A stretch of DNA of 64,000 nt from NCBI RefSeq assembly GCF_016862815.1, contig NZ_BONR01000003.1, positions 186,001-250,000 of the forward strand, read 5' to 3'. A program made the translations under genes and the position numbers. The stretch's first letter is position 1, and each line of letters opens with the position of its first letter. The notes under the pieces are model-generated. The model had not been told where the DNA came from, did no database searches, and saw nothing but the letters and a program-made list of their open reading frames with translations. The DNA comes from Demequina activiva. Lineage in GTDB: Bacteria > Actinomycetota > Actinomycetes > Actinomycetales > Demequinaceae. Positions 1 to 64,000 of this stretch are shown piece after piece.

Positions 1-654
1 GAGCTCGATCCGTGACGGCACGGGCTGTCCCGTCGCGGAGACCTCGACGGTGCCGACCACGGCGCCTCCGGCGAGCACCTGGAAGGTCACCGACTGGCCG
101 GTGTCGTCCACCTCCGCTCCTCCCAGCTCGGCGTCGCCCAGCAGCGTCTCGACGATGGCCCGCCCGCTGCCCAGCCACGCCCACTGCGCCCGCAGCGGAT
201 CGTCGGAAGCGAGGCACAGCCCCGCGGCGTCGGGCCGCCCGAGCGCTGACGCCGCAGCCGGGTCGGCCGCGATCCACAGCTCCTCGCCGGCGCCAGACAG
301 CGCCACCGTCGCGCCCGACCACGTGGCGCTCGCGTCGAACGCACGCTCCGTCCCGGCGAACGTGAACGAGAAGGGGCTCTGCGTCACCGTGCCGTCCTCC
401 CGAGTCGTCGAGCGCACCAGGGCGCCGGAGACCTCCGCAGACGTCTGGGCGTCGACCGCCGTCAGGATCGCGGCCTCGACGGTCGCGGAGGGCATCTCCT
501 CGATCCCGTTGCGCTCGGCTGGCAGAGGCGTGGCCGGGATCGCGTCGAGACCCGCCGGAACCGAGGGAGAGGGCCCTGCCGGCGGCGCACTCGTGCTGCA
601 GCCCGCGACGATGACGGCGGTGGCGAGCACCAGCGCCAGGCGGAGCGGGCTCAC
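1..654 (-). CDS. secreted lipoprotein, C-terminus cut by window edge
   Basis: Probable lipoprotein; 218 codons are visible and the reading frame runs off the left edge still open. It starts at a GTG that overlaps the stop of the upstream leftward gene (GTGA), so the two are likely translated together. The first 17 or so residues are a signal peptide ending in the lipobox VAGC, predicting a lipid anchor on the outer membrane face. The body is acidic and Ala/Val-rich; the last visible strand ends QPVPSRIEL, a style seen in LppX/LprG-fold carriers, but that family link is only a resemblance. It lies next to a type VII-like ATPase operon, which suggests an envelope role. Confidence 0.7.
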   Translation of the reverse strand, partial: MSPLRLALVLATAVIVAGCSTSAPPAGPSPSVPAGLDAIPATPLPAERNGIEEMPSATVEAAILTAVDAQTSAEVSGALVRSTTREDGTVTQSPFSFTFAGTERAFDASATWSGATVALSGAGEELWIAADPAAASALGRPDAAGLCLASDDPLRAQWAWLGSGRAIVETLLGDAELGGAEVDDTGQSVTFQVLAGGAVVGTVEVSATGQPVPSRIEL

Positions 655-1205
655 CCGTCGGACACGCAGATCATCGAGCCGCCGGCATCCTCGGCTCCGC
701 TCGCGGCGGTCGGCACGGGCGCAGGCGGCTCGGAGACGGGCATCACCGCGAAGCACGTGCGCGGGGTGTAGAGCCCCGCGCTGAGCGGGATCCACGCGGT
801 CTGGCCCTGCACCAGCTGGCTGAGATCCGCGGGTGCCTCGTCACCAGGGTCGTACGCGTACAGCGCGGCCCCGTCCGCGGCGCCGCTCCATGCCAGGGAC
901 ACGGAGCCGTCGCCGGTCGTGATCGTCAGGCCGTCCACCGCGGCGGCCGCGTCGTCGTCCCCGAACGGGTCAAGCACCAGCAGCACCACCATCGCGACGA
1001 TCGCGAGCACCGTCGTCACGATCGACACGATGAATGCGGGGTGACGGAACCAGCGGCGCCCCGCGCTCTGCGCCTCCTCGACCTCGGGCAGCACCCGCCG
1101 CGGAGACTCCAGTCGCACGCGCGCGGCCTGCGCGTCGCCGAACGGCAGGGCACGCCCTGCGTAGTCATCATGACTGACGCGGTGATGACCCTCAGGGGCG
1201 CTCAT
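651..1205 (-). CDS. single-pass membrane protein with small extracellular domain
   Basis: Unrecognised 184-residue protein. A charged cytoplasmic stretch (about residues 1-52) is followed by one strong membrane helix (about 53-77, FIVSIVTTVLAIVAMVVLLVL) and an extracytoplasmic domain whose strand pattern (LTITTGDGSVSLAWSG) looks like a fibronectin type III or similar beta sandwich, with two cysteines that could pair. The ATG is preceded by a GAGGGA ribosome site, which is why the longer upstream frame is not used. Its stop overlaps the start of the next leftward lipoprotein gene. It is divergent from the gene at 1298, so the 92-bp gap must hold promoters for both directions. Function unknown; a partner of the neighbouring EssC-like machine is an inference. 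Confidence 0.7.
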   Translation of the reverse strand: MSAPEGHHRVSHDDYAGRALPFGDAQAARVRLESPRRVLPEVEEAQSAGRRWFRHPAFIVSIVTTVLAIVAMVVLLVLDPFGDDDAAAAVDGLTITTGDGSVSLAWSGAADGAALYAYDPGDEAPADLSQLVQGQTAWIPLSAGLYTPRTCFAVMPVSEPPAPVPTAASGAEDAGGSMICVSDG

Positions 1206-1297
1206 TGTTCCCTCACGTCCTGCCGGATAGACTCGCGGCGACCGTCGATCGCGGTGGGTGACACCAGCATCATAGGGGGACGCGGGAGGATGCCCGG

Positions 1298-2434
1298 ATG
1301 AGCCGAGACGCGCACCCGCGTCGCCCAGGCGCGACCAGCCGGGCAGTCCTCGTCGCGGTCTGCGCAGGCGCGGTGATCGCTCTCGCACCTCCCGCTGGCG
1401 CGGCGCTCGAGCCGAACGCGGATGCCACCGATCCTGGCGCATCGGCCGCACCCGTCGACCCCATGACCATCGAGGTTCCCTACCTCGCCCAGGCGCAGGT
1501 CTCGATCAATGCGGCGTGGGACCTCGCCGCATGCCCGGCGGCTCCCGAGGGCGCGCCGGTCCAGGTGTCGTGCGAGGACCAGTCCGGCGGCGTGGTCGTC
1601 ACCGCGAGCGCGTTCGACCCCGACGCAGGTCCATGGCCCTTCCCCATCGAGGTCACGACCGAGTCGGGCGACCCCCGCACCCTGGACTACACGCTCGCGC
1701 TGGCGCTGCCGGAGGCCCCGACGCCCGTCGCGGGGCCGTTCGAGTCGCCAGGAGTCGCCGGCGGGCGGACCCTCATCCCTCTCGCGGCGCTGGTCGCCGA
1801 GTGCACCTTCTGCTCGACCGGCGTGGCCGCGAGCGCGCAGGCCGTCGACCCCGAGGACGGGCCGGTGCGGGTGCGAGCCTGGATAGCCGAGCGACACCTG
1901 GTGATCGACGCGGACGCGGACGTCACGGAGGCCGTGATCGCCGTCACCGTCCGCGACGGGGCTCAGACGGCGTCACAGCCAGCGGAGATCACGGTGCCGC
2001 TCCTAGCCTCGCACGCGGAGGGCGGACATGGCCTGCACCTGGTGGTGCCCCTCCAGGAGACCGTCGCGTGGGACGCCGCAGACCTGGTCGCGGACCCGCT
2101 CGGCGCCCAGTGGAGCATCGTCGAGTGCCCCCCGACGGCCCGGGGTTCCGTGACCTGCACGGCCGACTCCGTGACGTTCACCCGCGGCGACGCTCCCGGC
2201 GACCTCGAGGATCAGGTGAGCGTCATCCTCACGGCTCCGGACGGGCGCTCCGCCGCCGCGAGCATCACCGTCTCCCCCACCGCCGAGTCCGTGCGCCTGG
2301 CCGGGGCCGCGCCCGTCGCCGGCGCGACCGCACCCCTGGCCACGCCGGCGCCGCCCAGCACCCCCACCCAGGACCCCGGCGCTGACGTTGGCATCCTGAG
2401 CGCCCTGTGGTCGCGCGTCCCCGTGCTGCCATGA
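1298..2434 (+). CDS. secreted protein with Ig-like repeats
   Basis: A 378-residue exported protein. Residues 15-36 are a signal peptide ending near PAGA. The mature part has three similar beta-rich modules (roughly 55-150, 155-250, 260-345), each with paired cysteines and phrases such as DQSGGVVVTAS, VIAVTVRDG and QVSVILTAPDG that recall Ig-like or cadherin-like repeats. The tail is rich in Pro, Thr and Ala. The ATG follows a GGGAGGA ribosome site. It is 22 bp upstream of the EssC-like gene and probably cotranscribed with it, so it may be a surface or secretion-associated component; the molecular role is not known. Confidence 0.7.
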   Translation: MSRDAHPRRPGATSRAVLVAVCAGAVIALAPPAGAALEPNADATDPGASAAPVDPMTIEVPYLAQAQVSINAAWDLAACPAAPEGAPVQVSCEDQSGGVVVTASAFDPDAGPWPFPIEVTTESGDPRTLDYTLALALPEAPTPVAGPFESPGVAGGRTLIPLAALVAECTFCSTGVAASAQAVDPEDGPVRVRAWIAERHLVIDADADVTEAVIAVTVRDGAQTASQPAEITVPLLASHAEGGHGLHLVVPLQETVAWDAADLVADPLGAQWSIVECPPTARGSVTCTADSVTFTRGDAPGDLEDQVSVILTAPDGRSAAASITVSPTAESVRLAGAAPVAGATAPLATPAPPSTPTQDPGADVGILSALWSRVPVLP

Positions 2435-2456
2435 ACCCGTCCACCCGAGGAGTCCT

Positions 2457-5400
2457 GTGACCCGCCTGCGACTGACGACACCGAGCGATGACGGCTCGGA
2501 CACCGCTCTCGACTGGCTCGTCGACGTCGACGACGGCACCACGGTCGAGGAGCTCGCTGCGGCGATTGGGGTCCAGCCCAGCGCCCTCGTGGGAGCGACG
2601 GGAACGGACCTCACCCTCCATGCGGCGGGCGTCGCCTCGGGCACCAACCTCGCGCGTCCGCACCACCTGCAGCCGGCGGGACAGCTGCGCCTCGAGATCG
2701 TGGGAGGTCCGCTGTCGGGGCACAGCGTCCCGCTCGTGCCGGGCCAGCGCCTCTCGATCGGCGCCGCCACCGACGCCGACGTCACGATCGACGACACCTA
2801 CCTCGAGCCCATCCACGCGCACGTCACCCTCGACGCGCCCGAGGCGGGCGGTCCGCTGTCGCTCGTGATCGAACCCGCACCCGGCGCGCTCGTGGTGCGC
2901 AACGGCGTCACGGTCCACGAGGACCGCTTCACCACGGTTCCCGCGGACGTGGTGCAGATGGGCGCGCACATCATGCGCCTGGGCATGGCACCCGCGAGCG
3001 ACGCGGACCTCACGCAGGACGAGACCGGGCTGCGCGGCTTCAACCGCCCGTCGCGGATCCTGCCGCGCACGGACGAGCCGATCGTCTCGCTCCCCGGAGA
3101 GCGTCCCGAGGAGGAGGAGGGCACGCCGCTGCCCTGGCTGTCCGCGATCGTGCCCGTGGTGCTGGGCGTCTCGATGGCGATGATCTTCGGGCGTGCCGTG
3201 ATGCTGCTGATGGCCGCCGCGTCGCCCATCATGGTGGTCGGGTCCTTCCTCGCGAACCGCAAGCTCGCCCGCCGCCGCGGCGAGCGCACGGAGGCGACGT
3301 GGCGCGAGGAGATCCGCGACACCGAGGAGCGCATCGACTCGCTCGTGCGCGAGCAACGCATCCAGAGCTGGTACGACCAGCCCGACCCCGTCGTGATCCA
3401 CGACACCGCGACCCGACCCACCGCCCGCCTGTGGGAGCGTCGCTACGACGATCCCGACGCGCTGCGCGTGCGCATCGGCGTCGCACAGGGCGACCTGCGC
3501 GTGAAGTTCGAGGGCGGCGGACAGAAGTTCCGCGAGCAGCCCCACAGCGCGGGTGTGTCACCCGAGCCGGTGTCGATCGACGCCGCACTGGGACCCATCG
3601 GGGTCGCCGGCACGGCGCACGCGACCCGGCTGGTGGCGCGAGCCGCGCTCGCGTCCGTCGCGACCCTGCGCTCGCCGCGCGACTGCCAGATCGTGGTCAT
3701 CTGCGATGACGACCCCGACCAGTGGGCGTGGACCTCCTGGCTGCCGCACACCCACGAGGACGCGCGCCTGGGCGCCACCATCGGCAACACCGAGGACTCC
3801 CGACGCGAGCGCCTGCGCGAGCTCGCGGCGACGCTGCAGATGCGGCGCCTCGCCTCGGCTCAGGGCGTCGCTGCCGGATCGCACATCTTCGTGGTGCTCG
3901 ACGGCGCTCGTCGCTACCGCATGCTCCCCGGCATGGTGGAGCTCCTCAAGCACGGCCACCACCACGGGATCTTCGTGCTCGCGCTCGACGACGACCGATC
4001 ACGCCTTCCCGAGGAGGCCGCGACCGTGATCGAGATCGACCGCACGGACGCCGCCATGGCACGCGTCCAGTCACGGGGAGAGTTCCACGCTCGCGTGCTG
4101 CTCGACGGCATGTCGCTCGCCGCGGCGGAGGAGATCGCCAGAACGCTGTGCGGCTACCACCACATCAGCGGCATCGGCGATGACGGGGTGATGCCGCGCA
4201 GCGTCCGCTACGTCGACCTCCTGGGCGTCGACCTCGAGCGGCCGGAGCCGATCCTCGAGCGCTGGTCGCGCACCCCGCGCCAGACCTACGTCGTGGTGGG
4301 CGCCGATGCGGACGGCGAGGTGGCGATCGACCTCGCCACGGCGGGTCCGCACGCGCTGGTCGCGGGAACCACCGGATCCGGAAAGTCGGAGTTCCTCCAG
4401 ACGCTCATCATCGCGCTCGCGATGGCCAACCGCCCCGATGCGCTCAACTTCGTGCTCGTGGACTACAAGGGCGGCTCCGCGTTCGCGGACTGCGAGCGCC
4501 TGCCCCACACGGTGGGCATGGTCACCAACCTCGACGCCCGCGAGACGGAGCGCGCGCTCGCGTCTCTCGAGGCCGAGCTCAAGCGCCGCGAGCGCGTGCT
4601 CAAGGACGAGATCGGCGCCAAGGACGTGGACGTCGCGTGGGCCAAGAACCCCGAGGCCGCCGCCGCCGCCGGCCTGGCGCGCCTGGTGCTCGTGATCGAC
4701 GAGTTCGCGGAGCTCAAGACCGAGCTGCCTGACTTCATCAACGGACTGGTGCGCATCGCCCGCGTGGGTCGCTCCCTGGGCGTGCACCTGGTGCTCGCGA
4801 CGCAGCGTCCCTCCGGCGCGGTGACGCCGGAGATGCAGTCCAACATCAACATGCGCGTCGCGCTGCGCGTCACGGACCAGGCGGACTCCTCGGATGTGCT
4901 GGGCTCCGGCGAGGCCGCTCTCATCAGCACCACCACGCCCGGCCGCGGGTACATCAAGGCCGGCGCCAACCAGGCTCCCACCGCCTTCCAGGCCGCTCGC
5001 GTCGCCGGGGTGCGACCGGGCACGGTGGCCGAGCACCGCGGCGCGCCCCCGGCGGCGCGGGTGGACTGGGAGGTGGTCGCCTACGCACTGCAGTTCCCGC
5101 CGGAGCAGGTGCGCGCCACGGCCAACGTCGACCACGACGACACCGACCTGCGCGCCCTGGTCAACGTGGTGCTCGCCGCCGCCGAGCGCGCCGGCATCCC
5201 CAAGAACGCGTCGCCGTGGCTCACGCCGCTGCCGCCGGTGCTCACGCTCGACCACTTCGTGGGCCAGCGGCTGCCGTCCGGGGCCCTCATCATCGGGCTC
5301 GAGGACATCCCCGGCGAGCAGCGCCAGGCCCCGCGCCTGTGGCACCTCCTCGACGACTCGCACATGCTGATCGCCGGCGGCGCGCGATCGGGACGCACCA

Positions 5401-6764
5401 CGGCGCTGCGCTCCCTCATGCTCCAGATGGTCCAGCGCTTCTCCCCGCAGGACCTGCACCTGTACGGCATCGACTACGGCAACGGGGCGCTGCTGCCCTT
5501 CGACGCCGCTCCTCACACCGGTGCGATCGTCCCCGGGCTGGAGGCCGCACGCGTGTCACGTCTGCTCGACAGGCTGCTGGCTGAGCTCACCCGCCGCCAG
5601 GGACTGCTGTCCGCGGCCGGCGTGGGATCGCTCGCGGAGCAGCGGGCGCGAGAGAGCGACCCTGCCGCGCGCCTGCCCATCATCGCGATGGTCGTCGACG
5701 GCTGGGAGCGTGCCTCGGCCACCATGACTCCTGACGAGATGACCGCGCTGAGAGACAAGATGATGCGCATCGTGCGCGAGGGCCCCGCGACCGGGATGAC
5801 GCTCGTGCTCAGCGGCGACCGCACGCTGCCCGCGGACCGCATCGCGGGCGCGGTCAACACCACGTACGTGCTGCCGATGCGCGACATCGCCGACTATCGC
5901 TCGGCGGGCATCATGATCCGCGAGCTGCCGGAGGACCTGCCCGCGGGCCGCGCCATGCACGGCGCCGACGGCCGGGAGCTCCAATGGGTGGTGCACTCGC
6001 CCGAGGTGTCGGGTGAGGCGCAGCACCGCCACGCGATCGACGTGATCGCGAGCGTCGCCTCCCACTGGAGCGCCGTGGCTCTCGCGACCCACCCCATGCG
6101 GGTGGACACGCTCCCCGGCCGCATCTCGCTCGCGGATGCCCTCGCGCTGCCCGCCGCCGAGGGCTGCGACCCTGCCAATCCCGTGGTGGCCGTGGGTGGC
6201 GACGAGCTGTCGCGCTTCACCGTCGACGTGGGCGCCGGTCAGCACCTGCTCGTCACCGGCGAGCGCGCGAGCGGGAAGTCGACGGTGCTGGCGGCACTGT
6301 GCACCCAGCTGGCGCGGCGCGGAGACTCCGTGCTCGCCGTGGCGCCGCGCTCGTCGCCGCTCGCGCAGGCTGCCGCCGCGGCCGGGGTGCCGGTGGTGAC
6401 GGACACCGCGACCGATGCCGCGACGCTGGGCACGCCGCCGCCCGGTCGCACGGTGGTGCTCGTGGACGATGCGGACACCATCCGCGACACCCCGCTCGAG
6501 GCGGCGCTGATGATGGATGGCGCGAACCGCACGTACGTCGCGGCGGCGCGCACCGGCTCCGTCGCGACCGCGTTCAGCGGGCCCATCGCGGAGGCCAAGA
6601 AGGCCGCGCGAGGCATCGTCCTGCAGCCTGCGTCCAGCCTCCTGGGCACCCAGGCGCTGGGCCAGTCGATCCCCAAGGCCCTCGTGGGCCGCGGCACCCC
6701 GGGCGAGGGAGCGCTGTTCCTCGACGGCGACTACGTGGGGGTGCGAGTGCCGCTGCCTGAATGA
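2457..6764 (+). CDS. EssC/EccC-type secretion ATPase with N-terminal FHA domain
   Basis: Motor ATPase of a type VII (ESX-like) secretion system, 1435 residues, inner membrane. Order: a ubiquitin-like or FHA-like region (1-75), an FHA domain (about 77-176), two membrane helices (about 225-266), a linker, then three FtsK/SpoIIIE ATPase domains. Walker A of domain 1 is GTTGSGKS (637-644) with Walker B LVLVIDEF; domain 2 has GGARSGRTT, with Arg980 where Lys is expected; domain 3 has GERASGKS (Lys1274). Three ATPases in one chain is the EccC/EssC hallmark; an FHA front end is typical of Firmicutes EssC (about 1480 residues). The FHA phosphothreonine residues look degenerate. GTG start after a CGAGGAG site. 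No WXG100 substrate gene is visible in this window. Confidence 0.88.
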   Translation: MTRLRLTTPSDDGSDTALDWLVDVDDGTTVEELAAAIGVQPSALVGATGTDLTLHAAGVASGTNLARPHHLQPAGQLRLEIVGGPLSGHSVPLVPGQRLSIGAATDADVTIDDTYLEPIHAHVTLDAPEAGGPLSLVIEPAPGALVVRNGVTVHEDRFTTVPADVVQMGAHIMRLGMAPASDADLTQDETGLRGFNRPSRILPRTDEPIVSLPGERPEEEEGTPLPWLSAIVPVVLGVSMAMIFGRAVMLLMAAASPIMVVGSFLANRKLARRRGERTEATWREEIRDTEERIDSLVREQRIQSWYDQPDPVVIHDTATRPTARLWERRYDDPDALRVRIGVAQGDLRVKFEGGGQKFREQPHSAGVSPEPVSIDAALGPIGVAGTAHATRLVARAALASVATLRSPRDCQIVVICDDDPDQWAWTSWLPHTHEDARLGATIGNTEDSRRERLRELAATLQMRRLASAQGVAAGSHIFVVLDGARRYRMLPGMVELLKHGHHHGIFVLALDDDRSRLPEEAATVIEIDRTDAAMARVQSRGEFHARVLLDGMSLAAAEEIARTLCGYHHISGIGDDGVMPRSVRYVDLLGVDLERPEPILERWSRTPRQTYVVVGADADGEVAIDLATAGPHALVAGTTGSGKSEFLQTLIIALAMANRPDALNFVLVDYKGGSAFADCERLPHTVGMVTNLDARETERALASLEAELKRRERVLKDEIGAKDVDVAWAKNPEAAAAAGLARLVLVIDEFAELKTELPDFINGLVRIARVGRSLGVHLVLATQRPSGAVTPEMQSNINMRVALRVTDQADSSDVLGSGEAALISTTTPGRGYIKAGANQAPTAFQAARVAGVRPGTVAEHRGAPPAARVDWEVVAYALQFPPEQVRATANVDHDDTDLRALVNVVLAAAERAGIPKNASPWLTPLPPVLTLDHFVGQRLPSGALIIGLEDIPGEQRQAPRLWHLLDDSHMLIAGGARSGRTTALRSLMLQMVQRFSPQDLHLYGIDYGNGALLPFDAAPHTGAIVPGLEAARVSRLLDRLLAELTRRQGLLSAAGVGSLAEQRARESDPAARLPIIAMVVDGWERASATMTPDEMTALRDKMMRIVREGPATGMTLVLSGDRTLPADRIAGAVNTTYVLPMRDIADYRSAGIMIRELPEDLPAGRAMHGADGRELQWVVHSPEVSGEAQHRHAIDVIASVASHWSAVALATHPMRVDTLPGRISLADALALPAAEGCDPANPVVAVGGDELSRFTVDVGAGQHLLVTGERASGKSTVLAALCTQLARRGDSVLAVAPRSSPLAQAAAAAGVPVVTDTATDAATLGTPPPGRTVVLVDDADTIRDTPLEAALMMDGANRTYVAAARTGSVATAFSGPIAEAKKAARGIVLQPASSLLGTQALGQSIPKALVGRGTPGEGALFLDGDYVGVRVPLPE

Positions 6765-6794
6765 GCGGTGCACGGCGCGGTCGCGGGCCGGACG

Positions 6795-6800
6795 TAGGCT
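6795..6800 (+). promoter_or_regulatory. -10 box TAGGCT for menF
   Basis: TAGGCT ends 6 nt before the GTG of menF, so transcription should begin at or next to the start codon. Confidence 0.5.
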
Positions 6801-6806
6801 GACGGG

Positions 6807-8072
6807 GTGAGTGTGCAAGCTGCGATGCCGGGGCCGCTGACGGTCCGCACGGTGGCGATCGACCCGCCCGAGGACCTGCTCGCGACCATGCCCGAGGCCG
6901 GCATCTCGTGGGTGCGGCGCGGCGAGGGACTGGTGGCCTGGGGAGAGGTGGCTCGCCTCGACTCTCGCGGCGCCAGCCGCATCGACGAGGCTGACGCCTG
7001 GTGGCGCCGGGTGAGCCGCCACGCAGTGGTGCGCGACGACGTCCACCGGCCGGGCACGGGCCTCATCGCCTTCGGGGCGTTCTCCTTCGCCGACGCCTCG
7101 GACGCGGGCGGCGCCCTGGTGATCCCGCGGTACGTCGTGGGCGTGCGCGGGGACGAGGCGTGGCTCACCGTGATCTCCGAGGACGGGCTGACCGCAATGC
7201 CGGCGTTCGCGGACGTCGCGGCACGCACCGCCACCGTGCCTGCGCTGCCCCGCGTCGAGATCGCGACCGGCGACCGCGACGCCTGGTCGCGCGCCGTGTC
7301 CGCCGCTGTCGAGCGCATCGGCGCAGGAGAGCTCGACAAGGTGGTGCTGGCCCGCGCGGTCCAGGCCCGCGCCGAGGCGCCGGTGGACGTGAGGTCGCTG
7401 CTGGCCACCCTCGCCACGGAGTACCCGAGCTGCTGGACCTTCCACGTGGACGGCCTGGTGGGCGCCACGCCCGAGCTCCTGGCGCGCGTGGACCACGGCC
7501 TGGTGACGTCGCGGGTGCTCGCGGGAACGATCCGGCCCACCGGGGACGAGACCGCGGACCTCGCCCATGCGGCGGCGCTCGCCCGCTCCTCGAAGGACCG
7601 CGAGGAGCACGAGTACGCGGTGCGCTCCGTGACGAGCGTGCTGGAGTCTCACTGCGGCTCCGTCAACGTTCCGGAGGAGCCGAGCGTGCTCCACCTGCCC
7701 AACGTGATGCACCTGGCGACCGATGTCACCGGCGTGCTGAGCCACAACGCGAGCGCCCTCGAGCTCATTCGCGAGCTGCACCCCAGCGCAGCGGTGTGCG
7801 GCACCCCCACTCTGACGGCGGCGCGCGTGATCGACGCGCTCGAGGGCCTCGATCGTGGCCGCTATGCCGGACCGGTGGGGTGGATCAATGCCGCAGGCGA
7901 CGGCGAGTGGTGCATCGGGCTGCGCAGCGCGGAGATCTCGCCTGCCGACCCGACACGGCTGCGGCTGTTCGCAGGCTGCGGGATCGTCGCGGCGAGCGAA
8001 GTGGGCGCAGAATGGGCAGAATCGGAAGCGAAGCTCGAGCCGATGCGACGGGCTCTGGGCGCGCAGGCATGA
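6807..8072 (+). CDS. menF: isochorismate synthase
   Basis: Converts chorismate to isochorismate, the entry step of menaquinone synthesis, in the cytoplasm. The 421-residue protein has the ADC synthase/isochorismate synthase fold: the C-terminal half holds the conserved stretches GTIRPTGDETADL, RSSKDREEHEYAV, HLATDVTG, HPSAAVCGTPT, GPVGWIN and FAGCGIVAASE, which carry the Mg and chorismate ligands. It has a GTG start with no ribosome site but a -10 box directly in front, so it is likely leaderless. It heads a group that includes menD, menC, menB, menE and menA within 11 kb, which fixes its role as the menaquinone rather than a siderophore enzyme. A salicylate or siderophore paralogue is the only serious alternative. 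Confidence 0.9.
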   Translation: MSVQAAMPGPLTVRTVAIDPPEDLLATMPEAGISWVRRGEGLVAWGEVARLDSRGASRIDEADAWWRRVSRHAVVRDDVHRPGTGLIAFGAFSFADASDAGGALVIPRYVVGVRGDEAWLTVISEDGLTAMPAFADVAARTATVPALPRVEIATGDRDAWSRAVSAAVERIGAGELDKVVLARAVQARAEAPVDVRSLLATLATEYPSCWTFHVDGLVGATPELLARVDHGLVTSRVLAGTIRPTGDETADLAHAAALARSSKDREEHEYAVRSVTSVLESHCGSVNVPEEPSVLHLPNVMHLATDVTGVLSHNASALELIRELHPSAAVCGTPTLTAARVIDALEGLDRGRYAGPVGWINAAGDGEWCIGLRSAEISPADPTRLRLFAGCGIVAASEVGAEWAESEAKLEPMRRALGAQA

Positions 8073-8108
8073 CGGCGCCCGGGGCCGTCGCCTACCTGGG
8101 GAGGCGCC

Positions 8109-8765
8109 GTGAACGAGGGACACGACCACAGCCACGATGACGAGCCGATGCGCGACCTGGGTCGCGACTCGTGGGAGGCGCGGTACCGCTCGCGACCCGC
8201 GATCTGGAGCGGCCAGCCCAACCAGCCCCTGGTGGACGAGGTCGAGCATCTGACGAGTCCCGGCACCGCCCTCGAGGTGGGGTGCGGCGAGGGCGCCGAT
8301 GCCGTGTGGCTCGCCGGTCAGGGCTGGCTCGTGACCGCCGTGGATCTGTCGACGACCGCGCTCGAGAGGGCGCGCGGGCGTGCGCAGGAGGCCGGCGTCG
8401 CTCAGCACATCCACTTCACCGACGACGACGTCGCGGACGTGATCGCCCACCACGGGCCGTGGAATCTGGTCACGTCGCTCTACACGCACCCGGAGCAGGG
8501 TGGGCGATGGCTCGTGGAGACGCTCGCCCCGGGCGTCGCGCCTGGGGGCATGCTGCTGGTGATCGGCCATCACCCCACCGATCCGCACGCGCAGGAGCAT
8601 GAGGACCTGCGCGACACCGCCTTCGCCGCCGAGGACGTCTCGGACGTGCTGGATCGCGCCGAGTGGGAGGTCTCCGCGACGCTGCGCGAGCGCACCACGC
8701 GCGACGCGGACGGCCACGAACGACTGCTGCGGGACTCCGTGCTCGTGGCCCGGCGCCACGGCTGA
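8109..8765 (+). CDS. class I SAM-dependent methyltransferase
   Basis: A 218-residue Rossmann-fold methyltransferase. Motif I is LEVGCGEGADAVWLA (about residues 56-70), followed by the acidic strand-2 residue in VTAVDLS; the C-terminus carries ERTTRDADGHERLLRDSVLVARR. The N-terminus is His/Asp-rich (HDHSHDDE), a possible metal-binding tail. The overall pattern is closest to TehB/thiopurine-methyltransferase-like detoxifying enzymes. It lacks the signatures I expect of MenG/UbiE, so despite its position 36 bp after menF it is not a convincing demethylmenaquinone methyltransferase. The GTG start follows a GGGGAGG site. Substrate unknown. Confidence 0.8.
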   Translation: MNEGHDHSHDDEPMRDLGRDSWEARYRSRPAIWSGQPNQPLVDEVEHLTSPGTALEVGCGEGADAVWLAGQGWLVTAVDLSTTALERARGRAQEAGVAQHIHFTDDDVADVIAHHGPWNLVTSLYTHPEQGGRWLVETLAPGVAPGGMLLVIGHHPTDPHAQEHEDLRDTAFAAEDVSDVLDRAEWEVSATLRERTTRDADGHERLLRDSVLVARRHG

Positions 8766-8823
8766 GGTCGCTGCGCGAGAGCACCACGGCCTTCGGTCCC
8801 AGGGCGCAGCCCGCGCGCGGCGC

Positions 8824-8829
8824 TAGCGT
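8824..8829 (+). promoter_or_regulatory. -10 box TAGCGT, leaderless
   Basis: TAGCGT lies 7 nt before the ATG of the dehydrogenase gene and there is no ribosome site in between. Confidence 0.5.
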
Positions 8830-8836
8830 CCGCTTC

Positions 8837-9799
8837 ATGAGCATGGACACTGGTTGGGCCTACCGAGTCGCGGCGCCCCACCGCTTCGAGCGGGTTCAGG
8901 ACCGCCCGCCTCCCCCGCTGCGACGGGGCGAGATCCTGGTGGAGCTCACGGCGGGGGCCGTGTGCGGCTCCGACCTGCCTTTCGCGCGCGGCGCCATGGT
9001 GCCGGCGGCGGGAGCGGGCCTGCCGGGGCGACCGCTGCATGAGGTCGTGGGCGTGGTGATCGCGACGGAGCACGCGGACTTCTGCGCTGGAGACCGGGTG
9101 GTGGGCTGGGCGTCCCAGTGGGACGCGCTGCGCCAACGCTTCGTGACGGCAGGCGACCAGGTCGCCAAGGTGCGGATGCCGGGAATCGACGCCCACGTCA
9201 CGGTGGCGCAGTCGGTCGCGTGCCTCATGACGGTGTTCGACCGGCTGGGGCCGTTGGCGGGCCGCAGCGTCGCGATCGTGGGCGTGGGGCCCTTCGGACT
9301 GATGGCCAGCGCGCTCGCGCATCACCATGGTGCCGGCCGGATCGTGGGCGTGGACCCGGTGGACCGCGCGAAGGACGCCGTGGGACTGCCGTTCGACGCG
9401 CTGGTGCGCGACACCGCGCGCGGATGGTCGCGCGACATCGCGGAGGGCGATCGCCCGGACGTGGTGCTGGAGATGGTGGGGCATCAGACCTCGACTCTCG
9501 CCGATGCGATGAGCGCGATCACGACGGGTGGCACCGTGGTCGCGTTCGGGGTTCCGGACGACGACTGGTACGCGTTGCCGCTGCGCGAGTTCTTCCGGCG
9601 CAACGGCACGCTGGTGACCGGCGTGACCCGCGATCACCGCGCCATGCTGGAGAGGGCCCAGGACTACCTGACCGCGCACGCGATGCTCGCGCAGCACATG
9701 GTCACCAACGTCTACCCCATCGACCAGGTGGAGCGCGCGTTCGAGGTGGCCATGAGGCCGCGCCCCGACCAGCGCAAGGTGGTCCTCGAGGTCGGCTAG
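8837..9799 (+). CDS. zinc-type alcohol dehydrogenase-like protein (MDR superfamily)
   Basis: Medium-chain dehydrogenase/reductase of 320 residues. The catalytic-domain start GEILVELTAGAVCGSDLPF holds the usual Cys-x-x-Asp, with further residues LHEVVGVVIATEH and DRVVGWASQWDAL; the Rossmann NAD(P) loop reads VAIVGVGPFGLMASALA. The structural-zinc cysteine cluster of classical ADHs is not seen, so this is probably a shorter, non-structural-zinc member. The start was set at the ATG just downstream of a TAGCGT box; the longer open frame upstream has no ribosome site. It ends 4 bases inside the convergent lipoprotein gene. The substrate cannot be told from sequence. Confidence 0.75.
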   Translation: MSMDTGWAYRVAAPHRFERVQDRPPPPLRRGEILVELTAGAVCGSDLPFARGAMVPAAGAGLPGRPLHEVVGVVIATEHADFCAGDRVVGWASQWDALRQRFVTAGDQVAKVRMPGIDAHVTVAQSVACLMTVFDRLGPLAGRSVAIVGVGPFGLMASALAHHHGAGRIVGVDPVDRAKDAVGLPFDALVRDTARGWSRDIAEGDRPDVVLEMVGHQTSTLADAMSAITTGGTVVAFGVPDDDWYALPLREFFRRNGTLVTGVTRDHRAMLERAQDYLTAHAMLAQHMVTNVYPIDQVERAFEVAMRPRPDQRKVVLEVG

Positions 9800-10845
9800 C
9801 CCACCGGCACGCCGGTCGCCGCATGCGACACACCGCGCGCGCCCTCGGGCAGCGGCAGCGGGGTGAACTCTCCCGCGACGGGGTCGTACCAGCCCAGCGC
9901 CGGGCCGTCGCCGATCACGGGGCCGTACGAGTCGAGGCCGCGTCCCGCGAGGATGCGATCCTGCAGGTGCCCCAGCGGGGTCAGCCAGAACTCGTCCTCG
10001 GACTGCGCGGTCGCCAGCAGCGGGGTGCCCTCGACGGTGTTGGCGCTGACCCAGTGGCGCCCCAGCGCCACGAAGGCCGTGGACCGGTGGAACTGCGGGT
10101 ACTCGCCCCACTGCGGATGCGGAGCATACGTGCCCGACTGCGCATCGGCCGTGCTGAGCGTGACCGTGCCGATCTCGAACAGCGCATCCTCCCGATCGCA
10201 GGTGACGGCGACCTCGGTCTCCGCGAGCATGCCGCTCGCGACGCAGGGCCCCGGGGCGCCCTCGACGGACACGAACGCATCGCGGTCTGGCAGCCACATC
10301 GCGGATGCCTCCCGGGCGGCAGGCTCGCCCGGCGTCACCTCGCCGGTCGCGGCGTCCACGGTCGCGACGGTCGCGGGGCCTCCACACCCGCCGAGCACCA
10401 GGAAGGTGTCCCCGCGCGGCTCGAGCAGGCCGAGAACGTCGGGCTCGCCCCCCGCGCACTGCAGGGCCGTCACCGCGTCCGTCTCCAGGTCCCACACGGC
10501 CCAGAGCCTCACGGAGAACGCATCGTCGACGGTCGCGGTGACGAGCGCCGAGCGGGCGCCGGACGCGATCGCCTCGGCCCTCACCCACGAGGTGCCGTCC
10601 AGTCCGAGGCCCTCGGTGACGGTCTCCGCCGCGCCGCTGTGCCAGCGCGCGATGCCGTCCTCGCCCACGAGCACGAGGGCCGATCCACCCACGTTCGGGA
10701 CGGTGGAGGCCTCGGGTCCGGGCTCGGTGACCATCGCGGCGACCATGGGCTCGGGCCATGGGTCGAGACCGGGCGGCGCCTCATCGTCGCCCGCGCAGCC
10801 AGCGAGCAGCGCCAGCGCGGCCGCCACGATCGCTCCAGCGCGCAT
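9796..10845 (-). CDS. lipoprotein, possible beta-propeller
   Basis: A 349-residue exported protein with signal peptide MRAGAIVAAALALLAGC whose LLAGC is a lipobox. The mature part repeats short strands around Trp, Gly and Asp (for example ALVLVGEDGIARW, LWAVWDLETDAV, PVIGDGPALGWYDPVAGEF), the texture of a six- or seven-bladed propeller, but no named family is recognised. The start is fixed by the strong site GGGGAGG eight bases before the ATG, which removes about 53 residues from the longest open frame. It lies between menD and the dehydrogenase and may follow menD in transcription, 50 bp after it. Confidence 0.65.
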   Translation of the reverse strand: MRAGAIVAAALALLAGCAGDDEAPPGLDPWPEPMVAAMVTEPGPEASTVPNVGGSALVLVGEDGIARWHSGAAETVTEGLGLDGTSWVRAEAIASGARSALVTATVDDAFSVRLWAVWDLETDAVTALQCAGGEPDVLGLLEPRGDTFLVLGGCGGPATVATVDAATGEVTPGEPAAREASAMWLPDRDAFVSVEGAPGPCVASGMLAETEVAVTCDREDALFEIGTVTLSTADAQSGTYAPHPQWGEYPQFHRSTAFVALGRHWVSANTVEGTPLLATAQSEDEFWLTPLGHLQDRILAGRGLDSYGPVIGDGPALGWYDPVAGEFTPLPLPEGARGVSHAATGVPVG

Positions 10846-10895
10846 CGACCCACCTCCCCTGACAGGACAACGCATGCCGAGTCGCGGACGTTGGG

Positions 10896-12563
10896 TCACC
10901 GCAGCCGCGCCTCGACGACCTCGAGCGCCTGCGGCGGTTGCGCGAGCGCCTTGGCCAGCGCATCCGCGCTGCGCACGGACGCGTGCGCGACGCCGTAGCC
11001 AGCGCACAGCGCCGCCAGGTCCGCGCCGTGGGGCGTGGTGAACACCCTCTCCACGTCAGCGGGCGCCGCCGTCGCATGCTCGAGGCCGGAGAAGATGGTG
11101 CCGCCTCCGTCGTTCACGACGACGATGCGCAGGCGCGGCCGGCGCTCACGCGGACCCACCAGCAGGCCGCCCACGTCGTGAAGGAAGGTCACGTCCCCCA
11201 TCAGCGCGTGCGTGGGGCGGCCCGTCGCGAGGGCGAGGCCCACCGCGGTCGAGACCGTGCCGTCGATGCCCGCCAGGCCGCGATTGGCCACCAGGGCCGG
11301 CGCGCGGCCCACGGGCCACGCCGGCGCGACACGATCCACCGCCCGGATGGGGCCGGACGATCCGAGCAGCGCGACGTCGTCCTCGCCCAGCGCATCCAGG
11401 AACGCGCCCGCGATCGCGCGCCTGCCCCAGGGACGCTGGTCGGTCTCGACCGCGGCGGCAGCGTCGCGCCACACGGACAACCACGTCGAGTCGCCCAGGT
11501 CCAGCTGCCCGTCGTGGCGTGCCAGCCACGCCTGAGGCACCTCGCGCAGCACGCGCTCCGCGTGCCGCGGCGCCTCGCGCCATCGGGCTCCATGACCCGC
11601 GATCATCAGCGCGGGCGCACGAGCGATGAGCTGCTGGACGGGACGCGACAGCGTGGGCCGTCCGATCACCACCACCTGGTGCACCTGATCGGCGAGGTCC
11701 TGGCCCGCTGGAGTGGTCAGCAGGTCGAGGTAGCGCGCGATCGCCGCCTCGCCCGCACGAGCGCCGGAGGTCGGCTCCGCCAGCAGAGGCCAGCCGTGCG
11801 CCTCGGCGACCAGACGGGCCACCTCCCCCGCGCCGTCGCCCGCGATGACCACCCCGCGCTCGACGCCAGGCAGCGCCGCAGGAGCCTCGGCGGGCGTGAC
11901 GATGCTGGTGCCGTACGAGGGCATGTCCTCCACGTGCGGCGGGTCGTGCCACACGCCGCCGTCCGCGCCCAGCGGATCCCGGAACTCGAGGTCCAGGTGC
12001 ACGGGTCCGGGGGTGCCGGTCATGTCGTCGCGCGCCGGGTCGCCCATCGCGATCGCGACCGCTCGGTACGCGAGAGTCGCGGCGTGCCGGGGCGCGTCTC
12101 CTGCGACGGGCGCGGATGCATCGGCGCTCCACCGCACGAAGGTGCCGAAGATGCCCACCTGGTCCGTGGTCTGGTTCGCGCCCACGCCGCGCAGCTCGCC
12201 GGGACGGTCAGCTGTGAGCAGCAGCAGCGGCACTCCCGCGTGGTGGGCCTCCATCACTGCGGGCAGCAGGTTTCCCACGGCCGTGCCGGACGTGGTGATG
12301 ACGGCCACGGGACGGCACTGTCCGATCGCCTTGCGGCCACGGGCGATGCCGAGCGCGAGGAACGCCGCTGATCTCTCGTCGATGCGCACATGCAGGTTGA
12401 CGCGGGGCGCACCCAGCTGCGGGTTGTCGCCGCCGGCGTCCGCGAGCGCATGCGCGAGGGGGCCCGAGCGCGAGCCGGGGCACAGCACGAAGTCCTCGAC
12501 GCCCTTGGCCGCCAGCGAGGCGATCAGCTCACGGGCGAAGGCGGCGGACGGGTTCGCGCTCAC
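10896..12563 (-). CDS. menD: 2-succinyl-5-enolpyruvyl-6-hydroxy-3-cyclohexene-1-carboxylate synthase
   Basis: Thiamine-diphosphate enzyme that joins isochorismate and 2-oxoglutarate to give SEPHCHC, the first committed step to menaquinone. 555 residues, normal for MenD. The N-terminal PYR domain has FVLCPGSRSGPLAHAL and the glutamate-bearing DERSAAFLALGIARG; the C-terminal PP domain has the ThDP/Mg motif GDVTFLHDVGGLL followed by VVVNDGGGTIFSGLE. The GTG start overlaps the menC stop by four bases and is preceded by GGAGGTGATC, an almost complete anti-16S match, so menC-menD is a coupled operon. Cytoplasmic. Confidence 0.95.
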   Translation of the reverse strand: MSANPSAAFARELIASLAAKGVEDFVLCPGSRSGPLAHALADAGGDNPQLGAPRVNLHVRIDERSAAFLALGIARGRKAIGQCRPVAVITTSGTAVGNLLPAVMEAHHAGVPLLLLTADRPGELRGVGANQTTDQVGIFGTFVRWSADASAPVAGDAPRHAATLAYRAVAIAMGDPARDDMTGTPGPVHLDLEFRDPLGADGGVWHDPPHVEDMPSYGTSIVTPAEAPAALPGVERGVVIAGDGAGEVARLVAEAHGWPLLAEPTSGARAGEAAIARYLDLLTTPAGQDLADQVHQVVVIGRPTLSRPVQQLIARAPALMIAGHGARWREAPRHAERVLREVPQAWLARHDGQLDLGDSTWLSVWRDAAAAVETDQRPWGRRAIAGAFLDALGEDDVALLGSSGPIRAVDRVAPAWPVGRAPALVANRGLAGIDGTVSTAVGLALATGRPTHALMGDVTFLHDVGGLLVGPRERRPRLRIVVVNDGGGTIFSGLEHATAAPADVERVFTTPHGADLAALCAGYGVAHASVRSADALAKALAQPPQALEVVEARLR

Positions 12564-13450
12564 GCGATCACCTCCAGGGGGCGGGGGCCGATGCGCCCGG
12601 CGCCCGGCAGCAGGGTGTCGCGGACGGTGTCGGTCGCCAGCAGCGCACCGGTCCCGAGCCCGCACGCGAGGGGCTCCTCCGGCAGAGCGCACGCCAGGGC
12701 GATCCCGGCCGCGAGTCCCACCGATGACTCCAGGGCGCTGGCCACCACGATGGGCAGCGGCGAGACCTGCTCCGCGATCTCGAGGCAGCGCCGCACGCCT
12801 CCCAGCGGCTGTGCCTTGAGGATGATGACGTCCGCGGCGTGCGCGGCCAGCACCGCATCCGCGCTGCCCGCGACGCGGATGGACTCGTCCGCGGCCACAG
12901 GGGTGTCCGTGCGGCGGCGCAGCTCGGCGAGATCCTCGACCCGCGCGCACGGCTGCTCGACGTACTCCAGGCGCTCGATGCCGCCGGTGCGTGCGGCCCT
13001 CTCAAGCTCCGCGAGCGCGGTCACGGCGGCGTCGACCTCCCAGCCGCCATTGACGTCGATGCGGATCGCGCCGCCTGCACCCAGCGCATCGGCCACCGCC
13101 TCGATGCGCGCCGCGTCCTCGGCCAGCGCGGCACCGCCGGCGACCTTGACCTTCGCGGTGCGCGCCCCGCCAGCGGTGGCATACGCGCGGGCGGAGGCGG
13201 GATCGACCTGGGGGACGATGCTGTTGACGGTCACCGAGTCGCGCACCGGGTCCGGCCAGGCGCCGCGGGCCGCCTCGATCGCGGACGTCCACCACCGGTT
13301 GGCTCGCGCGGCGTCGTAGTCAGCGAACGGGCTGTACTCGCCCCAGTGCTCCGTGCCGTCGGCGTCCGCGCCGCGGATCAGCACGCCGTGGCGGCTGGTG
13401 AGGCCGCGGAAACGCGTGCGGAGCTCGACGGTGAAGGGCCGGAACTCCAT
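12560..13450 (-). CDS. menC: o-succinylbenzoate synthase
   Basis: Enolase-superfamily dehydratase that turns SHCHC into o-succinylbenzoate. 296 residues, near the length of actinobacterial MenC. The catalytic lysine pair is in TAKVKVAGG, metal ligands in IRIDVNGGWEV, YVEQPC and PVAADESIR, and the second catalytic Lys in VIILKAQPLGG. I chose the ATG at 13450 because TAGGCT ends exactly 6 nt before it; the GTG two codons upstream would abut the -10 box. Divergent from menB across about 120 bp. Its stop overlaps the start of menD. Confidence 0.93.
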   Translation of the reverse strand: MEFRPFTVELRTRFRGLTSRHGVLIRGADADGTEHWGEYSPFADYDAARANRWWTSAIEAARGAWPDPVRDSVTVNSIVPQVDPASARAYATAGGARTAKVKVAGGAALAEDAARIEAVADALGAGGAIRIDVNGGWEVDAAVTALAELERAARTGGIERLEYVEQPCARVEDLAELRRRTDTPVAADESIRVAGSADAVLAAHAADVIILKAQPLGGVRRCLEIAEQVSPLPIVVASALESSVGLAAGIALACALPEEPLACGLGTGALLATDTVRDTLLPGAGRIGPRPLEVIA

Positions 13451-13456
13451 GGCCAC

Positions 13457-13462
13457 AGCCTA
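13457..13462 (-). promoter_or_regulatory. -10 box TAGGCT for menC-menD
   Basis: On the minus strand TAGGCT sits 6 nt before the menC ATG and decides the start codon. Confidence 0.5.
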
Positions 13463-13558
13463 CGGCGACGCACGCGCCTGCGCGCCGCGCATCGGCCCTG
13501 CGACCTGCCGCCCGCCCTCCTCGCTCCCGCCGGGCGAGGGGGGAGCATGCGGCGCGAC

Positions 13559-13564
13559 TACGCT
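13559..13564 (+). promoter_or_regulatory. -10 box TACGCT for menB
   Basis: TACGCT lies 7 nt before the menB ATG in the menC-menB divergent gap. Confidence 0.5.
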
Positions 13565-13571
13565 GACTCGC

Positions 13572-14504
13572 ATGAGCGACATCCCGGCCCAGGTCTCGGA
13601 CACGTTCGACGCGCAGCGGTGGCGCTCCATCGACGGCTTCCCCGATGGCGACATCACCTACCACCGCTGGGTGGCGCGCGACGGCGACCAGGAGCTCGAC
13701 CTGCCGGCCGTGAGGATCGCGTTCAACCGGCCCGAGGTCCGCAACGCGTTCCGCCCGCAGACCGTCGACGAGCTGTACCGGGCGCTCGACCACGCTCGTC
13801 AGACGGCGGACGTGGCCGCGGTGATCCTGACCGGCAACGGTCCCGCTCCCAAGGACGGCGTCTGGGCGTTCTGCTCCGGCGGCGACCAGCGCATCCGCGG
13901 CAAGGACGGCTACCTGTACGAGGGCAGCGCCGCGGACGCTCCCGCCCACGGCGGCCGCCTGCACATCCTCGAGGTCCAGCGGCTCATGCGGACCATGCCC
14001 AAGGTGACGATCGCCGCCGTCAACGGCTGGGCCGCGGGGGGCGGACACAGTCTGCACGTGGTCGCGGACCTCTCGATCGCGAGCCGCGAGCACGCCCGCT
14101 TCAAGCAGACCGATGCGAACGTGGGCTCCTTCGACGCCGGGTACGGATCCGCGCTCCTGGCGCGCCAGATGGGCGACAAGCGCGCGCGAGAGATCTTCTT
14201 CCTGGCTCGCGAGTACTCGGCGGAGGACGCCGAGCGCTGGGGCGCCGTCAACGAGGCCGTGCCACACGCCGAGCTCGAGACGACCGCTCTCGCGTACGCG
14301 CAGGCGATCGCCGCGAAGTCACCGCAGGCGATCCGCATGCTGAAGTTCGCGTTCAACCTCGCGGACGACGGGCTCGCGGGCCAGCAGGTGTTCGCCGGCG
14401 AGGCCACCCGCCTGGCGTACATGACCGAGGAGGCCCAGGAGGGCCGCGATGCGTTCCTCGAGCGGCGCGATCCTGACTGGACCCGGTTCCCGTACGCGTT
14501 CTGA
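13572..14504 (+). CDS. menB: 1,4-dihydroxy-2-naphthoyl-CoA synthase
   Basis: Crotonase-fold enzyme that cyclises o-succinylbenzoyl-CoA to DHNA-CoA in the cytoplasm. 310 residues. Visible family motifs: FNRPEVRNAFRPQTVDEL, FCSGGDQRIRGKDGY (first oxyanion-hole region), VTIAAVNGWAAGGGHSLHV (second), FKQTDANVGSFDAGYGSALL with the catalytic Asp-containing loop, and the C-terminal helix DPDWTRFPYAF that completes the neighbouring active site in the hexamer. The longer open frame upstream is rejected because the -10 box lies just ahead of this ATG. Transcribed alone, divergent from menC. Confidence 0.95.
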   Translation: MSDIPAQVSDTFDAQRWRSIDGFPDGDITYHRWVARDGDQELDLPAVRIAFNRPEVRNAFRPQTVDELYRALDHARQTADVAAVILTGNGPAPKDGVWAFCSGGDQRIRGKDGYLYEGSAADAPAHGGRLHILEVQRLMRTMPKVTIAAVNGWAAGGGHSLHVVADLSIASREHARFKQTDANVGSFDAGYGSALLARQMGDKRAREIFFLAREYSAEDAERWGAVNEAVPHAELETTALAYAQAIAAKSPQAIRMLKFAFNLADDGLAGQQVFAGEATRLAYMTEEAQEGRDAFLERRDPDWTRFPYAF

Positions 14505-14535
14505 GCCCGCGCACCTGCCCCGGGGCGGCGCGCCG

Positions 14536-15624
14536 TCAGCTGAACGCGACGGTGCCCTTGCCTGCGCCACCGGACTGCGGCACCAGCTCGACCCAGGTCT
14601 TGCCGGGCACCAGCTCCACGACCTCACCTGACTCGGTCTCGAGGACGTACGGGTCGAACTGGCCGGCCTTGGACCACGTGATCGGGACGTAGGTGTCCTC
14701 GGCGGCGACGTACCCCGTGCCGGAGTCCGTCACCACGACGGTCTCGGGAACAGCCGAGCCGCCTCCGGACGAGTTGGGGACGATGTCGACCCACAGCACC
14801 ACCACGTTCGTGGCGCTCAGCTGCGTTCCGTCCGACGTGGTGTGGGGAGTGCCGGCCTCGGAGCGCATCCACGCTCCCGCGGACTCGTCCCAGTCCCACT
14901 GCGGCTGCATGCGCGGCGACGCGTAGATGTCGATCGTCGTGGTCGCCGTGCCCTCGGCGATGACATTCGAGTCCTCGGACGGGTACGCATACTCGAACTG
15001 CTGTGGCGGCGCCGTGGCGTCCGTCTGCGCGTAGAAGTCGGCGAGCGTGCCGTGAAGGTTGTGCGGGGCAGGCTTGTCCGAGGTGCGGAAGAACCCGTAG
15101 CCGCCCGTGTCCTGGGCGATCAGCTCCTGGCCCGAGGACTGCGCGGCGCTGATGAAGCCTCGCTGCGCGCCGGAGAAGACCAGCGGGCCCTCCAGGGAGC
15201 CCATGATGTTCCGGTCCATGGGCCGCATCGAGCGGATGGGGCCCACCGTCTCCGGGGTCTCCGAGTGATAGATCGCGACCAGCCGCGAGATGCCGTACTC
15301 GACCTGCTCCTCGAACACGATGTCCGCGTACTGCAGGTTCGACTGGGGCTTCGCGTTGTCCGAGTTCTCGATCTTGATCGACAGCGCGGGGCGCTCCAGG
15401 TCCGTGGGATCCGCGCTCTCGGCGTCCACCCCGGTGAGCGGCCAGACCACGTCTGGACGCGGGTCCTCCGGCGGCGACGGCGCGATGGTGCGCTCGGGGG
15501 TGGGGGCGATGCTGGCGGTGGTCGCCGGACCGGACTCGACGTCGGGCGACGAGGCGCACGCCGTCAGCCCCACGGCGATCGCAGTGGCGAGGGCGGACAC
15601 AGACGCGATGCGCTGGCTCTTCAT
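14536..15624 (-). CDS. DUF3048 (YerB-like) lipoprotein
   Basis: A 362-residue exported lipoprotein. MKSQRIASVSALATAIAVG leads to the lipobox LTAC. The mature part matches the DUF3048 pattern: WPLTGV, RPALSIKIENSDNAKPQSNL, ADIVFEEQVEYGISRLVAIYH, VGPIRSMRPMDRNIM, and a C-terminal half with VPITWSKAGQFDPYVLETESG (the YerB C-domain). YerB family function is not established; a cell-wall role is often assumed. The start was set at the ATG 7 nt after a TACAAT box rather than one of the ATGs overlapping that box. Divergent from menE, with both promoters packed into about 34 bp. Confidence 0.85.
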   Translation of the reverse strand: MKSQRIASVSALATAIAVGLTACASSPDVESGPATTASIAPTPERTIAPSPPEDPRPDVVWPLTGVDAESADPTDLERPALSIKIENSDNAKPQSNLQYADIVFEEQVEYGISRLVAIYHSETPETVGPIRSMRPMDRNIMGSLEGPLVFSGAQRGFISAAQSSGQELIAQDTGGYGFFRTSDKPAPHNLHGTLADFYAQTDATAPPQQFEYAYPSEDSNVIAEGTATTTIDIYASPRMQPQWDWDESAGAWMRSEAGTPHTTSDGTQLSATNVVVLWVDIVPNSSGGGSAVPETVVVTDSGTGYVAAEDTYVPITWSKAGQFDPYVLETESGEVVELVPGKTWVELVPQSGGAGKGTVAFS

Positions 15625-15631
15625 GTGGGCC

Positions 15632-15637
15632 ATTGTA
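15632..15637 (-). promoter_or_regulatory. -10 box TACAAT, leaderless
   Basis: TACAAT on the minus strand lies 7 nt before the ATG of the DUF3048 gene; an in-frame ATG overlaps the box itself and was rejected. Confidence 0.5.
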
Positions 15638-15646
15638 GGCGCGGCA

Positions 15647-15652
15647 TACGCT
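15647..15652 (+). promoter_or_regulatory. -10 box TACGCT for menE-menA
   Basis: TACGCT lies 6 nt before the menE ATG, 10 bp from the oppositely facing TACAAT box. Confidence 0.5.
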
Positions 15653-15658
15653 GGGTCC

Positions 15659-16687
15659 ATGGACTACGCCCGGCTCGTCGACGCAGGCGCAGACGCCATC
15701 GACCACGCGCTCGCGGGCCGCGCTCGGGGCGTGGCGGCGCGGACCTCCGGCTCGACCGGGGAGCCGCGCGAGGTGCTCCTGAGCGCAGATGCGGTGGTCG
15801 CCTCTGCCCGCGCCACGCTGGAGCGCTTGGGGGGCGCCGGCCACTGGCTGCTGGCGCTGCCGACGGATCGCATCGCCGGAGCGATGGTGGTCGCTCGTGC
15901 GCGCGTGGGCGGCGGAGCCGTGGTCGAGACCGCGGCGGGCAGGTTCACGCCGGAGGGGTTCGCTGCGGCGGCCTCGCGCATGCCCCAGGGGCGCCGTTAC
16001 GTCTCGCTCGTGCCCACTCAGGTGCGACGGCTGCTGGCCAGTCCTGAGGGCTCGGAGGCGCTCGCGCGCTTCGACGCGGTGCTCGTGGGCGGCGCTCCGC
16101 CCGGCATGGCGCTGCCGTCCAACGCCGTGGAGACGTATGGGATGACGGAGACCTGTGGGGGCTGCGTCTACGACGGGGCGCCGCTGTCGGCGGTCGGCGC
16201 CACCACAGACGCACAGGGGCGCATCCTCCTTGCCGGGCCCACGCTCGCGGACGGCTACGCCGATGGTGACGATGGGGCCTTCGTGGAGCGCGACGGTGAA
16301 CGCTGGTTCCTCACGTCGGACCTGGGGGCATGGGATGGCTCGCGCCTGGCCGTCCACGGGCGGGCGGACGACGTCATCATCTCCGGCGGCCTCAACGTCC
16401 ATCCCGCGGCGGTGGAGCGTGCGCTGCTCACGGTTCCCGGCATCGTCGACGCCGTGGTGGTGGGGGTGCCGGACGCCGAGTGGGGCGAACGGGTCGCGGC
16501 CCTCGTGGTGTCCGCGAGCGAGGGCGTGCCGGATGTCGACGCGCTGCGCGGGATGCTCGACGTGCCGGGGCATGCGATGCCGCGGTTCATCCTGGCGAGG
16601 GATGCCGTGCCGCGCACGGATGCTGGCAAGATCGACCGCAGCACGGCGCGCGCGATCGTCGCGCGCGCTGCGGAGGAGGCCCCATGA
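15659..16687 (+). CDS. menE: o-succinylbenzoate-CoA ligase
   Basis: Adenylate-forming enzyme that activates o-succinylbenzoate with CoA. 342 residues, short for the ANL superfamily but typical of actinobacterial MenE. Core motifs are RTSGSTGEPREV (phosphate loop), TYGMTETCGG (A5), TSDLGAWDGSRLAVHGR (A7/A8 with the adenosine-binding Asp), ADDVIISGGLNVHPA, and the catalytic lysine in PRTDAGKIDRS near the C-terminus. The stop overlaps the menA start (ATGA), so menE-menA is a translationally coupled pair. The longer upstream open frame lies antisense to the DUF3048 gene and was discarded. Confidence 0.92.
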   Translation: MDYARLVDAGADAIDHALAGRARGVAARTSGSTGEPREVLLSADAVVASARATLERLGGAGHWLLALPTDRIAGAMVVARARVGGGAVVETAAGRFTPEGFAAAASRMPQGRRYVSLVPTQVRRLLASPEGSEALARFDAVLVGGAPPGMALPSNAVETYGMTETCGGCVYDGAPLSAVGATTDAQGRILLAGPTLADGYADGDDGAFVERDGERWFLTSDLGAWDGSRLAVHGRADDVIISGGLNVHPAAVERALLTVPGIVDAVVVGVPDAEWGERVAALVVSASEGVPDVDALRGMLDVPGHAMPRFILARDAVPRTDAGKIDRSTARAIVARAAEEAP

Positions 16688-17577
16688 CCAGCAGTGCCGA
16701 CTGGATCGCGGGCGCGCGCCCGCGCACCCTGTGGACCGCGATCTCGCCAGTCGCCGTCGGCTCCGCGAGCGCGGCGGCGCTGGGAGCGTTCGAGGCCACC
16801 GCCGCGCTGCTGTGCCTCGTGGTCGCGCTCGCGCTGCAGATCGCCAGCAACTACGCCAACGACTACTCGGACGGGGTGAAGGGCACGGACGTGGACCGCA
16901 TCGGCCCCGACCGCCTGGTCGCCACCGGCAAGGCCACCCCGAGCGCGGTCAAGGGAGCGGCATTCCTCAGCTTCGCCGTCGCGGCGGTCGCGGGGATCTC
17001 GCTGGTGGTCCTGACCTCGACGTACTGGCTGCTGCTCGTCGGCATGTTCGCGATGATCGCGGCGTGGACCTACACGGGCTCCGACCGCCCCTACGGGTAC
17101 TCGGGGTGGGGCGAGCTGAGCGTGTTCGTGTTCTTCGGTCCCGTGGCGCTGCTGGGCACGCTGTACGTGCAGGCCGGCACGGTGACGTGGTGGGCGGTGA
17201 TCGCGTCCATCGGCGTGGGCCTGTACGCGGTGGGGATGCTCATGGTCAACAACATCCGGGACCTCGACACCGACGCCGCGTCCGGCAAGATCACCCTCGC
17301 GGTGCGGCTCGGCTCGTTCCGCGCTCGACAGGTGTTCGCCGCGGTGGTGCTGGCCCCCGTGGCGGTCGCGATCGTCGTGTCCTTCGCGCACCCGTGGGTG
17401 CTGCTGGCGACCGTGGTGGCGCTGCCGAGCCTGTACTTCGCGATCGCGATGCGCGTGGACGGCGCACTGCGGGAGCGCACCGGCATGCCCGCCGGCGGGC
17501 TCAAGACGATCTTCGCGGGGCTGTCCGCGGTGGGCCTGGTCTACGGCCTGCTGATGGCCGTGGGGATCCTGCTGTGA
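16684..17577 (+). CDS. menA: 1,4-dihydroxy-2-naphthoate polyprenyltransferase
   Basis: Integral membrane UbiA-family prenyltransferase that joins DHNA to a polyprenyl diphosphate and releases demethylmenaquinone. 297 residues with about eight or nine hydrophobic helices. The first Asp motif is NYANDYSDGVKGTD and the second NNIRDLDTD; both bind diphosphate through Mg. RPRTLWTAISPVAVG at the N-terminus is characteristic of MenA. It overlaps menE by four bases. A MenG methyltransferase would be needed to convert the product to menaquinone, and none is seen in the window. Confidence 0.94.
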   Translation: MTSSADWIAGARPRTLWTAISPVAVGSASAAALGAFEATAALLCLVVALALQIASNYANDYSDGVKGTDVDRIGPDRLVATGKATPSAVKGAAFLSFAVAAVAGISLVVLTSTYWLLLVGMFAMIAAWTYTGSDRPYGYSGWGELSVFVFFGPVALLGTLYVQAGTVTWWAVIASIGVGLYAVGMLMVNNIRDLDTDAASGKITLAVRLGSFRARQVFAAVVLAPVAVAIVVSFAHPWVLLATVVALPSLYFAIAMRVDGALRERTGMPAGGLKTIFAGLSAVGLVYGLLMAVGILL

Positions 17578-17603
17578 GGCCGTGCGCCGCACACGTCCGC
17601 TGG

Positions 17604-17609
17604 TAGCCT
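17604..17609 (+). promoter_or_regulatory. -10 box TAGCCT, leaderless
   Basis: TAGCCT ends 6 nt before the ATG at 17616. Confidence 0.45.
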
Positions 17610-17615
17610 CGGCGC

Positions 17616-18008
17616 ATGTCCGCTCCTGCTGCCCCGCCAGGGTGGTACCGGCGCTCCGACGGGCTCGAGCGCTGGTGGGACGGCACGGCGTGGACGGCAC
17701 ACGAGCGAGTCGCCCCGGTTGATCCATCCAACGCCTCGGCCCAGCCGTCCCTCTACACGCAGCCCTTCGAGCCGCGCGGCGGCATCCGTTGGGGGCTGTT
17801 CGAGCCCGTCTGGTCGACCGTCGGAGGCATCTGCCTCATCGTCGTGGCGCTGCCGCTGCTGCTGTTCGCGCTGCTGTCGCTCGTGACCGGCTCGGTGCTG
17901 TCCGCAGTGGGGATGGGGCTCATGGGCCTCGCCTTCATCGGCTGCGGCGTCGCGTTCCTGTACGACGCCTCCGTGGGCCGCCGGCTGCGTCGCGCGTCCG
18001 GGCGCTGA
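17616..18008 (+). CDS. DUF2510 membrane protein
   Basis: A 130-residue small membrane protein. The N-terminal PPGWYRRSDGLERWWDG is a DUF2510 motif, common in actinobacterial membrane proteins and usually facing the cytoplasm. Two membrane helices follow (about 68-92 and 96-118). DUF2510 function is unknown. It follows menA by 38 bp with its own -10 box, and nothing ties it to menaquinone synthesis. A second DUF2510 protein is at 39638. Confidence 0.7.
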   Translation: MSAPAAPPGWYRRSDGLERWWDGTAWTAHERVAPVDPSNASAQPSLYTQPFEPRGGIRWGLFEPVWSTVGGICLIVVALPLLLFALLSLVTGSVLSAVGMGLMGLAFIGCGVAFLYDASVGRRLRRASGR

Positions 18009-18024
18009 GCCCCACCGCCGCCGC

Positions 18025-18294
18025 TCAGCGCCGGCTCTGCGAGTCCTCGCCGCCGATCTCCGCGTCCTCCTCGGCATCCTCCGCGCGACGCGCCTTGCCC
18101 GACCTGTCGAGCATGGTGGCCATCTGCTCCTGCGCCTCGCGCCGCAGCCGCGGCAGGGCGAGGTAGGAGATCAGCCACGCGACCACGAACGCGGCGATGA
18201 CCGCGATGATGTCGAACCATCCCACGAGCCACAGCGCGGCGACCACGGCGAAGAAGATGCCGGTCCGGGCGGCCCAGTAGGCGAAGATCTTCAT
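18025..18294 (-). CDS. DUF4229 small membrane protein
   Basis: An 89-residue protein with two membrane helices (about 9-27 and 29-47) joined by a short turn, then a basic and acidic cytoplasmic tail (RRAEDAEEDAEIGGED). MKIFAYWAARTGIF and YLALPRLRREA fit the DUF4229 family found widely near menA in actinobacteria. Its role is unknown. The start is supported by TAATCT exactly 6 nt before the ATG. Convergent with the DUF2510 gene, 16 bp apart. Confidence 0.7.
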   Translation of the reverse strand: MKIFAYWAARTGIFFAVVAALWLVGWFDIIAVIAAFVVAWLISYLALPRLRREAQEQMATMLDRSGKARRAEDAEEDAEIGGEDSQSRR

Positions 18295-18300
18295 GAGAAC

Positions 18301-18306
18301 AGATTA
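18301..18306 (-). promoter_or_regulatory. -10 box TAATCT, leaderless
   Basis: TAATCT on the minus strand is 6 nt before the DUF4229 ATG, almost touching the opposite TAGAGT box. Confidence 0.45.
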
Positions 18307-18314
18307 CGCGGGGT

Positions 18315-18320
18315 TAGAGT
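18315..18320 (+). promoter_or_regulatory. -10 box TAGAGT, leaderless
   Basis: TAGAGT ends 6 nt before the ATG at 18327. Confidence 0.45.
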
Positions 18321-18326
18321 GACGCC

Positions 18327-18617
18327 ATGCTTCGCGTCCTGCTGTTCGTGATCCCCATCGCACTCGCCGTCTACTGCATCGCTGATGCGGTCCAGCATCC
18401 CGAGGAGCAGCCGTACGGGCTGCCGCGCTGGGCGTGGGTGCTCATCATCCTGTTCTTCCCGTACATCGGCGCCGGCGTCTGGCTCTATCTGAAGTTCTCG
18501 CGACCGGCCTCAGGTGGCCAGCAGCAGCGCGGCCCCATCGCCCCTGACGACGACCCGGAGTACCTCGCGTGGCTGCGCGACCAGGAGCGCCGTCGCAAGC
18601 GCCAGGGCGGCGAGTAG
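18327..18617 (+). CDS. PLDc_N-domain small membrane protein
   Basis: A 96-residue protein with two hydrophobic helices (about 2-20 and 35-56) of the PLDc_N (phospholipase D nuclease N-terminal) type: the phrase LPRWAWVLIILFFPYIGAGVWLYL is the family core. The tail is charged and ends RRKRQGGE. The domain occurs alone in many actinobacteria without any catalytic part, so no enzymatic role is implied. It is divergent from the DUF4229 gene with only about 30 bp between the starts. Confidence 0.7.
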   Translation: MLRVLLFVIPIALAVYCIADAVQHPEEQPYGLPRWAWVLIILFFPYIGAGVWLYLKFSRPASGGQQQRGPIAPDDDPEYLAWLRDQERRRKRQGGE

Positions 18618-18643
18618 CCCCTCACCCGGAGGAGGCTCGTGGC

Positions 18644-19807
18644 TCAGGCGGCGTAGAGCGCGAGGATCTGCTCGCCCACCACGGCGACATCGAAGCGCTT
18701 GACCCGCTCGGCCTGCTCGGCGTGGAGCTCGGCACGCAGCGCGTCGTCCTCGATGAGGCGTCGCAGCGCCCCGGCGAAGGCGGCCGTGTCGCGTGCGTCG
18801 ACGCTGACCTCCGCACGGTCTCCCAGCACCGACAGGTACCCGGGGTTCGCGCCTCCCAGCACCACTCCGGCGCCGGACGCCATCGCCTCGATCAGCACGA
18901 TCCCGAAGCTCTCCCCGCCGGTGGCGGGGAACACCGCGATGTCCGCAGCCGCGTAGTACGCGGGCTTGTCCTCCTCCGCCACGAAGCCGTCGAGCGTCAC
19001 CATGGTCTCGAGCCCGTGCGCGGCTGCCGCCGCCTCGACGGCTCCCGCGAGCGGACCCTTGCCGCCGATGCGCACCTCGAGCCGGTCTCGCACGGAGCTC
19101 GGGAGGGCCCCGAGGGCCGCGATGAGCTCGAGCGCTCCCTTGCGCTCGACCAGGCGTCCCAGGAAGACGATGCGCAGCCGACCGCCCTCCCCCCGCCTTT
19201 CCGAGAATTTGGCACCATTTTCATCGTCCAGGGCCCTGGACGATGAAAATGGTGCCAAATTCTGGAAGAGAGTGGTGTCGATCGCGCAGGGGATCACGGT
19301 TGCGGTGATGCCGAAGGCGCGCGCCGCGAACTGCGCAGCGGGCGCGGACACGGCGCAGAATGCGTCGAACTTGGCGAGGTTGCGACGCTGCCACCGCCCC
19401 AGCATCCGGGTGCCGTACTCGCTCACGGCGCCGTCGGGAAGGATGTGGAAGGTCCCCACGATCCGCACGGTGCGGGCCTGCACCCGGCGAGCCTCGTCCA
19501 CCACGCGCGAGGCGAACAGCGGCGAGTGCGGGATCTGCACGTGGATCACGTCGTAGCGCTCGCGCTCGAGGAAATCGCGCAGCATGGATCGCGAGGTGGG
19601 CAGCGGCACGCGCAGCCCGTTCCCGTTGAAGGTGACCCCCACGTTGCGGGCCAGCGAGTGCACGGTGACGTCGGTGCGGGACGCCTCCGAGCACACGTAG
19701 TGGACCTCGTGGCCCTCACGCTCGAGGAACGCCCCCAGGGTCAGCACATACTGCTGCACCCCGTCCGGACGGTCGATCGAGTCGTCCAGGACCATCGCAA
19801 TCTTCAT
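18644..19807 (-). CDS. GT4 glycosyltransferase carrying a palindromic insertion
   Basis: GT-B fold glycosyltransferase of family 4, 387 residues, cytoplasmic, likely acting on a lipid or envelope acceptor. The N-terminal Rossmann domain starts MKIAMVLDDSIDRPDGVQQY; the C-terminal nucleotide-sugar domain has RIVFLGRLVERKGALELIAA and the donor-binding FPATGGESFGIVLIEAMASG (E-x7-E). Between them, in the interdomain linker, 20 residues around RALDDENG are encoded by a perfect 60-bp palindrome, in frame. Normal family members go almost straight from the VIPC-ID segment to the LRIVFLG strand, so these residues are an insertion that seems tolerated. It starts 7 bp after ccsB. A PimB-like mannosyltransferase is possible from mycobacterial gene order, but unproven. 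Confidence 0.85.
   Translation of the reverse strand: MKIAMVLDDSIDRPDGVQQYVLTLGAFLEREGHEVHYVCSEASRTDVTVHSLARNVGVTFNGNGLRVPLPTSRSMLRDFLERERYDVIHVQIPHSPLFASRVVDEARRVQARTVRIVGTFHILPDGAVSEYGTRMLGRWQRRNLAKFDAFCAVSAPAAQFAARAFGITATVIPCAIDTTLFQNLAPFSSSRALDDENGAKFSERRGEGGRLRIVFLGRLVERKGALELIAALGALPSSVRDRLEVRIGGKGPLAGAVEAAAAAHGLETMVTLDGFVAEEDKPAYYAAADIAVFPATGGESFGIVLIEAMASGAGVVLGGANPGYLSVLGDRAEVSVDARDTAAFAGALRRLIEDDALRAELHAEQAERVKRFDVAVVGEQILALYAA
19204..19263. repeat. 60-bp perfect palindrome inside the GT4 gene
   Basis: Two 30-nt arms, AGAATTTGGCACCATTTTCA followed by TCGTCCAGGG, meet at GGGCCC and pair without a mismatch. It is much richer in A+T than its surroundings. It is a multiple of three and reads in frame in the glycosyltransferase. 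Its outer 22 bp recur at both ends of the element at 25681-25827, so it is one member of a repeat family. Confidence 0.95.
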
Positions 19808-19814
19808 GCGACCG

Positions 19815-20861
19815 CTAGACCCCCGCGTAGCTGTGGAGGCCTTGGAACACGAGGTTGACCACCGTGAAGTTCATGAGCAGCGCCACGAAGCCGGCGACGG
19901 CGATGTACGCGCTGCGGCGCCCGGCCCAGCCCTGGGTGGTGCGGGCGTGGAGGTAGGCGGCGTAGATCACCCAGATGACGAAGGACCACACCTCCTTGGG
20001 GTCCCAGCCCCAGTACCGACCCCAGGCGTGCTCGGCCCACACCGCTCCGGCCATGACGGTGAAGGTCCACAGCACGAAGCCCACGGCGTGCAGGCGGAAG
20101 GAGAGCGCCTCGAGCTTCTCCGGCTCCGGCACCCCCTCGAGCCACCGCAAGCGCTTCAGCAACCGCAGGTTCGCGTTGCGCCACTGCCGGCCCCACCGGA
20201 TCAGAGCGTTCGAGGCGCCGGCCGTGTCGACGGGCTCATCCTCCCGGCGATCGCGCATGAGCTGCAGCACGGTCGCCACGAACGCGACCGTGAAGACGCC
20301 GGTCGCGATGATCGCGATCGACACGTGGATGACCAGCCAGAAGCTCTGGAGCGCGGGCTGCAGGCCCGTCGAGGCCTGGTACAGCGTGGTGAGGCCCAGA
20401 CCCAACGCGATGGCCGCGAATCCGGTCACTCCCGGCGCGAGGTAGGACACGTCACGCTTGCGCTGCACGATGAGGAAGACCACCACCGCCACCCAGGTGC
20501 CGGTGATGGTGTACTCGTACATCGTGGACCACGGCACATGGCCGGCCTCGATGCCGCGGGCGACCACGCCGATGCCCTGGAGCACCGCGCCCACCAGGGT
20601 GGTCGAGGCGGCGATGCCTGCGGCCTTGGTGCGCATCGGTTCCGCGGGAATGGCCGATGCACGGGCAGAGGTCGTGGCAGCGTCTCCCTCGGCGGCGCTC
20701 GAGCCAGCGCTCGAGGCGCCCACCGCGGACCGCACCTTGCCCTTGGCGGCGGCCTTCGCATCGGCCACTCGCGCGAGGTGGATCGAGGAGGCGACCATCG
20801 CGATCGCGTACAGCGCGGTGGCACCCCACAGCGCGTACCAGCTCAGTTCCTGCGCGGTCAT
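19815..20861 (-). CDS. ccsB: cytochrome c biogenesis protein CcsB (heme-handling subunit)
   Basis: Polytopic membrane protein of system II cytochrome c maturation that, with ResB, exports heme and ligates it to apocytochromes outside the membrane. 348 residues, about eight helices. The WWD heme-handling motif reads WGRYWGWDPKEVWSFVIWVIY (near residues 268-288), and histidines sit in LHARTTQGWAG, VIHVSIAI and FRLHAVGF as expected for external and internal heme ligands. A low-complexity Ala/Ser linker (about 36-75) separates helix 1 from the rest, a common actinobacterial feature. The ATG overlaps the resB stop by four bases and follows GGAGGA. Confidence 0.93.
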   Translation of the reverse strand: MTAQELSWYALWGATALYAIAMVASSIHLARVADAKAAAKGKVRSAVGASSAGSSAAEGDAATTSARASAIPAEPMRTKAAGIAASTTLVGAVLQGIGVVARGIEAGHVPWSTMYEYTITGTWVAVVVFLIVQRKRDVSYLAPGVTGFAAIALGLGLTTLYQASTGLQPALQSFWLVIHVSIAIIATGVFTVAFVATVLQLMRDRREDEPVDTAGASNALIRWGRQWRNANLRLLKRLRWLEGVPEPEKLEALSFRLHAVGFVLWTFTVMAGAVWAEHAWGRYWGWDPKEVWSFVIWVIYAAYLHARTTQGWAGRRSAYIAVAGFVALLMNFTVVNLVFQGLHSYAGV

Positions 20862-22486
20862 CGGTCCTCCGGGGGGTGCTCGTTCGTGGCGGGCGTGAGG
20901 TGGGCGGTGGAGAGGATCCGGTCGAGCTCCTCGGCCGCTCCTGAGTCGTGCGCCGGCGCCCACGCAGCCGCCGTCACCACTGTAGCCGCGCCGCCTGGGG
21001 GCGCTGTCGCGGGGGCGACGAGCCAGATGCGCCGGCGGGTCCCGAACAGGCTCATCGCGAGCCCCGCGAGCGCGCCGATGGCCGCCGCCAGCAGCCACGG
21101 TAGCGACGGGTCGCGGCGCAGGTCGAAGGCGGCGAAGCGGGGCAGGCTGTCCCAGGTGACGCTGCCCAGGCCGTCGGGCAGGTCGATGGTCTGCCCGGGC
21201 GTCATCGCGACCAGCAGCGGCTGGCCGTCGTCGCCGCGCACGGGGCTCAGCTGGGACTCGTCGAGCTGGTAGACGTTCTGCGGGATGCCCGCGTCGAGTC
21301 CCAGGTCGCCCGTGTAGGCCTGGAGATAGATCACGGGGTTGGTGGGTGACGGGTGCAGCGACTGCGCACCCACCGCGTCGCCGGAGCTCGTGGGCAGCAG
21401 CGTCGCCTTGAAGCCCAGCTGCTCGCCCTCGGTGACATCGGGCACCTTGATGACGCCCGTCGAGGTGTAGACCTCGTCCTGCGGCAAGAACGGCACCGCA
21501 CCGCGGAAGGCCACCTCGCCCGAGGAGTCGGTCACGGTGAACACAGGGGCGTAGCCGTTGCCCTGCAGGTAGATCTTGGCGCCGTCGACCTGAATGGGGC
21601 GGTTGACCTGTGCCTCGACCTCACGCGGCTCCTGGCCGGGCTCGGTCAGCGTCGCGTAGGCCGTGAACTCGGTGGGGGCGCCCGCGAGGCTGAACTGCGC
21701 GTCGAAGCTGTCGAGCGAGAGCGTCCACGGCTCGAGCTGGTCCTCGCTGAACAGCGCGCCGGACTCGTAGGAGTCGTACGCCACCACGGCGTTCGTGAAC
21801 GTGTCGCCCTCGACGATCAGCGCCTGGCCGCGATACGTCAGCACCGATCCCGCCGCGACCGCGAGCAGGATGCCCACGAGCGAGACGTGGAAGATCAGGT
21901 TGCCGAGCTCGCGCAGGTGGCCCTGGTGGGCGCTGAGCGCGAGCTCGGTGCCCTCACGGGCGCTGCGCTCGTCGATCCGCACGCGGTAGCCGGAGAGCCA
22001 GCGCCACGGCGCGGGGCCGGTGCCTTCGAGCGCCACGCGAACGTCCTCCAGCGCCTCGCGCGGCTCCTGATCGGCCGATGCGGTGGTGGGCTCATAGCGG
22101 TCCAGGCGTGAGGGGGTGGCCGGGACGGGCGCGCGCAGCTCACGCCAGTACACCAGGCACCGGGGGATGATGCAGCCGATGAGCGACGCGAACAGCAGCA
22201 GGTAGATCGCGGTGAACCACGCGGATCCGAACACGTCGAGGAAGCCGGTCGCGTCCAGCAGCGGGCCCCAGAACGGGTTCGCGTCGATGAAGGCGCGCGT
22301 GTCGCCCGCGTCCTGGGGCCACTGCGGCAGCACGGACCCGGGGATGGCCGCGAGAGCGAGCAGCAGCAGCAGGATCAGCGCCACTCGCATCGACGTGACC
22401 TGGCGCCAGATCCACCGCAGCCAGCCCACGAAGCCCAGCCTCGGGACCGCCGCGTAGGCGTAGTTGTCCATCTTGACGCGAGCCAT
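20858..22486 (-). CDS. resB: cytochrome c biogenesis protein ResB
   Basis: Partner of CcsB in the system II synthase. 542 residues: three membrane helices in the first 170 residues (including MRVALILLLLLALAAIPGSV and WFTAIYLLLFASLIGCIIPR), a large extracytoplasmic domain from about 240, and a last helix near LPWLLAAAIGALAGLAMSLF, giving the usual ResB layout. The domain holds the typical GNLIFHVSLVGILLAVAAG helix with its conserved His. A poorly conserved C-terminal tail of about 60 residues follows. The start codon shares one base with the ccdA stop (TGATG). Part of resA-ccdA-resB-ccsB. Confidence 0.92.
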   Translation of the reverse strand: MARVKMDNYAYAAVPRLGFVGWLRWIWRQVTSMRVALILLLLLALAAIPGSVLPQWPQDAGDTRAFIDANPFWGPLLDATGFLDVFGSAWFTAIYLLLFASLIGCIIPRCLVYWRELRAPVPATPSRLDRYEPTTASADQEPREALEDVRVALEGTGPAPWRWLSGYRVRIDERSAREGTELALSAHQGHLRELGNLIFHVSLVGILLAVAAGSVLTYRGQALIVEGDTFTNAVVAYDSYESGALFSEDQLEPWTLSLDSFDAQFSLAGAPTEFTAYATLTEPGQEPREVEAQVNRPIQVDGAKIYLQGNGYAPVFTVTDSSGEVAFRGAVPFLPQDEVYTSTGVIKVPDVTEGEQLGFKATLLPTSSGDAVGAQSLHPSPTNPVIYLQAYTGDLGLDAGIPQNVYQLDESQLSPVRGDDGQPLLVAMTPGQTIDLPDGLGSVTWDSLPRFAAFDLRRDPSLPWLLAAAIGALAGLAMSLFGTRRRIWLVAPATAPPGGAATVVTAAAWAPAHDSGAAEELDRILSTAHLTPATNEHPPEDR

Positions 22487-23259
22487 CACACCGCCACCCA
22501 GAAGCCGTCGATCCAGCCCTGCAGCAATGCGGTGAGCTGCCCCCACAGGCCCGTCACGAGCATCACGCCCAGCACCACCAGCATCGCGCCGCCGAACAGC
22601 TGCAGTCCGCGACGGTGCTTGCGCAGCCACCGCAGGATGGTCCCGGACCGCTCGAACCAGATCGCGAGCGCGAGGAACGGCAGGCCCAGGCCCAGGCAGT
22701 AGACGACGGCCAGGATGGACCCCCGCAGCACGGTGCCCTCGTTGAGCCCGAGCGCGAGAACGGCGGACAGCGTGGGGCCGATGCACGGCGCCCAGCCCAG
22801 TCCGAAGACCACGCCCAGCACCGGGGCTCCCGCGAGGCCGGCCTTGGGGCTGATGTGCAGGCGACGCTCATTCTGCAGGAACGGCACGGCGCCCATGAAG
22901 GCGAGTCCCATCAGGATCACCAGGACGCCCAGCACGCGGGTGATGATGTCGAGCTGCGCCCGGAACTCCGCACCCGCGGTGGACACGACGATGCTCAGGG
23001 TCACGAAGACCGCGGAGAAGCCCAGGATGAACAGCAGCACGCCGAGGATGAGGCGCGGACGCGAGGCCTTGCCCCCGGCATCGGCCCCCGCCATCCCCGA
23101 GACGTAGCCCAGGTAGCCGGGAACCAGCGGCACCACGCACGGGGAGGCGAAGCTCACGAGGCCCGCCAGCAGCGCGATGGGGATCGCCGCCAGCAGCGAG
23201 CCGGTCAGCACGGTCGAGGACAGCTCGGTGCCGATCCCGGACGCGAGCGCCCCACCCAT
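22486..23259 (-). CDS. ccdA: cytochrome c biogenesis thiol carrier CcdA
   Basis: Six-helix membrane protein of the CcdA/DsbD family that moves reducing equivalents from cytoplasmic thioredoxin to extracytoplasmic ResA. 257 residues. The two redox cysteines lie in the conserved phrases VSFASPCVVPLVPGYL (helix 1) and GLGWAPCIGPTLSAVL (helix 4). ATG chosen because it forms the TGATG overlap with the resA stop. Cotranscribed and probably translationally coupled with resA upstream and resB downstream. Confidence 0.94.
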   Translation of the reverse strand: MGGALASGIGTELSSTVLTGSLLAAIPIALLAGLVSFASPCVVPLVPGYLGYVSGMAGADAGGKASRPRLILGVLLFILGFSAVFVTLSIVVSTAGAEFRAQLDIITRVLGVLVILMGLAFMGAVPFLQNERRLHISPKAGLAGAPVLGVVFGLGWAPCIGPTLSAVLALGLNEGTVLRGSILAVVYCLGLGLPFLALAIWFERSGTILRWLRKHRRGLQLFGGAMLVVLGVMLVTGLWGQLTALLQGWIDGFWVAV

Positions 23260-23819
23260 CAGGACGCCGCCCCGTCGACCAGCGCCTGCAACGTCGACGG
23301 CTCGACGCGGCCGATGACGCGCGCCGCGACACGGCCCTCGGTGTCGAGGATCAGCGAGGTGGGCACCGCATTGATCGCGACGAGGCCCTGCAGGCGGGCG
23401 ATCGCCTGGCCGTCGTCGTCCTCGATGCTCGGGTACTCCACCGAGAAGGTGCGGTCGAACGCGAGGGCGGTCTCCGCATCGTCCCGGCTGTTGATGCCCA
23501 GCACCTGGACGTCCTCGCGAGCATCGAGCGCGACCAGATCGGGCGCCTCGGCCCGGCACGGCGGGCAGGAGGCGTACCACGTGTTGATCAGCACCACCTG
23601 GCCCCGGTAGTCCGCGACGTCCACGGCCTCGCCCTCGAAGCTGGTGCCGGCGAGGTCGACGGGCTCGCCGCGCTCGGCCACGGCCCACTCGGTGACGGTG
23701 CCGTCGCCGGAGACGTACCCGGGCGACTCCGTGGCGTCGCCGGGCGCGCACGCCGTGAGCCACAGCACCACGGCGATGAGCACCGCGGCAAGCAGCACCA
23801 GCCGCGCGGACCGCTTCAC
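23259..23819 (-). CDS. resA: ResA-like thioredoxin lipoprotein
   Basis: Extracytoplasmic thioredoxin that keeps apocytochrome c cysteines reduced for heme attachment. 186 residues. The signal peptide ends in the lipobox LTAC (about residues 21-24), so it is probably a lipoprotein rather than simply membrane-spanning. The thioredoxin fold carries the active site WYASCPPCRAEAPDL and the cis-Pro region AINAVPTSLILDTEG. The GTG start overlaps the phosphatase-gene stop (GTGA), and its own stop overlaps ccdA. The four genes from here to ccsB form a compact operon. Confidence 0.92.
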   Translation of the reverse strand: MKRSARLVLLAAVLIAVVLWLTACAPGDATESPGYVSGDGTVTEWAVAERGEPVDLAGTSFEGEAVDVADYRGQVVLINTWYASCPPCRAEAPDLVALDAREDVQVLGINSRDDAETALAFDRTFSVEYPSIEDDDGQAIARLQGLVAINAVPTSLILDTEGRVAARVIGRVEPSTLQALVDGAAS

Positions 23820-24436
23820 GCCGGGACCTCGATGTGCGCGGCGGGCTCCCGATAGTCCATCGCCACCGGCTCGCCGTCCTCGAACGCGAAGCTCGTCAGC
23901 GACGCGAGGCCGCACTCACGGGAGCGGGGATCGTGCAGATAGCGGCGCTTCTCGAAGCTCAGGCGCGCCACCCAGATGGGGAGCTGATGGCTGACCATCA
24001 CCGTGTCCGTGCCCGGGTTCGCCGCGGCGGCGTCGCGGATCGCAGCCCACATCCGGTCGCGCTGCTCGGTGTACGGCTCGCCCCAGGACGGTCTCCAGGG
24101 ATTGCGCAGCAGCCACCAGTTGCGAGGGTGGATGAAGTCTGCGGCGCCGGACTGGAGGGGCCGTCCCTCGTAGGCGTTCGCCGCCTCGATCAGGCGCTCG
24201 TCCGTGATGATCCCCAGGCCGAACGCGGCCGCGATGGGCGCGGCGGTCTCCTGCGCGCGCTGGAGAGGCGAGGCGACCACGCGGCCCACCGTCGCGCCCC
24301 GGGCGACCAGGTCGTCGGCGACCGCCTGCGCCATGGCCTGTCCCGCGTCCGACAGGCGGAACTGTGGCAGGCGTCCGTACAGGACCTTGTCCGGGTTGTG
24401 GACGTGGCCGTGACGGAGCAGGTGGACCGTGGGCAT
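23816..24436 (-). CDS. histidine phosphatase family protein
   Basis: Phosphoglycerate-mutase-like phosphatase, 206 residues, cytoplasmic. The catalytic RHG is in TVHLLRHGHVHNP, the acidic partner in the ERLIEAANAYEG region, and the second histidine in TDTVMVSHQLPIWV. The substrate cannot be inferred; most members of this branch are broad phosphatases rather than mutases. A GACAAT box 7 nt before the ATG suggests a leaderless start. It heads the cytochrome maturation operon, a position it also holds in mycobacteria (Rv0525 next to Rv0526-Rv0529, from memory). Confidence 0.88.
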   Translation of the reverse strand: MPTVHLLRHGHVHNPDKVLYGRLPQFRLSDAGQAMAQAVADDLVARGATVGRVVASPLQRAQETAAPIAAAFGLGIITDERLIEAANAYEGRPLQSGAADFIHPRNWWLLRNPWRPSWGEPYTEQRDRMWAAIRDAAAANPGTDTVMVSHQLPIWVARLSFEKRRYLHDPRSRECGLASLTSFAFEDGEPVAMDYREPAAHIEVPA

Positions 24437-24457
24437 GATGTCTATTGTCGCCCAGGC

Positions 24458-24718
24458 TCAGGCGTGCACGGAACCTGGCCCCGCCTGCAGCGCGGCCCGC
24501 AGGCGCGCCGGGTCGATGCGCCAGAATCCCACCACCTGCTGGTCGACGATGACCACGGGCACCTCGTCGCCGAACCGCTCCGCGAGCCGCTCGTGCGCGT
24601 CGACGTCGACCTCGCGCCAGTCCACGTCCGCCGTCGCGCACTCCTGCTCGACGAGCGCGCGAGCGTCCGCGCACAGGTGGCAGCCAGCGCGGACCAGAAG
24701 GGAGACGCGGGGGGCCAT
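24458..24718 (-). CDS. glutaredoxin-like protein
   Basis: An 86-residue thioredoxin-fold protein. RAGCHLCADARALVEQ carries a CxxC (Cys-His-Leu-Cys) near residue 13, and VPVVIVDQQVVGFWRID is the cis-Pro strand. This matches the DUF836/glutaredoxin-like proteins common beside serB-like genes in actinobacteria (Rv0508 in M. tuberculosis, from memory). It probably takes part in cytoplasmic thiol exchange. The start was chosen by the TACCCT box 7 nt upstream; a much longer open frame overlaps the HAD gene in antisense and is not credible. Confidence 0.85.
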   Translation of the reverse strand: MAPRVSLLVRAGCHLCADARALVEQECATADVDWREVDVDAHERLAERFGDEVPVVIVDQQVVGFWRIDPARLRAALQAGPGSVHA

Positions 24719-24725
24719 GCGGACC

Positions 24726-24731
24726 AGGGTA
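24726..24731 (-). promoter_or_regulatory. -10 box TACCCT, leaderless
   Basis: TACCCT on the minus strand is 7 nt before the glutaredoxin-like ATG. Confidence 0.5.
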
Positions 24732-24757
24732 CGGCTCGGAGGTTGGCGCGCGGTAGG

Positions 24758-24763
24758 TAGGGT
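24758..24763 (+). promoter_or_regulatory. -10 box TAGGGT, leaderless
   Basis: TAGGGT ends 6 nt before the GTG of the HAD phosphatase gene. Confidence 0.5.
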
Positions 24764-24769
24764 GGCACC

Positions 24770-25645
24770 GTGACAGGCCCCGCACGCGACGCCGGCGCTA
24801 CCGGAATCGCCGCGTTCTTCGACGTGGACAACACGATCGTCCGCGGAGCGTCCGCCTACCACATCGCGCGCGGCCTGCATCAGCGCGGATACCTGCGCAA
24901 GCGCGACATCCTGAGGTTCGGATGGGAGTCCGCCAAGTACTCGATGTTCGGCGAGACCAAGGAGCAGATCGACGATCTCCGCCATGAGGGCCTGGGCATC
25001 ATCAAGGGATGGTCGGCCGCGGAGATGGTCGCGGTGGGCGAAGAGGTCTACGACGAGGTGCTCGCGCTGCGGATCTACCCCGGCACCAAGGCGATCATCG
25101 ACGAGCACCGTGCTCAAGGGCACCAGGTGTGGCTGGTGACCGCCTCCCCCATCGAGGTGGGCAGCGTGATCGCACGGCGCCTGGGGTGCACCGGAGCGCT
25201 CGGCACGGTCGCCGAGCAGGAGTACGGCTACTACACCGGGCGCCTCGTGGGCGACATGCTGCACCGCGAGGCGAAGGCGACGGCGGTGCGGAAGCTGGCA
25301 CTGGAGGAGGGGCTCAACCTCGACCGATGCCACGCCTACGGGGACTCGATGAACGACGGCCCCATGCTGGAGGCGGTGGGCCACCCCTGCGCGATCAACC
25401 CGGACACCAAGCTCCGGCGCTTCGCGCGCGAGCGCGGCTGGCCCATCCAGGAGTTTCGCAAGCGCACCAAGAGCGGTCGCCGCGGAGTGGTGAAGGGCTC
25501 GATCACGGGCACCGTCTGGGCCGGACTGGCGGTCGCGCGTGGCGTCAGGGCCGCGGTGCGCGGAGCGCTGCGGCCCGTGCGCGCACGCACGGCCGAGGTC
25601 GGGCCCACCCCGCGGGTCCACGATGACGAGGCGAAGGGCCTGTAG
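24770..25645 (+). CDS. HAD-IB family phosphatase (SerB-like)
   Basis: Haloacid-dehalogenase superfamily phosphatase of subfamily IB, 291 residues, cytoplasmic. Motif I is FFDVDNTIVRG (nucleophile Asp), motif II VWLVTASP, motif III the Lys in LHREAKATAVRKLA, motif IV HAYGDSMNDGPMLE. The cap is the helical IB type. The family includes phosphoserine phosphatase, but many members have other phosphomonoester substrates. The basic C-terminus (TKSGRRGVVKGSITGTVWAG) has a weak amphipathic or membrane-contact look. Leaderless GTG start. The palindromic element begins 35 bp after the stop. Confidence 0.88.
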   Translation: MTGPARDAGATGIAAFFDVDNTIVRGASAYHIARGLHQRGYLRKRDILRFGWESAKYSMFGETKEQIDDLRHEGLGIIKGWSAAEMVAVGEEVYDEVLALRIYPGTKAIIDEHRAQGHQVWLVTASPIEVGSVIARRLGCTGALGTVAEQEYGYYTGRLVGDMLHREAKATAVRKLALEEGLNLDRCHAYGDSMNDGPMLEAVGHPCAINPDTKLRRFARERGWPIQEFRKRTKSGRRGVVKGSITGTVWAGLAVARGVRAAVRGALRPVRARTAEVGPTPRVHDDEAKGL

Positions 25646-25680
25646 GGCCCGCCCGCTCCCACCCCCGCTTTCTCCCGGGG

Positions 25681-25827
25681 AGTTTGGCACCCTTTTCGTC
25701 GCCTCAGCGAGTGCGTGAGGAAGAAACTTCCACGCGTGGGTGACCGCGCATCGGCCGATGCACGGGTGCCGCGTGGAGGTTTCTTCCTCTTCTCGCGACT
25801 TGGGCGATGAAAATGGTGCCAAATTCT
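25681..25827. repeat. 147-bp imperfect inverted repeat, second copy of the palindromic element
   Basis: Arms of about 73 bp. The outer ends read AGTTTGGCACCCTTTTCGTC on the left and, reversed, AGAATTTGGCACCATTTTCA on the right, the same 22-bp end found in the GT4 palindrome. Inside, GAGGAAGAAAC-T/C-TCCACGCG is repeated inversely, and the centre is the palindrome GCATCGGCCGATGC (25748-25761). The arms differ at several sites. It lies between the HAD gene stop and the bS22 gene, with nothing else recognisable in the gap of about 280 bp apart from a hairpin. It could be a mobile palindrome, a structured RNA or a transcription barrier. Confidence 0.9.
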
Positions 25828-25903
25828 GGGAGGTGGGGGGAGGCGGGGACACGACGACGCCCGCGCCACCGGAACCGGTGACACGGGCGTGTGCGTGATC
25901 GCT

Positions 25904-25920
25904 GCCGGGTCAGACCCGGC
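25904..25920 (-). terminator. hairpin downstream of the bS22 gene
   Basis: GCCGGGT and ACCCGGC pair around a 3-nt loop, 6 bp after the bS22 stop. There is no T-run, as is usual in high-GC actinobacteria. Confidence 0.45.
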
Positions 25921-25926
25921 GCGGGA

Positions 25927-26025
25927 CTACTTCTTGTTGCGGCGCTGGTGGCGCGTCTTGCGAAGCAGCTTGCGGTGCTTCTTCTTCGACATGCGCTTGC
26001 GACGCTTCTTGATGACGGATCCCAC
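25927..26025 (-). CDS. small ribosomal protein bS22 (AURKAIP1/COX24 domain)
   Basis: A 32-residue, extremely basic protein beginning MGSVIKKRRKRMSKKKHRK and ending RRNKK; half of its residues are Lys or Arg. It matches the AURKAIP1/COX24 C-terminal domain proteins shown to be a small-subunit ribosomal protein (bS22) in mycobacteria, where it binds 16S rRNA near the decoding region. The GTG start follows GAGGTAGG. The next gene upstream on the same strand is the HTH protein at 26094, matching the order Rv0500A-Rv0500B of M. tuberculosis as I remember it. Confidence 0.9.
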   Translation of the reverse strand: MGSVIKKRRKRMSKKKHRKLLRKTRHQRRNKK

Positions 26026-26093
26026 GGAACCTACCTCGACTAGATGAGTGGTGCTACGACGTCCAGAACGCGCTGGACGCGACAGACAAGGAT

Positions 26094-26330
26094 CTAGCCT
26101 ACCGTGCCGGAGCGCTGGTCGTCATCTTCGACGAATCCGCCCTGGAGCTCGGCCTGCTCCATGAAGGTCTCGACGGCGGCGGCGGGGACGCGGAAAGAGC
26201 GACCGAAGCGGACGGCGGGCATGTCGCCGGCGTGGACCCAGCGGTACACCGTCATGCGCGACACCCGCAGCATGTCTGCGACCTCAGCGACGGTGAGGAA
26301 CGTGGTGCGCGACGCGCCGTTGTCAGCCAT
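26094..26330 (-). CDS. excisionase-family helix-turn-helix DNA-binding protein
   Basis: A 78-residue winged-helix protein of the MerR/excisionase superfamily. FLTVAEVADMLRVSRMTVYRWVHAGDMPAVRFGRSFRVPA spans the helix-turn-helix and wing; a short acidic tail follows. It resembles M. tuberculosis Rv0500A (same wording TVAEVA, RVS-MTVYR, LPAVRVGRSFRV, from memory) and is more distantly like BldC of Streptomyces. It is a chromosomal regulator and not a sign of a prophage, since no integrase is near. The ATG is preceded by GGAGACAGGAAACGC. It stands 68 bp before the bS22 gene on the same strand. Confidence 0.85.
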   Translation of the reverse strand: MADNGASRTTFLTVAEVADMLRVSRMTVYRWVHAGDMPAVRFGRSFRVPAAAVETFMEQAELQGGFVEDDDQRSGTVG

Positions 26331-26514
26331 GCGTTTCCTGTCTCCCTCATCTCGCGTTCGGCAAGGCTATCGGCTGAACGCTTCCCCAACTGTAGTGGCA
26401 GAAGTGACAGTTGTGAAGAGTGGGAAACGTGCCGATGATGTCTAGAGGCGGGCATTCGCGCGCCTCGTCGCGGCGTGCCCGCGGTGGGTGGAACCGGGGC
26501 TGACAAGGAGTCGC

Positions 26515-27888
26515 ATGGACAAGCTGCGCGAGGCGGGCGCCGCTGTCGGCGAATGGGTCGACACGTCCCTCCTCAAGTCCCCCGCGCGCCTGGCGCTGGG
26601 CAGCTTCGCGATCGTGATCCTCCTGTTCACCGGCCTGCTGTCGCTTCCGATCGCCACGGAGACGGGCGAGCGCGCCCCCTTCATCGACGCCTTGTTCACG
26701 GCCACGTCCGCGGTGTGCGTCACCGGGCTGGTGACCGTGGACACGGGCCTGTACTGGTCCGGGTGGGGGCTCGGGATCATCGCGCTCGGCATCAAGGTCG
26801 GGGGCCTGGGAATCATGACCCTCGCCTCGCTCGTGGGGCTCGCGGTCTCGCGTCGCCTGGGCCTCACGCAGCGGCTCCTTGCCGCCGGCGAGGCACGCGC
26901 GGCCGGCCTAGGCGACCTGCGCTCGCTGCTGCGCACCGTCGTGGTGGTGTCCTTCTCCGTGGAGATCGCCATCGCGCTGGTGCTGTTCCCACGCTTCCTC
27001 ACGCTGGACTACGGATTCTGGCGCTCCCTCGGCTACTCGGGCTTCTACGGGATCTCCGCATTCAACAACGCCGGCTTCACCCCGGATCCGCTGGGCCTGA
27101 TCCCCTACGCGGGCGACTTCTGGATGCTGGTGCCCATCGGGCTCGGCGTCCTCGTGGGCGCCCTCGGCTACCCGGTCTACCTCAACCTGATCCGCGGCTG
27201 GCGCAGGCCGCGGGACTGGTCGCTGCACACCAAGCTCACCCTCATCATGGTGTCCGCGCTCACGGTGGTCTCCGCGGGCCTGCTCGCCGTCTTCGAGTGG
27301 TCCAACCCAGACACGCTCGGCGACCACTCCTCCGCCAAGAGCATCGGCAACATCTTCTTCCAGTCCATCAACCAGCGCTCCGGAGGCTTCAACAGCTTCG
27401 ACATCGGCAAGGCACGCGAGCAGACATGGCTCCTCGAGGACGTGCTGATGTTCATCGGCGGCGGCTCGGGATCGACCGCAGGCGGCATCCGCGTCACCAC
27501 GCTGGCGGTGCTGCTGCTCGCGATCTGGGCGGAGGCGCGCGGACGGCGCGACATGGAGGCCTTCGGCAAGCGCATCGGCACGGAGGTGCTGCGCGGGGCC
27601 GTCGCGATCACGCTCATCGGGCTGTTCATCGTGATCATCGGCACCACGGTGTTCATGGCCCAGACCGACATCCCCCTCGACCAGGCGCTGTACGAGGTCG
27701 TGTCTGCGTACGCCACCTGCGGTCTGAGCACCGGCATCACCGCCGACCTCCCGCCCGAGGCCAAGGGCACCCTCATCGCGATGATGTATCTGGGCCGCGT
27801 GGGGTCGCTCACGATCGCGGCCGCGCTAGCGTTGAACAAGCAGCGGCGCGTGATCCGCTACCCGTCAGAAAGGCCGATCATTGGCTAG
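26515..27888 (+). CDS. TrkH/KtrB-type potassium transporter membrane subunit
   Basis: Potassium-conducting subunit of a Trk/Ktr uptake system, 457 residues, with four M1-P-M2 repeats. The four selectivity-filter segments are ATSAVCVTGLV, SAFNNAGFT, INQRSGGFNS and YATCGLSTG. GGGSGSTAGGIRVTT is the conserved loop that gates the pore. The length is that of KtrB more than of long E. coli TrkH. The start is the ATG 4 nt after AAGGAG; 184 bp separate it from the divergent HTH gene. Its stop overlaps the trkA start by 8 bp, so the two are one operon. Confidence 0.92.
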   Translation: MDKLREAGAAVGEWVDTSLLKSPARLALGSFAIVILLFTGLLSLPIATETGERAPFIDALFTATSAVCVTGLVTVDTGLYWSGWGLGIIALGIKVGGLGIMTLASLVGLAVSRRLGLTQRLLAAGEARAAGLGDLRSLLRTVVVVSFSVEIAIALVLFPRFLTLDYGFWRSLGYSGFYGISAFNNAGFTPDPLGLIPYAGDFWMLVPIGLGVLVGALGYPVYLNLIRGWRRPRDWSLHTKLTLIMVSALTVVSAGLLAVFEWSNPDTLGDHSSAKSIGNIFFQSINQRSGGFNSFDIGKAREQTWLLEDVLMFIGGGSGSTAGGIRVTTLAVLLLAIWAEARGRRDMEAFGKRIGTEVLRGAVAITLIGLFIVIIGTTVFMAQTDIPLDQALYEVVSAYATCGLSTGITADLPPEAKGTLIAMMYLGRVGSLTIAAALALNKQRRVIRYPSERPIIG

Positions 27889-28540
27889 CAACTCAGCATC
27901 CGGCGTCCTGGTCATCGGCCTGGGCAGGTTCGGATCCGCCCTCGCCAACTCCCTGGACAGCATGGACCAGGAGGTGCTCGCGATCGAGCGCGACCCCGTC
28001 CTCGTCGAGCGCTACTCGAAGTACTTCCCCGTGGTGGAGGCCGATGCGTCGGATCCCCTGTCGCTGGAGCAGGCCGGCGTGAAGGAGTTCGCCGCCGCCG
28101 TGGTGAGCGTGGGCACGTCGCTCGAGGCCTCGGTGCTCATCACCGGGAACCTTCACGACGCCGGCATGCAGGAGATCTGGGCCAAGGCGATCTCGGACGA
28201 GCACGCGAAGATCCTCAAGCGCATCGGGGCCCATCACGTGGTGCTGCCCGAGTCCGAGTCGGGATATCGAGTCGCCCACCAGGTGGGCGGCCGCATGCTC
28301 GACTACATCGAGATCGATGCCGGCTTCTCGATCGTGAAGATGCGACCGCCGCGCGAGACCCACAACTTCTCCCTCGCGGACCTGCAGCTGCGCGACAAGT
28401 ACGGTATCCAGGTGATCGGCGTCATGTCCCCCGAGGGCGAGTTCGAGTACGGACACAAGAGCACGATCATCCACCCGGACGACGTCATGGTGATCGGCGG
28501 CGACGAGGACCTCGTGATGAGGTTCGCCAACCGCCCGTAG
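27881..28540 (+). CDS. TrkA/KtrA-type potassium regulator
   Basis: Cytoplasmic gating protein of the adjacent potassium channel, 219 residues. RCK_N Rossmann domain begins VLVIGLGRFGSALANSL with the ADASDPL acidic strand; RCK_C (about 140-219) binds nucleotides or cyclic di-AMP in related proteins. It begins with a rare TTG, inside the trkH stop region, with AAGG about 8 nt upstream. A later start would remove the first Rossmann strand. Confidence 0.92.
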   Translation: MASNSASGVLVIGLGRFGSALANSLDSMDQEVLAIERDPVLVERYSKYFPVVEADASDPLSLEQAGVKEFAAAVVSVGTSLEASVLITGNLHDAGMQEIWAKAISDEHAKILKRIGAHHVVLPESESGYRVAHQVGGRMLDYIEIDAGFSIVKMRPPRETHNFSLADLQLRDKYGIQVIGVMSPEGEFEYGHKSTIIHPDDVMVIGGDEDLVMRFANRP

Positions 28541-28546
28541 TCACCG

Positions 28547-29305
28547 TCAGACGGTCAGCACGCCCCGCGTCACGGAGTCCCCACTGTGCGTGGGAACCCC
28601 GTCCAGCGGCTCCACCGAGATGTCGACGATGGGGAACGCGGAGGCATCGAACCCGGCGGGCAGCACGAACTCCGTGCGCTCCCCGGTGAGGTGGCCCAGG
28701 CTCACCATTCCCTCGATGCTCTCGTCGATCAGCCAGACCTCGAGGTAGGCGTCGTCGGGCTCGACGAAGTCCGTGTCGACCACGAGCACCTCGGTGCCGT
28801 CCTCGCGCGTCTCCAGCACTGCCGTGCCGGCGTCCGTCTCGGTCGACAGGTCCTGCAGCGGCGCCTCGGCGACCACGGTGGCGCCGGCATCGGCCGTCGC
28901 CAGCGTCAGCCCGCCGATCACCGCTGCCGCGCCCAGCACGGCGCCGCCCACGGCCGCCGCGACCATCGCCCATGCCGGCGCGCGACGCCGCCGCGGGGCG
29001 AGGTCGTCCTCGACGGCCGATGCTCGGGCTCGCTCGCGCTGCTCGCTCGCCTGGACGGCATGGATGGGCTCCACCGGCTGGGCCGCGCGCGGCGCGGCGA
29101 CGTCCGCACGGATCGCGTCCCACACCCGATCAGGTGGCGTCAGCAGGGGCCCGGCGCCCGATGCGGCGCCCACGCGCAGCGCGGCGGCCTCGAAGGCGTC
29201 GAGCTCGCTGCGGCACTGCGCGCAGGCACCCACGTGCGAGGAGTCGTCGGGGCGTCCGTCGCCGAGCGCGAGCGCGGCGAGAGCCTCCTCATCAAGATGC
29301 GACAT
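28547..29305 (-). CDS. RskA-like anti-sigma factor
   Basis: Membrane anti-sigma factor, 252 residues. The N-terminus has a zinc-binding ZAS motif: HVGACAQCRSELDAF (His24, Cys28, Cys31). A single membrane helix (about 112-136, AWAMVAAAVGGAVLGAAAVI) separates it from an extracytoplasmic domain of the anti-sigma-K (RskA) type: DAYLEVWLIDESIEGMVSLG and PIVDISVEPLDG. It is expected to hold the sigma factor encoded just upstream until proteolysis releases it. The sigma gene overlaps its start by 14 bp, ensuring balanced synthesis. Confidence 0.88.
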   Translation of the reverse strand: MSHLDEEALAALALGDGRPDDSSHVGACAQCRSELDAFEAAALRVGAASGAGPLLTPPDRVWDAIRADVAAPRAAQPVEPIHAVQASEQRERARASAVEDDLAPRRRRAPAWAMVAAAVGGAVLGAAAVIGGLTLATADAGATVVAEAPLQDLSTETDAGTAVLETREDGTEVLVVDTDFVEPDDAYLEVWLIDESIEGMVSLGHLTGERTEFVLPAGFDASAFPIVDISVEPLDGVPTHSGDSVTRGVLTV

Positions 29306-29885
29306 CGGACACCTCCCATCGGTGACGGAGCTGGATCAGGCTGCGGCGCAGGTGGCTCTTGACGGTGCCCAAGGGCATCTCGAGCCGCTGCGCGATCTGT
29401 TCATGTGTGGCGCCCTCGAAGAACGCGAGCGACACGATGGTCGCGCGCGGGTCTCCCAAGGCCTCCACCTCGTACGCGAGGAGCACGCTGTCGGCGTCGT
29501 CTCCCCGTGCTGGTTCGGCTGGCGCGGCGTCGCGGACTGCTTCCAGGCGCCGATTCTCGCGAGACCTGGCCTCGAGCGCATCGGCGACGCGGCGGCGCAG
29601 GATTCCCACCACCCAGCCGCGCAGGTCTCCACGCTCGGGGTCGAAGGACTCACGGCCGCGCCACGCGGACACGAAGGTCTGCTGCGTGACGTCCTCCGCG
29701 TCCGGCTCGCTGCCGAGCGCGCGCATCGCCATCGTGTAGATCAGGGGCGACAGGTCCCGGTACAGATCCTCGAGCGCGTTCTCGTCGCCGGCAGCGAAGG
29801 CACGCGCCACGGCGGCGCGGTCCGGCTGCGACGCTGGGACTGCTGCCATCGTTGCAGGTCTCTCCTCTACCGCCACGGCGTTCAT
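29292..29885 (-). CDS. ECF sigma factor (SigK-like)
   Basis: Group 4 sigma factor, 197 residues. Region 2 is FAAGDENALEDLYRDLSPLIY ... SEPDAEDVTQQTFVSAWRG; region 4 is VEALGDPRATIVSLAFFEGATHEQIAQRLEMPLGTVKSHLRRSL. The pairing with an RskA-type anti-sigma factor puts it in the SigK group. The start at 29885 was chosen because it overlaps the sortase stop (ATGA); an internal ATG at 29849 has a distant AGGAG site and is the alternative. Its stop lies inside the anti-sigma gene. The set DUF4397 protein-sortase-sigma-anti-sigma likely forms one regulon. Confidence 0.88.
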   Translation of the reverse strand: MNAVAVEERPATMAAVPASQPDRAAVARAFAAGDENALEDLYRDLSPLIYTMAMRALGSEPDAEDVTQQTFVSAWRGRESFDPERGDLRGWVVGILRRRVADALEARSRENRRLEAVRDAAPAEPARGDDADSVLLAYEVEALGDPRATIVSLAFFEGATHEQIAQRLEMPLGTVKSHLRRSLIQLRHRWEVSDVAS

Positions 29886-30565
29886 GCCGCTGGCTCCGTG
29901 CTCGGCGTCGCGTAGACCACGACGTTGTCCTCGTAGTGTCCCGTATCCCAGTCGAAGCGTCCACCACAGGTCACCAGGACCAGCTGCGGCTCTCCGTCGC
30001 GGGAGAACACCAGGCTCATGTCGACCTCGCGCTTGCTGGTGCGCTCGACACGGGTGACGGTGAAGTCCAGCGGGTCGCCCGATGCGGTGGTGACGGTGAC
30101 GCCGTCGCCCTCCCCCAGGTCCTTGAGACTGGCGAAGGGGCCGAGTCCGATGTCGGGGTCGTCCACATGGGCGGCGAGCACCGCGTTGCCGGAGGCGGCC
30201 CCCGGTGCGGGGCCGAACCGATACCAGCCGGCGACCGCGGCGGAGGCGGGGATCTCCATCGAGCCGTCCTCCGCCAGGCCCACATCGGCGACGGTCATGT
30301 CGATGCCGAGCGAGTCGATCTGGAGGCTCTGCGGGGGCTCGGAGCGCAGCTGCTCGAGCGACTCCGGAGAGGCGTCGCGCACCTCCACCTCGCCCAGCAG
30401 GGCGGGCGCCCGAACCGCCCCCACCTCGGAGCCGGCGCTGGCGCTGGCGCTGGGGCTTGGAACAGGAGCGCGGCCGTCGCGCGTGCTCGCGGCACCGGGA
30501 ACGCTGCCGCCTGCAGAGCATGCGGTGAGCACCAGGCACAAGGCGAGGAGGGCGACGGCACGCAT
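29882..30565 (-). CDS. class F-like sortase, predicted lipoprotein
   Basis: Sortase-fold transpeptidase, 227 residues. The signal peptide ends in LTAC, a lipobox, so the enzyme seems to be lipid-anchored instead of held by a transmembrane helix. The catalytic His is in NAVLAAHVDDP and the Cys in LVLVTCGGRFDWDTGHYED. The usual later Arg is not obvious in the strand YEDNVVVYA, so activity should not be assumed. No LPxTG-type sorting signal is seen in the neighbouring DUF4397 protein. The start follows TAGGAG. It is 87 bp after the DUF4397 gene and overlaps the sigma gene. Confidence 0.82.
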   Translation of the reverse strand: MRAVALLALCLVLTACSAGGSVPGAASTRDGRAPVPSPSASASAGSEVGAVRAPALLGEVEVRDASPESLEQLRSEPPQSLQIDSLGIDMTVADVGLAEDGSMEIPASAAVAGWYRFGPAPGAASGNAVLAAHVDDPDIGLGPFASLKDLGEGDGVTVTTASGDPLDFTVTRVERTSKREVDMSLVFSRDGEPQLVLVTCGGRFDWDTGHYEDNVVVYATPSTEPAA

Positions 30566-30652
30566 GGCTGCTCCTAGTCGAGAATCGGGCTGTCCGGAGT
30601 CGGGGCTGCGGGGGTGCGTCGATCGCCGCACCCCCGCAGCGTACGGGCTACG

Positions 30653-31465
30653 TCAGCGGCGGGTGACCGCCAGGCGGGCCCCCGCACCCAGCGCGAGCGC
30701 CAGGGCGATCAGGATCGCTGCGACGGCTCCGGCGGGAACGCCGCGCTCGTCCGCGAGGCCCTGGGTGCCGGCGGCGACGCCGGACGGGCTGGACGCGTGC
30801 GTGTCGACGGTCTGGACCGCAACGTCGAGGTTGCCGGCCTCAGCCGAGCCCCACGCGTAGACGATGGTGTTGACGCCATCCGCGATCTCCACGTCGACCG
30901 GGCCCAGGACGGGGTCGGTCTCGCCGGTCAGCGACACCGCGGCCTCGTAGGTGGCGGCGGGAACGTCGCCCATGACCTCATCGGGGTTCGACAGGTTCTC
31001 GAACAGCACCGCGCCGTCCGCCCACACGTCGACCGCGGGAGCGGCAGCGGTGTGGCGAACCGTCAGGCGACCCTCGCCCGCAGCGGTCTCGGAGATGTCG
31101 TTGGTGAACAGGTTCGCGGTGGGGTTGCCGTCCGCGTCGAGGTGGGCCACGGCCGTGTAGCTCATGTCCGCCTCGAGGGTCAGGGTGATGGGGCCGAGCA
31201 CCGGCTCCGAGTCGTCGGCGGCGTCGGTCGCGGTGAGCGCGACCTCGTAGTCGCCGGGCTCGAGGCTCAGGGGGCCGGCAAGGTCACCGGGCTGGAAGTC
31301 GTCGATCGTGTTCTCGCCGTTGACGTACACGTCGACCGGAGTGTCGGGGATGCCGTGAAGCACGGACAGCTCGGACATGCCGTCCTCGACGGCGGCTGCA
31401 GGGATGGCGACTCCCGCTGCGATGAGTGCACCAGCGGCGACGCCGGCGATTGCTGACTTGCGCAT
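30653..31465 (-). CDS. secreted DUF4397 protein with C-terminal membrane anchor
   Basis: Exported 270-residue protein. A signal peptide ends near AIPAAAV; two DUF4397 repeats follow (about 32-120 and 121-215), each beginning with a ..LSVLHGIPDTPVDVYVNG or LTVRHTAAAPAVDVWADG type strand. The C-terminus has a membrane helix (AGAVAAILIALALALGAGA) and ends RLAVTRR, the shape of a cell-wall sorting tail but without an LPxTG-like pentapeptide. The ATG follows AGGAGGAG. It is first in a leftward group with the sortase and sigma/anti-sigma genes and is the likely main target of that sigma factor. Confidence 0.82.
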   Translation of the reverse strand: MRKSAIAGVAAGALIAAGVAIPAAAVEDGMSELSVLHGIPDTPVDVYVNGENTIDDFQPGDLAGPLSLEPGDYEVALTATDAADDSEPVLGPITLTLEADMSYTAVAHLDADGNPTANLFTNDISETAAGEGRLTVRHTAAAPAVDVWADGAVLFENLSNPDEVMGDVPAATYEAAVSLTGETDPVLGPVDVEIADGVNTIVYAWGSAEAGNLDVAVQTVDTHASSPSGVAAGTQGLADERGVPAGAVAAILIALALALGAGARLAVTRR

Positions 31466-31522
31466 GATCCTTCTCCTCCTACGTTCGGGAGACCGCCGGT
31501 TGCGACCTCCTTCACTCACTAC

Positions 31523-31549
31523 TTCCGGCGGAGGAGCCGGTTTGGATGC
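31523..31549 (-). promoter_or_regulatory. candidate SigK-type ECF promoter
   Basis: Reading leftward, GCATCC, 15 nt, then CCGGAAGT about 57 nt before the DUF4397 start. This resembles the mycobacterial SigK consensus CCATCC/CCGAAT as I remember it, with a slightly short spacer. It would make the operon autoregulated. Confidence 0.4.
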
Positions 31550-31650
31550 ACCCTGGTCGAAGTTTCTTTCGCTTTCGTGGTCACCGCCGTCCGGCGCGGC
31601 TCCGAAGGGCTCCCGCACCGGCGTGCCCGGCACAGTCTCGAGGAACGGCG

Positions 31651-31687
31651 GAGGGCCGATGCCCGGGTCGCCCGGGCATCGGCCCTC
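31651..31687 (-). terminator. perfect 17-bp stem hairpin after the glycosyltransferase fusion gene
   Basis: GAGGGCCGATGCCCGGG pairs fully with its reverse complement around a TCG loop, 43 bp past the stop of the leftward gene. There is no T-run. Each arm contains the octamer GCCGATGC/GCATCGGC that is over-represented in this window. Confidence 0.65.
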
Positions 31688-31729
31688 TGTCTGTCCGTCG
31701 CCGCCGTTCGTGGCGGCTGTCGGTGGCCG

Positions 31730-34441
31730 CTAGGCCCCCGCCCGGGCGGCGACCGCGTCGCGCGTGGCCTCGTAGCGGTCCTTGTAGAGCACGTACGTGG
31801 GCTTCCACGGCTTCGCGGGGCCCGCCCAGTGGATGATGCGCGGCTGCTCGATGAAGTCCTGGCTGGGCACGGTGTTCCACGCGGTGTCCAGCTCGACCAC
31901 GCGGTCGCGCGAGTAGATGTTGAACACGTCCTGGTCGTTCATCGCGCAGGACTCCACGAGGAACATGTGCCGGGCGGTGAAGTCCTCGGAGCGCATGAGC
32001 TCGAGGTTGATCGACAGGATCCCCGCGTTGAAGGTGCGGGCGGTGAGGTTCGACTCGTCGTGCAGGCGGCGGCGCATGTCCCAGGCCTTCTCCGGCTCGA
32101 AACGGAGCGAGGCGCGCGTGATGGGCCGCACGAGGTTCGCCCAGCTGCGCAGGCGCGTGCGCTTGGCGGCGAAGGCGTTGTCGCCCAGCTCGATGTCCCA
32201 CAGCTCGCCCACGTCCGCCTGGACCAGGATGTCGATGTCGAGGTAGACCACGTGGTCGAGGTCGCTCAGCAGCTCGGGCAGGAACAGACGGTCCATGGTG
32301 CTGACCGAGATGTGCTTGAGCAGGTTCACCTCGTCGCCGTAGTCGACGGCGTCGAAGTCGTAGAACACGAACGAGAACTGCGGGAACAGTCCCACCACGC
32401 GCTCACGGAACTCGTCCCCGAGTCCACGGGTCATCACGTGGCATGTGATGGCGCGCTCGGTGTGGTCCGCGACGGACTGCAGCACCACCGGGAACACGTC
32501 CTCGAGGTTCTGGTCGAGTGCGTAGGCCGTGTGCACCTCGTCGCCGGAGACGGCCTGGGACCGATCGAACACCGTGCGGGTCGCGAGCAGGTCCGCCACG
32601 CTGGCGCCCACATCGATCGAGGACGCGGGCGCGGGCTCGTACGTGGTGCAGTACTCCTCGGCGCGCGCGACGGCGTCTGCGGTGAGGTCCAGCCACAGCT
32701 GGCGGACCTCGTCGCGGCCGGCGCCATCGAGGATGGCTCGCAGCAGCTGCTCGAGGAGGTCCTCGATGCCGGCGCGAATGGCTCCGAACTCCTCCTCGCC
32801 CAGGTCGAGCAGGCCCTCGAAGCGCACGTCCGCGCGGTTCTTGGGACGGAAGTCCACGGGCAGGCCCATGGACCGGGCGGGGAGGTAGCAGTGGAGGCGC
32901 GACGTCGCGACCTCGTCGTACGGCGCGTACTCCGCGAGCATCTGCCGCGCGTCCTCGAGGCCCTCGACCAGGGAGAAGTCGCGGACCTGGGGTCCCACCT
33001 GGATGAACTCGTCGTGCGTCCATCCGGCGTACTTCTTGCGGTCCAGCGGCGTCTCGACCAGCGCGAGCTTGTTGTCTCCGGTGCCAGCGGCGTGCGGCAG
33101 CACCTGGCCCACCGTGGTGGTGACGCAGCCCGAGAAGAAGGCCTTCACGCCCACGTCACGCAGGCGGTAGACCGTGGTCCAGTCGCGGCAGCCCACGGGC
33201 TCGACCTCGCGCAGGTGGCGCACCACCGTGGGCGTCAGGACGTCGGGGTCCTGGATGTGGAAGGAGATCATGATGGGGTTCACGGTCTCCGGGAAGGGGA
33301 AGTCCACCGGGCCCTTGAACGAGCGGTGCATGAACCACCCGTTGCAGATGAGCCAGGTGTCGTCCGGGTACTCGCGGCCGCTCGCGAAGTCGCGGTCCAG
33401 CTCGACGGGCTGCACCTTGGTCGTGACGCCCTCGATGCGACGGTCGGGATCGACCTGGTCCTTGAGTCCGTCGAGGTATCCGGCGATGGGGGTGTCGCCC
33501 ACGAACTCGATGTCGCTGAAGCGCACCACATGAGACAGCGCCGCCAGGGTCTGCACGTAGTCGCCGCGGTTGCTGGAGGTGCGGCGGTAGTCCAGGAGCT
33601 TGTAGTCCATGACCGCGATGTTGACCACGTCAGGGTCCGTCACGTAGTCCGGGGTGGGACGGGTGAGCGTCGAGTGGTACCACGCGATCTGGACGGCGTC
33701 GTCGCCCGTGAGGCGCGGCTCCTCCTGCTCCTCCTGCCACAGCGCGAGCGCGCGGGGCTCGAGCTCGCTCTCGACGTGGTGCTTGGCGAGGGCCTGGAGC
33801 AGTCGCATGCGGTGCTCCGCCGTCAGCTCGGCACTGTCGTAGTACTCGATCAGCGCGGCGACGGCCGCCTCGCGCTCCTCGCTCAGGAACGCATCGAAGT
33901 ACTCGAAGGGCGCCGCGGCGCGTGCCCGCTCGTGGCCCGCGATGCGGAAGTACTCGAGGGCGGTGGCGGTCAGGCCGTCTCCGTCGAGGAAGATTCCGAG
34001 GCCCAGCGCCCCGAGCTCGCGGTTGCTGTCCCCGTCGAACAGGGTCTGGAGCACGGCACGCGCGTCGACGCGCTGCAGCTCGCCGTTGGAGGTGCGCGCG
34101 AAGTCGATGACGGCGGTCTCCAGGTCGAGGCCCAGGGCCAGGCTCTGCGCGAGGGTGGCCTCGTGGCCCAGCGTCTTGCGCTGACGCACCACCTCCGCGG
34201 ACGACCGGTCCGCGCGGGAGCGCAGGATCTCGAGGCGCTCGTTGAGCTTGCGCTCACGCAGGGCGCTCTGCTCGGTGGCACGCTTCTCACGCGCCTTGAG
34301 CTGAGCGACGGCCTTCGTCTGGCCGTCACCGCCCGCTGCCTTCCCGCTCACCTTGTAGACGGCGTTCCATGCGGGGCGGGTCACCCGGTTGACGGCGAGA
34401 CGCTTGAGCGCGCTCTTGGCTTTCGGCATTGCTGTTCCCAT
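31730..34441 (-). CDS. polysaccharide pyruvyltransferase-GT8 glycosyltransferase fusion
   Basis: A 903-residue cytoplasmic protein with three parts. Residues about 40-95 are a charged coiled coil (REKRATEQSALRERKLNERL). The middle (about 265-560) reads as a polysaccharide pyruvyltransferase-like domain: SSNRGDYVQTLAALS, LICNGWFMH, PIMISFHIQDPDV, VGCRDWTTVYRL, FFSGCVTTT and ATSRLHCYLPARSMG. The C-terminus (about 620-890) is a GT8 domain with the metal motif YLDIDILVQ, FNAGILSINLELM, NDQDVFNIY and IIHWAGPAKPW. It probably builds or decorates an exported glycan. The ATG at 34441 is used; 34429 is an equally weak alternative. No other glycan genes are adjacent. Confidence 0.85.
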   Translation of the reverse strand: MGTAMPKAKSALKRLAVNRVTRPAWNAVYKVSGKAAGGDGQTKAVAQLKAREKRATEQSALRERKLNERLEILRSRADRSSAEVVRQRKTLGHEATLAQSLALGLDLETAVIDFARTSNGELQRVDARAVLQTLFDGDSNRELGALGLGIFLDGDGLTATALEYFRIAGHERARAAAPFEYFDAFLSEEREAAVAALIEYYDSAELTAEHRMRLLQALAKHHVESELEPRALALWQEEQEEPRLTGDDAVQIAWYHSTLTRPTPDYVTDPDVVNIAVMDYKLLDYRRTSSNRGDYVQTLAALSHVVRFSDIEFVGDTPIAGYLDGLKDQVDPDRRIEGVTTKVQPVELDRDFASGREYPDDTWLICNGWFMHRSFKGPVDFPFPETVNPIMISFHIQDPDVLTPTVVRHLREVEPVGCRDWTTVYRLRDVGVKAFFSGCVTTTVGQVLPHAAGTGDNKLALVETPLDRKKYAGWTHDEFIQVGPQVRDFSLVEGLEDARQMLAEYAPYDEVATSRLHCYLPARSMGLPVDFRPKNRADVRFEGLLDLGEEEFGAIRAGIEDLLEQLLRAILDGAGRDEVRQLWLDLTADAVARAEEYCTTYEPAPASSIDVGASVADLLATRTVFDRSQAVSGDEVHTAYALDQNLEDVFPVVLQSVADHTERAITCHVMTRGLGDEFRERVVGLFPQFSFVFYDFDAVDYGDEVNLLKHISVSTMDRLFLPELLSDLDHVVYLDIDILVQADVGELWDIELGDNAFAAKRTRLRSWANLVRPITRASLRFEPEKAWDMRRRLHDESNLTARTFNAGILSINLELMRSEDFTARHMFLVESCAMNDQDVFNIYSRDRVVELDTAWNTVPSQDFIEQPRIIHWAGPAKPWKPTYVLYKDRYEATRDAVAARAGA

Positions 34442-34641
34442 CGGTGTTCGGCGAGCGGCGCGCCAGGACCTGGGGGCGCGCGAAAGGGCGTCGTCAGGTC
34501 TTAGCGACGCCCGCTACTGTACTGGGCTCGCGCGCATCAGGCACAAGCGAGCGTCCGCACGGACCCTCAGGGCCGAGGCCCGGGAGGTCACGGTGCGGCG
34601 ACAGTTGCCGCCCAACGCTTCTGGTGCGCCGAGCGTCTCCC

Positions 34642-34647
34642 TACTAT
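34642..34647 (+). promoter_or_regulatory. -10 box TACTAT, leaderless
   Basis: TACTAT lies 7 nt before the ATG at 34655; the in-frame ATG at 34646 overlaps the box and cannot be in the transcript. Confidence 0.55.
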
Positions 34648-34654
34648 GAGCGAC

Positions 34655-35590
34655 ATGACAGCACGCACCCGCTGGGCCGGCATCGTCGCCGGTATCCTCG
34701 CCACCGCGGTCCTCCTCACCGCCTGCTCGTCGGGCAGCCAGGACTCGGCTGAGACCGCGAGCGAGGCCGACTTCGGCGGCGCCGATGCGGCCTCTGCGGA
34801 GTCCGAGGACGGCGCCGCCGTCGACGGCGCCGCGGCGCAGCCGGGCGACCGCTCGGTGATCGTCACCGGATCGCTGTACATCACTGTCGAGGACCCGCTC
34901 GCCGCTGCCGACCAGGCCGTCGACACGGTCCAGGACGCCGGGGGTCGCGTGGATGCGCGCAGCGAGATCGCCCCCGACGAGTACGACGGCGGCTCGGCAT
35001 GGCTGACGCTGCGGATCCCCTCTGACCGCCTCGACCCCGTGGTGGACGATCTGCGGGAGCTGGGCACCGTCGACGAGTACAGCACCAACTCGACGGACGT
35101 GACGCGTGAGGTGACGGACCTCGAGGCGCAGATCTCCACGCTGCGCGCATCGACGGAGCGCATCGAAGCGCTGCTGGTGCAGGCCGAGGACATCTCCGAC
35201 ATCATCACGCTCGAGGACGAGCTGGACCGTCGGCAGGCCGAGCTCGAGAGCCTCGAGGCACGTCAGCGCGGCCTCGACGATCAGGTGTCGATGTCCACGA
35301 TCGATCTGTCTCTCACCACGGAGCCGGTCGTGATCGTCGACGACGACCCCCAGAGCTTCTGGGACGGTCTCGTGGCCGGCTGGGACGGACTCGTCAGCTT
35401 CACGGCAGGCGTTCTCGTGGTCACCGGAGTCCTGCTGCCGTGGCTCGCGCTCATCGCCCTGATCGGCCTGGTGATCGTGCTCACCGCGCGTGCGGTCGTG
35501 TCTCGCAGGGCGCGCGACCGCGCGGCCCAGCCGGAGCCGGCCGAGTCCTCGCCCTCCGACCGTCAGGCCGAGCCCACGCGGGAGAGCTGA
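34655..35590 (+). CDS. DUF4349 lipoprotein
   Basis: A 311-residue envelope protein. The lipobox LTAC follows the first helix; then an acidic Ser/Ala/Asp-rich linker (about 26-65), a DUF4349 domain (VIVTGSLYITVEDPLAAADQ ... GSAWLTLRIPSDRLD), a coiled coil (about 145-215, VTDLEAQISTLRASTERIEA and ELDRRQAELESLEARQRGLD), and a C-terminal membrane helix (LLPWLALIALIGLVIVL). DUF4349 proteins are widespread, of unknown role. The start was moved three codons downstream because a -10 box overlaps the first ATG. Transcribed away from the large glycosyltransferase gene. Confidence 0.82.
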   Translation: MTARTRWAGIVAGILATAVLLTACSSGSQDSAETASEADFGGADAASAESEDGAAVDGAAAQPGDRSVIVTGSLYITVEDPLAAADQAVDTVQDAGGRVDARSEIAPDEYDGGSAWLTLRIPSDRLDPVVDDLRELGTVDEYSTNSTDVTREVTDLEAQISTLRASTERIEALLVQAEDISDIITLEDELDRRQAELESLEARQRGLDDQVSMSTIDLSLTTEPVVIVDDDPQSFWDGLVAGWDGLVSFTAGVLVVTGVLLPWLALIALIGLVIVLTARAVVSRRARDRAAQPEPAESSPSDRQAEPTRES

Positions 35591-35637
35591 TCTCGCAGCC
35601 GGGCAGGTCCCGTCGCTGACGTTCCGCCGCGACGGGG

Positions 35638-36360
35638 CTAGTGCCAGTACTGGTACCAGCTCGAGCCGTAGAGGGTCTCGAAGGTCTCCCGCGAGTCCAC
35701 CCTCACGGCGCAGCTCCCCACCTCGAGGCAGTGGAACTCGTCGTAGGCGCTGGCGAGCGCGAAGTACGCGTCACGCCACTGGACGAGCGCACCGGAGCTC
35801 CGCAGCTGTGTCGCCTGTGCTGCGGTCTGGACGAAGACGACCGGCGGTGCGCCACCCATCGACGTCACGAGCCACAGATCGTCTCCCAGGCCGAGTGACG
35901 CTCCCCACGAGCGCAGCGTCTCGACGCCCACGGCGTCATGGACGGCCTGGATCGCCGCGACCTCGAACTCGCAGAGGTACACCGACTGCGGGAGCTGCGC
36001 GAGGTCCTCGACCTCGACGCCCTTGCGGCGCACGTATGGCGCGAAGGCTGTGGCGTCCGTGTGCTGGGCGAACATGCGCGGCAGCTCGTGGCGGCGCCGT
36101 TCCATGAAATCGACATATCCGTCGTACCTGCCGTCGGGGCCCCGAAGGTGCGGGATGGCTGCCTCGCGCTCGATCCATACGCGTGCCACGAGCAGGGGGC
36201 CGCGCCCCGTGAGCAGGAGCTCCAGGTCCACGGCGAGAGGCCGCGCCACGAACTCACGCTCGAACACCGTGGCGAAGGTCGTGAACGCGGCCGGCAGCGT
36301 CGAGTCTCCGCGCTTGACTGAGCACGCCAGCTCGAACCCCGGATTCAGATGCGAGATCAT
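35638..36360 (-). CDS. hypothetical protein
   Basis: A 240-residue protein I do not recognise. No signal peptide or membrane helix is seen. It has scattered Trp and Tyr and mixed alpha/beta texture, ending LYGSSWYQYWH. Codon use matches its neighbours, and the frame is open for its whole length with few alternatives, so it is probably a real gene. The ribosome site at the ATG is weak. It follows the cellobiose phosphorylase gene by about 50 bp on the same strand and could be cotranscribed, but nothing links it to cellobiose use. Confidence 0.55.
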   Translation of the reverse strand: MISHLNPGFELACSVKRGDSTLPAAFTTFATVFEREFVARPLAVDLELLLTGRGPLLVARVWIEREAAIPHLRGPDGRYDGYVDFMERRRHELPRMFAQHTDATAFAPYVRRKGVEVEDLAQLPQSVYLCEFEVAAIQAVHDAVGVETLRSWGASLGLGDDLWLVTSMGGAPPVVFVQTAAQATQLRSSGALVQWRDAYFALASAYDEFHCLEVGSCAVRVDSRETFETLYGSSWYQYWH

Positions 36361-36410
36361 GGGCGGAGCACCGTCTCGGCACGAGCCGCGCTCGCTGGCA
36401 TGCGCCGTCC

Positions 36411-38834
36411 TTACACGGTCGCGGTGACGTGCACGGTCGAGCCGGGTGCGGCGTAGGGCACCACGGATCCGTCGATGGACTCACCGTCGACGGTCAGCGC
36501 TGCGCCCTTGCCGCCGGAGTTCGTCACGGTGATGACGTACTCGGCGCCGCGAATCTGGCGACGGACCGTGAACTCGCCCACCTCTGCGCCGATGCACGGG
36601 TCGACCACGAGCCCGTCATAGTCGGCGCGCACACCCAGCAGGTACTGCGAGACCGTCACGAAGTTCCACGACGCAGTGCCGGTGAGCCACGAGTTCTTGG
36701 CCTCGCCGTGACGCTCCGCGTCCTTGCCCGCGATCATCTGCGCGTAGACGTATGGCTCGGTCCGGTGCACCTCGGAGATCTCCTCGCGGTACGCCGGGGC
36801 GATCTGCTTGTAGTACTCCCAGGCGTTCTCTGCGCGGCCGACGATGGTCTCCGCGATGATCACCCAAGGGTTGTTGTGGCAGAAGATGCCCGCGTTCTCC
36901 TTGTAGCCCGGCGGGTAGCTCGTGACCTCGCCCAGCTCCACGTGGTACTCGGTGTACGCCGGGTTGAGCAGCACGATCCCGTGCGGGGTGTTGAGACGCT
37001 CGCGGACCGAGTCTAGGGCAGCCACGGCCTTGCCGTCCTCGAGGCCGATCCCGCCCATGACGCAGTATCCCTGCGGCTCGATCCAGATCTGGCCGTCCTT
37101 GGTCTCGTGCGTGCCCACCTTGTTGCCGTAGTAGTCGTAGGCGCGCAGGAACCACTCGCCGTCCCAGCCGTGGTCCGTGACGGCCTGACGCATGTCCGCG
37201 ACGGCCTTCTCCGCGCGCTGCGCCTCCGCCTCGTCCCCGCGCCGGCGTGCCAGCGCGGCATAGTCGGGGCCGATCGCGCAGAACATGCCCGCGATGAAGA
37301 CGGACTCGGCGACGCCGCCGGTCTTGTTGCCCGTGGTCTGGAAGGACTCGCCCGGGGTGGTGGAGAAGCAGTTGAGGTTGAGGCAGTCGTTCCAGTCCGC
37401 ACGGCCGATGAGCGGCAGCCCGTGCGGGCCGGCCTTCTCGAGAGGGTGGTCGAACGAGCGCTTGAGGTGCTCCATGAGGCTGGCGGCCTTGGACTCGTCG
37501 TTGTCGAACGGCACCATCTCGTCGAGGATCGCGAAGTCGCCGGTCTCCTTGATGTAGGCGGCGACGCCCAGGATGAGCCACAGCGGGTCGTCGTTGAAGC
37601 CGGAGCCGAGCGCGTGGTTGCCGCGCTTGGTCAGCGGCTGGTACTGGTGGTACGCGCTGCCGTCCTCGAACTGGGTGGACGCGATGTCGATGATGCGCTC
37701 GCGGGCGCGCTCGGGCACCAGGTGCACGAAGCCCAGGAGGTCCTGGCTGGAGTCGCGGAACCCCATGCCGCGCCCCATGCCGGTCTCGAAGTACGAGGCC
37801 GAACGGGACATGTTGTAGGTCACCATGCACTGGTACTGGTTCCAGATGTTGACCATCCGGTCCAGCTTGCTGTCGGTGGAGGACACCGTGTAGCTGCCCA
37901 GCAGGTTGGCCCAGTACTCGCCCAGGCGCGCGAACTCTGCGTCCGTCTGCTCGTTGCTGGCGAAGCGGGCAAGGAGCTCCTTCGCTGCGGCCTTGTTGAC
38001 GACGCCGGGGGCCTCCCACTTGTCGTCCTCGGCGTTCTCGAGGTAGCCCAGCACGAAGGTGTACTGCGTGGACTCTCCCGGAGCGAGATCCGCCTTCAGG
38101 TGGTGGGAGGCGATGGGGTACCAGCCGGAGGCCACCGAGTTGGTCGATGCGCCGCTGTGCGGCACCACCGCCTCGTCGAAGCGGTTGCCGTATCCCAGGT
38201 ACGCGTCGCGATCGGTGTCGAAGCCGGCGATGGGGGCGTTGACGCCGTAGACCGCGTAGTGGTTGCGACGCTCGCGGTACTCGGTGGTGTGGAAGATCGC
38301 GCCGTCCTCGACCTCGACCTCGCCGATCGACAGGTTGCGCTGGTAGTTGGTCTGATCGTCCTCGGCGTTCCACAGGCAGAACTCGATGAAGCTGAAGAGG
38401 TCCACTGACTTGGGGGCATCGGAGGTGTTGGTCAGGGTGACCTGGTGGATCTCCGCGTTGACGTCCACCGGCACGAAGAACAGCACGGAGGCCTCGAGGC
38501 CGCCACGCTCGCCGGTGATGCGCGAGTAGCCCATGCCGTGACGCGTCTCGAAGCGGTCGAGATCCTTCTTGTACGGGCGGTAGGACGGGCTCCACACGTC
38601 GCCGCCGTCGTTGATCGAGAAGTACCGGCCACCGTCGTCGACGGGGATGTTGTTGTAGCGGTAGCGGGTCAGGCGACGCATCTTCGCGTCCCGGTAGAAG
38701 CAGTAGCCACCGGCGGTGTGCGACACCAGCCCGAAGAACTCCTGCGAACCCAGGTAGTTGATCCAGGGGTACGGGGTGTGCGGAGTCGTGATCACGTACT
38801 CGCGGGCTTCGTCGTCGAAGTGGCCGAACTGCAT
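36411..38834 (-). CDS. cellobiose phosphorylase (GH94)
   Basis: Cleaves cellobiose with phosphate to glucose 1-phosphate and glucose in the cytoplasm, saving ATP during cellulose use. 807 residues. It begins [20 protein letters not shown] and contains [40 protein letters not shown] and the catalytic-acid segment [20 protein letters not shown]; these agree almost word for word with Cellulomonas cellobiose phosphorylases as I recall them, so the substrate is fairly secure. The start follows a GGAAGG site. An imperfect palindrome at 38885-38907 upstream may be an operator. No cellobiose transporter is adjacent. Confidence 0.93.
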
Positions 38835-38884
38835 GGGTGGAGCCTTCCGTTCGTCAGTGGAACGGACACACTCTACTGGAAGTC

Positions 38885-38907
38885 GAAACGTTGCGACGTA
38901 ACGATTC
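38885..38907. promoter_or_regulatory. candidate operator upstream of the GH94 gene
   Basis: GAAACGTT, 7 nt, AACGATTC: an inverted repeat with one mismatch per arm pair, about 50 bp before the phosphorylase start. LacI-family operators often have AACGNTT cores. This is suggestive only. Confidence 0.3.
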
Positions 38908-38966
38908 GAGCACGCTCGTCCGCGCGGTCCACGCGCGCACGCCTGGGCAGCGGACCTGCCACCCGG

Positions 38967-38972
38967 TACGGT
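38967..38972 (+). promoter_or_regulatory. -10 box TACGGT, leaderless dcd
   Basis: TACGGT ends 6 nt before the dcd ATG. Confidence 0.5.
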
Positions 38973-38978
38973 GTCGCC

Positions 38979-39554
38979 ATGCTGCTCTCCGACCGCGACA
39001 TCCGCGCCGAGCTCGACTCCGGGCGCGTGGCTCTGGACCCCTACGAGCCGGACATGATCCAGCCCTCGTCGATCGATGTCAGGCTGGACCGGTTCTTCCG
39101 GGTGTTCGACAACCACAAGTACGCGGCCATCGACCCGTCGATCGAGCAGCCGGACCTCACGCGCCTCGTCGACGTCGAGGCGGACCGGCCGTTCGTGCTC
39201 CACCCCGGAGAGTTCGTGCTGGGCTCGACCTACGAGTCCGTGACGCTTCCGGACGACATCGCGGCACGCCTCGAGGGCAAGTCCTCCCTGGGCCGCCTGG
39301 GCCTGCTGACCCACTCCACCGCCGGCTTCATCGACCCCGGCTTCGAGGGCAACGTCACGCTTGAGCTGTCCAACACGGCGACGCTGCCCATCAACCTGTG
39401 GCCCGGCATGAAGATCGGCCAGCTGTGCTTCTTCCGGCTGTCCTCCCCGGCCGAGCATCCCTACGGCTCCGCGAAGTACGGCTCGCGCTACCGCGGCCAG
39501 CGCGGACCCACGGCGTCGAAGAGCTGGGCGAACTTCCACCGCACGGAGCTCTGA
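38979..39554 (+). CDS. dcd: dCTP deaminase, possibly bifunctional dCTP deaminase/dUTPase
   Basis: Makes dUTP from dCTP, and in the actinobacterial branch often goes on to dUMP. 191 residues, the length of the M. tuberculosis bifunctional enzyme. Motifs: [30 protein letters not shown], the core [20 protein letters not shown] with the catalytic Glu downstream in [10 protein letters not shown], and the C-terminal lid [16 protein letters not shown]. The upstream extension of the open frame runs antisense through the GH94 promoter and is discarded. The reaction supplies deoxyuridylate for dTMP; ribonucleotide reductase genes lie at the far end of the window. Confidence 0.93.
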
Positions 39555-39579
39555 CCCTCGGCGGGCGGCGCGGCGCGCT

Positions 39580-39608
39580 TTGACCGTGTCGACCTCTCTC
39601 GCTAGCCT
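39580..39608 (+). promoter_or_regulatory. SigA-type promoter for the DUF2510 gene
   Basis: TTGACC, 17-nt spacer, TAGCCT. The start of transcription should be near 39615, giving a leader of about 23 nt with a GAGGGGG ribosome site. Confidence 0.6.
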
Positions 39609-39637
39609 CCCTGGGAAGCCTGAGGGGGCACCTGCAC

Positions 39638-40465
39638 ATGAGCGACCACCACACCCACGACGAGCTCGCCGCCGCGCGCCCATCATCGATGCCGCCGCCA
39701 GGGTGGTACGCGGACCCGGGCCGGCCTGGTGCTCAGCGCTACTGGGACGGCGGCGCGTGGGCGCCGCAGCACCGCGAGGTCACCGAGGCGCCGCCCCGCA
39801 GGCGCGGGCCCTCGGCGCGCCTGGTGGTGGGCATCAGCGTGGGCGTCGTGGCACTCCTCGTCGCCGGCATCGTCGCGTTCGCGCTGATGATGCCGCGCCT
39901 GGCGGGGGCGCTGGCCGACCTGGGGACCCGGGACGAACCGGGCCTGGAGACCGAGGTGCCCGCCACGTGGACCACCGTCCCCGTGCTGGATGGCGGCGGC
40001 ACCGTCGCCTACGACCCCGCGTGGGAGGACATCACCCAGCAGCTCGGCATGGAGGCGCAGCTCGAGTCCGCCTCTGCCCAGACGGGAGTCGACATCGTCC
40101 TCGGTGGCGCCTGGCTCACCGCGGGAGACCTCGTCAACGGCGGCTCCACCCTGGTGCTGATGAGCATCCCTGACGCTGGCGGCCCCTCGGCCGCGCGCGT
40201 GGAGGCGCACGCCAGCCTGCTAGGTGCGACGGCGGGGATCGAGGACGTCGTGATCACGGAGCAGACGGCGGTCCGCACCGCCGGCGGCTACAGCGCCTAC
40301 ATCATCGAGTACGAGCACCCGATCTACGGCGAGACCCTCGCAGGCACCATCGGCGTGGTGGTCGAGGGAGGCCAGCAGCTCCAGGTGAGCGCTGGGGGCC
40401 TCGCCGCCTACGGGTCAGGGGTGGAGCAGGTGGAGGCCGTCCTCAACTCGTTGCGCATCGGCTGA
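39638..40465 (+). CDS. DUF2510 single-pass membrane protein
   Basis: A 275-residue protein. The N-terminal [21 protein letters not shown] is a DUF2510 motif; one membrane helix (about 62-86, [21 protein letters not shown]) leads to an extracytoplasmic domain whose last part ([20 protein letters not shown] and [11 protein letters not shown]) looks like the mog1/PsbP-type fold of many actinobacterial surface proteins. Function unknown. It has its own SigA-like promoter and ends just before the TPP riboswitch. Confidence 0.72.
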
Positions 40466-40487
40466 CGGCCGCGCCCCGCACGGGCGC

Positions 40488-40493
40488 TATGCT
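40488..40493 (+). promoter_or_regulatory. -10 box TATGCT upstream of the TPP riboswitch
   Basis: TATGCT lies about 12 nt before the riboswitch begins; a clear -35 at standard spacing is not seen. Confidence 0.4.
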
Positions 40494-40504
40494 GGCCGGA
40501 CACG

Positions 40505-40609
40505 ACAGGGGAGCGCTTCCCGCCGTCACACGACGGGACCAGAGCGCTGAGAGTGCGGAACCAGCCGCAGACCCTCGAACCTGATCCGGGTGATACCGGC
40601 GTAGGGAGT
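40505..40609 (+). ncRNA. TPP (THI-box) riboswitch
   Basis: Thiamine pyrophosphate aptamer in the leader of the thiamine transporter operon. The conserved pyrimidine-sensing CTGAGA is at 40547-40552, and the pyrophosphate side reads ACCTGATCCGGGTGATACCG, then GCGTAGGGAG. The variable P3 arm is the GCTTCCCGCCGTC...GACGGG hairpin. Binding of TPP should lower expression of thiB-thiP-thiQ. Confidence 0.95.
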
Positions 40610-40621
40610 CGAGTCTCGTCC

Positions 40622-40639
40622 CCTCCTACTTGTGGGAGG
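40622..40639 (+). promoter_or_regulatory. ribosome-site sequestering hairpin of the riboswitch
   Basis: CCTCC (40622-40626) can pair with the thiB Shine-Dalgarno GGAGG (40635-40639) across an 8-nt loop. This points to translational control by the riboswitch rather than termination. Confidence 0.55.
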
Positions 40640-40646
40640 AACCACC

Positions 40647-41756
40647 ATGCGCATGCAGCGCACCTTCACCATCGCGGCCCTGGCCGCCTCGTCCCTCGCC
40701 CTCGCCGCCTGCAGCAGCGGCGGCGAGCAGGACCCGGGCGCCCAGCCCAGTGACACCGGCTCCCCCGGGCCCACGGCGACCGGGGACGCCGCGCCGGACC
40801 TCGGCAGCGAGGTCACGGTCGTCACGCACGACAGCTTCGCCGTCCCTGACGACGTCCTCGCCGCGTTCGAGGAGGAGTCCGGCCTCGACGTGACCTTCGT
40901 GGCTCCCGGCGACGCCGGCGCCCTGGTCAATCAGCTGATCCTGACCAAGGACGCCCCCCTGGGCGACGTCGTCTACGGGATCGACAACACGTTCGCCTCC
41001 CGTGCGATCGCGGAAGGCGTGCTCGCCGACTACGAGTCGCAGGCCCCCGCGGCTGCGGACGCCGCCGACTATGCGCTCGACGGGTCAGGCGCCCTCACCG
41101 CGATCGACTACTCCGACGTGTGCCTGAACTACGACCTCGCGTGGTTCGAGGAGGCGGGGCTCGACGTTCCGCAGTCGCTGGGTGCGCTGTCCGACCCGCA
41201 GTACCGCGGCCTCGTTTCCGTCACCAACCCCGCCACCTCGTCCCCCGGGCTCGCTCTGCTGCTGGCCACGGTCGCCGAGTTCGGCGAGGACGGCTGGGAG
41301 GACTACTGGCGCGCGCTCGCCGAGAACGAGCTCCGTGTGACCGCCTCGTGGTCCGACACCTACTTCACGGACTTCTCCGCACCCAACTACGGCGGTGACT
41401 ACCCCATCGTCCTCAGCTACGCGTCGTCTCCGCCCTCCGAGGTGATCGACGGCGAGCCCACCACCGCGGCGCTGCTCGACACGTGCTTCCGTCAGGTCGA
41501 GTACGCGGGCGTCCTCGAGGGCGCCCGGAACCCCGCCGCCGGCCAGGCGGTCATCGACTGGATGCTGTCCGATGAGTTCCAGGCCACGATTCCGGACAAC
41601 ATGTACGTCTACCCCGTGTCGAGCTCGGTGGACATCCCGGAGGCATGGGCCGAGTTCGCGCCGCTGGCCGAGGACCCTCACACCCTCGCTCCCGACGTGA
41701 TCGACGCCAACCGCGACGCGTGGATCGAGACGTGGACCAGCATCGTGCTGGGCTAG
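40647..41756 (+). CDS. thiB: thiamine ABC transporter substrate-binding lipoprotein
   Basis: Extracellular thiamine-binding protein, 369 residues. The lipobox LAAC precedes a Pro/Ser/Gly linker. The mature domain (from about residue 55) is the type 2 periplasmic-binding fold of ThiB/TbpA: EVTVVTHDSFAVPDDVLAAF, GDAGALVNQLILTKDAPLGD, VVYGIDNTFASRA, DYSDVCLNYD, TNPATSSPGLALLLAT and SYASSPPSEV. The ATG 6 nt after GGGAGGA is the start, and that site is masked by the riboswitch hairpin. First gene of a three-gene thiamine uptake operon. Confidence 0.93.
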   Translation: MRMQRTFTIAALAASSLALAACSSGGEQDPGAQPSDTGSPGPTATGDAAPDLGSEVTVVTHDSFAVPDDVLAAFEEESGLDVTFVAPGDAGALVNQLILTKDAPLGDVVYGIDNTFASRAIAEGVLADYESQAPAAADAADYALDGSGALTAIDYSDVCLNYDLAWFEEAGLDVPQSLGALSDPQYRGLVSVTNPATSSPGLALLLATVAEFGEDGWEDYWRALAENELRVTASWSDTYFTDFSAPNYGGDYPIVLSYASSPPSEVIDGEPTTAALLDTCFRQVEYAGVLEGARNPAAGQAVIDWMLSDEFQATIPDNMYVYPVSSSVDIPEAWAEFAPLAEDPHTLAPDVIDANRDAWIETWTSIVLG

Positions 41757-41775
41757 TCGCGGGCCGAGGAACGCG

Positions 41776-43416
41776 ATGAGGGCCGCGCGGCTCCACCACC
41801 CCCTCAGCTGGTGGGCGCTCGCAGCACTGCCCCTCGCGTTCCTCGGCCTGTTCTTCCTGTGGCCGCTCGGCACCGTCCTCGCTCGCGGCCTCACCGACGC
41901 CGGGGTGGATCTCGCAGGCATGATCGAGATCCTGACCTCCCCACGCACGGCCGATGCGGTGGTCACCACGCTCCTGCTGGCGACCGCCGGGACGGTGGGA
42001 TCAGTCGTGATCGGCGTGCCGGCGGCGTACGCGCTGTACCGGCTCCGATGGCGGGGCCAGGCCACCGTTCGAGCCCTGGCGGTGGTCCCGTTCGTGCTTC
42101 CCACGATCGTGGTCGCCTCCGCGTTCACGGCGCTGTTCGGCCGCAGCGGCGGCCTGGGCTTCCTGGGACTCGATCAGTCGATGGTCGGGATCGTCCTCGC
42201 GCTGGTGTTCTACAACGTCGCCGTGGTGCTGCGCGTCGTGGGCGGCGCGTGGGCCGCGCTGGACCCCGCGCCCACCGAGGCGGCGCGCACTCTGGGGGCT
42301 GACCCTCGCCGCGCGTTCCTGCACGTCACGCTGCCGGCGCTCGCCCCGGCGATCGGCTCCGCGGCGGCGGTGGTGTTCCTGTTCTGCGCCACCTCCTTCG
42401 GCGTCGTGCTGGTGCTGGGCGGCACTCGCATCAACACGATCGAGACGGAGATCTATCTCCAGGTGGCGCAGTTCCTGGACCTGCGTGCCGCGGCCGTGCT
42501 GTCGATCCTGCAGCTGCTCTTCGTGGGGATCGCGCTCGCGGTCGCCGCGTGGGCGCGCCGTCGCAGAGACCGGTCGTCGACGATGCGCAGGGTCGACGGC
42601 ACTCGACTCGCGACGCGAGGCGATGCAGGAGCGATCGCCGTGATCCTCGTCGTGCTCGCGCTGCTGGTGTCCGCGCCCCTCGTCGCCCTTGTCGAGCGCT
42701 CGCTGCGCACCACCGACGGGCACGGGGTCGATCACTACGTCGCGCTGTTCGGCCAGCCTGGGCGAGCGGTCCTTCCCGTGCCGGTGTGGGCCGCCGCGGT
42801 CAACTCGCTGGCGGCGGCGACGGTGGCCGCGGCGGTCGCGACAGGGCTGGGGCTCATCGTGGCGTCGCTGCTGATGCGACGCACGGGGCGCTCGGCGATC
42901 CTCGACTCCGTGGTGATGCTGCCGCTGGGCGTGAGCGCCGTGATCGTCGGGCTGGGCATGCTGCTGACCCTCAACCGCTCCGTGCTGGGCGTGGACCTGC
43001 GCGGCTCGTGGTGGCTGGTGCCCATGGCGCAGGCGGTGATCGCGCTGCCGCTGGTGGTGCGCACCCTGGTCCCCAGCGCTCGCGCGATCCCCGCGCCGAT
43101 GCGTGACGCCGCCTCCACGCTCGGCGCGAGTCCGTGGCAGGTCTGGCGGCTTGTGGACTGGCCGCTGCTGCGCAGGCCGTTCGGCCTCGCCCTGGGCTTC
43201 GCCTTCGCGATCTCGCTCGGAGAGTTCGGGGCCACCACCTTCGTCGCGCGACCGGATCAGCCCACGCTGCCCACCGCCATCTACCGGCTCCTGGGGCGTC
43301 CCGGCATCGAGAACGTGGGGATGGCCTTCGCCGCGGCGGTGGTGCTGGCGCTCATGACTGCCTCCGTCATGATGGTCTCGGAGCGGATGCGGACCACCGT
43401 GGGGAGCGACCTGTGA
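41776..43416 (+). CDS. thiP: thiamine ABC transporter permease
   Basis: Membrane permease made of two fused Binding_protein-dependent permease halves, 546 residues and about 12 helices. Each half has an EAA-type loop: AALDPAPTEAARTLGADPRRAF and PMRDAASTLGASPWQVWRLVDW. Both contact the ATPase ThiQ. The layout is that of ThiP from proteobacteria. The ATG follows GCCGAGGA, 19 bp after thiB. Its stop overlaps the thiQ start (GTGA). Confidence 0.93.
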   Translation: MRAARLHHPLSWWALAALPLAFLGLFFLWPLGTVLARGLTDAGVDLAGMIEILTSPRTADAVVTTLLLATAGTVGSVVIGVPAAYALYRLRWRGQATVRALAVVPFVLPTIVVASAFTALFGRSGGLGFLGLDQSMVGIVLALVFYNVAVVLRVVGGAWAALDPAPTEAARTLGADPRRAFLHVTLPALAPAIGSAAAVVFLFCATSFGVVLVLGGTRINTIETEIYLQVAQFLDLRAAAVLSILQLLFVGIALAVAAWARRRRDRSSTMRRVDGTRLATRGDAGAIAVILVVLALLVSAPLVALVERSLRTTDGHGVDHYVALFGQPGRAVLPVPVWAAAVNSLAAATVAAAVATGLGLIVASLLMRRTGRSAILDSVVMLPLGVSAVIVGLGMLLTLNRSVLGVDLRGSWWLVPMAQAVIALPLVVRTLVPSARAIPAPMRDAASTLGASPWQVWRLVDWPLLRRPFGLALGFAFAISLGEFGATTFVARPDQPTLPTAIYRLLGRPGIENVGMAFAAAVVLALMTASVMMVSERMRTTVGSDL

Positions 43417-44063
43417 GCGGCTTGAGCGTGGCCGATGCGACGGTGCAGTATCCCGGCTCGCCCCCGGTGCTCGCCGTCGACGGCGTCGACCTCACCGTGC
43501 GCGAGGGCGAGATCGTGGGGCTGCTGGGGCCCTCGGGCTGCGGGAAGTCGTCGTTCCTGAGCGCGATCGTGGGGACCGTGCCGCTGACGCGCGGCCGGGT
43601 GGTCTGGGACGGCGTGGATCTCACCCGCACGCCCGTGCACCGGCGCGGCTTCGGCATGGTCTTCCAGGACGGCCAGCTGTTCCCGCATCGCAGCGTCGCA
43701 GGCAACATCGCGTTCGGCCTCGAGATGGCGAAGGTGCCCCGCGCCGAACGCTCCGCGCGAGTCGCGGAGCTCCTCGAGGTCGTGGGGCTCGACGGCTACG
43801 GCGACCGCGCGGTGACCGAGCTGTCCGGCGGTCAGCGCCAGCGGGTCGCCCTCGCCCGCTCGCTCGCGCCGCGACCGCGGCTGCTGGCGCTGGACGAGCC
43901 GCTGTCCGCGCTCGACGCCGAGCTGCGCGCACGCCTCGCGAGGGAGGTGCGGGACATCCTGGTGGCCGCGGGCACGACGGCGCTCGTGGTCACCCACGAC
44001 CCCGCCGAGGCCGCCTCGATGGCACATCGAGTGATCCGGATGCGCGACGGACGGCTGCTGTGA
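43413..44063 (+). CDS. thiQ: thiamine ABC transporter ATP-binding protein
   Basis: ABC ATPase of 216 residues that powers ThiP. Walker A GLLGPSGCGKSSF, Q-loop VFQDGQLFPHRSV, signature LSGGQRQRVALARSL, Walker B LLALDEPLSALD, H-loop TALVVTHD. GTG start coupled to thiP. The identity as ThiQ rests on operon position and the TPP riboswitch rather than on sequence alone. Confidence 0.9.
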   Translation: MSGLSVADATVQYPGSPPVLAVDGVDLTVREGEIVGLLGPSGCGKSSFLSAIVGTVPLTRGRVVWDGVDLTRTPVHRRGFGMVFQDGQLFPHRSVAGNIAFGLEMAKVPRAERSARVAELLEVVGLDGYGDRAVTELSGGQRQRVALARSLAPRPRLLALDEPLSALDAELRARLAREVRDILVAAGTTALVVTHDPAEAASMAHRVIRMRDGRLL

Positions 44064-44184
44064 CGGTCCGTCCGCGCGCCGTGGTGTGACGCATTCCACC
44101 GCGCGGAGCGGCCTGCCTGAGCATTTCCACCGTGCACCGCGGTTACCCTGGGCCGTGCGAATTCCGAGCAGGAAGGTCCCTGTC

Positions 44185-44841
44185 ATGACGTGGCGTCAGC
44201 GCGCGACCGCCGCAGCGATCGCCATCGCTGTGGGCGCAAGCTTGTCCGCCTGCACCTCGGACGAGCCGCAGGACGCGGACCTGGGTCCCACGACCAGCAC
44301 GCCCACGCCAGAGGCGTCGGCGACCGCATCGGCCACCCCCGCGCCCGTCGCCACGGCCTCGCCCAGCCCCACGGAGACCGAGCCGGCGCCGCGCACCACC
44401 ACCGAGGACGGGTCCGCGTCCGCCGCGGTGCCGCAGGAGTGGAGCGAGGACGCGGCCACTGAGGGCGGCCTCACGCAGGACCCGGCGGTGACGGGCGTGA
44501 TCGGCGCCTGGAGCGCCGGCCAGGGCGAGGTCTCGGTCGTGACGATCCGCAACGACACGGGAGCGAGCGACCCCGAGGCCTACTTCGCCGAGTACTTCGG
44601 CGAGCTGGGCGAGGACGACGGCGTGACGGTGTCCCACGAGTCCACCACGACCGACGACGGCGACCCCCTCCTCCTCATCGACATCGAGCCCAGCGCGGGC
44701 CAGGGCGGCGACGCGCAGACCCTCTCCTACGTCCTGGGCGAGGCCACCATCGTGGCCGGCGTCCTCACCTATGACGGCGCGCTGTCGCCGGCCGAGCGCG
44801 AGGCTTTCGTCGCGCTCGCCGTCTCCACGGAGGTCTCATGA
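44185..44841 (+). CDS. lipoprotein with Pro/Thr-rich linker
   Basis: A 218-residue exported protein. The signal peptide ends in LSAC (lipobox). Residues 30-90 are a low-complexity Ser/Thr/Pro/Ala linker that likely spans the wall. The C-terminal domain (about 95-218) has mixed strands such as EVSVVTIRNDTGASDPEAYF and TLSYVLGEATIVAGVLTYDG, and resembles small secreted domains of unknown function. The ATG follows AGGAAGG. Its stop overlaps the start of the LGFP-repeat gene, so the two are cotranslated and may work together at the cell surface. Confidence 0.7.
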   Translation: MTWRQRATAAAIAIAVGASLSACTSDEPQDADLGPTTSTPTPEASATASATPAPVATASPSPTETEPAPRTTTEDGSASAAVPQEWSEDAATEGGLTQDPAVTGVIGAWSAGQGEVSVVTIRNDTGASDPEAYFAEYFGELGEDDGVTVSHESTTTDDGDPLLLIDIEPSAGQGGDAQTLSYVLGEATIVAGVLTYDGALSPAEREAFVALAVSTEVS

Positions 44842-47573
44842 CTGTCCTGAGCCCGCTTCGCTCCGCGCTCGTCGCGCTCGTGCTCGCGCTCCTGGCCACC
44901 GCCGGACTCGTCGCGGCCGCACCGCCGTCGACCGCGGCGGACGCGAAGGACTTCGACCCCGGCTTCCTCATCGCGGACGAGCTGTTCTTCGACGGCACGG
45001 CGATGTCCGCCGCCCAGGTCGACTCCTTCATCGCGGCGAAGAACCCCGGCTGCGCGCCGGGTCGCGTGTGCCTGGAGAACTACCGCGAGACCATCACGAG
45101 CAAGTCCGCGAACTCGCGGTGCAGCGCTGTCAGCGCGGGCAGCAATCGCACGGCCGGGCAGATCATCGCCGCAGTCGCCAAGGCATGCGGCATCTCGCCC
45201 GAGGCCATCCTGGTGATCCTGCAGAAGGAGCAGTCGCTCGTCACCAGCACGGCGCCCAGCTCGCGGGCGTTCCAGGCGGCGATGGGCGCAGGCTGCCCGG
45301 ACACCGCCCCATGCGACGGCAACTATGCAGGCTTCTACGAGCAGGTCTACTACGGCGCCTACCTGCTCAAGGGCTACACGATCCCGGGTTCGACCCACTA
45401 CAACCGCTATGCCGCGGGCAAGACCAGCGCGATCCAGTACAACCCCAAGAGCTCGTGCGGCACCAAGAACGTCTACGTGCGCAACCAGGCCACCCACGCG
45501 CTCTACGTCTACACCCCATACACGCCCAACGCCGCGGCCCTCAACAACCTCTACGGCACGGGCGACTCGTGCTCCGCGTACGGCAACCGCAACTTCTGGC
45601 GCCAGTTCACGGACTGGTTCGGAGCGACCGGATCCGTGGGCGCCCAGGTGATCGCCAACTACTACGCGTACCACGGCGGAGCGTCCGGCTGGCTGGGCGC
45701 GGAGGTGGGCGATCTCAAGGTCTTCGCCGGCGGCAAGCTGCTCCAGCGCTACGAGGGCGGGGTCGTGACGTGGACGCAGGCCACGGGCGCGGACTCGGTC
45801 ACCGGGGAGATCCTCGAGTACTGGGACAGCCGAGGCGGTGCGAGCGGCGTCCTGGGATTCCCCATCACCGGCGTCTTCACCACCTCGGTCAGCGGCGGCG
45901 GCAAGCGCCAGGACTTCGAGGGCGGGTCCATCGCCAACAGCAACGAGGGCGGCGTCAAGGGCGTCTACGGCGGCTTCTACGAGGCGATGGTGCACTACGG
46001 CGGCATCGGCGGCGGCTACGGCTGGCCGCTCACCGAGCGCTTCCGCGACCGCACCACTGACCTGCTGGCTCAGGACTTCCAGCGCGCCCGCATCTACCAC
46101 AGCGGCTCCAGCTTCACCGCGATCCCCACGGACTACGTCTCGATCGCGGACGGCGTGGGCGGCATCAGCGGCGGCCTGGGCTGGCCGCTGTCGGGGCTGG
46201 TCACCTCGGGTGTCGACGGCGGCGGCACCTTCCAGCGCTTCGCGTCCGGCAACATCATGACCTCCGCCGACGGCACCTACGTGGTGTACGGCGGCTTCTA
46301 CAGCGCCTACCAGGCCAAGGGCGGCCGCCAGGGTCCGCTGAGCTGGCCCGTCTCCGACCGGTACTTCGACTCGGCGTCGGGCTACTGGGCACAGGACTTC
46401 CGCGGCGGCACCATCGTGCACACGGGCTCCGAGGCGTACGTCATCGACGCCCGTCTGATCGACACGGTCCGCGAGCTGGGCGGCGTGGGGCCCCGCGGCA
46501 TCGGGTGGCCCACGGCGGCCGTCAAGAGCAGCTCCGCGGACGGCGGTGGCATCTGGCAGACATTCTCGAAGGCCACCATCACGTCCACGAGCGCCGGGGC
46601 GTTCGGGGTCCAGGGTGGCTTCCGCACCGCGTACGCAGCGCTGGGCGGACCCACCGGCAAGGCCGGGTGGATCACCTCCGAGCGCTACCGCGACCCGGTG
46701 TCCGGCCTGCTCGCTCAGGACTTCACCTGGGGCACCGTCTTCCACACCGGCTCGGAGTGGGCCTTCGTCCCCAGCGCTCTGCTGCCGCTGCTCCAGGACA
46801 ACGGCGGCGTGACCGGCCGGTTCGGGATGCCCACGGGGGACCCGCAGCTCACCAGCGCGAACGGCCGCGGCTGGTTCCAGGACTTCAAGGGCGCCCTGCT
46901 CACGGCGCCGTACCGCCGTGAGTCGATCGCCATCAGTGGCGGCTTCCGCTCGGCGTACGCCCAGCTGGGCGGTCCGCGCGGCGCGTACGGCTGGCCGCTC
47001 ACCAACCGCTACCGACACGAGGCCAGCGGGATGCAGGCCGTCGACCTCCAAGGCGGCACGCTGCTGCACTCGGGCAGCGAGTGGGCGCTCGTGGGAGATG
47101 ACATCGAGCCCGCGTGGTCCGCGCGCGGCGCGATCAGGGCAGTGGGCTGGCCCACGGGACTGCCGGTGACCACGAGCTACGGACAGGTGCAGACCTTCTC
47201 GCGCGGCCTGCTGTCCGTCGAGGACGAGGAGTCGGTGCTGGTCTACGGTGGCCTGCTGACCGCCTACACGTCCCTGGGCGGAGTCAAGGGGGTGCTGGGG
47301 CAGCCGCTCGACGATCGCTTCTACGACCGCGTCAACAGCGCCTGGGCTCAGGACTTCGCGGGCGGTCGCATCCTGCACGACGGCACGCGCTACACCTACG
47401 TTCCGCCAGAGTTCCTCGACGCGATCGAGGAGCTGGGCGGCGTCGACGGCGCGCTCGGGTGGCCGGCGGGCGCGCCCTCCCGCTACGGAAGTGCGGTGCG
47501 TCAACAGTTCGAGGGCGGCTCGCTCTACGTGGCCAAGGCGACCGGCGGCGAGGTCGTCTTCACCCCGCGCTGA
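44838..47573 (+). CDS. secreted LGFP-repeat protein
   Basis: Large exported protein, 911 residues. A signal peptide ends near PSTAA. An N-terminal domain (about 38-265) has six or more cysteines and a glutamate in ILVILQKEQSLVTS that recalls lysozyme-like muralytic folds; similar domains are often labelled hemagglutinin in actinobacteria. From about 275 to the end there are about a dozen LGFP repeats (SGVLGFPITG, GGYGWPLTE, GGLGWPLSG and so on), each about 50 residues, of the type that binds cell-wall arabinogalactan or mycolate in relatives. It is likely a wall-associated hydrolase or adhesin. It overlaps the upstream lipoprotein gene (ATGA). Confidence 0.85.
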   Translation: MTVLSPLRSALVALVLALLATAGLVAAAPPSTAADAKDFDPGFLIADELFFDGTAMSAAQVDSFIAAKNPGCAPGRVCLENYRETITSKSANSRCSAVSAGSNRTAGQIIAAVAKACGISPEAILVILQKEQSLVTSTAPSSRAFQAAMGAGCPDTAPCDGNYAGFYEQVYYGAYLLKGYTIPGSTHYNRYAAGKTSAIQYNPKSSCGTKNVYVRNQATHALYVYTPYTPNAAALNNLYGTGDSCSAYGNRNFWRQFTDWFGATGSVGAQVIANYYAYHGGASGWLGAEVGDLKVFAGGKLLQRYEGGVVTWTQATGADSVTGEILEYWDSRGGASGVLGFPITGVFTTSVSGGGKRQDFEGGSIANSNEGGVKGVYGGFYEAMVHYGGIGGGYGWPLTERFRDRTTDLLAQDFQRARIYHSGSSFTAIPTDYVSIADGVGGISGGLGWPLSGLVTSGVDGGGTFQRFASGNIMTSADGTYVVYGGFYSAYQAKGGRQGPLSWPVSDRYFDSASGYWAQDFRGGTIVHTGSEAYVIDARLIDTVRELGGVGPRGIGWPTAAVKSSSADGGGIWQTFSKATITSTSAGAFGVQGGFRTAYAALGGPTGKAGWITSERYRDPVSGLLAQDFTWGTVFHTGSEWAFVPSALLPLLQDNGGVTGRFGMPTGDPQLTSANGRGWFQDFKGALLTAPYRRESIAISGGFRSAYAQLGGPRGAYGWPLTNRYRHEASGMQAVDLQGGTLLHSGSEWALVGDDIEPAWSARGAIRAVGWPTGLPVTTSYGQVQTFSRGLLSVEDEESVLVYGGLLTAYTSLGGVKGVLGQPLDDRFYDRVNSAWAQDFAGGRILHDGTRYTYVPPEFLDAIEELGGVDGALGWPAGAPSRYGSAVRQQFEGGSLYVAKATGGEVVFTPR

Positions 47574-47583
47574 CCCGCGCGTC

Positions 47584-48054
47584 TCAGCAGTCGCACGCGA
47601 TCCGCTGGCCTCGCACACCCGCAGGAGCCGTCAACGGGTCCGGGGCGAGCGTCGCATCGGCCGTGGTGCTCGAGCCGTCCTCTGACACGAGCACGCTGTC
47701 CACGGGCATGCCCTCGCGCGCCCAGTACTCGTAGCCGCCGATCATCTCCTTCACCTCATGGCCGAGCTCGCTGATGATCAGGCCCGCACGCGTCGCGCCA
47801 TTGCAGCCCGGGCCCCAGCAGTAGACGACGAACGCCGTGCCGGGCGCGAACTCGGCGGGGATGCGCTGTGCCATGTCGGGCTTGGGCATGTGCACCGCGC
47901 CGCGCGCGTGGCCCTGATCCCACGCCACCCGGTCGCGGGTGTCGAGCAGCACGAAGCCGGGGCTGCCGGTCTCGAGCGCCGTATGAACGTCGGACGGGTC
48001 GGTCTCGTAGGCGAGCTTGGCGGCGAAGTGAGCGGCCTGGTTGGTGAGGTCCAT
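47584..48054 (-). CDS. rhodanese-like domain protein
   Basis: Single-domain rhodanese, 156 residues. VLLDTRDRVAWDQGHARGAVHM is the CH2A region and VYCWGPGCNGATRAG the active-site loop; the loop has two cysteines, with the second (PGC) in the usual catalytic slot. It may transfer sulfur or act on other thiol chemistry in the cytoplasm. The start follows TAGCCT by 7 nt, with GGAGGG overlapping. It converges with the LGFP gene and is divergent from the Lrp regulator, whose target it could be. Confidence 0.82.
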   Translation of the reverse strand: MDLTNQAAHFAAKLAYETDPSDVHTALETGSPGFVLLDTRDRVAWDQGHARGAVHMPKPDMAQRIPAEFAPGTAFVVYCWGPGCNGATRAGLIISELGHEVKEMIGGYEYWAREGMPVDSVLVSEDGSSTTADATLAPDPLTAPAGVRGQRIACDC

Positions 48055-48061
48055 GCCCTCC

Positions 48062-48067
48062 AGGCTA
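48062..48067 (-). promoter_or_regulatory. -10 box TAGCCT for the rhodanese gene
   Basis: TAGCCT on the minus strand is 7 nt before the ATG at 48054. Confidence 0.45.
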
Positions 48068-48094
48068 GGATCCGCAGTCCGTCAGGGGAACGGC

Positions 48095-48116
48095 TCAAGC
48101 ACGGTCATATGCTTGA
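48095..48116. promoter_or_regulatory. inverted-repeat operator in the rhodanese-Lrp divergent gap
   Basis: TCAAGCA, 8 nt, TGCTTGA, perfect. It overlaps the -35 of the regulator promoter and lies about 30 bp from the rhodanese -10, so the Lrp-type protein could control both. Confidence 0.55.
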
Positions 48117-48141
48117 CCGGCCGCGCGATCGACGGGATTCT
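48113..48141 (+). promoter_or_regulatory. promoter of the Lrp/AsnC gene
   Basis: TTGACC (48113-48118), 17-nt spacer, GATTCT (48136-48141), then 6 nt to the ATG: a leaderless SigA-type promoter. Confidence 0.55.
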
Positions 48142-48147
48142 TGCGTC

Positions 48148-48606
48148 ATGACCGCTGGTTCCACGCTCGATGCCACCGATGCCGCGATCCTGGCCGCCCT
48201 GCAGGCGGACGGCCGCGTGACGATCAAGGACCTCGCGGTCGCGGTCTCGATGTCCGCGAGCGCGGTGACGGACCGCGTGCGCCGCCTCGAGGAACGCAGC
48301 GTGATCGTGGGCTATTCGGCCCAGGTCGATCCGGCCGCGGTCGGCCACGCCATCCTCGCCTTCGTGCGGCTGCGCTACCCGACCACCAAGTACCAGCCGT
48401 TCTACGACCTGATCGAGCGCACCCCGGAGATCCTCGAGGTCCACCACGTCACGGGCGAGGACTGCTTCATCGTCAAGGTGGCCGCGCCGTCGATGGCCGC
48501 ACTCGAGGACACCACCGCGCGCATCGGCCAGCTGGGCGCGATCACCACCAACATCGTGTACTCCAGTCCCCTGCCACGCCGGGCGGTCACTCCGCCGAGG
48601 AGATGA
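48148..48606 (+). CDS. Lrp/AsnC family transcriptional regulator
   Basis: A 152-residue regulator. The N-terminal helix-turn-helix is LDATDAAILAALQADGRVTI ... LAVAVSMSASAVTDRVRRLEERSVI; the C-terminal RAM ligand-binding domain includes AILAFVRLRY, VHHVTGEDCFIVKVAAPS and IVYSSPLPRR. These proteins form octamers and sense amino acids or related molecules. The start is fixed by the promoter lying 6 nt upstream. It overlaps the convergent ankyrin gene by 20 bp at the 3' ends. Confidence 0.9.
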   Translation: MTAGSTLDATDAAILAALQADGRVTIKDLAVAVSMSASAVTDRVRRLEERSVIVGYSAQVDPAAVGHAILAFVRLRYPTTKYQPFYDLIERTPEILEVHHVTGEDCFIVKVAAPSMAALEDTTARIGQLGAITTNIVYSSPLPRRAVTPPRR

Positions 48607-49327
48607 CCCACGAGTCGAGGCACTCCCCCAGCTCGCGATGCCCCTGGCCCGCGGCGACGTCGCCTGCGGAGTCGCCCGCCTGGTCCACCCAGGCGGGATC
48701 CGCACCCCAGCGGAGCAGCAGATCAGCCGCCTCGCGACTGCCGCCATACGCGGCGGAGAACAGCGGCGTGTAGGAGAACCCGTCCTCGCCCTCGACCTCG
48801 GCGTTCGGGTCCGCGCCGGCCTCGAGCAGCACCGTCATGACCGCCACGTTGCCCTCGTAGGCGGACTCGGCGAGCGGCCATCCCTCGAGCGGTGGCAGGC
48901 CGTTCGGATCGGCTCCTGCGGCGACGAGCGCCGCGGCCACCTCGCCACCGGCGTGGCGCGCCGCGACGATGAGCTCCGTGAAGCCCGTCTGCGGGTTCTC
49001 GATGGTCGCACCGGCGGCGAGCAGGGCGCGGACCATGGCGGGGTCGTCGCGGGTGATGGCAAGCGAGAACGCGGTGTTGTCGAACTCGTCGCCCACGGCG
49101 GCGTCCGGGTCCGCGCCCGCGTCGAGGGCCAGCGCCACGAGTCCGGCGTCGCCCGCGGTCACCGCGGCGAGCAGCTGCTCGTCGACGGGACGGTCGTCGA
49201 GAGCTGCGGCCGATGCGGTGGGCGAGGGAGCGCTCGAGCTCACGGTAGGCGCGGGGTCGGCATCACCGGAGCAGGCGGCGAGCGCGAGCGCCGCGGCGGC
49301 GATGGCGGCTGTGGCGGTGACCCTCAT
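48587..49327 (-). CDS. ankyrin-repeat lipoprotein
   Basis: Exported lipoprotein of 246 residues: signal peptide ending in LAAC, a short Ser/Thr/Pro linker, then five or so ankyrin repeats (LLAAVTAGDAGLVALALDAG, FSLAITRDDPAMVRALLAAG, LIVAARHAGGEVAAALVAAG, LAESAYEGNVAVMTVLLEAG, LFSAAYGGSREAADLLLRWG). An extracytoplasmic ankyrin stack suggests binding to another envelope protein, partner unknown. The ATG follows GGGAGG. The dnaK promoter region is on its other side. Confidence 0.82.
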   Translation of the reverse strand: MRVTATAAIAAAALALAACSGDADPAPTVSSSAPSPTASAAALDDRPVDEQLLAAVTAGDAGLVALALDAGADPDAAVGDEFDNTAFSLAITRDDPAMVRALLAAGATIENPQTGFTELIVAARHAGGEVAAALVAAGADPNGLPPLEGWPLAESAYEGNVAVMTVLLEAGADPNAEVEGEDGFSYTPLFSAAYGGSREAADLLLRWGADPAWVDQAGDSAGDVAAGQGHRELGECLDSWVISSAE

Positions 49328-49451
49328 GGTGGCGTCCTCCCTGGAAGCGTCGATGCCTGCCCATCATCCTGGCGCCGGCCGTGGCCGGTCGCATCGGTCC
49401 CGCGGACGAGAACCCCGCCCGCGCATCGGCCGGGCGCACGACTCCTACCAC

Positions 49452-49472
49452 GTTGAGCGTGCCCGACTCAAC
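49452..49472. promoter_or_regulatory. HAIR element 1 (HspR operator)
   Basis: GTTGAGC, 7 nt, ACTCAAC, close to the HAIR consensus CTTGAGT-N7-ACTCAAG; upstream of the dnaK -35. Confidence 0.85.
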
Positions 49473-49487
49473 TCTGGGCCTCTCGAC

Positions 49488-49515
49488 TTGACACGGAACT
49501 GGAGACGAGGATACT
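49488..49515 (+). promoter_or_regulatory. dnaK operon promoter
   Basis: TTGACA, 16 nt, GATACT. The -10 is overlapped by HAIR element 2, so HspR binding would block it. The predicted leader is about 67 nt. Confidence 0.7.
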
Positions 49516-49534
49516 TGAGCGTAGGCGGCTCAAC
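49514..49534. promoter_or_regulatory. HAIR element 2 (HspR operator)
   Basis: CTTGAGC, 7 nt, GCTCAAC, spanning the -10 and the start of transcription. Confidence 0.88.
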
Positions 49535-49588
49535 TTCCGAGCCGGCAGACGTCGCGGCCACCAGCGCCGCACCAGAAGGAGGACAGAC

Positions 49589-51457
49589 ATGTCACGAGCA
49601 GTAGGCATCGACCTGGGCACCACGAACTCCGTGGTGTCCGTTCTTGAGGGTGGCGAGCCCACCGTCATCGCGAACGCCGAGGGCGCCCGCACCACCCCGT
49701 CGGTGGTGGCGTTCTCGAAGACGGGCGAGGTCCTGGTGGGCGAGATCGCCAAGCGCCAGGCCGTCACCAACGTGGACCGGACCATCGCGTCCGTGAAGCG
49801 CCACATGGGCACGGACTGGTCGCAGGAGATCGACGACAAGAAGTACACCGCGCAGGAGATCTCCGCCCGCATCCTCGGCAAGCTCAAGCGCGACGCTGAG
49901 GAGTACCTGGGCGAGAAGGTCACCGAGGCCGTCATCACCGTCCCGGCCTACTTCAACGACGCCGAGCGTCAGGCCACCAAGGACGCCGGGGAGATCGCGG
50001 GCCTCAAGGTCCAGCGCATCGTCAACGAGCCCACCGCGGCCGCGCTCGCCTACGGCCTGGACCGCGGCAAGGAGGACGAGCTCATCCTGGTCTTCGACCT
50101 CGGCGGCGGCACCTTCGACGTGTCCCTGCTCGAGGTGGGCAAGGACGAGGACGACTTCTCGACCATCCAGGTGCGCGCCACCGCCGGTGACAACCGCCTG
50201 GGCGGCGACGACTGGGACCAGCGCATCGTCGACCACCTCATCAAGGAGGTCAAGAACACGGAGGGCGTCGACCTCGCCAAGGACAAGGCTGCCGTGCAGC
50301 GCCTGCGTGAGGCATCCGAGCAGGCCAAGAAGGAGCTGTCCTCCGCGACCAGCACCAACATCTCGCTGCAGTACCTCAGCATCGGCGAGAACGGCCCCGT
50401 CCACCTGGACACGCGCCTCACCCGCGCGCAGTTCCAGCAGATGACGGCGGACCTCATCGAGCGCACCAAGGAGCCCTTCCACCAGGTCATCAAGGACGCC
50501 GGCATCAAGCTGTCCGACATCGACCACGTGGTGCTCGTGGGCGGCTCGACCCGCATGCCTGCGGTCTCCGACGTCGTCAAGGAGCTCACCGGCGGCAAGG
50601 ACGCGAACAAGGGCGTCAACCCGGACGAGGTGGTCGCCGTGGGCGCCGCGCTGCAGGCCGGCGTGATCTCCGGCGAGCGCAAGGACGTGCTGCTCATCGA
50701 CGTCACTCCCCTCAGCCTCGGCATCGAGACCAAGGGCGGCGTGATGACCACGCTCATCGAGCGCAACACGGCGATCCCCACGAAGTCGTCGGAGGTCTTC
50801 TCGACCGCCGAGGACAACCAGCCCTCCGTGCTGGTGCAGGTGTACCAGGGCGAGCGCCAGTTCGCGCGTGACAACAAGCTGCTGGGCACGTTCGAGCTGA
50901 GCGGCATCGCGCCCGCTCCCCGCGGCGTCCCGCAGGTCGAGGTCACGTTCGACATCGACGCCAACGGCATCGTGCACGTGGGCGCCAAGGACCGCGGCAC
51001 CGGCAAGGAGCAGTCCATCACGGTGACCGGCGGCTCGGCCCTCTCCAAGGAGGACATCGAGCAGATGGTCAAGGACGCCGAGGAGCACGCCGAGGAGGAC
51101 AGGAAGCGCCGCGAGGAGGCCGAGACCCGCAACAACGCGGAGACCTTCGCCTACTCGACGGAGAAGATCCTGTCCGAGAACGAGGACAAGGTGCCCGCCG
51201 AGGTCGCCGAGGACGTCAAGACCGCGATCGCCGATGTGAAGACGGCGCTCGAGGGCGACGACGCCGAGGACATCAAGGCGAAGCACGACGTCCTGGTCGA
51301 GAAGGCCCAGAAGATCGGCGAGGCCGTCTACGCATCGCAGCAGGCCGAGGCCGCTGCGGGTGAGGACGCGCCTGCCGACGAGCAGCCCAGCGGCGACAGC
51401 GCCGACGACGACGTGGTCGACGCTGAGATCGTCGACGACGAGGACGACAAGAAGTAG
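49589..51457 (+). CDS. dnaK: chaperone DnaK (Hsp70)
   Basis: ATP-dependent Hsp70 chaperone, 622 residues, cytoplasmic. [20 protein letters not shown] starts the nucleotide-binding domain; [35 protein letters not shown] and [12 protein letters not shown] are the actin-fold motifs; the substrate domain contains [20 protein letters not shown]. The acidic C-terminal tail ends [10 protein letters not shown]. The start follows AGAAGGAGG. First gene of dnaK-grpE-dnaJ-hspR, repressed by HspR at two HAIR sites and induced by heat and protein misfolding. Confidence 0.98.
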
Positions 51458-51523
51458 CGACTCCGGCGGCGGACGCGGGCTCCACGCCCGTGCCCGCCGC
51501 CGCGACCGCTCACGGAGGCAGTC

Positions 51524-52129
51524 ATGACCGACCACAACCCCACGCCCGGCGACAGCCCGGAGCCCGAGGGCCACGACCACCGCGACCCCGTCGAGGAGAT
51601 GGAGTCCATCGTCAACGAGGCGGCCGCGAACCTCGACGGCGACTCCGCCGACGAGGCGGGCGACATCGAGGCCGATGAGCAGGGCGCGGACGACGCGCTC
51701 AACCGCGCCTACGCCACGGCCGCCGAGCACCTGGCGGACCTCCAGCGGCTCCAGGCCGAGTACGTCAACTACCGCAAGCGCGTGGACCGCGATCGCGAGG
51801 CCGCAGGGGGCCAGGCCACCGCCAAGGTGATCGAGGGCCTCATCCCGGTGCTCGACGACATCGCAGGCGCCCGCAGCCACGGCGACCTCGACGCGGACGG
51901 TCCGTTCAAGTCGATCGTCGCCAAGCTCGAGGATGCCCTGGGACGCCTGGGCTGGGCCAGCTTCGGCTCGCCCGGCGAGGAGTTCGACCCGCAGGTGCAC
52001 GAGGCGCTGATGTCTCAGCCCTCGAGCGAGGTCGAGGTACCCACCATCCAGCAGGTGGCCCAGCCCGGCCACCGCATCGGCGACCGCGTGGTGCGTCCCG
52101 CCCGCGTGATCGTCGCCCAGCCCGAGTAG
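51524..52129 (+). CDS. grpE: nucleotide exchange factor GrpE
   Basis: Releases ADP from DnaK. 201 residues with a disordered acidic N-terminus (about 1-60), the long coiled-coil helix (ATAAEHLADLQRLQAEYVNY RKRVDRDREAA, residues about 66-96, split here) and the beta-wing domain with LIPVLDDIAG and the C-terminal GHRIGDRVVRPARVIV. The gap to dnaK is 66 bp. The start follows a GGAGG site. The N-terminal extension is longer than in E. coli, usual for actinobacteria. Confidence 0.95.
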   Translation: MTDHNPTPGDSPEPEGHDHRDPVEEMESIVNEAAANLDGDSADEAGDIEADEQGADDALNRAYATAAEHLADLQRLQAEYVNYRKRVDRDREAAGGQATAKVIEGLIPVLDDIAGARSHGDLDADGPFKSIVAKLEDALGRLGWASFGSPGEEFDPQVHEALMSQPSSEVEVPTIQQVAQPGHRIGDRVVRPARVIVAQPE

Positions 52130-52160
52130 ACACCCACACCCGCCCGAGAGGAGGCGCGCA

Positions 52161-53126
52161 GTGACCAGTCAGGACTGGTTCTCCAAGGACTTCTACGCCA
52201 CGCTGGGCGTCTCCAAGGACGCGAGCCCGGAAGAGGTCAAGAAGGCGTATCGCAAGCTCGCGCGAGACCTCCACCCGGACCGCAATCCCGGCGACACCGC
52301 CTCCGAGCAGCGCTTCAAGGAGGTGGGCGAGGCCTACGGCGTGCTGTCCGACGCCGAGCAGCGTCAGCAGTACGACGCGATCCGCACCATGGGCGGCGGC
52401 GGCCCACGCTTCCAGGCGGGCGGCCCGGGCGGCGCCGGCTTCGAGGACGTGTTCTCGAACATGTTCGGCGGGGGCGCGCGACCCGGTGCTCAGCCCGGCG
52501 GTGGCCAGCAGTACCGCGCTCAGGGCTTCGAGGACATGCTCGGCAACCTCTTCGGCGGCGGATTCCAGCGGGGGCCGCAGAAGGGCACCGACCTAGCGGC
52601 CGCGACCGAGGTCACCTTCCGTCAGGCGGCGGAGGGCGCGCCCATCACGCTGCGCACCGCCACCGGCACCATCTCGACGCGCATCCCGGTGGGAGTGAAG
52701 GACGGCCAGAAGATCCGCCTGCGCGGCAAGGGGCGGCCCGGGACGAACGGCGGCCCGGCGGGCGACCTGCTGCTCACGGTCCACGTCGCGCCCCACCCGG
52801 TGTTCTCGACGGACGGCCGCAACCTCAAGGTGAGCCTGCCGGTCACCTTCGATGAGGCCGCCCTGGGTGCGACGGTCGAGGTGCCCACCCTCGACGGCTC
52901 GAGGGTGCGGATGAAGGTCCCCGAGGGCACGCCGTCAGGCAAGGTGCTGCGGCTCAAGGGCCGCGGCCTGACGACCAAGGACGGCGCTGGCGACTTGCTG
53001 GTGACGGTGACGGTCGACGTGCCGGGCAAGCTCTCGCGCAAGGCCAAGGAGCTGCTGCAGTCCTTCGCTCTCGCGAACGGCAAGCACGACCCCCGCAAGG
53101 AGTTCTACAAGGACGCGGCCAAGTAG
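52161..53126 (+). CDS. dnaJ: DnaJ-type co-chaperone without zinc fingers
   Basis: J-protein, 321 residues. The J domain (about 8-75) has the LHPDRNPGD loop that stimulates DnaK. A Gly/Phe-rich stretch with Gln (about 78-130) and two C-terminal peptide-binding domains (about 145-300, PVGVKDGQKIRLRGKGRPG, LRLKGRG) follow. There is not one cysteine in the protein, so the four CxxCxGxG zinc motifs of classical DnaJ are absent and it is architecturally CbpA-like. Its place between grpE and hspR makes it the operon DnaJ. Confidence 0.92.
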   Translation: MTSQDWFSKDFYATLGVSKDASPEEVKKAYRKLARDLHPDRNPGDTASEQRFKEVGEAYGVLSDAEQRQQYDAIRTMGGGGPRFQAGGPGGAGFEDVFSNMFGGGARPGAQPGGGQQYRAQGFEDMLGNLFGGGFQRGPQKGTDLAAATEVTFRQAAEGAPITLRTATGTISTRIPVGVKDGQKIRLRGKGRPGTNGGPAGDLLLTVHVAPHPVFSTDGRNLKVSLPVTFDEAALGATVEVPTLDGSRVRMKVPEGTPSGKVLRLKGRGLTTKDGAGDLLVTVTVDVPGKLSRKAKELLQSFALANGKHDPRKEFYKDAAK

Positions 53127-53181
53127 CACGGCCGATGCGTCCCCCACCGCTAGCGTGAGGGACGAGGAAGGAGGCACGTTC

Positions 53182-53601
53182 ATGGAGCAGCCAGACGTCG
53201 ACGAGCCTGTCTTCCTGATCTCCGCCGCCGCGGAGCTCGCCGGGATGCACGCGCAGACCCTGCGCCAGTACGACAGGCTGGGCCTCGTGGTGCCGCGCCG
53301 CCGTCCAGGCGGCGGACGCCGCTACTCCCTTCGCGACGTCGCCACGCTGCGGGAGATCCAGCGCATGAGCCAGGACGAGGGCATCAACCTCGCGGGCATC
53401 GCACGCATCCTCACCCTGCAGAACCAGGTGAACCGACTCCAGACGGAGGTCGAGAAGCTGCGGCCCCGTGCAGACACCGGCTCGCGCGTGTTCACCTCCG
53501 GGCCCTCCGGCCACGTGGTGATCGTCGAGCGCGGCCGGCGGGTGAGCCGCGACGAGGGCCGCTCGCTCGTGCTCTGGCGCGGTTCGAGCCTCCACGAGTA
53601 G
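53182..53601 (+). CDS. hspR: heat-shock repressor HspR (MerR family)
   Basis: Autoregulatory repressor of the dnaK operon, 139 residues. The winged HTH reads LISAAAELAGMHAQTLRQYD RLGLVVPRR (split), RRYSLRDVATLREIQRMSQD EGINLAGIARIL, the latter typical of HspR. A C-terminal coiled-coil and tail follow. DnaK acts as co-repressor in Streptomyces. The ATG follows AAGGAGG by 7 nt. TAGCGT at 53151-53156 could be an extra internal promoter. Confidence 0.93.
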   Translation: MEQPDVDEPVFLISAAAELAGMHAQTLRQYDRLGLVVPRRRPGGGRRYSLRDVATLREIQRMSQDEGINLAGIARILTLQNQVNRLQTEVEKLRPRADTGSRVFTSGPSGHVVIVERGRRVSRDEGRSLVLWRGSSLHE

Positions 53602-53623
53602 GAGGTGCGACGACCGGCGCGGG

Positions 53624-54244
53624 TCAGGCTCCTGACGAACCGGGCGCACCGACCGCACCGACGCCGTCGATCGCCCACCGCATCGAGGTCCGGAACTCGT
53701 GGCGCTCGGGCTCCGCGTGCGCGGCAGTGCCTCGTAGGAGCGCGAGCATCACGTGACCGTGGCACGTGGTCCAGATGTGGGTGGCGATGAGGTCCGCGTC
53801 CTCGACGGAGCCGGGGATGTCGCCACGCTCGAGCGCGCGCACCACCCGAGCCCGGTGCAGGGAGAACGACGCCGCGCCGCGCTCGAGCGCCGCGTCGTTG
53901 CGTTCGTACCCCGGCACGGACGGCGTGAACATCACCTGGTACTGCGTGCTGTGGACCAGGGCCCACTCCCGGTACTCCACGGCGCCGGCGAGCAGCCGCT
54001 CGCGCCCATCCTCGATGCCGTCGATCGCCTGAGACACGCAGCGGTCGAAGTCCTGGAAGCCCTCCTCGATGATCGCGTCGAGCAGCCCGGGCTTGCCGCT
54101 GAAGTGCGTGTAGACGCCCATGGTCGAGCACTCCGCGGCGGTGGCGACCGCCCGGATGGTGAGTCCCGCACCGCCCTTGTCGCCCAGGATGCGGATCGCG
54201 GCCTCGAGAAGACGGTCGCGCAACGGCTCGGGTTCCCCTGGCAT
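53624..54244 (-). CDS. TetR family transcriptional regulator
   Basis: A 206-residue regulator. The HTH domain (about 8-54) is LRDRLLEAAIRILGDKGGAG ... RAVATAAECSTMGVYTHFSGKPGLLDAII. The ligand domain has the TetR_C type WALVHSTQYQVMFTPSVPGY and ends with LIATHIWTTCHGHVMLALL. The start was chosen at the ATG 7 nt after a TAGGAT box. Divergent from the VOC-protein gene, a natural target. Ligand unknown. Confidence 0.88.
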   Translation of the reverse strand: MPGEPEPLRDRLLEAAIRILGDKGGAGLTIRAVATAAECSTMGVYTHFSGKPGLLDAIIEEGFQDFDRCVSQAIDGIEDGRERLLAGAVEYREWALVHSTQYQVMFTPSVPGYERNDAALERGAASFSLHRARVVRALERGDIPGSVEDADLIATHIWTTCHGHVMLALLRGTAAHAEPERHEFRTSMRWAIDGVGAVGAPGSSGA

Positions 54245-54251
54245 ACGGCGC

Positions 54252-54257
54252 ATCCTA
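54252..54257 (-). promoter_or_regulatory. -10 box TAGGAT, leaderless TetR gene
   Basis: TAGGAT on the minus strand is 7 nt before the ATG at 54244; an ATG overlapping the box was rejected. Confidence 0.5.
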
Positions 54258-54361
54258 GGACGGCCCCTCTCGATGCCGCACGACACTGTGGTCAATCGGA
54301 CAGCGACCGCGCGGTGCGGCCGGTCACACAGCCCTTGACGGCACCGGCGCGCGCCGCGACG

Positions 54362-54739
54362 ATGACCCGCATGGCCGACGCAGAGAACCCGCACACGCAC
54401 CACGCCCCTGACTACATCGAGATCCCTGCGCTCGACACCGATCAGTCCGTCGCGTTCTACGGCGCCGCGTTCGGATGGAGCTTCACCCAGTACGGGCCCG
54501 AGTACTTCGGCATCGTCGCTGGCGACGGTCGCGAGGTGGGAGGCATCTCCGGCGTCGGAGCTGTCTCTCGAGGAGACCTGCTGGTGGTGCTGTTCTCCCG
54601 CGACATCGAGGCGTCACGAGATGCCGTCGTCGCCGCCGGGGGGACCGTCACCCACGACATCTTCGACTTCCCCGGCGGGCGCCGCTTCCACTTCGCGGAC
54701 CCGTCCGGCAATGAGCTCGGGGTCTGGTCGCTGGTGTAG
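54362..54739 (+). CDS. VOC (glyoxalase/bleomycin-resistance fold) protein
   Basis: A 125-residue single beta-alpha-beta-beta-beta protein. DYIEIPALDTDQSVAFYGAA FGWSF and FDFPGGRRFHFADPSGNELG VWSL are the two VOC half-motifs (split here). A His-rich start (HTHHAPDY) and the Glu in GNELG could be metal ligands in a dimer. Substrate unknown. Either ATG 54362 or ATG 54371 could be the start; neither has a ribosome site. Confidence 0.8.
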   Translation: MTRMADAENPHTHHAPDYIEIPALDTDQSVAFYGAAFGWSFTQYGPEYFGIVAGDGREVGGISGVGAVSRGDLLVVLFSRDIEASRDAVVAAGGTVTHDIFDFPGGRRFHFADPSGNELGVWSLV

Positions 54740-54788
54740 CCGCGGAGGTCGCGCTCCCCGATCACCGTCCCGTGTCGGACCCGCGGCG

Positions 54789-54794
54789 TAAGGT
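54789..54794 (+). promoter_or_regulatory. -10 box TAAGGT, leaderless ABC exporter
   Basis: TAAGGT ends 6 nt before the ATG at 54801. Confidence 0.5.
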
Positions 54795-54800
54795 CTGATC

Positions 54801-55775
54801 ATGGCGATCGAGCTTGCGGTCGAGGCCCGGGGCCTCGTCAAGAACTTCAAGGAGACCAAGGCCCTGCGCGGGATCGACCTCGCGGTGCCGCGAGGGTCCA
54901 TCCTGGGCGTCCTGGGACCCAACGGCGCGGGGAAGACCACCGCCGTGCGCATCCTCGCGACGTTGCTGCGACCCGACGGAGGAGCCGCGACGGTGGGGGG
55001 CTTCGATGTCGAGCGGCATCCCGCGGAGGTGCGCAAGCGCATCGGCCTCACAGGCCAGTACGCGTCGGTGGACGAGGAGCTGACGGGCCGCGAGAACCTC
55101 CTCATGATCGCCGCGCTCCTGAACCTCCGGTCCGCGGACGCCAAGGTGCGGGCGCGCGAGCTGCTCGAGTGGTTCGACCTCGGCGACGCGGCGGACCGCA
55201 CCCTCAAGACATACTCCGGGGGCATGCGACGCAGACTGGACCTGGCGGCGTCGCTCACCGGACATCCCGAGGTCGTGTTCCTCGACGAGCCCACCACCGG
55301 CCTCGACCCCGCCAAGCGCGAGGACATGTGGGACGTGGTCAGGGGCATCGTCGCGAACGGGACCTCCGTGCTGCTCACCACGCAGTACCTCGAGGAGGCT
55401 GACGCTCTCGCGGACGACATCGTGGTCATCAATCACGGCGAGGTGATCGCCCACGACACCGCCGACCGCCTCAAGCGCGTGGTCGGATCCCAGACTCTGC
55501 GCGTGCGGCCGGCGGACCCGGCTCAGGCACCGCTGGTGCACGAGATCCTCGCGCGCGTCGCCACGGACGGCGCACCCATCGATGAGCACCGTCCCGGCGA
55601 GTACTCGGTGCCGGTTCCCGGGGACGCAGTGCTCACGGACGTCGTCGCGTCGTTGCGCGCCCAAGGGGTGGACGTCACCGAGCTCTCGCTGCAGCTTCCG
55701 AGCCTGGACGAGGTCTTCTTCACCCTCACGGGCGAGCGACAGCGACAGCCCGCCACCGACGGGGAGGCAGCATGA
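54801..55775 (+). CDS. DrrA-type ABC exporter ATP-binding protein
   Basis: ATPase of a two-part drug or lipid exporter, 324 residues. Walker A GVLGPNGAGKTTAV, Q-loop LTGQYASVDEELTGRENL, signature TYSGGMRRRLDLAASL, Walker B VVFLDEPTTGLDPAKR, H-loop LLTTQYLEEAD. The C-terminal part (LRVRPADPAQAPLVHEILAR ... LPSLDEVFFTLTG) is the DrrA regulatory domain. Its stop overlaps the permease start (ATGA). Substrate not deducible; daunorubicin resistance is the namesake only. Confidence 0.9.
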   Translation: MAIELAVEARGLVKNFKETKALRGIDLAVPRGSILGVLGPNGAGKTTAVRILATLLRPDGGAATVGGFDVERHPAEVRKRIGLTGQYASVDEELTGRENLLMIAALLNLRSADAKVRARELLEWFDLGDAADRTLKTYSGGMRRRLDLAASLTGHPEVVFLDEPTTGLDPAKREDMWDVVRGIVANGTSVLLTTQYLEEADALADDIVVINHGEVIAHDTADRLKRVVGSQTLRVRPADPAQAPLVHEILARVATDGAPIDEHRPGEYSVPVPGDAVLTDVVASLRAQGVDVTELSLQLPSLDEVFFTLTGERQRQPATDGEAA

Positions 55776-56581
55776 CCACCGCAGACGTCACGCGCGAGGT
55801 GACGCCGATCCCGGCCGGCCCGCTCGATCTGCTCCGGCACTCGTGGGTGCTCGCCAAGCGCTCGCTGGTCAAGACCTGGCGCACGCCCGAGGGACTCATC
55901 GACGTCACCCTGGCGCCCATCATGTTCACGCTGCTGTTCACCTTCATCTTCGGCGGTGCGATCGCGGGCTCCACCTCGGAGTACCTGGTGTTCCTCATCC
56001 CCGGGCTCATCGGCCAGAACATCGCGTTCTCGTCTGTCGGCATCGGGATCCAGCTCAACTCGGACATGGAGAAGGGCATCTTCGACCGGTTCCGGTCGCT
56101 GCCCATCTCCAGGATCTCGCCGCTGCTGGGCGCGGCCCTCGGCGACATCGTCCGCTACGTGCTGCTCATCGGCATCATGGTGGGCACCGGCTCTGTGCTC
56201 GGCTACCGCATCACGACGGACCCTCTGAGCTTCCTCGCCGGATGCCTGCTCGCGATCCTGTTCGCGCTCAGCCTGGCCTGGGCCCCCATGCTCGTGGGTC
56301 TCGTGGCTCGATCCGAACGAGCGGTCCAGGGCATCGTCTTCATGACCCTGTTCCCACTGACCTTCGCATCGAACGCGTTCGTGGACCCCAGCACCATGCC
56401 CAGCTGGCTCGAGGCCTTCTCCAACGCGAACCCGCTCTCGCACCTCATCGAGTCGCTGCGAGCACTGTGGAGCGGCACCGGGGAGTGGCAGGGACCCGTG
56501 ACCTCGACACTCGTCTGGTGCGCGATCCTGGTGGCGATCTTCGCTCCCCTCGCGATCCGTGCGTACAACCGCAAGACATGA
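55772..56581 (+). CDS. DrrB-type ABC-2 exporter permease
   Basis: Membrane partner of the preceding ATPase, 269 residues, six hydrophobic segments typical of ABC-2 permeases. WVLAKRSLVKTWRTPEGLID precedes helix 1; MEKGIFDRFRSLPISRISPL is the cytoplasmic coupling region; PLTFASNAFVDPSTMPSWLE and FSNANPLSHLIESLRAL are the conserved outer loop. The operon is closed by the hairpin at 56610. Confidence 0.9.
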   Translation: MTTADVTREVTPIPAGPLDLLRHSWVLAKRSLVKTWRTPEGLIDVTLAPIMFTLLFTFIFGGAIAGSTSEYLVFLIPGLIGQNIAFSSVGIGIQLNSDMEKGIFDRFRSLPISRISPLLGAALGDIVRYVLLIGIMVGTGSVLGYRITTDPLSFLAGCLLAILFALSLAWAPMLVGLVARSERAVQGIVFMTLFPLTFASNAFVDPSTMPSWLEAFSNANPLSHLIESLRALWSGTGEWQGPVTSTLVWCAILVAIFAPLAIRAYNRKT

Positions 56582-56609
56582 CCGTCGCGAACGGAGCGAG
56601 ACACAGCAG

Positions 56610-56648
56610 AAGGGTCTGACACCGCCCTCAGCTCGGTGCCAGACCCTT
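56610..56648. terminator. bidirectional terminator between convergent genes
   Basis: AAGGGTCTGACACCG pairs with CGGTGCCAGACCCTT (one G-T/A-C mismatch) around a 9-nt loop, between the permease stop and the GGDEF-like gene stop, with short A and T runs outside the stem. Confidence 0.85.
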
Positions 56649-56666
56649 TGCTCCGGAGAACCGGTT

Positions 56667-57437
56667 CTATCGCTGCAACGACTCCACGAGATCGCTGGCG
56701 AAAGCATGCGTGTCGGGCAGGGACTCGATCCACACCCGGGGAGGCTGGCGCATCAGGTTGCCGGCCTTCATGGCGACCGCGCGCTCAGAGATGTGATCGC
56801 GCAGCGCGGCGATGCCCGCTCCCAGCGCGGTGCCCCGCTCGACGAGCACGGCGTAGAGGCCATCACCCATGCGAGCCATCGGGTGACCCTCGCCGTAGGC
56901 GCCCATCAGCGCTTCGCCGGCGGCGGCGTTGCGCGCGATGCGCTGCCAGGGGTCCGTGGCCTCGACGGAGACATCCACGATCACGAGCGCGTGCGTCGCG
57001 GTGACGGTGGTGCCGGAGCGTGCAGCGGTGCCGTACACCTCCGCCAGGCGCTGAATGAGGTACTCCGGCGTGCCGAGCCCAGACTCGGCGTCCGTCATCG
57101 CGGGAGCGTCTGCAAACGCGCCGTTGCCAGCCGTCCAGCCCTCGCACAGGGCGCGGATCGAGCGGATGGGAGCCGACTCGAAGCCAGCCGCCTTGAACAG
57201 CACCGCCATGTCGTCGATCGCCTCGGTGATGCCCACGCCCGCGGACGAGCGGGCCTGGCCCAGGCGGAACGCTGCCGGCGCCGTGTCCAGACGAGCCTCA
57301 AGCGCCTCGACCAGGGCTTCCGTGGCGGGCGTGTACCAGTCGCCCGGACGCAGCCAGACCGTGTCGATGCTCGCGCTCTCCCACCGGTGGAGAAGCGCGG
57401 CCGACCCGGAACCGGGGACCTGCGTGTCGTTGCTCAT
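56667..57437 (-). CDS. degenerate GGDEF-like protein
   Basis: A 256-residue soluble protein. The C-terminal part (about 145-256) reads like a GGDEF domain: HALVIVDVSVEATDPWQRIA aligns with the metal-binding strand, and MARMGDGLYAVLVERG takes the place of the RxGGDEFAVLL signature, so the catalytic GG(D/E)EF is MGDGL and diguanylate cyclase activity is not expected. The N-terminal half is unrecognised and Ala-rich. It may bind a nucleotide or act through protein contact. Divergent from the single-chain sigma factor gene, with a perfect palindrome between them. The ribosome site is weak. Confidence 0.55.
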   Translation of the reverse strand: MSNDTQVPGSGSAALLHRWESASIDTVWLRPGDWYTPATEALVEALEARLDTAPAAFRLGQARSSAGVGITEAIDDMAVLFKAAGFESAPIRSIRALCEGWTAGNGAFADAPAMTDAESGLGTPEYLIQRLAEVYGTAARSGTTVTATHALVIVDVSVEATDPWQRIARNAAAGEALMGAYGEGHPMARMGDGLYAVLVERGTALGAGIAALRDHISERAVAMKAGNLMRQPPRVWIESLPDTHAFASDLVESLQR

Positions 57438-57473
57438 GCCTGATGAGAGACTGGCCGCACACGGGTATGACGC

Positions 57474-57489
57474 AGTTTCTCCAGAAACT
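57474..57489. promoter_or_regulatory. 16-bp perfect palindrome between the GGDEF-like and sigma-factor genes
   Basis: AGTTTCT-CC-AGAAACT, 37 bp from the GGDEF-like start and 111 bp from the sigma-factor start. AT-rich for this genome; a plausible operator. Confidence 0.45.
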
Positions 57490-57599
57490 TTCCCGCGTGC
57501 CGATGAGGGACATGTGACCAATTCCCCAACCTGGCTCTTGCCTTGCATACGCGTGTACAGGGAACATAGGGGGACCCTGGGTGGAGGAGGCCTGCTCGC

Positions 57600-60491
57600 A
57601 TGAGCTCCGAGGCGATCGCACTGTGGACGGAGACGTCCAGCGATCCTGAGCTGATCGCCGGTGTACGCGCCGGCGATGCGGCTGCCTTTGGCGTGCTCTA
57701 CGAGCGTCACGTGGGTGCGGCTCGCAAGGTCGCCGCACAGTATACGAACTCCCCGAGCGACGTCGACGACGTGGTGTCGGAGTCCTTCTCTCGAGTGCTG
57801 CGCGCCCTTCAGCGCGGCGACGGTCCCGACCTCGCGTTCCGCGCGTACCTGTTCACGATCGTCCGCCGCACCGGCATGGACGTGATCGACAAGGGCATCC
57901 GCACCAAGCCGCGCGAGGACATGACCCCCTACGAGTCGTCGCTCGGCTACGAGGCCTCCTCCGACGAGCCGGCCCTCGACGGCTTCGAGCACGGCATGGT
58001 GGCCGATGCGTTCAAGTCCCTCCCCGAGCGCTGGCAGGCGGTGCTCTGGTACACCGAGGTCGAGAAGAAGAGTCCCAAGGAGATCGCTCCGCTGCTGGGG
58101 CTCACCGCGAACGGGGTCGCCGCTCTCGCCTACAGGGCCCGCGAGGCACTGCGCCAGGCGTACCTGCAGCAGCACCTCAACACGTCGGACTCCATGGACT
58201 GCGTCGAGGCGAACACGCAGCTGGGCGCCTATGTTCGCGGCGGCCTCAGCAAGCGCGAGCACGGCAAGGTGGACGCGCACGTGCGGACCTGCGAGCGCTG
58301 CGGCGCGCTGGTCGCCGAGCTCGAGGACGTCAACCGTGGGATGCGGGGCATCATCGCGCCCCTGTTCATGGGTGTGATCGGTGCGGGGGCCCTCGAAGGC
58401 GGACTGCCCATCGGCGGCGCATTCGGCCCGCAGGGAGCCGCCGGCGCGACGGCGGGGGCTGGCGCCTCAGGTGCCGGCGCGGGCGCGGTGGGAGCGGGCG
58501 GCACCGCGGCCGCTGGAGCAGGTGCCGTGGGCATCGCGGGCGTCATCGGCGCCATCGCGCAGATCGCGCTTCCCGCTGCAGCCGTCGTGGGCGTGGTCGC
58601 TCTGGCCGTGAACGGTGCGAGCGTGCTGGGCTTCCTGGGTACGGACGATGACGGCGCCGGCGTCGCCGGACCGGTGGTCGTGAGCCCCTCGCCTGCCCCG
58701 AGCGCGAGCACGGGATCCGGCGCCGTGTCGCCCTCGCCGGAGCCTTCCGACGAGCCGTCCACGAGCCCGTCGCCAGAGCCGAGCGCAGGCGCCGACGACG
58801 CGCTGGACGCCGATGACCCGTCTGCCGGGACCGGCCGCGGCGACGCGGATGGATTCACTCCCGACCCGATCGGCGTGTCGAACGGCGGCTCGACCGAGGG
58901 CTCGACCGAGGGCTCGAGCGGTGGCGCGACCGGCGGCTCGAGCGGTGGCGCGACCGGCGGCTCCACGGGCGGCTCGGGAACGGGCTCCGGCGGCGGAATG
59001 GTCGACCCCGTCGACCCCGTGGACCCGGTTGACCCCGTGGACCCGGTTGACCCCGTGGACCCGATCGACCCTCCCCCCACCGGCACCGCCAGGCTCGCGA
59101 TCGGTCAGGCGCCGCTCAACTTCATCGAGCTGTCGCGTTCGGACCCGAGCATGGAGATGGGCGTCTCCAACGGAGGCGACGGAGCCGCAGAGACGGTCAC
59201 CGCGTCCATCGCCCTGCCCGATGGCCTCACTTTCGCCGCCCCCACCGCCGGCGGCGGAGCGTTCTCCGCACCGGTGGACGGCGATCTCGCCCGTGCCGTG
59301 GCCCCTGTGACCGGCACGACATTCACGCTCGGCGACTGGGAGTGCACTCTCACGGCGGACCAGAGCACCGTCTCCTGCGAGCTCGAAGCCCTCGATGCGG
59401 GCGCGGACGCGGAGCTCGAGCTGGACGTCGCTCTGCCCGACGGCGACCTCGCCCCCGACGCCCGCACCACCTTCGTGGTGGAGTCCGGCGACCAGCGCGT
59501 GGAGTACTCCGTGCGCACGGGCATCCAACTGTCCGACGACGCGCTCGAGCCCGTGTACGCGGGCGAGGGCAAGCTGGGGGTCGTGCAGTTCGGGGCTCCT
59601 CTGCTGGGCTGCGACATCGAGGTGCCCGAGTGTGAGCGGGCGCGCCAGTCGCCGTTCACCACAGGCACCGGCCAGTTCCCGTCCGACAACAACGAGTACC
59701 CGATGGTGCCGCTGATGGACGACGGTGGCGAGTGGGTCTCCGGAGTCACCACCGTGTCCATCCCTGCGGGCGCCACGGTCAAGGCCGCCTACCTTGAGTG
59801 GTCCGCCAACCGCGCCCTCGGCTCGTCCGGCAACGGCGGTGCGGACACGTGGGAGGGCCGGGTTCGCGAGGCTCGCTTCAAGACCCCGGGTGGCGACTAC
59901 GTCGACGTGCGGGCCGATGGCTCGACGCTCACCACGCAGGGCCACCGGCAGTACTACATCTCGCGCAAGGACGTCACCGCGGCCGTCGCCGCGGCGGGTT
60001 CCGGCACCTATTCGCTGGCAGACATCGCGATCGCGGCCTCGCGCAACGACTCCGACCCCACCTACTACGCCGGGTTCACGCTGACGATCGTGTTCGAGGA
60101 CGCGACGATCGAGGGCACGTCCCAGGTCACGCTCTTCGAAGGGCCGCACTGGGTGTCCTCGTCCGCGCCGGTGACCAAGCAGTTCGAGCTCGACGAGCGA
60201 TCCGATGTGTCGCTCTCCTGGTCAGCGTTCGAGACCGATCGCGCTCTCGCCGGCGACACGGTCGACCTCGACGGCGACCGCTTCACCCCCGTTCGCGAGT
60301 TCGGCGACGGTGCGTCCGAGAACGCCGCGGACGCCCACGCCCACGGATCGCTCTATGCCAACACGATGGGCGTCGACGCCAAGCCGTTCGTGACCAAAGA
60401 GTCACGCGAGGAGGGTCTGCACCGGCTGCGGATCGCGACCACCGGCGACAACTTCCTGCTGGGCACCGTCGCCGTCACCATCAGGAGCTAG
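57600..60491 (+). CDS. single-chain ECF sigma factor with zinc anti-sigma, membrane and extracellular domains
   Basis: A 963-residue protein joining parts that are usually separate. Residues 15-100: sigma region 2 (FGVLYERHVGAARKVAAQYT, DVVSESFSRVLRAL); 136-192: region 4 (SLPERWQAVLWYTEVEKKSP, LLGLTANGVAALAYRAREAL). Residues 199-245: anti-sigma zinc finger with Cys201, His227, Cys231, Cys234. A Gly/Ala-rich stretch and a membrane helix follow (about 311-346). Outside: a Ser/Pro linker, repeats including VDP x7 (468-488), and about 470 residues with a DUF11-like module and a further beta-rich domain with cysteines (LLGCDIEVPECERA). It should sense an outside signal and act on transcription as one chain. 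ATG after GGAGGAGG. Related architectures are known as ECF52-type. Confidence 0.85.
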   Translation: MSSEAIALWTETSSDPELIAGVRAGDAAAFGVLYERHVGAARKVAAQYTNSPSDVDDVVSESFSRVLRALQRGDGPDLAFRAYLFTIVRRTGMDVIDKGIRTKPREDMTPYESSLGYEASSDEPALDGFEHGMVADAFKSLPERWQAVLWYTEVEKKSPKEIAPLLGLTANGVAALAYRAREALRQAYLQQHLNTSDSMDCVEANTQLGAYVRGGLSKREHGKVDAHVRTCERCGALVAELEDVNRGMRGIIAPLFMGVIGAGALEGGLPIGGAFGPQGAAGATAGAGASGAGAGAVGAGGTAAAGAGAVGIAGVIGAIAQIALPAAAVVGVVALAVNGASVLGFLGTDDDGAGVAGPVVVSPSPAPSASTGSGAVSPSPEPSDEPSTSPSPEPSAGADDALDADDPSAGTGRGDADGFTPDPIGVSNGGSTEGSTEGSSGGATGGSSGGATGGSTGGSGTGSGGGMVDPVDPVDPVDPVDPVDPVDPIDPPPTGTARLAIGQAPLNFIELSRSDPSMEMGVSNGGDGAAETVTASIALPDGLTFAAPTAGGGAFSAPVDGDLARAVAPVTGTTFTLGDWECTLTADQSTVSCELEALDAGADAELELDVALPDGDLAPDARTTFVVESGDQRVEYSVRTGIQLSDDALEPVYAGEGKLGVVQFGAPLLGCDIEVPECERARQSPFTTGTGQFPSDNNEYPMVPLMDDGGEWVSGVTTVSIPAGATVKAAYLEWSANRALGSSGNGGADTWEGRVREARFKTPGGDYVDVRADGSTLTTQGHRQYYISRKDVTAAVAAAGSGTYSLADIAIAASRNDSDPTYYAGFTLTIVFEDATIEGTSQVTLFEGPHWVSSSAPVTKQFELDERSDVSLSWSAFETDRALAGDTVDLDGDRFTPVREFGDGASENAADAHAHGSLYANTMGVDAKPFVTKESREEGLHRLRIATTGDNFLLGTVAVTIRS
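59001..59072 (+). repeat. VDP tandem repeat in the sigma-factor ectodomain linker
   Basis: Seven Val-Asp-Pro and one Ile-Asp-Pro triplets, encoded by 9-bp units that also form an 18-bp higher-order period (alternating GTGGACCCG and GTTGACCCC). Likely to vary in number between strains. Confidence 0.9.
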
Positions 60492-60499
60492 CGCACTCG

Positions 60500-61102
60500 T
60501 CAGCGAGCAGGGTCCTCGCTCCAGTCCATGTCGAGCTGCCGGGCCGTGCGACGAGCCATCTCGGCGCCTTCGAGACGCGCGACCACATGCAGAGCCATGT
60601 GCAGGCCGGAGGTGAGCCCACCGCTGGTGATCACGTCGCCCGCATCGGCCCACCGCACATCGCTGAGCGCCCCGTCGACCCCTGCGCTCCTCAACGCCGC
60701 GACGTCCTCCCAGTGGGTGGTGGCCGGCAGGCCGTCCAGGATGCCGTGCTGCGCCAGCAGGAACGCACCGGTGCACACGGACGTGGTGAGCTCTCCCGCC
60801 GCGGCGAGCGCGCCCACCGCTGCGCGGACCGCGTGATCGGCGAGGGCGGCATCGACGTCGATGGTGCCCGGGACGACCACCACGTCGAAACCGGAGGCGT
60901 CCTCCGCGGCGCTCAGAGCCGTCAGGGTCATCCCGCCGAACGCGGTGACATCGGCACCACCGGGACTGAGCAGCTCCACGCTGAACGTGGCAGCCCTGCC
61001 GTCGCGCTCCGCCAGGCGCGAGGCCGTGAGGAACACCTCGTACGGGCCGCCCGCGTCGATGAGATCGAAGCCGTCGAAGACCAGAATGCCGATGCGCGCC
61101 AT
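60500..61102 (-). CDS. DJ-1/PfpI family protein
   Basis: A 200-residue protein with the class I glutamine amidotransferase-like fold of DJ-1/PfpI. RIGILVFDGFDLIDAGGPYE begins the domain, and the nucleophile elbow is TSVCTGAFLLAQHG with Cys about residue 109; ATTHWEDVAALRSA holds the family His. This subgroup resembles the N-terminal sensor part of GlxA/AraC regulators and isonitrile hydratase (InhA-like), so a hydratase or a stress-protection role is possible. Leaderless start after TAGAGT. It follows the MFS exporter gene on the same strand. Confidence 0.85.
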   Translation of the reverse strand: MARIGILVFDGFDLIDAGGPYEVFLTASRLAERDGRAATFSVELLSPGGADVTAFGGMTLTALSAAEDASGFDVVVVPGTIDVDAALADHAVRAAVGALAAAGELTTSVCTGAFLLAQHGILDGLPATTHWEDVAALRSAGVDGALSDVRWADAGDVITSGGLTSGLHMALHVVARLEGAEMARRTARQLDMDWSEDPAR

Positions 61103-61109
61103 GGCGCCC

Positions 61110-61115
61110 ACTCTA
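61110..61115 (-). promoter_or_regulatory. -10 box TAGAGT, leaderless DJ-1/PfpI gene
   Basis: TAGAGT on the minus strand, 7 nt before the ATG; it lies across the stop codon of the MFS gene. Confidence 0.45.
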
Positions 61116-62387
61116 GGAGACGACCTCGCTCGAGGCACGACGGCGCACGATGAGCCACAGCGACGCGTGGCCCAGGGCGAGCGCACCGATCATCACGACG
61201 GCCATCGAGGTCACCGACACACCGGCGGCGCCCACCAGCGGCGACGCCAGGCCGGCGATGCCCATGTTCAGCGCGCCGATGAGCGACGCTGCCGTCCCTG
61301 CTTCACCAGCGTGGTTGGCGAGTGCCGTGACCTGGACCGTGGGCATGATGAGCCCCACGGGCGAGACCACGAAGAACAGCGAGATCATCACTGGCAGCAC
61401 CCCGGTGCCCAGCAGCCCGCACGCCAGCAGCGACAGGGCGCCCGCCATCATGACGGTCAGGCCGGCGGTGGTGACCGTGCGTGGGGCGAGCACGCGCATC
61501 AGTCGCGCGGAGGCCTGCGTTCCCACCACGAGCCCCATCGAGTTCACTGCGAACACGATCCCGTACTGCTGCGGCGTCAGGCCGAACTGATCCTGGAGCA
61601 GCAGCGAGGAGGCGGACAGGTAGGCGAACAGCGCCGTGAACGTCATGGCTCCCACGAACGCGACTCCCACGAACGCTGCGTCGTTGAAGAGGTGACGGTA
61701 GCGACGCGCGATGGCGGACACCTCGAGCCGTCCGCGGCGCTCGGCCGGAAGAGTCTCGACCATGAGCCAACCCGCGATGATGGTCATGACGACGCCGTAC
61801 GCGGCGAGCGCCAGGAAGATGCCGCGCCACTCCATGACGTTGAGCAGCTGGGAGCCGATCACCGGCGCCAGCACGGGCGCGAGTCCGGTCACGAGAGCCA
61901 TGCGGGACAGCATGCGGATCAGCTGCTGGCCGCCAAAGAGGTCGCGGACCATGGCCATCGCGACCACACCGCCGCCGGCGGCGCCGATGCCCTGGAGGAC
62001 ACGACCGGCCATGACCAGCTCGATGGTGGGCGCGAATGCCACGGCGATGCTGGCCACGATGTGCACGGCCGTGGCGATGATGAGCGGTCGCCGGCGGCCG
62101 AGCGCGTCGCTCAGCGGGCCCACGATGAGCTGTCCGAGAGCGAAGCCCACCATGGTGGCGGTCAGCGTGAGCTGGATCGCCGCGTCGCCCACTCCCAGGT
62201 CCGCTGCGACATCAGGGAAGGCCGGGAGGTAGAGGTCGACGGTGAACGGACCAAGGGCGACGAGAGCGCCGAGCACGAGCACGTAGGTGAGCTTCTCGCG
62301 ACGGGAGAGGGTACGACCGTAGGCCTGCGCAAGGGATGCGGCAGTGGCGGCTGGTGTGGCCTTGGGGGCGTGGAGGTCGGAAGACAC
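61113..62387 (-). CDS. Bcr/CflA-family MFS multidrug exporter
   Basis: A 12-helix proton-coupled exporter, 424 residues. ALGPFTVDLYLPAFPDVAAD is the Bcr/CflA helix 1 signature with the conserved Asp; QLIVGPLSDALGRRRPLIIA is MFS motif A; RVLQGIGAAGGGVVAMAMVR is motif B; LAPVLAPVIGSQLL is motif C of antiporters. The GTG start has only a weak ribosome site. The 280-bp gap upstream also holds the nrdB terminator and a stretch with no other recognisable feature. Confidence 0.9.
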   Translation of the reverse strand: MSSDLHAPKATPAATAASLAQAYGRTLSRREKLTYVLVLGALVALGPFTVDLYLPAFPDVAADLGVGDAAIQLTLTATMVGFALGQLIVGPLSDALGRRRPLIIATAVHIVASIAVAFAPTIELVMAGRVLQGIGAAGGGVVAMAMVRDLFGGQQLIRMLSRMALVTGLAPVLAPVIGSQLLNVMEWRGIFLALAAYGVVMTIIAGWLMVETLPAERRGRLEVSAIARRYRHLFNDAAFVGVAFVGAMTFTALFAYLSASSLLLQDQFGLTPQQYGIVFAVNSMGLVVGTQASARLMRVLAPRTVTTAGLTVMMAGALSLLACGLLGTGVLPVMISLFFVVSPVGLIMPTVQVTALANHAGEAGTAASLIGALNMGIAGLASPLVGAAGVSVTSMAVVMIGALALGHASLWLIVRRRASSEVVS

Positions 62388-62589
62388 AGGGGTGCACTCT
62401 CTGAAGATCGGGCGGCGGCGCCAGGGAACTGGGGGGCCGCTCGCGAGGGTGCGGGAGGTCGGCCTGATCCAGTCAACGCCGACCAGGAAAGTCTAATTCC
62501 TACCTAGTGGTAAGTCCATCCAAAGGTGAGAATGCTCACGCCAGCGTCGACAGCTCTCTGACGACGGGCGTTCATCCGCACAGAAGGCG

Positions 62590-62649
62590 ACGGCCCCGCG
62601 ATGCGCGGTGGGAGCCGCTCGGGCTCCATCCCACGCGCCGCGGGGCCGT
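62590..62649 (-). terminator. nrd operon terminator hairpin
   Basis: ACGGCCCCGCG (62590-62600) pairs with CGCGGGGCCGT (62639-62649), with a further inner GTGGGAGCC/GGCTCC..CCCAC stem; 19 bp past the nrdB stop. Confidence 0.8.
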
Positions 62650-62667
62650 TGCCCCGGTGCTCGGTGT

Positions 62668-63654
62668 CTACCTCTTGGTGGCCTGCGCGTTCACCTCGTA
62701 CGAGGTGTTGGTGGCCTCGAAGAAGTTGACCAGCTGCAGGGTGTCGTTGGCGGTCGCCATCCACTTGGCGGGGTTCGACACGTTGTAGTGCGGGTCGAAG
62801 CCGAGCTCCTCGAGCCGGCGGTCAGCGAGGTACCTCACGTACTGGTTCACGTAGTCCGCGTTGAGGCCGAGGATGCCCTTGGGGAGGAGGTCGCGGTTGT
62901 AGCGCTCCTCCATCTCGACCGCATCGAGGATCATCTGGCGGATCTCGTCGGCGAAGTCGGGGTCCTGGAGGTCCTCGTTCTCCTCGAGCACGGTGAGGAT
63001 CAGGTTGATACCGAACTGCAGGTGCAGCGACTCGTCGCGGATCACCCAGTCCATGAGCGAACCGAAGTTGCGCAACAGGTTCCGCTGGCGGAAGGACAGC
63101 GCCACCATGAAGCCCGAGTAGAACCAGATGCCCTCGAGGATCACGTTGTATGCCACGAGGTTGCGGACGAAGTCCTTCTTGCCCTCGGTGGTGGAGATGT
63201 CGAGCGTCTCCTCCGTCATGCGACGGATGAAGTTGACCTCGAACTCCTCCTTCGCCGCCATCGACGGGACCGACACGTGGGACTCGTACGCGGCGTCGCG
63301 GTCGATCGGGAACGTCTCGAGGACGTACTCGAAGGACATGCAGTGGTTGGCCTCCTCCCACATCTGCTTCGCGAGGTACAGGTGGCACTCGGGAGCGTTG
63401 ATGTAGGGGTACACGCCAAAGGCCAGCGCCTTGTTGACGAGCAGCTCGTTGGGGTTGAAGTACGACATCAGGAAGGTGACGGCGTGCTTCTCCTCCTCCG
63501 TCATCTTCTTGAAGTCGGCGAGATCCTCGCCCAGCTGGATCTCGTTGGGGAACCACGTGTTCGCGACGGCCTGGTTGTAGAGGTCGTACGCCCACGGGTA
63601 CGTGATGGGCTTCAGCAGCAGTCCGTCCTGGATGCCGGTTCCGAGAATTGCCAT
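62668..63654 (-). CDS. nrdB: ribonucleotide reductase small subunit, class Ic-type active site
   Basis: R2 subunit that makes the radical needed by NrdA to reduce ribonucleotides. 328 residues, ferritin-like helices. By spacing against E. coli R2 the metal ligands are Glu70 (FNPNELL), Glu101 and His104 (EEANH), Glu174 (LEGIWFYSG), Glu208 and His211 (RDESLHL). The residue at the radical-tyrosine position, four after His104, is Phe108, and the first ligand is Glu, not Asp. Those two changes define chlamydia-type class Ic proteins with a Mn/Fe cofactor. The start follows AGGAAG and lies 30 bp after nrdA. Confidence 0.93.
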   Translation of the reverse strand: MAILGTGIQDGLLLKPITYPWAYDLYNQAVANTWFPNEIQLGEDLADFKKMTEEEKHAVTFLMSYFNPNELLVNKALAFGVYPYINAPECHLYLAKQMWEEANHCMSFEYVLETFPIDRDAAYESHVSVPSMAAKEEFEVNFIRRMTEETLDISTTEGKKDFVRNLVAYNVILEGIWFYSGFMVALSFRQRNLLRNFGSLMDWVIRDESLHLQFGINLILTVLEENEDLQDPDFADEIRQMILDAVEMEERYNRDLLPKGILGLNADYVNQYVRYLADRRLEELGFDPHYNVSNPAKWMATANDTLQLVNFFEATNTSYEVNAQATKR

Positions 63655-63684
63655 GATCTGATGCTTCCTATCCTGGTTGGCCGG

Positions 63685-64000
63685 TTACTGGCAGGACTCG
63701 CACTGGAGGGCCTCCATGGGGTCCACGGGGCACGCCACACCATCCACGAGCTCGGTGTCGCCGTTCGGCGAGGACACCGTGCTGTCCACCACGTCGAGCA
63801 CTGCCACACCCTGAGGTGCGACCGCAGCTGCGGTCTCGACGGAGCCCGTCGCGGCCGGAGGCTCGGTGGCGTCGGGCAGGGACGTGGGCGGCACCGCCGG
63901 CTTCTCGACGGGAGCCGAGGAGAACGCCTTCGCTGCGACGTCGGACAGCACCGATGCCGGCGCGGTCGCGATGGTGCTGGTCGTGGCCGGAGCCTCGGAC
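63685..64000 (-). CDS. nrdA: ribonucleotide reductase large subunit, C-terminal fragment in window
   Basis: The last 104 residues of a protein that continues beyond the right edge. It is a Pro/Ala/Thr/Val-rich flexible tail (VAAKAFSSAPVEKPAVPP) that ends in MEALQCESCQ. A mobile tail ending in a Cys-x-x-Cys pair is what class I NrdA uses to reduce its active-site disulfide after each turnover. With nrdB 30 bp downstream the identity is fairly safe, though the catalytic domain is not visible. Confidence 0.8.
   Translation of the reverse strand, partial: SEAPATTSTIATAPASVLSDVAAKAFSSAPVEKPAVPPTSLPDATEPPAATGSVETAAAVAPQGVAVLDVVDSTVSSPNGDTELVDGVACPVDPMEALQCESCQ

Follow-up and report, generated by a model that had tools for sequence, protein, structure and literature searches.

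We found that the perfect palindrome lying in frame within a GT4 glycosyltransferase gene of Demequina activiva, in the 64,000-nt stretch of DNA analyzed here (the window), belongs to a dispersed family of palindromic repeats, one copy of which encloses a gene for a DUF559/Vsr-like nuclease. We directly observed the family, its in-frame copies in protein genes, the association of such nuclease genes with flanking palindromes across species, and the fit between the palindromes in murC and the flanks of the nuclease genes. The explanation that we consider probable is a pairing like that of REPIN/RAYT, in which a vertically inherited DUF559 nuclease gene is accompanied by palindromes that it putatively mobilizes and homogenizes.

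The palindrome in the GT4 gene was identical to its own reverse complement at all 60 bases, and an imperfect extension reached 19197-19270. Its GC content was 47%, compared with 71% in the window, and it was read in frame as exactly 20 codons of the host gene (Table 1). The perfect pairing, the AT-richness relative to the surroundings and the in-frame reading, as claimed in an earlier note made from the letters alone, were confirmed. The single-stranded fold of the palindrome had an energy of -33.2 kcal/mol (z -12.8), which was equaled by none of 200 shuffles, and two of the three reading frames were open in this copy. When the protein was aligned with the PimA structures 4n9w and 2gej, the insertion was located in a gapped stretch ahead of a segment of the second domain; i.e., the insertion point was a length-variable stretch between the two protein halves, which, going by GT4 folds, would be the inter-domain linker. 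The insertion was missing in 29 of 29 aligned congener orthologues (30 loci fetched, own included, out of 44 genomes with a match), two of which carried longer, alanine-rich linkers of other sequence.

Table 1. Coordinates of the palindromic elements in the window and of the gene that hosts the short one.
Feature	Position	Strand	Evidence
Short palindromic element, perfect inverted repeat, in frame in GT4 gene	19204..19263	.	Self-complementarity and family membership
Twenty element-derived codons, reading QNLAPFSSSRALDDENGAKF	19205..19264	-	Own-genome murC encodes the near-identical QNLAPFSSSRRLHDENGAKF
Host gene, GT4 glycosyltransferase, 387 aa	18644..19807	-	PimA gave the closest solved structures
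Long-form family copy, 147 bp, between convergent genes	25680..25826	.	Inverted-repeat search, end matches
Left outer arm of 147-bp copy	25680..25703	+	Inverted-repeat search
Right outer arm of 147-bp copy	25803..25826	-	Inverted-repeat search, end match
Left inner arm of 147-bp copy, GAGGAAG...CTTCCAC block common to long copies	25717..25736	+	
Right inner arm of 147-bp copy	25770..25789	-	Inverted-repeat search, aligned ends

Within the window, a 19-nt part of the end of the palindrome had four matches with at most three mismatches, compared with none in 100 shuffles. In the whole 2.47-Mb genome, the 22-nt end GAATTTGGCACCATTTTCATCG had 37 matches at the same tolerance and its reversed control had none; that is, the copies far exceeded the one in the GT4 gene and the one at 25681 of which the earlier note was aware. 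The 37 ends were grouped into 17 inverted pairs and three half copies, giving 20 loci. Five pairs were short (58 bp), eleven spanned 147-263 bp and one spanned 1125 bp, and the mean identity of the outer arms was 95% across the 34 paired ends. Three parts made up each end of the long copies: the 22-nt arm on the outside, a CCCAAGGGC-like stretch, and GAGGAAG..CCTCCAC as the inner block. The terminal inverted repeat of full members was bipartite and about 60 bp long; in the 58-bp forms, two shortened ends appear to have been fused head to head. Members of the family have a pair of inverted repeats separated by a spacer that varies, and they can form a hairpin. Conserved interiors of the long copies were mostly rejected: beyond a recurring GGCCGATGCG-type motif and shorter local matches, the interiors were mostly unrelated, and a single pair (C1:650877 and C1:744002) was alike over 66 bp.

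Using a simple gene caller, we assigned two of the 20 loci to genes, GT4 and murC, both of which read the element in frame; the window is about 91% coding. The 18 intergenic loci comprised ten convergent, six tandem and two divergent gaps, and convergent gaps were more frequent among them than among the gaps of the window (10/18 vs 6/37, P about 1.5e-4). Direct repeats at the boundaries of the 17 elements were not evident by eye, and empty sites were too diverged to align. The three half copies, each with one recognizable end, were found at L036 (C1:813685), L041 (C2:456372) and L033 (C1:696434), where the neighbors are presumably a MOSC-like gene, an aspS-like gene and a LacI-like/galK-like gap; these copies are possibly decaying remnants. 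As a separate observation, the 9-mer GCATCGGCC occurred at 29 places in the window against 2.26 expected (largest count in a 64-kb shuffle, 8), including 25748-25761 and 31654-31684, and at times as an inverted pair. Sequence related to it recurred within several long palindromic elements. The 9-mer could have a role in termination or uptake, or it could be a genome-signature motif of another kind.

The family appeared to be confined to its own species. The 22-nt end matched nothing in 46 further genomes of the bacterial family, 43 of them congeners, in genome sets that may omit records very near the genome of the window. An exact 18-mer searched across approximately 85,000 species was found in 42 stretches with one match each, compared with roughly 7 reckoned from equal base frequencies. 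We took these matches as chance, since 29 of the 42 stretches had less than 50% GC and none of the matches had an inverted partner within 400 bp at fewer than five mismatches. The element had no match in viral contigs (exact pattern) or in phages and plasmids (blastn, 74 bp). None of the five loci searched against Rfam produced a family at the gathering threshold, and the window from 18000 to 27000 yielded sub-threshold matches only, to lncRNA and miRNA models, which were taken as hairpin artefacts.

The 1125-bp copy encloses a DUF559/Vsr-like ORF of 305 aa. It matched the DUF559 profile with 25.2 bits, over the Pfam cut-off of 20.6, and the MTES_1575 profile with 34.7, under the cut-off of 38.2; MTES_1575 is described as an REase of the Vsr family in PMC3710099. 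The DUF559 domain was C-terminal and the front part of the protein had a weak AbiEi match under the cut-off, and in this arrangement the protein resembles both AbiEi-type antitoxins and DUF559/MTES_1575 (Vsr-like) nucleases. Residues D236, E247, D249, H254 and D263 were invariant in 29 of 29 aligned proteins, the broken copy of congener G010 being excluded. By analogy with the PD-(D/E)XK superfamily, a catalytic role is assumed for these residues, and the predicted enzyme looks like a member of that type. A sequence search returned no solved structure as a convincing match for the protein, and a profile structure search gave non-significant matches to endonuclease-like and abortive-infection proteins. 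Close orthologues of the gene occupied one syntenic locus, adjoining the same gene, which we take to be pheA-like, in all six species examined; distant DUF559 paralogues were present in the same genomes.

Two further observations concern individual genes. A second DUF559 gene of the same genome (L148, C1:127804-128700, within C1:126500-130000) was also flanked by an inverted repeat (30/32). The end of this gene had nine pattern matches in its genome, two at the gene and seven weaker ones elsewhere, and 0-2 matches in four congeners, with reversed controls also giving 0-2; it may perhaps define a second, smaller family. In G010, the DUF559 gene (L128, G010:C1:1207603-1208446) was split between two frames in a genome that retains many palindromes; the gene may truly be a pseudogene, or the split may stem from faulty assembly (completeness 50%).

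We then compared DUF559 genes of other genomes. Long inverted repeats, differing in sequence from those of the own gene, flanked the congener orthologues (e.g., 64/64 in G006, 57/59 in G030 and 59/63 in G027), and flanking repeats were found at 6/6 testable close orthologues. Eight congeners had a close orthologue; two of these were outside the flank script, G041 for a contig edge and G010 for the split gene, and degenerate-pattern matches located arms to either side of the G010 gene copy. A flank score of at least 20 was reached by 14 of 30 DUF559 loci in the genus, own included, and by none of the genus-level controls, i.e., 0/617 and 0/368 overlapping pseudo-gene placements (0/985) and 0/30 GT4 loci. 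The remaining 16 of the 30 lacked a strong flanking repeat; some of these were paralogues, and the boundaries of L122 and L128 were awkward. Across the class, where 30 loci were fetched, five were outside the flank script and one was the own gene, the same score was reached at six of 24 testable non-own loci and missed at 18. A survey of 197 genomes from across the class found matches to DUF559/AbiEi-like genes in 154. Four loci from other families of the class (L297, L301, L302 and L308) had long inverted repeats on both sides of the DUF559 gene, with hairpin-like arms at the first three.

Dispersed copies of these flanks were also present. A degenerate pattern of the congener arms had matches in G006 (75+75), G021 (53+61), G038 (32+36), G041 (28+30), G010 (32+31), G031 (22+20), G030 (13+11), G027 (3+4), G004 (3+2) and G025 (1), some sites being counted twice owing to the near-palindromic core of the arm. 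It had none in 34 other genomes, own genome included, and the reversed pattern had one match only, in G011. At least five arm matches, counting the own family for G000, the genome of the window, were present in 9/9 genomes with a close DUF559 orthologue and in 1/35 without (Fisher 1.4e-8, kinship ignored); a close orthologue was one of at least 44% identity, a line set after the data, below which G015 (40%) and G032 (39%) fell. The lone palindrome-bearing genome without a close orthologue, G004 with five matches, possibly holds relics. The arms differed between species or small groups of species. The idea of one private arm per species was discarded, as the outer arms of G006, G038 and G021 were nearly identical. 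The DUF559 flank of a distant congener, G018, had 13 matches in G018, five in G023 and nine in G009, all with two to three mismatches, and none in G007 and G013. In another order of the same class, the G109 flank pattern had seven matches, four of them at the DUF559 gene, and none in three other genomes of its genus. Copy number was low outside the clade of close orthologues.

The second in-frame copy allowed species to be compared at a single site. The murC gene of the own genome holds a short copy in the reading frame used by the GT4 copy, encoding the peptide QNLAPFSSSRRLHDENGAKF, and the two peptides share the form QNLAPFSSSRxLxDENGAKF. In an alignment of 30 loci fetched out of 44 genomes, a palindrome was found at one murC codon in six species (G000, G041, G027, G030, G031 and G010), and the site was empty in the other 24. 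The own-species arm had 10-13 of 23 positions in common with those of the other five carriers (registered by hand). When each murC palindrome was compared with the DUF559 flanks, the flank of its own species gave the highest score for five of the six, G031 being tied with G010; the exception was G010, whose palindrome scored 23.5 with the flank of its sister G031 and 22.0 with its own. This own-species pairing was matched by two of 720 permutations, itself included, with flanks of unequal length.

We read the murC palindrome as an old insertion whose sequence has been replaced in concert with the other copies of its genome, with loss or transfer elsewhere. A single clade of six carriers was unsupported; they were non-monophyletic in the murC tree and in the murC+GT4 tree, falling into two groups, so that losses, transfer or repeated insertion at the same codon must be invoked. 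The two groups favor independent insertions at one preferred target codon, without rewriting in place, as does the fact that a few intergenic sites were likewise occupied in more than one species. Against this, T-H-L (T-D-L in G041) stood right before the palindrome in 6/6 carriers, covering both groups, and in none of the 24 empty genes; in addition, G000, G041, G027 and G030 clustered together (support 0.977 in the murC-only tree, 0.344 in the concatenated murC+GT4 tree) and their arms nonetheless differed. We regard independent insertion as possible but less likely than not. At other own-genome sites, examined in five congeners and excluding the murC site, the GT4 site and the nuclease locus, inspection revealed a host-type palindrome in the same gap in 7/67 site-by-species comparisons (three in G027, two in G006 and one each in G030 and G041). 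The other 60 showed none; eight of these contained another inverted repeat, and one stretch was shortened by the end of a contig.

On the favored explanation, i.e., a nuclease gene paired with its own palindromes, the palindrome in the GT4 gene would be a non-autonomous member of the repeat family, and the vertically inherited gene for the predicted PD-(D/E)XK nuclease, bounded by family ends, would be its cognate gene. The protein would recognize the ends, perhaps as hairpins or cruciforms, and nick or cut at them. Cutting would lead to the spread of copies and, via repair or gene conversion, to the overwriting of old copies with the current arm sequence, and selection would tolerate intergenic and short in-frame insertions. 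We infer this role of the protein in mobility and rewriting from the association described above; alternatively, the repeats could carry the DUF559 gene along as a passenger, or the gene could encode an autoregulator that binds to them.

If it were an autoregulator, the DUF559 protein would be only a DNA-binding regulator and the palindromes would be operators that evolve together with its specificity under selection, without being mobile. This is a serious rival, since AbiEi-type antitoxins bind inverted repeats at their own promoter (PMC7319586). The weak AbiEi match in the front of the protein and the fit of the murC palindromes to the DUF559 gene flanks agree with it. However, ten of the 18 intergenic loci were convergent and just two divergent, two copies were inside genes, the nuclease-type residues were kept in all 29 aligned proteins, and 60 of the 67 congener comparisons were without a host-type palindrome. 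We consider a purely regulatory role unlikely.

If the gene were a passenger in one copy, the repeats could be MITEs derived from a conventional IS (DDE or other) whose transposase has been lost or is unrecognized. Inverted-repeat ends with mostly unrelated interiors resemble MITEs or cargo-carrying mini-transposons, and the elements are, like MITEs, short, non-autonomous, bounded by terminal inverted repeats and without a transposase. Unlike the case of MITEs, a search limited to the Y1 family found no parent transposon encoding a known transposase, the ends surround a DUF559 gene rather than a known transposase, interiors are mostly unrelated between copies, and target duplication (direct repeats at the boundaries) was not visible by eye. 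Moreover, inverted repeats with other end sequences enclose DUF559 genes in several species, and the close orthologues of the gene share one syntenic locus. We consider this origin quite improbable. Finally, static structural or regulatory DNA kept by selection and immobile (bidirectional terminators or mRNA-stability hairpins) would account for strong hairpins and the preference for convergent gaps, but it is very improbable in view of the in-frame copies in two genes, the GT4 site empty in 29/29 aligned orthologues, the 60/67 intergenic comparisons lacking a host-type palindrome, the lack of a T run after the hairpin by eye, and the Rfam results, with no family at the gathering threshold in five loci and sub-threshold matches only at 18000-27000.

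Among known systems, REPIN/RAYT is by analogy the closest in its working, and by membership it is not the system found here. The enzyme gene in REPIN/RAYT is single-copy and vertically inherited, and the repeats are duplicated in trans, according to PMC8049555 and PMC8266576. The likeness of our repeats consists of small hairpin-forming units in tens of copies, mostly extragenic, a vertically inherited cognate gene flanked by the same repeats, and possible relics in a gene-less genome (G004). The differences are that the candidate enzyme belongs to the DUF559 PD-(D/E)XK type and has distant paralogues within its genome, that one murC site occupied in several species carries differing arms, and that an inner second arm block and in-frame gene insertions are present. 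A HuH Y1 transposase (PF01797) was rejected as the driver, being found in 0/8 genomes when the control was found in 5/14, and neither a GTAG nor a CGTC tag was seen by eye in the family consensus of aligned ends.

The earlier note had proposed an actinobacterial equivalent of the Rickettsia palindromic elements (RPEs). The part of this proposal that stands is the in-frame reading within protein genes, by which a conserved, tolerated peptide is added; this likeness is one of features. RPEs are about 150 bp long and nearly half of them, from three of ten families, are in genes, as given in PMC10969869. The equivalence did not hold further, as the genic form here is 58-60 bp, only two of 20 loci are genic, most elements have bipartite ends and measure 147-263 bp, and the family has a gene for a putative cognate enzyme. 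The notion of a mobile palindrome that survives by means of a tolerated peptide gained support from the dispersed copies, the second in-frame insertion in murC and the 29/29 empty GT4 orthologues. Of the two options that the note drew from its perfection, recent arrival or active maintenance, the GT4 copy fits the first, and active maintenance by rewriting in place also fits, since six species have palindromes with differing arms at the murC site.

These results suggest an unrecognized kind of small mobile DNA. More tentatively, and with somewhat less than even confidence, we propose a new class of intragenomic element, in which a Vsr-like, AbiEi-fronted nuclease would drive palindromes by homing-like cut-and-repair. 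As its specificity drifted, copies, even that in the essential murC, would be rewritten to the new arm, giving each species or small clade its own palindrome language, and the same would recur with other DUF559 genes of the class. Among the titles listed from the open-licence literature, we found no such pairing of DUF559 with dispersed palindromes. REPIN/RAYT serves as the standard example of a bacterial genome that maintains many tiny repeats alongside a single domesticated enzyme gene; a second case with an unrelated enzyme, if true, would mean that this arrangement arises repeatedly, and DUF559/AbiEi-like genes would gain a candidate role. Because the arms at one occupied murC site differ between species, it can be tested directly whether dispersed repeats in bacteria evolve in concert, and the copies translated within murC and the GT4 gene illustrate how proteins absorb such DNA.
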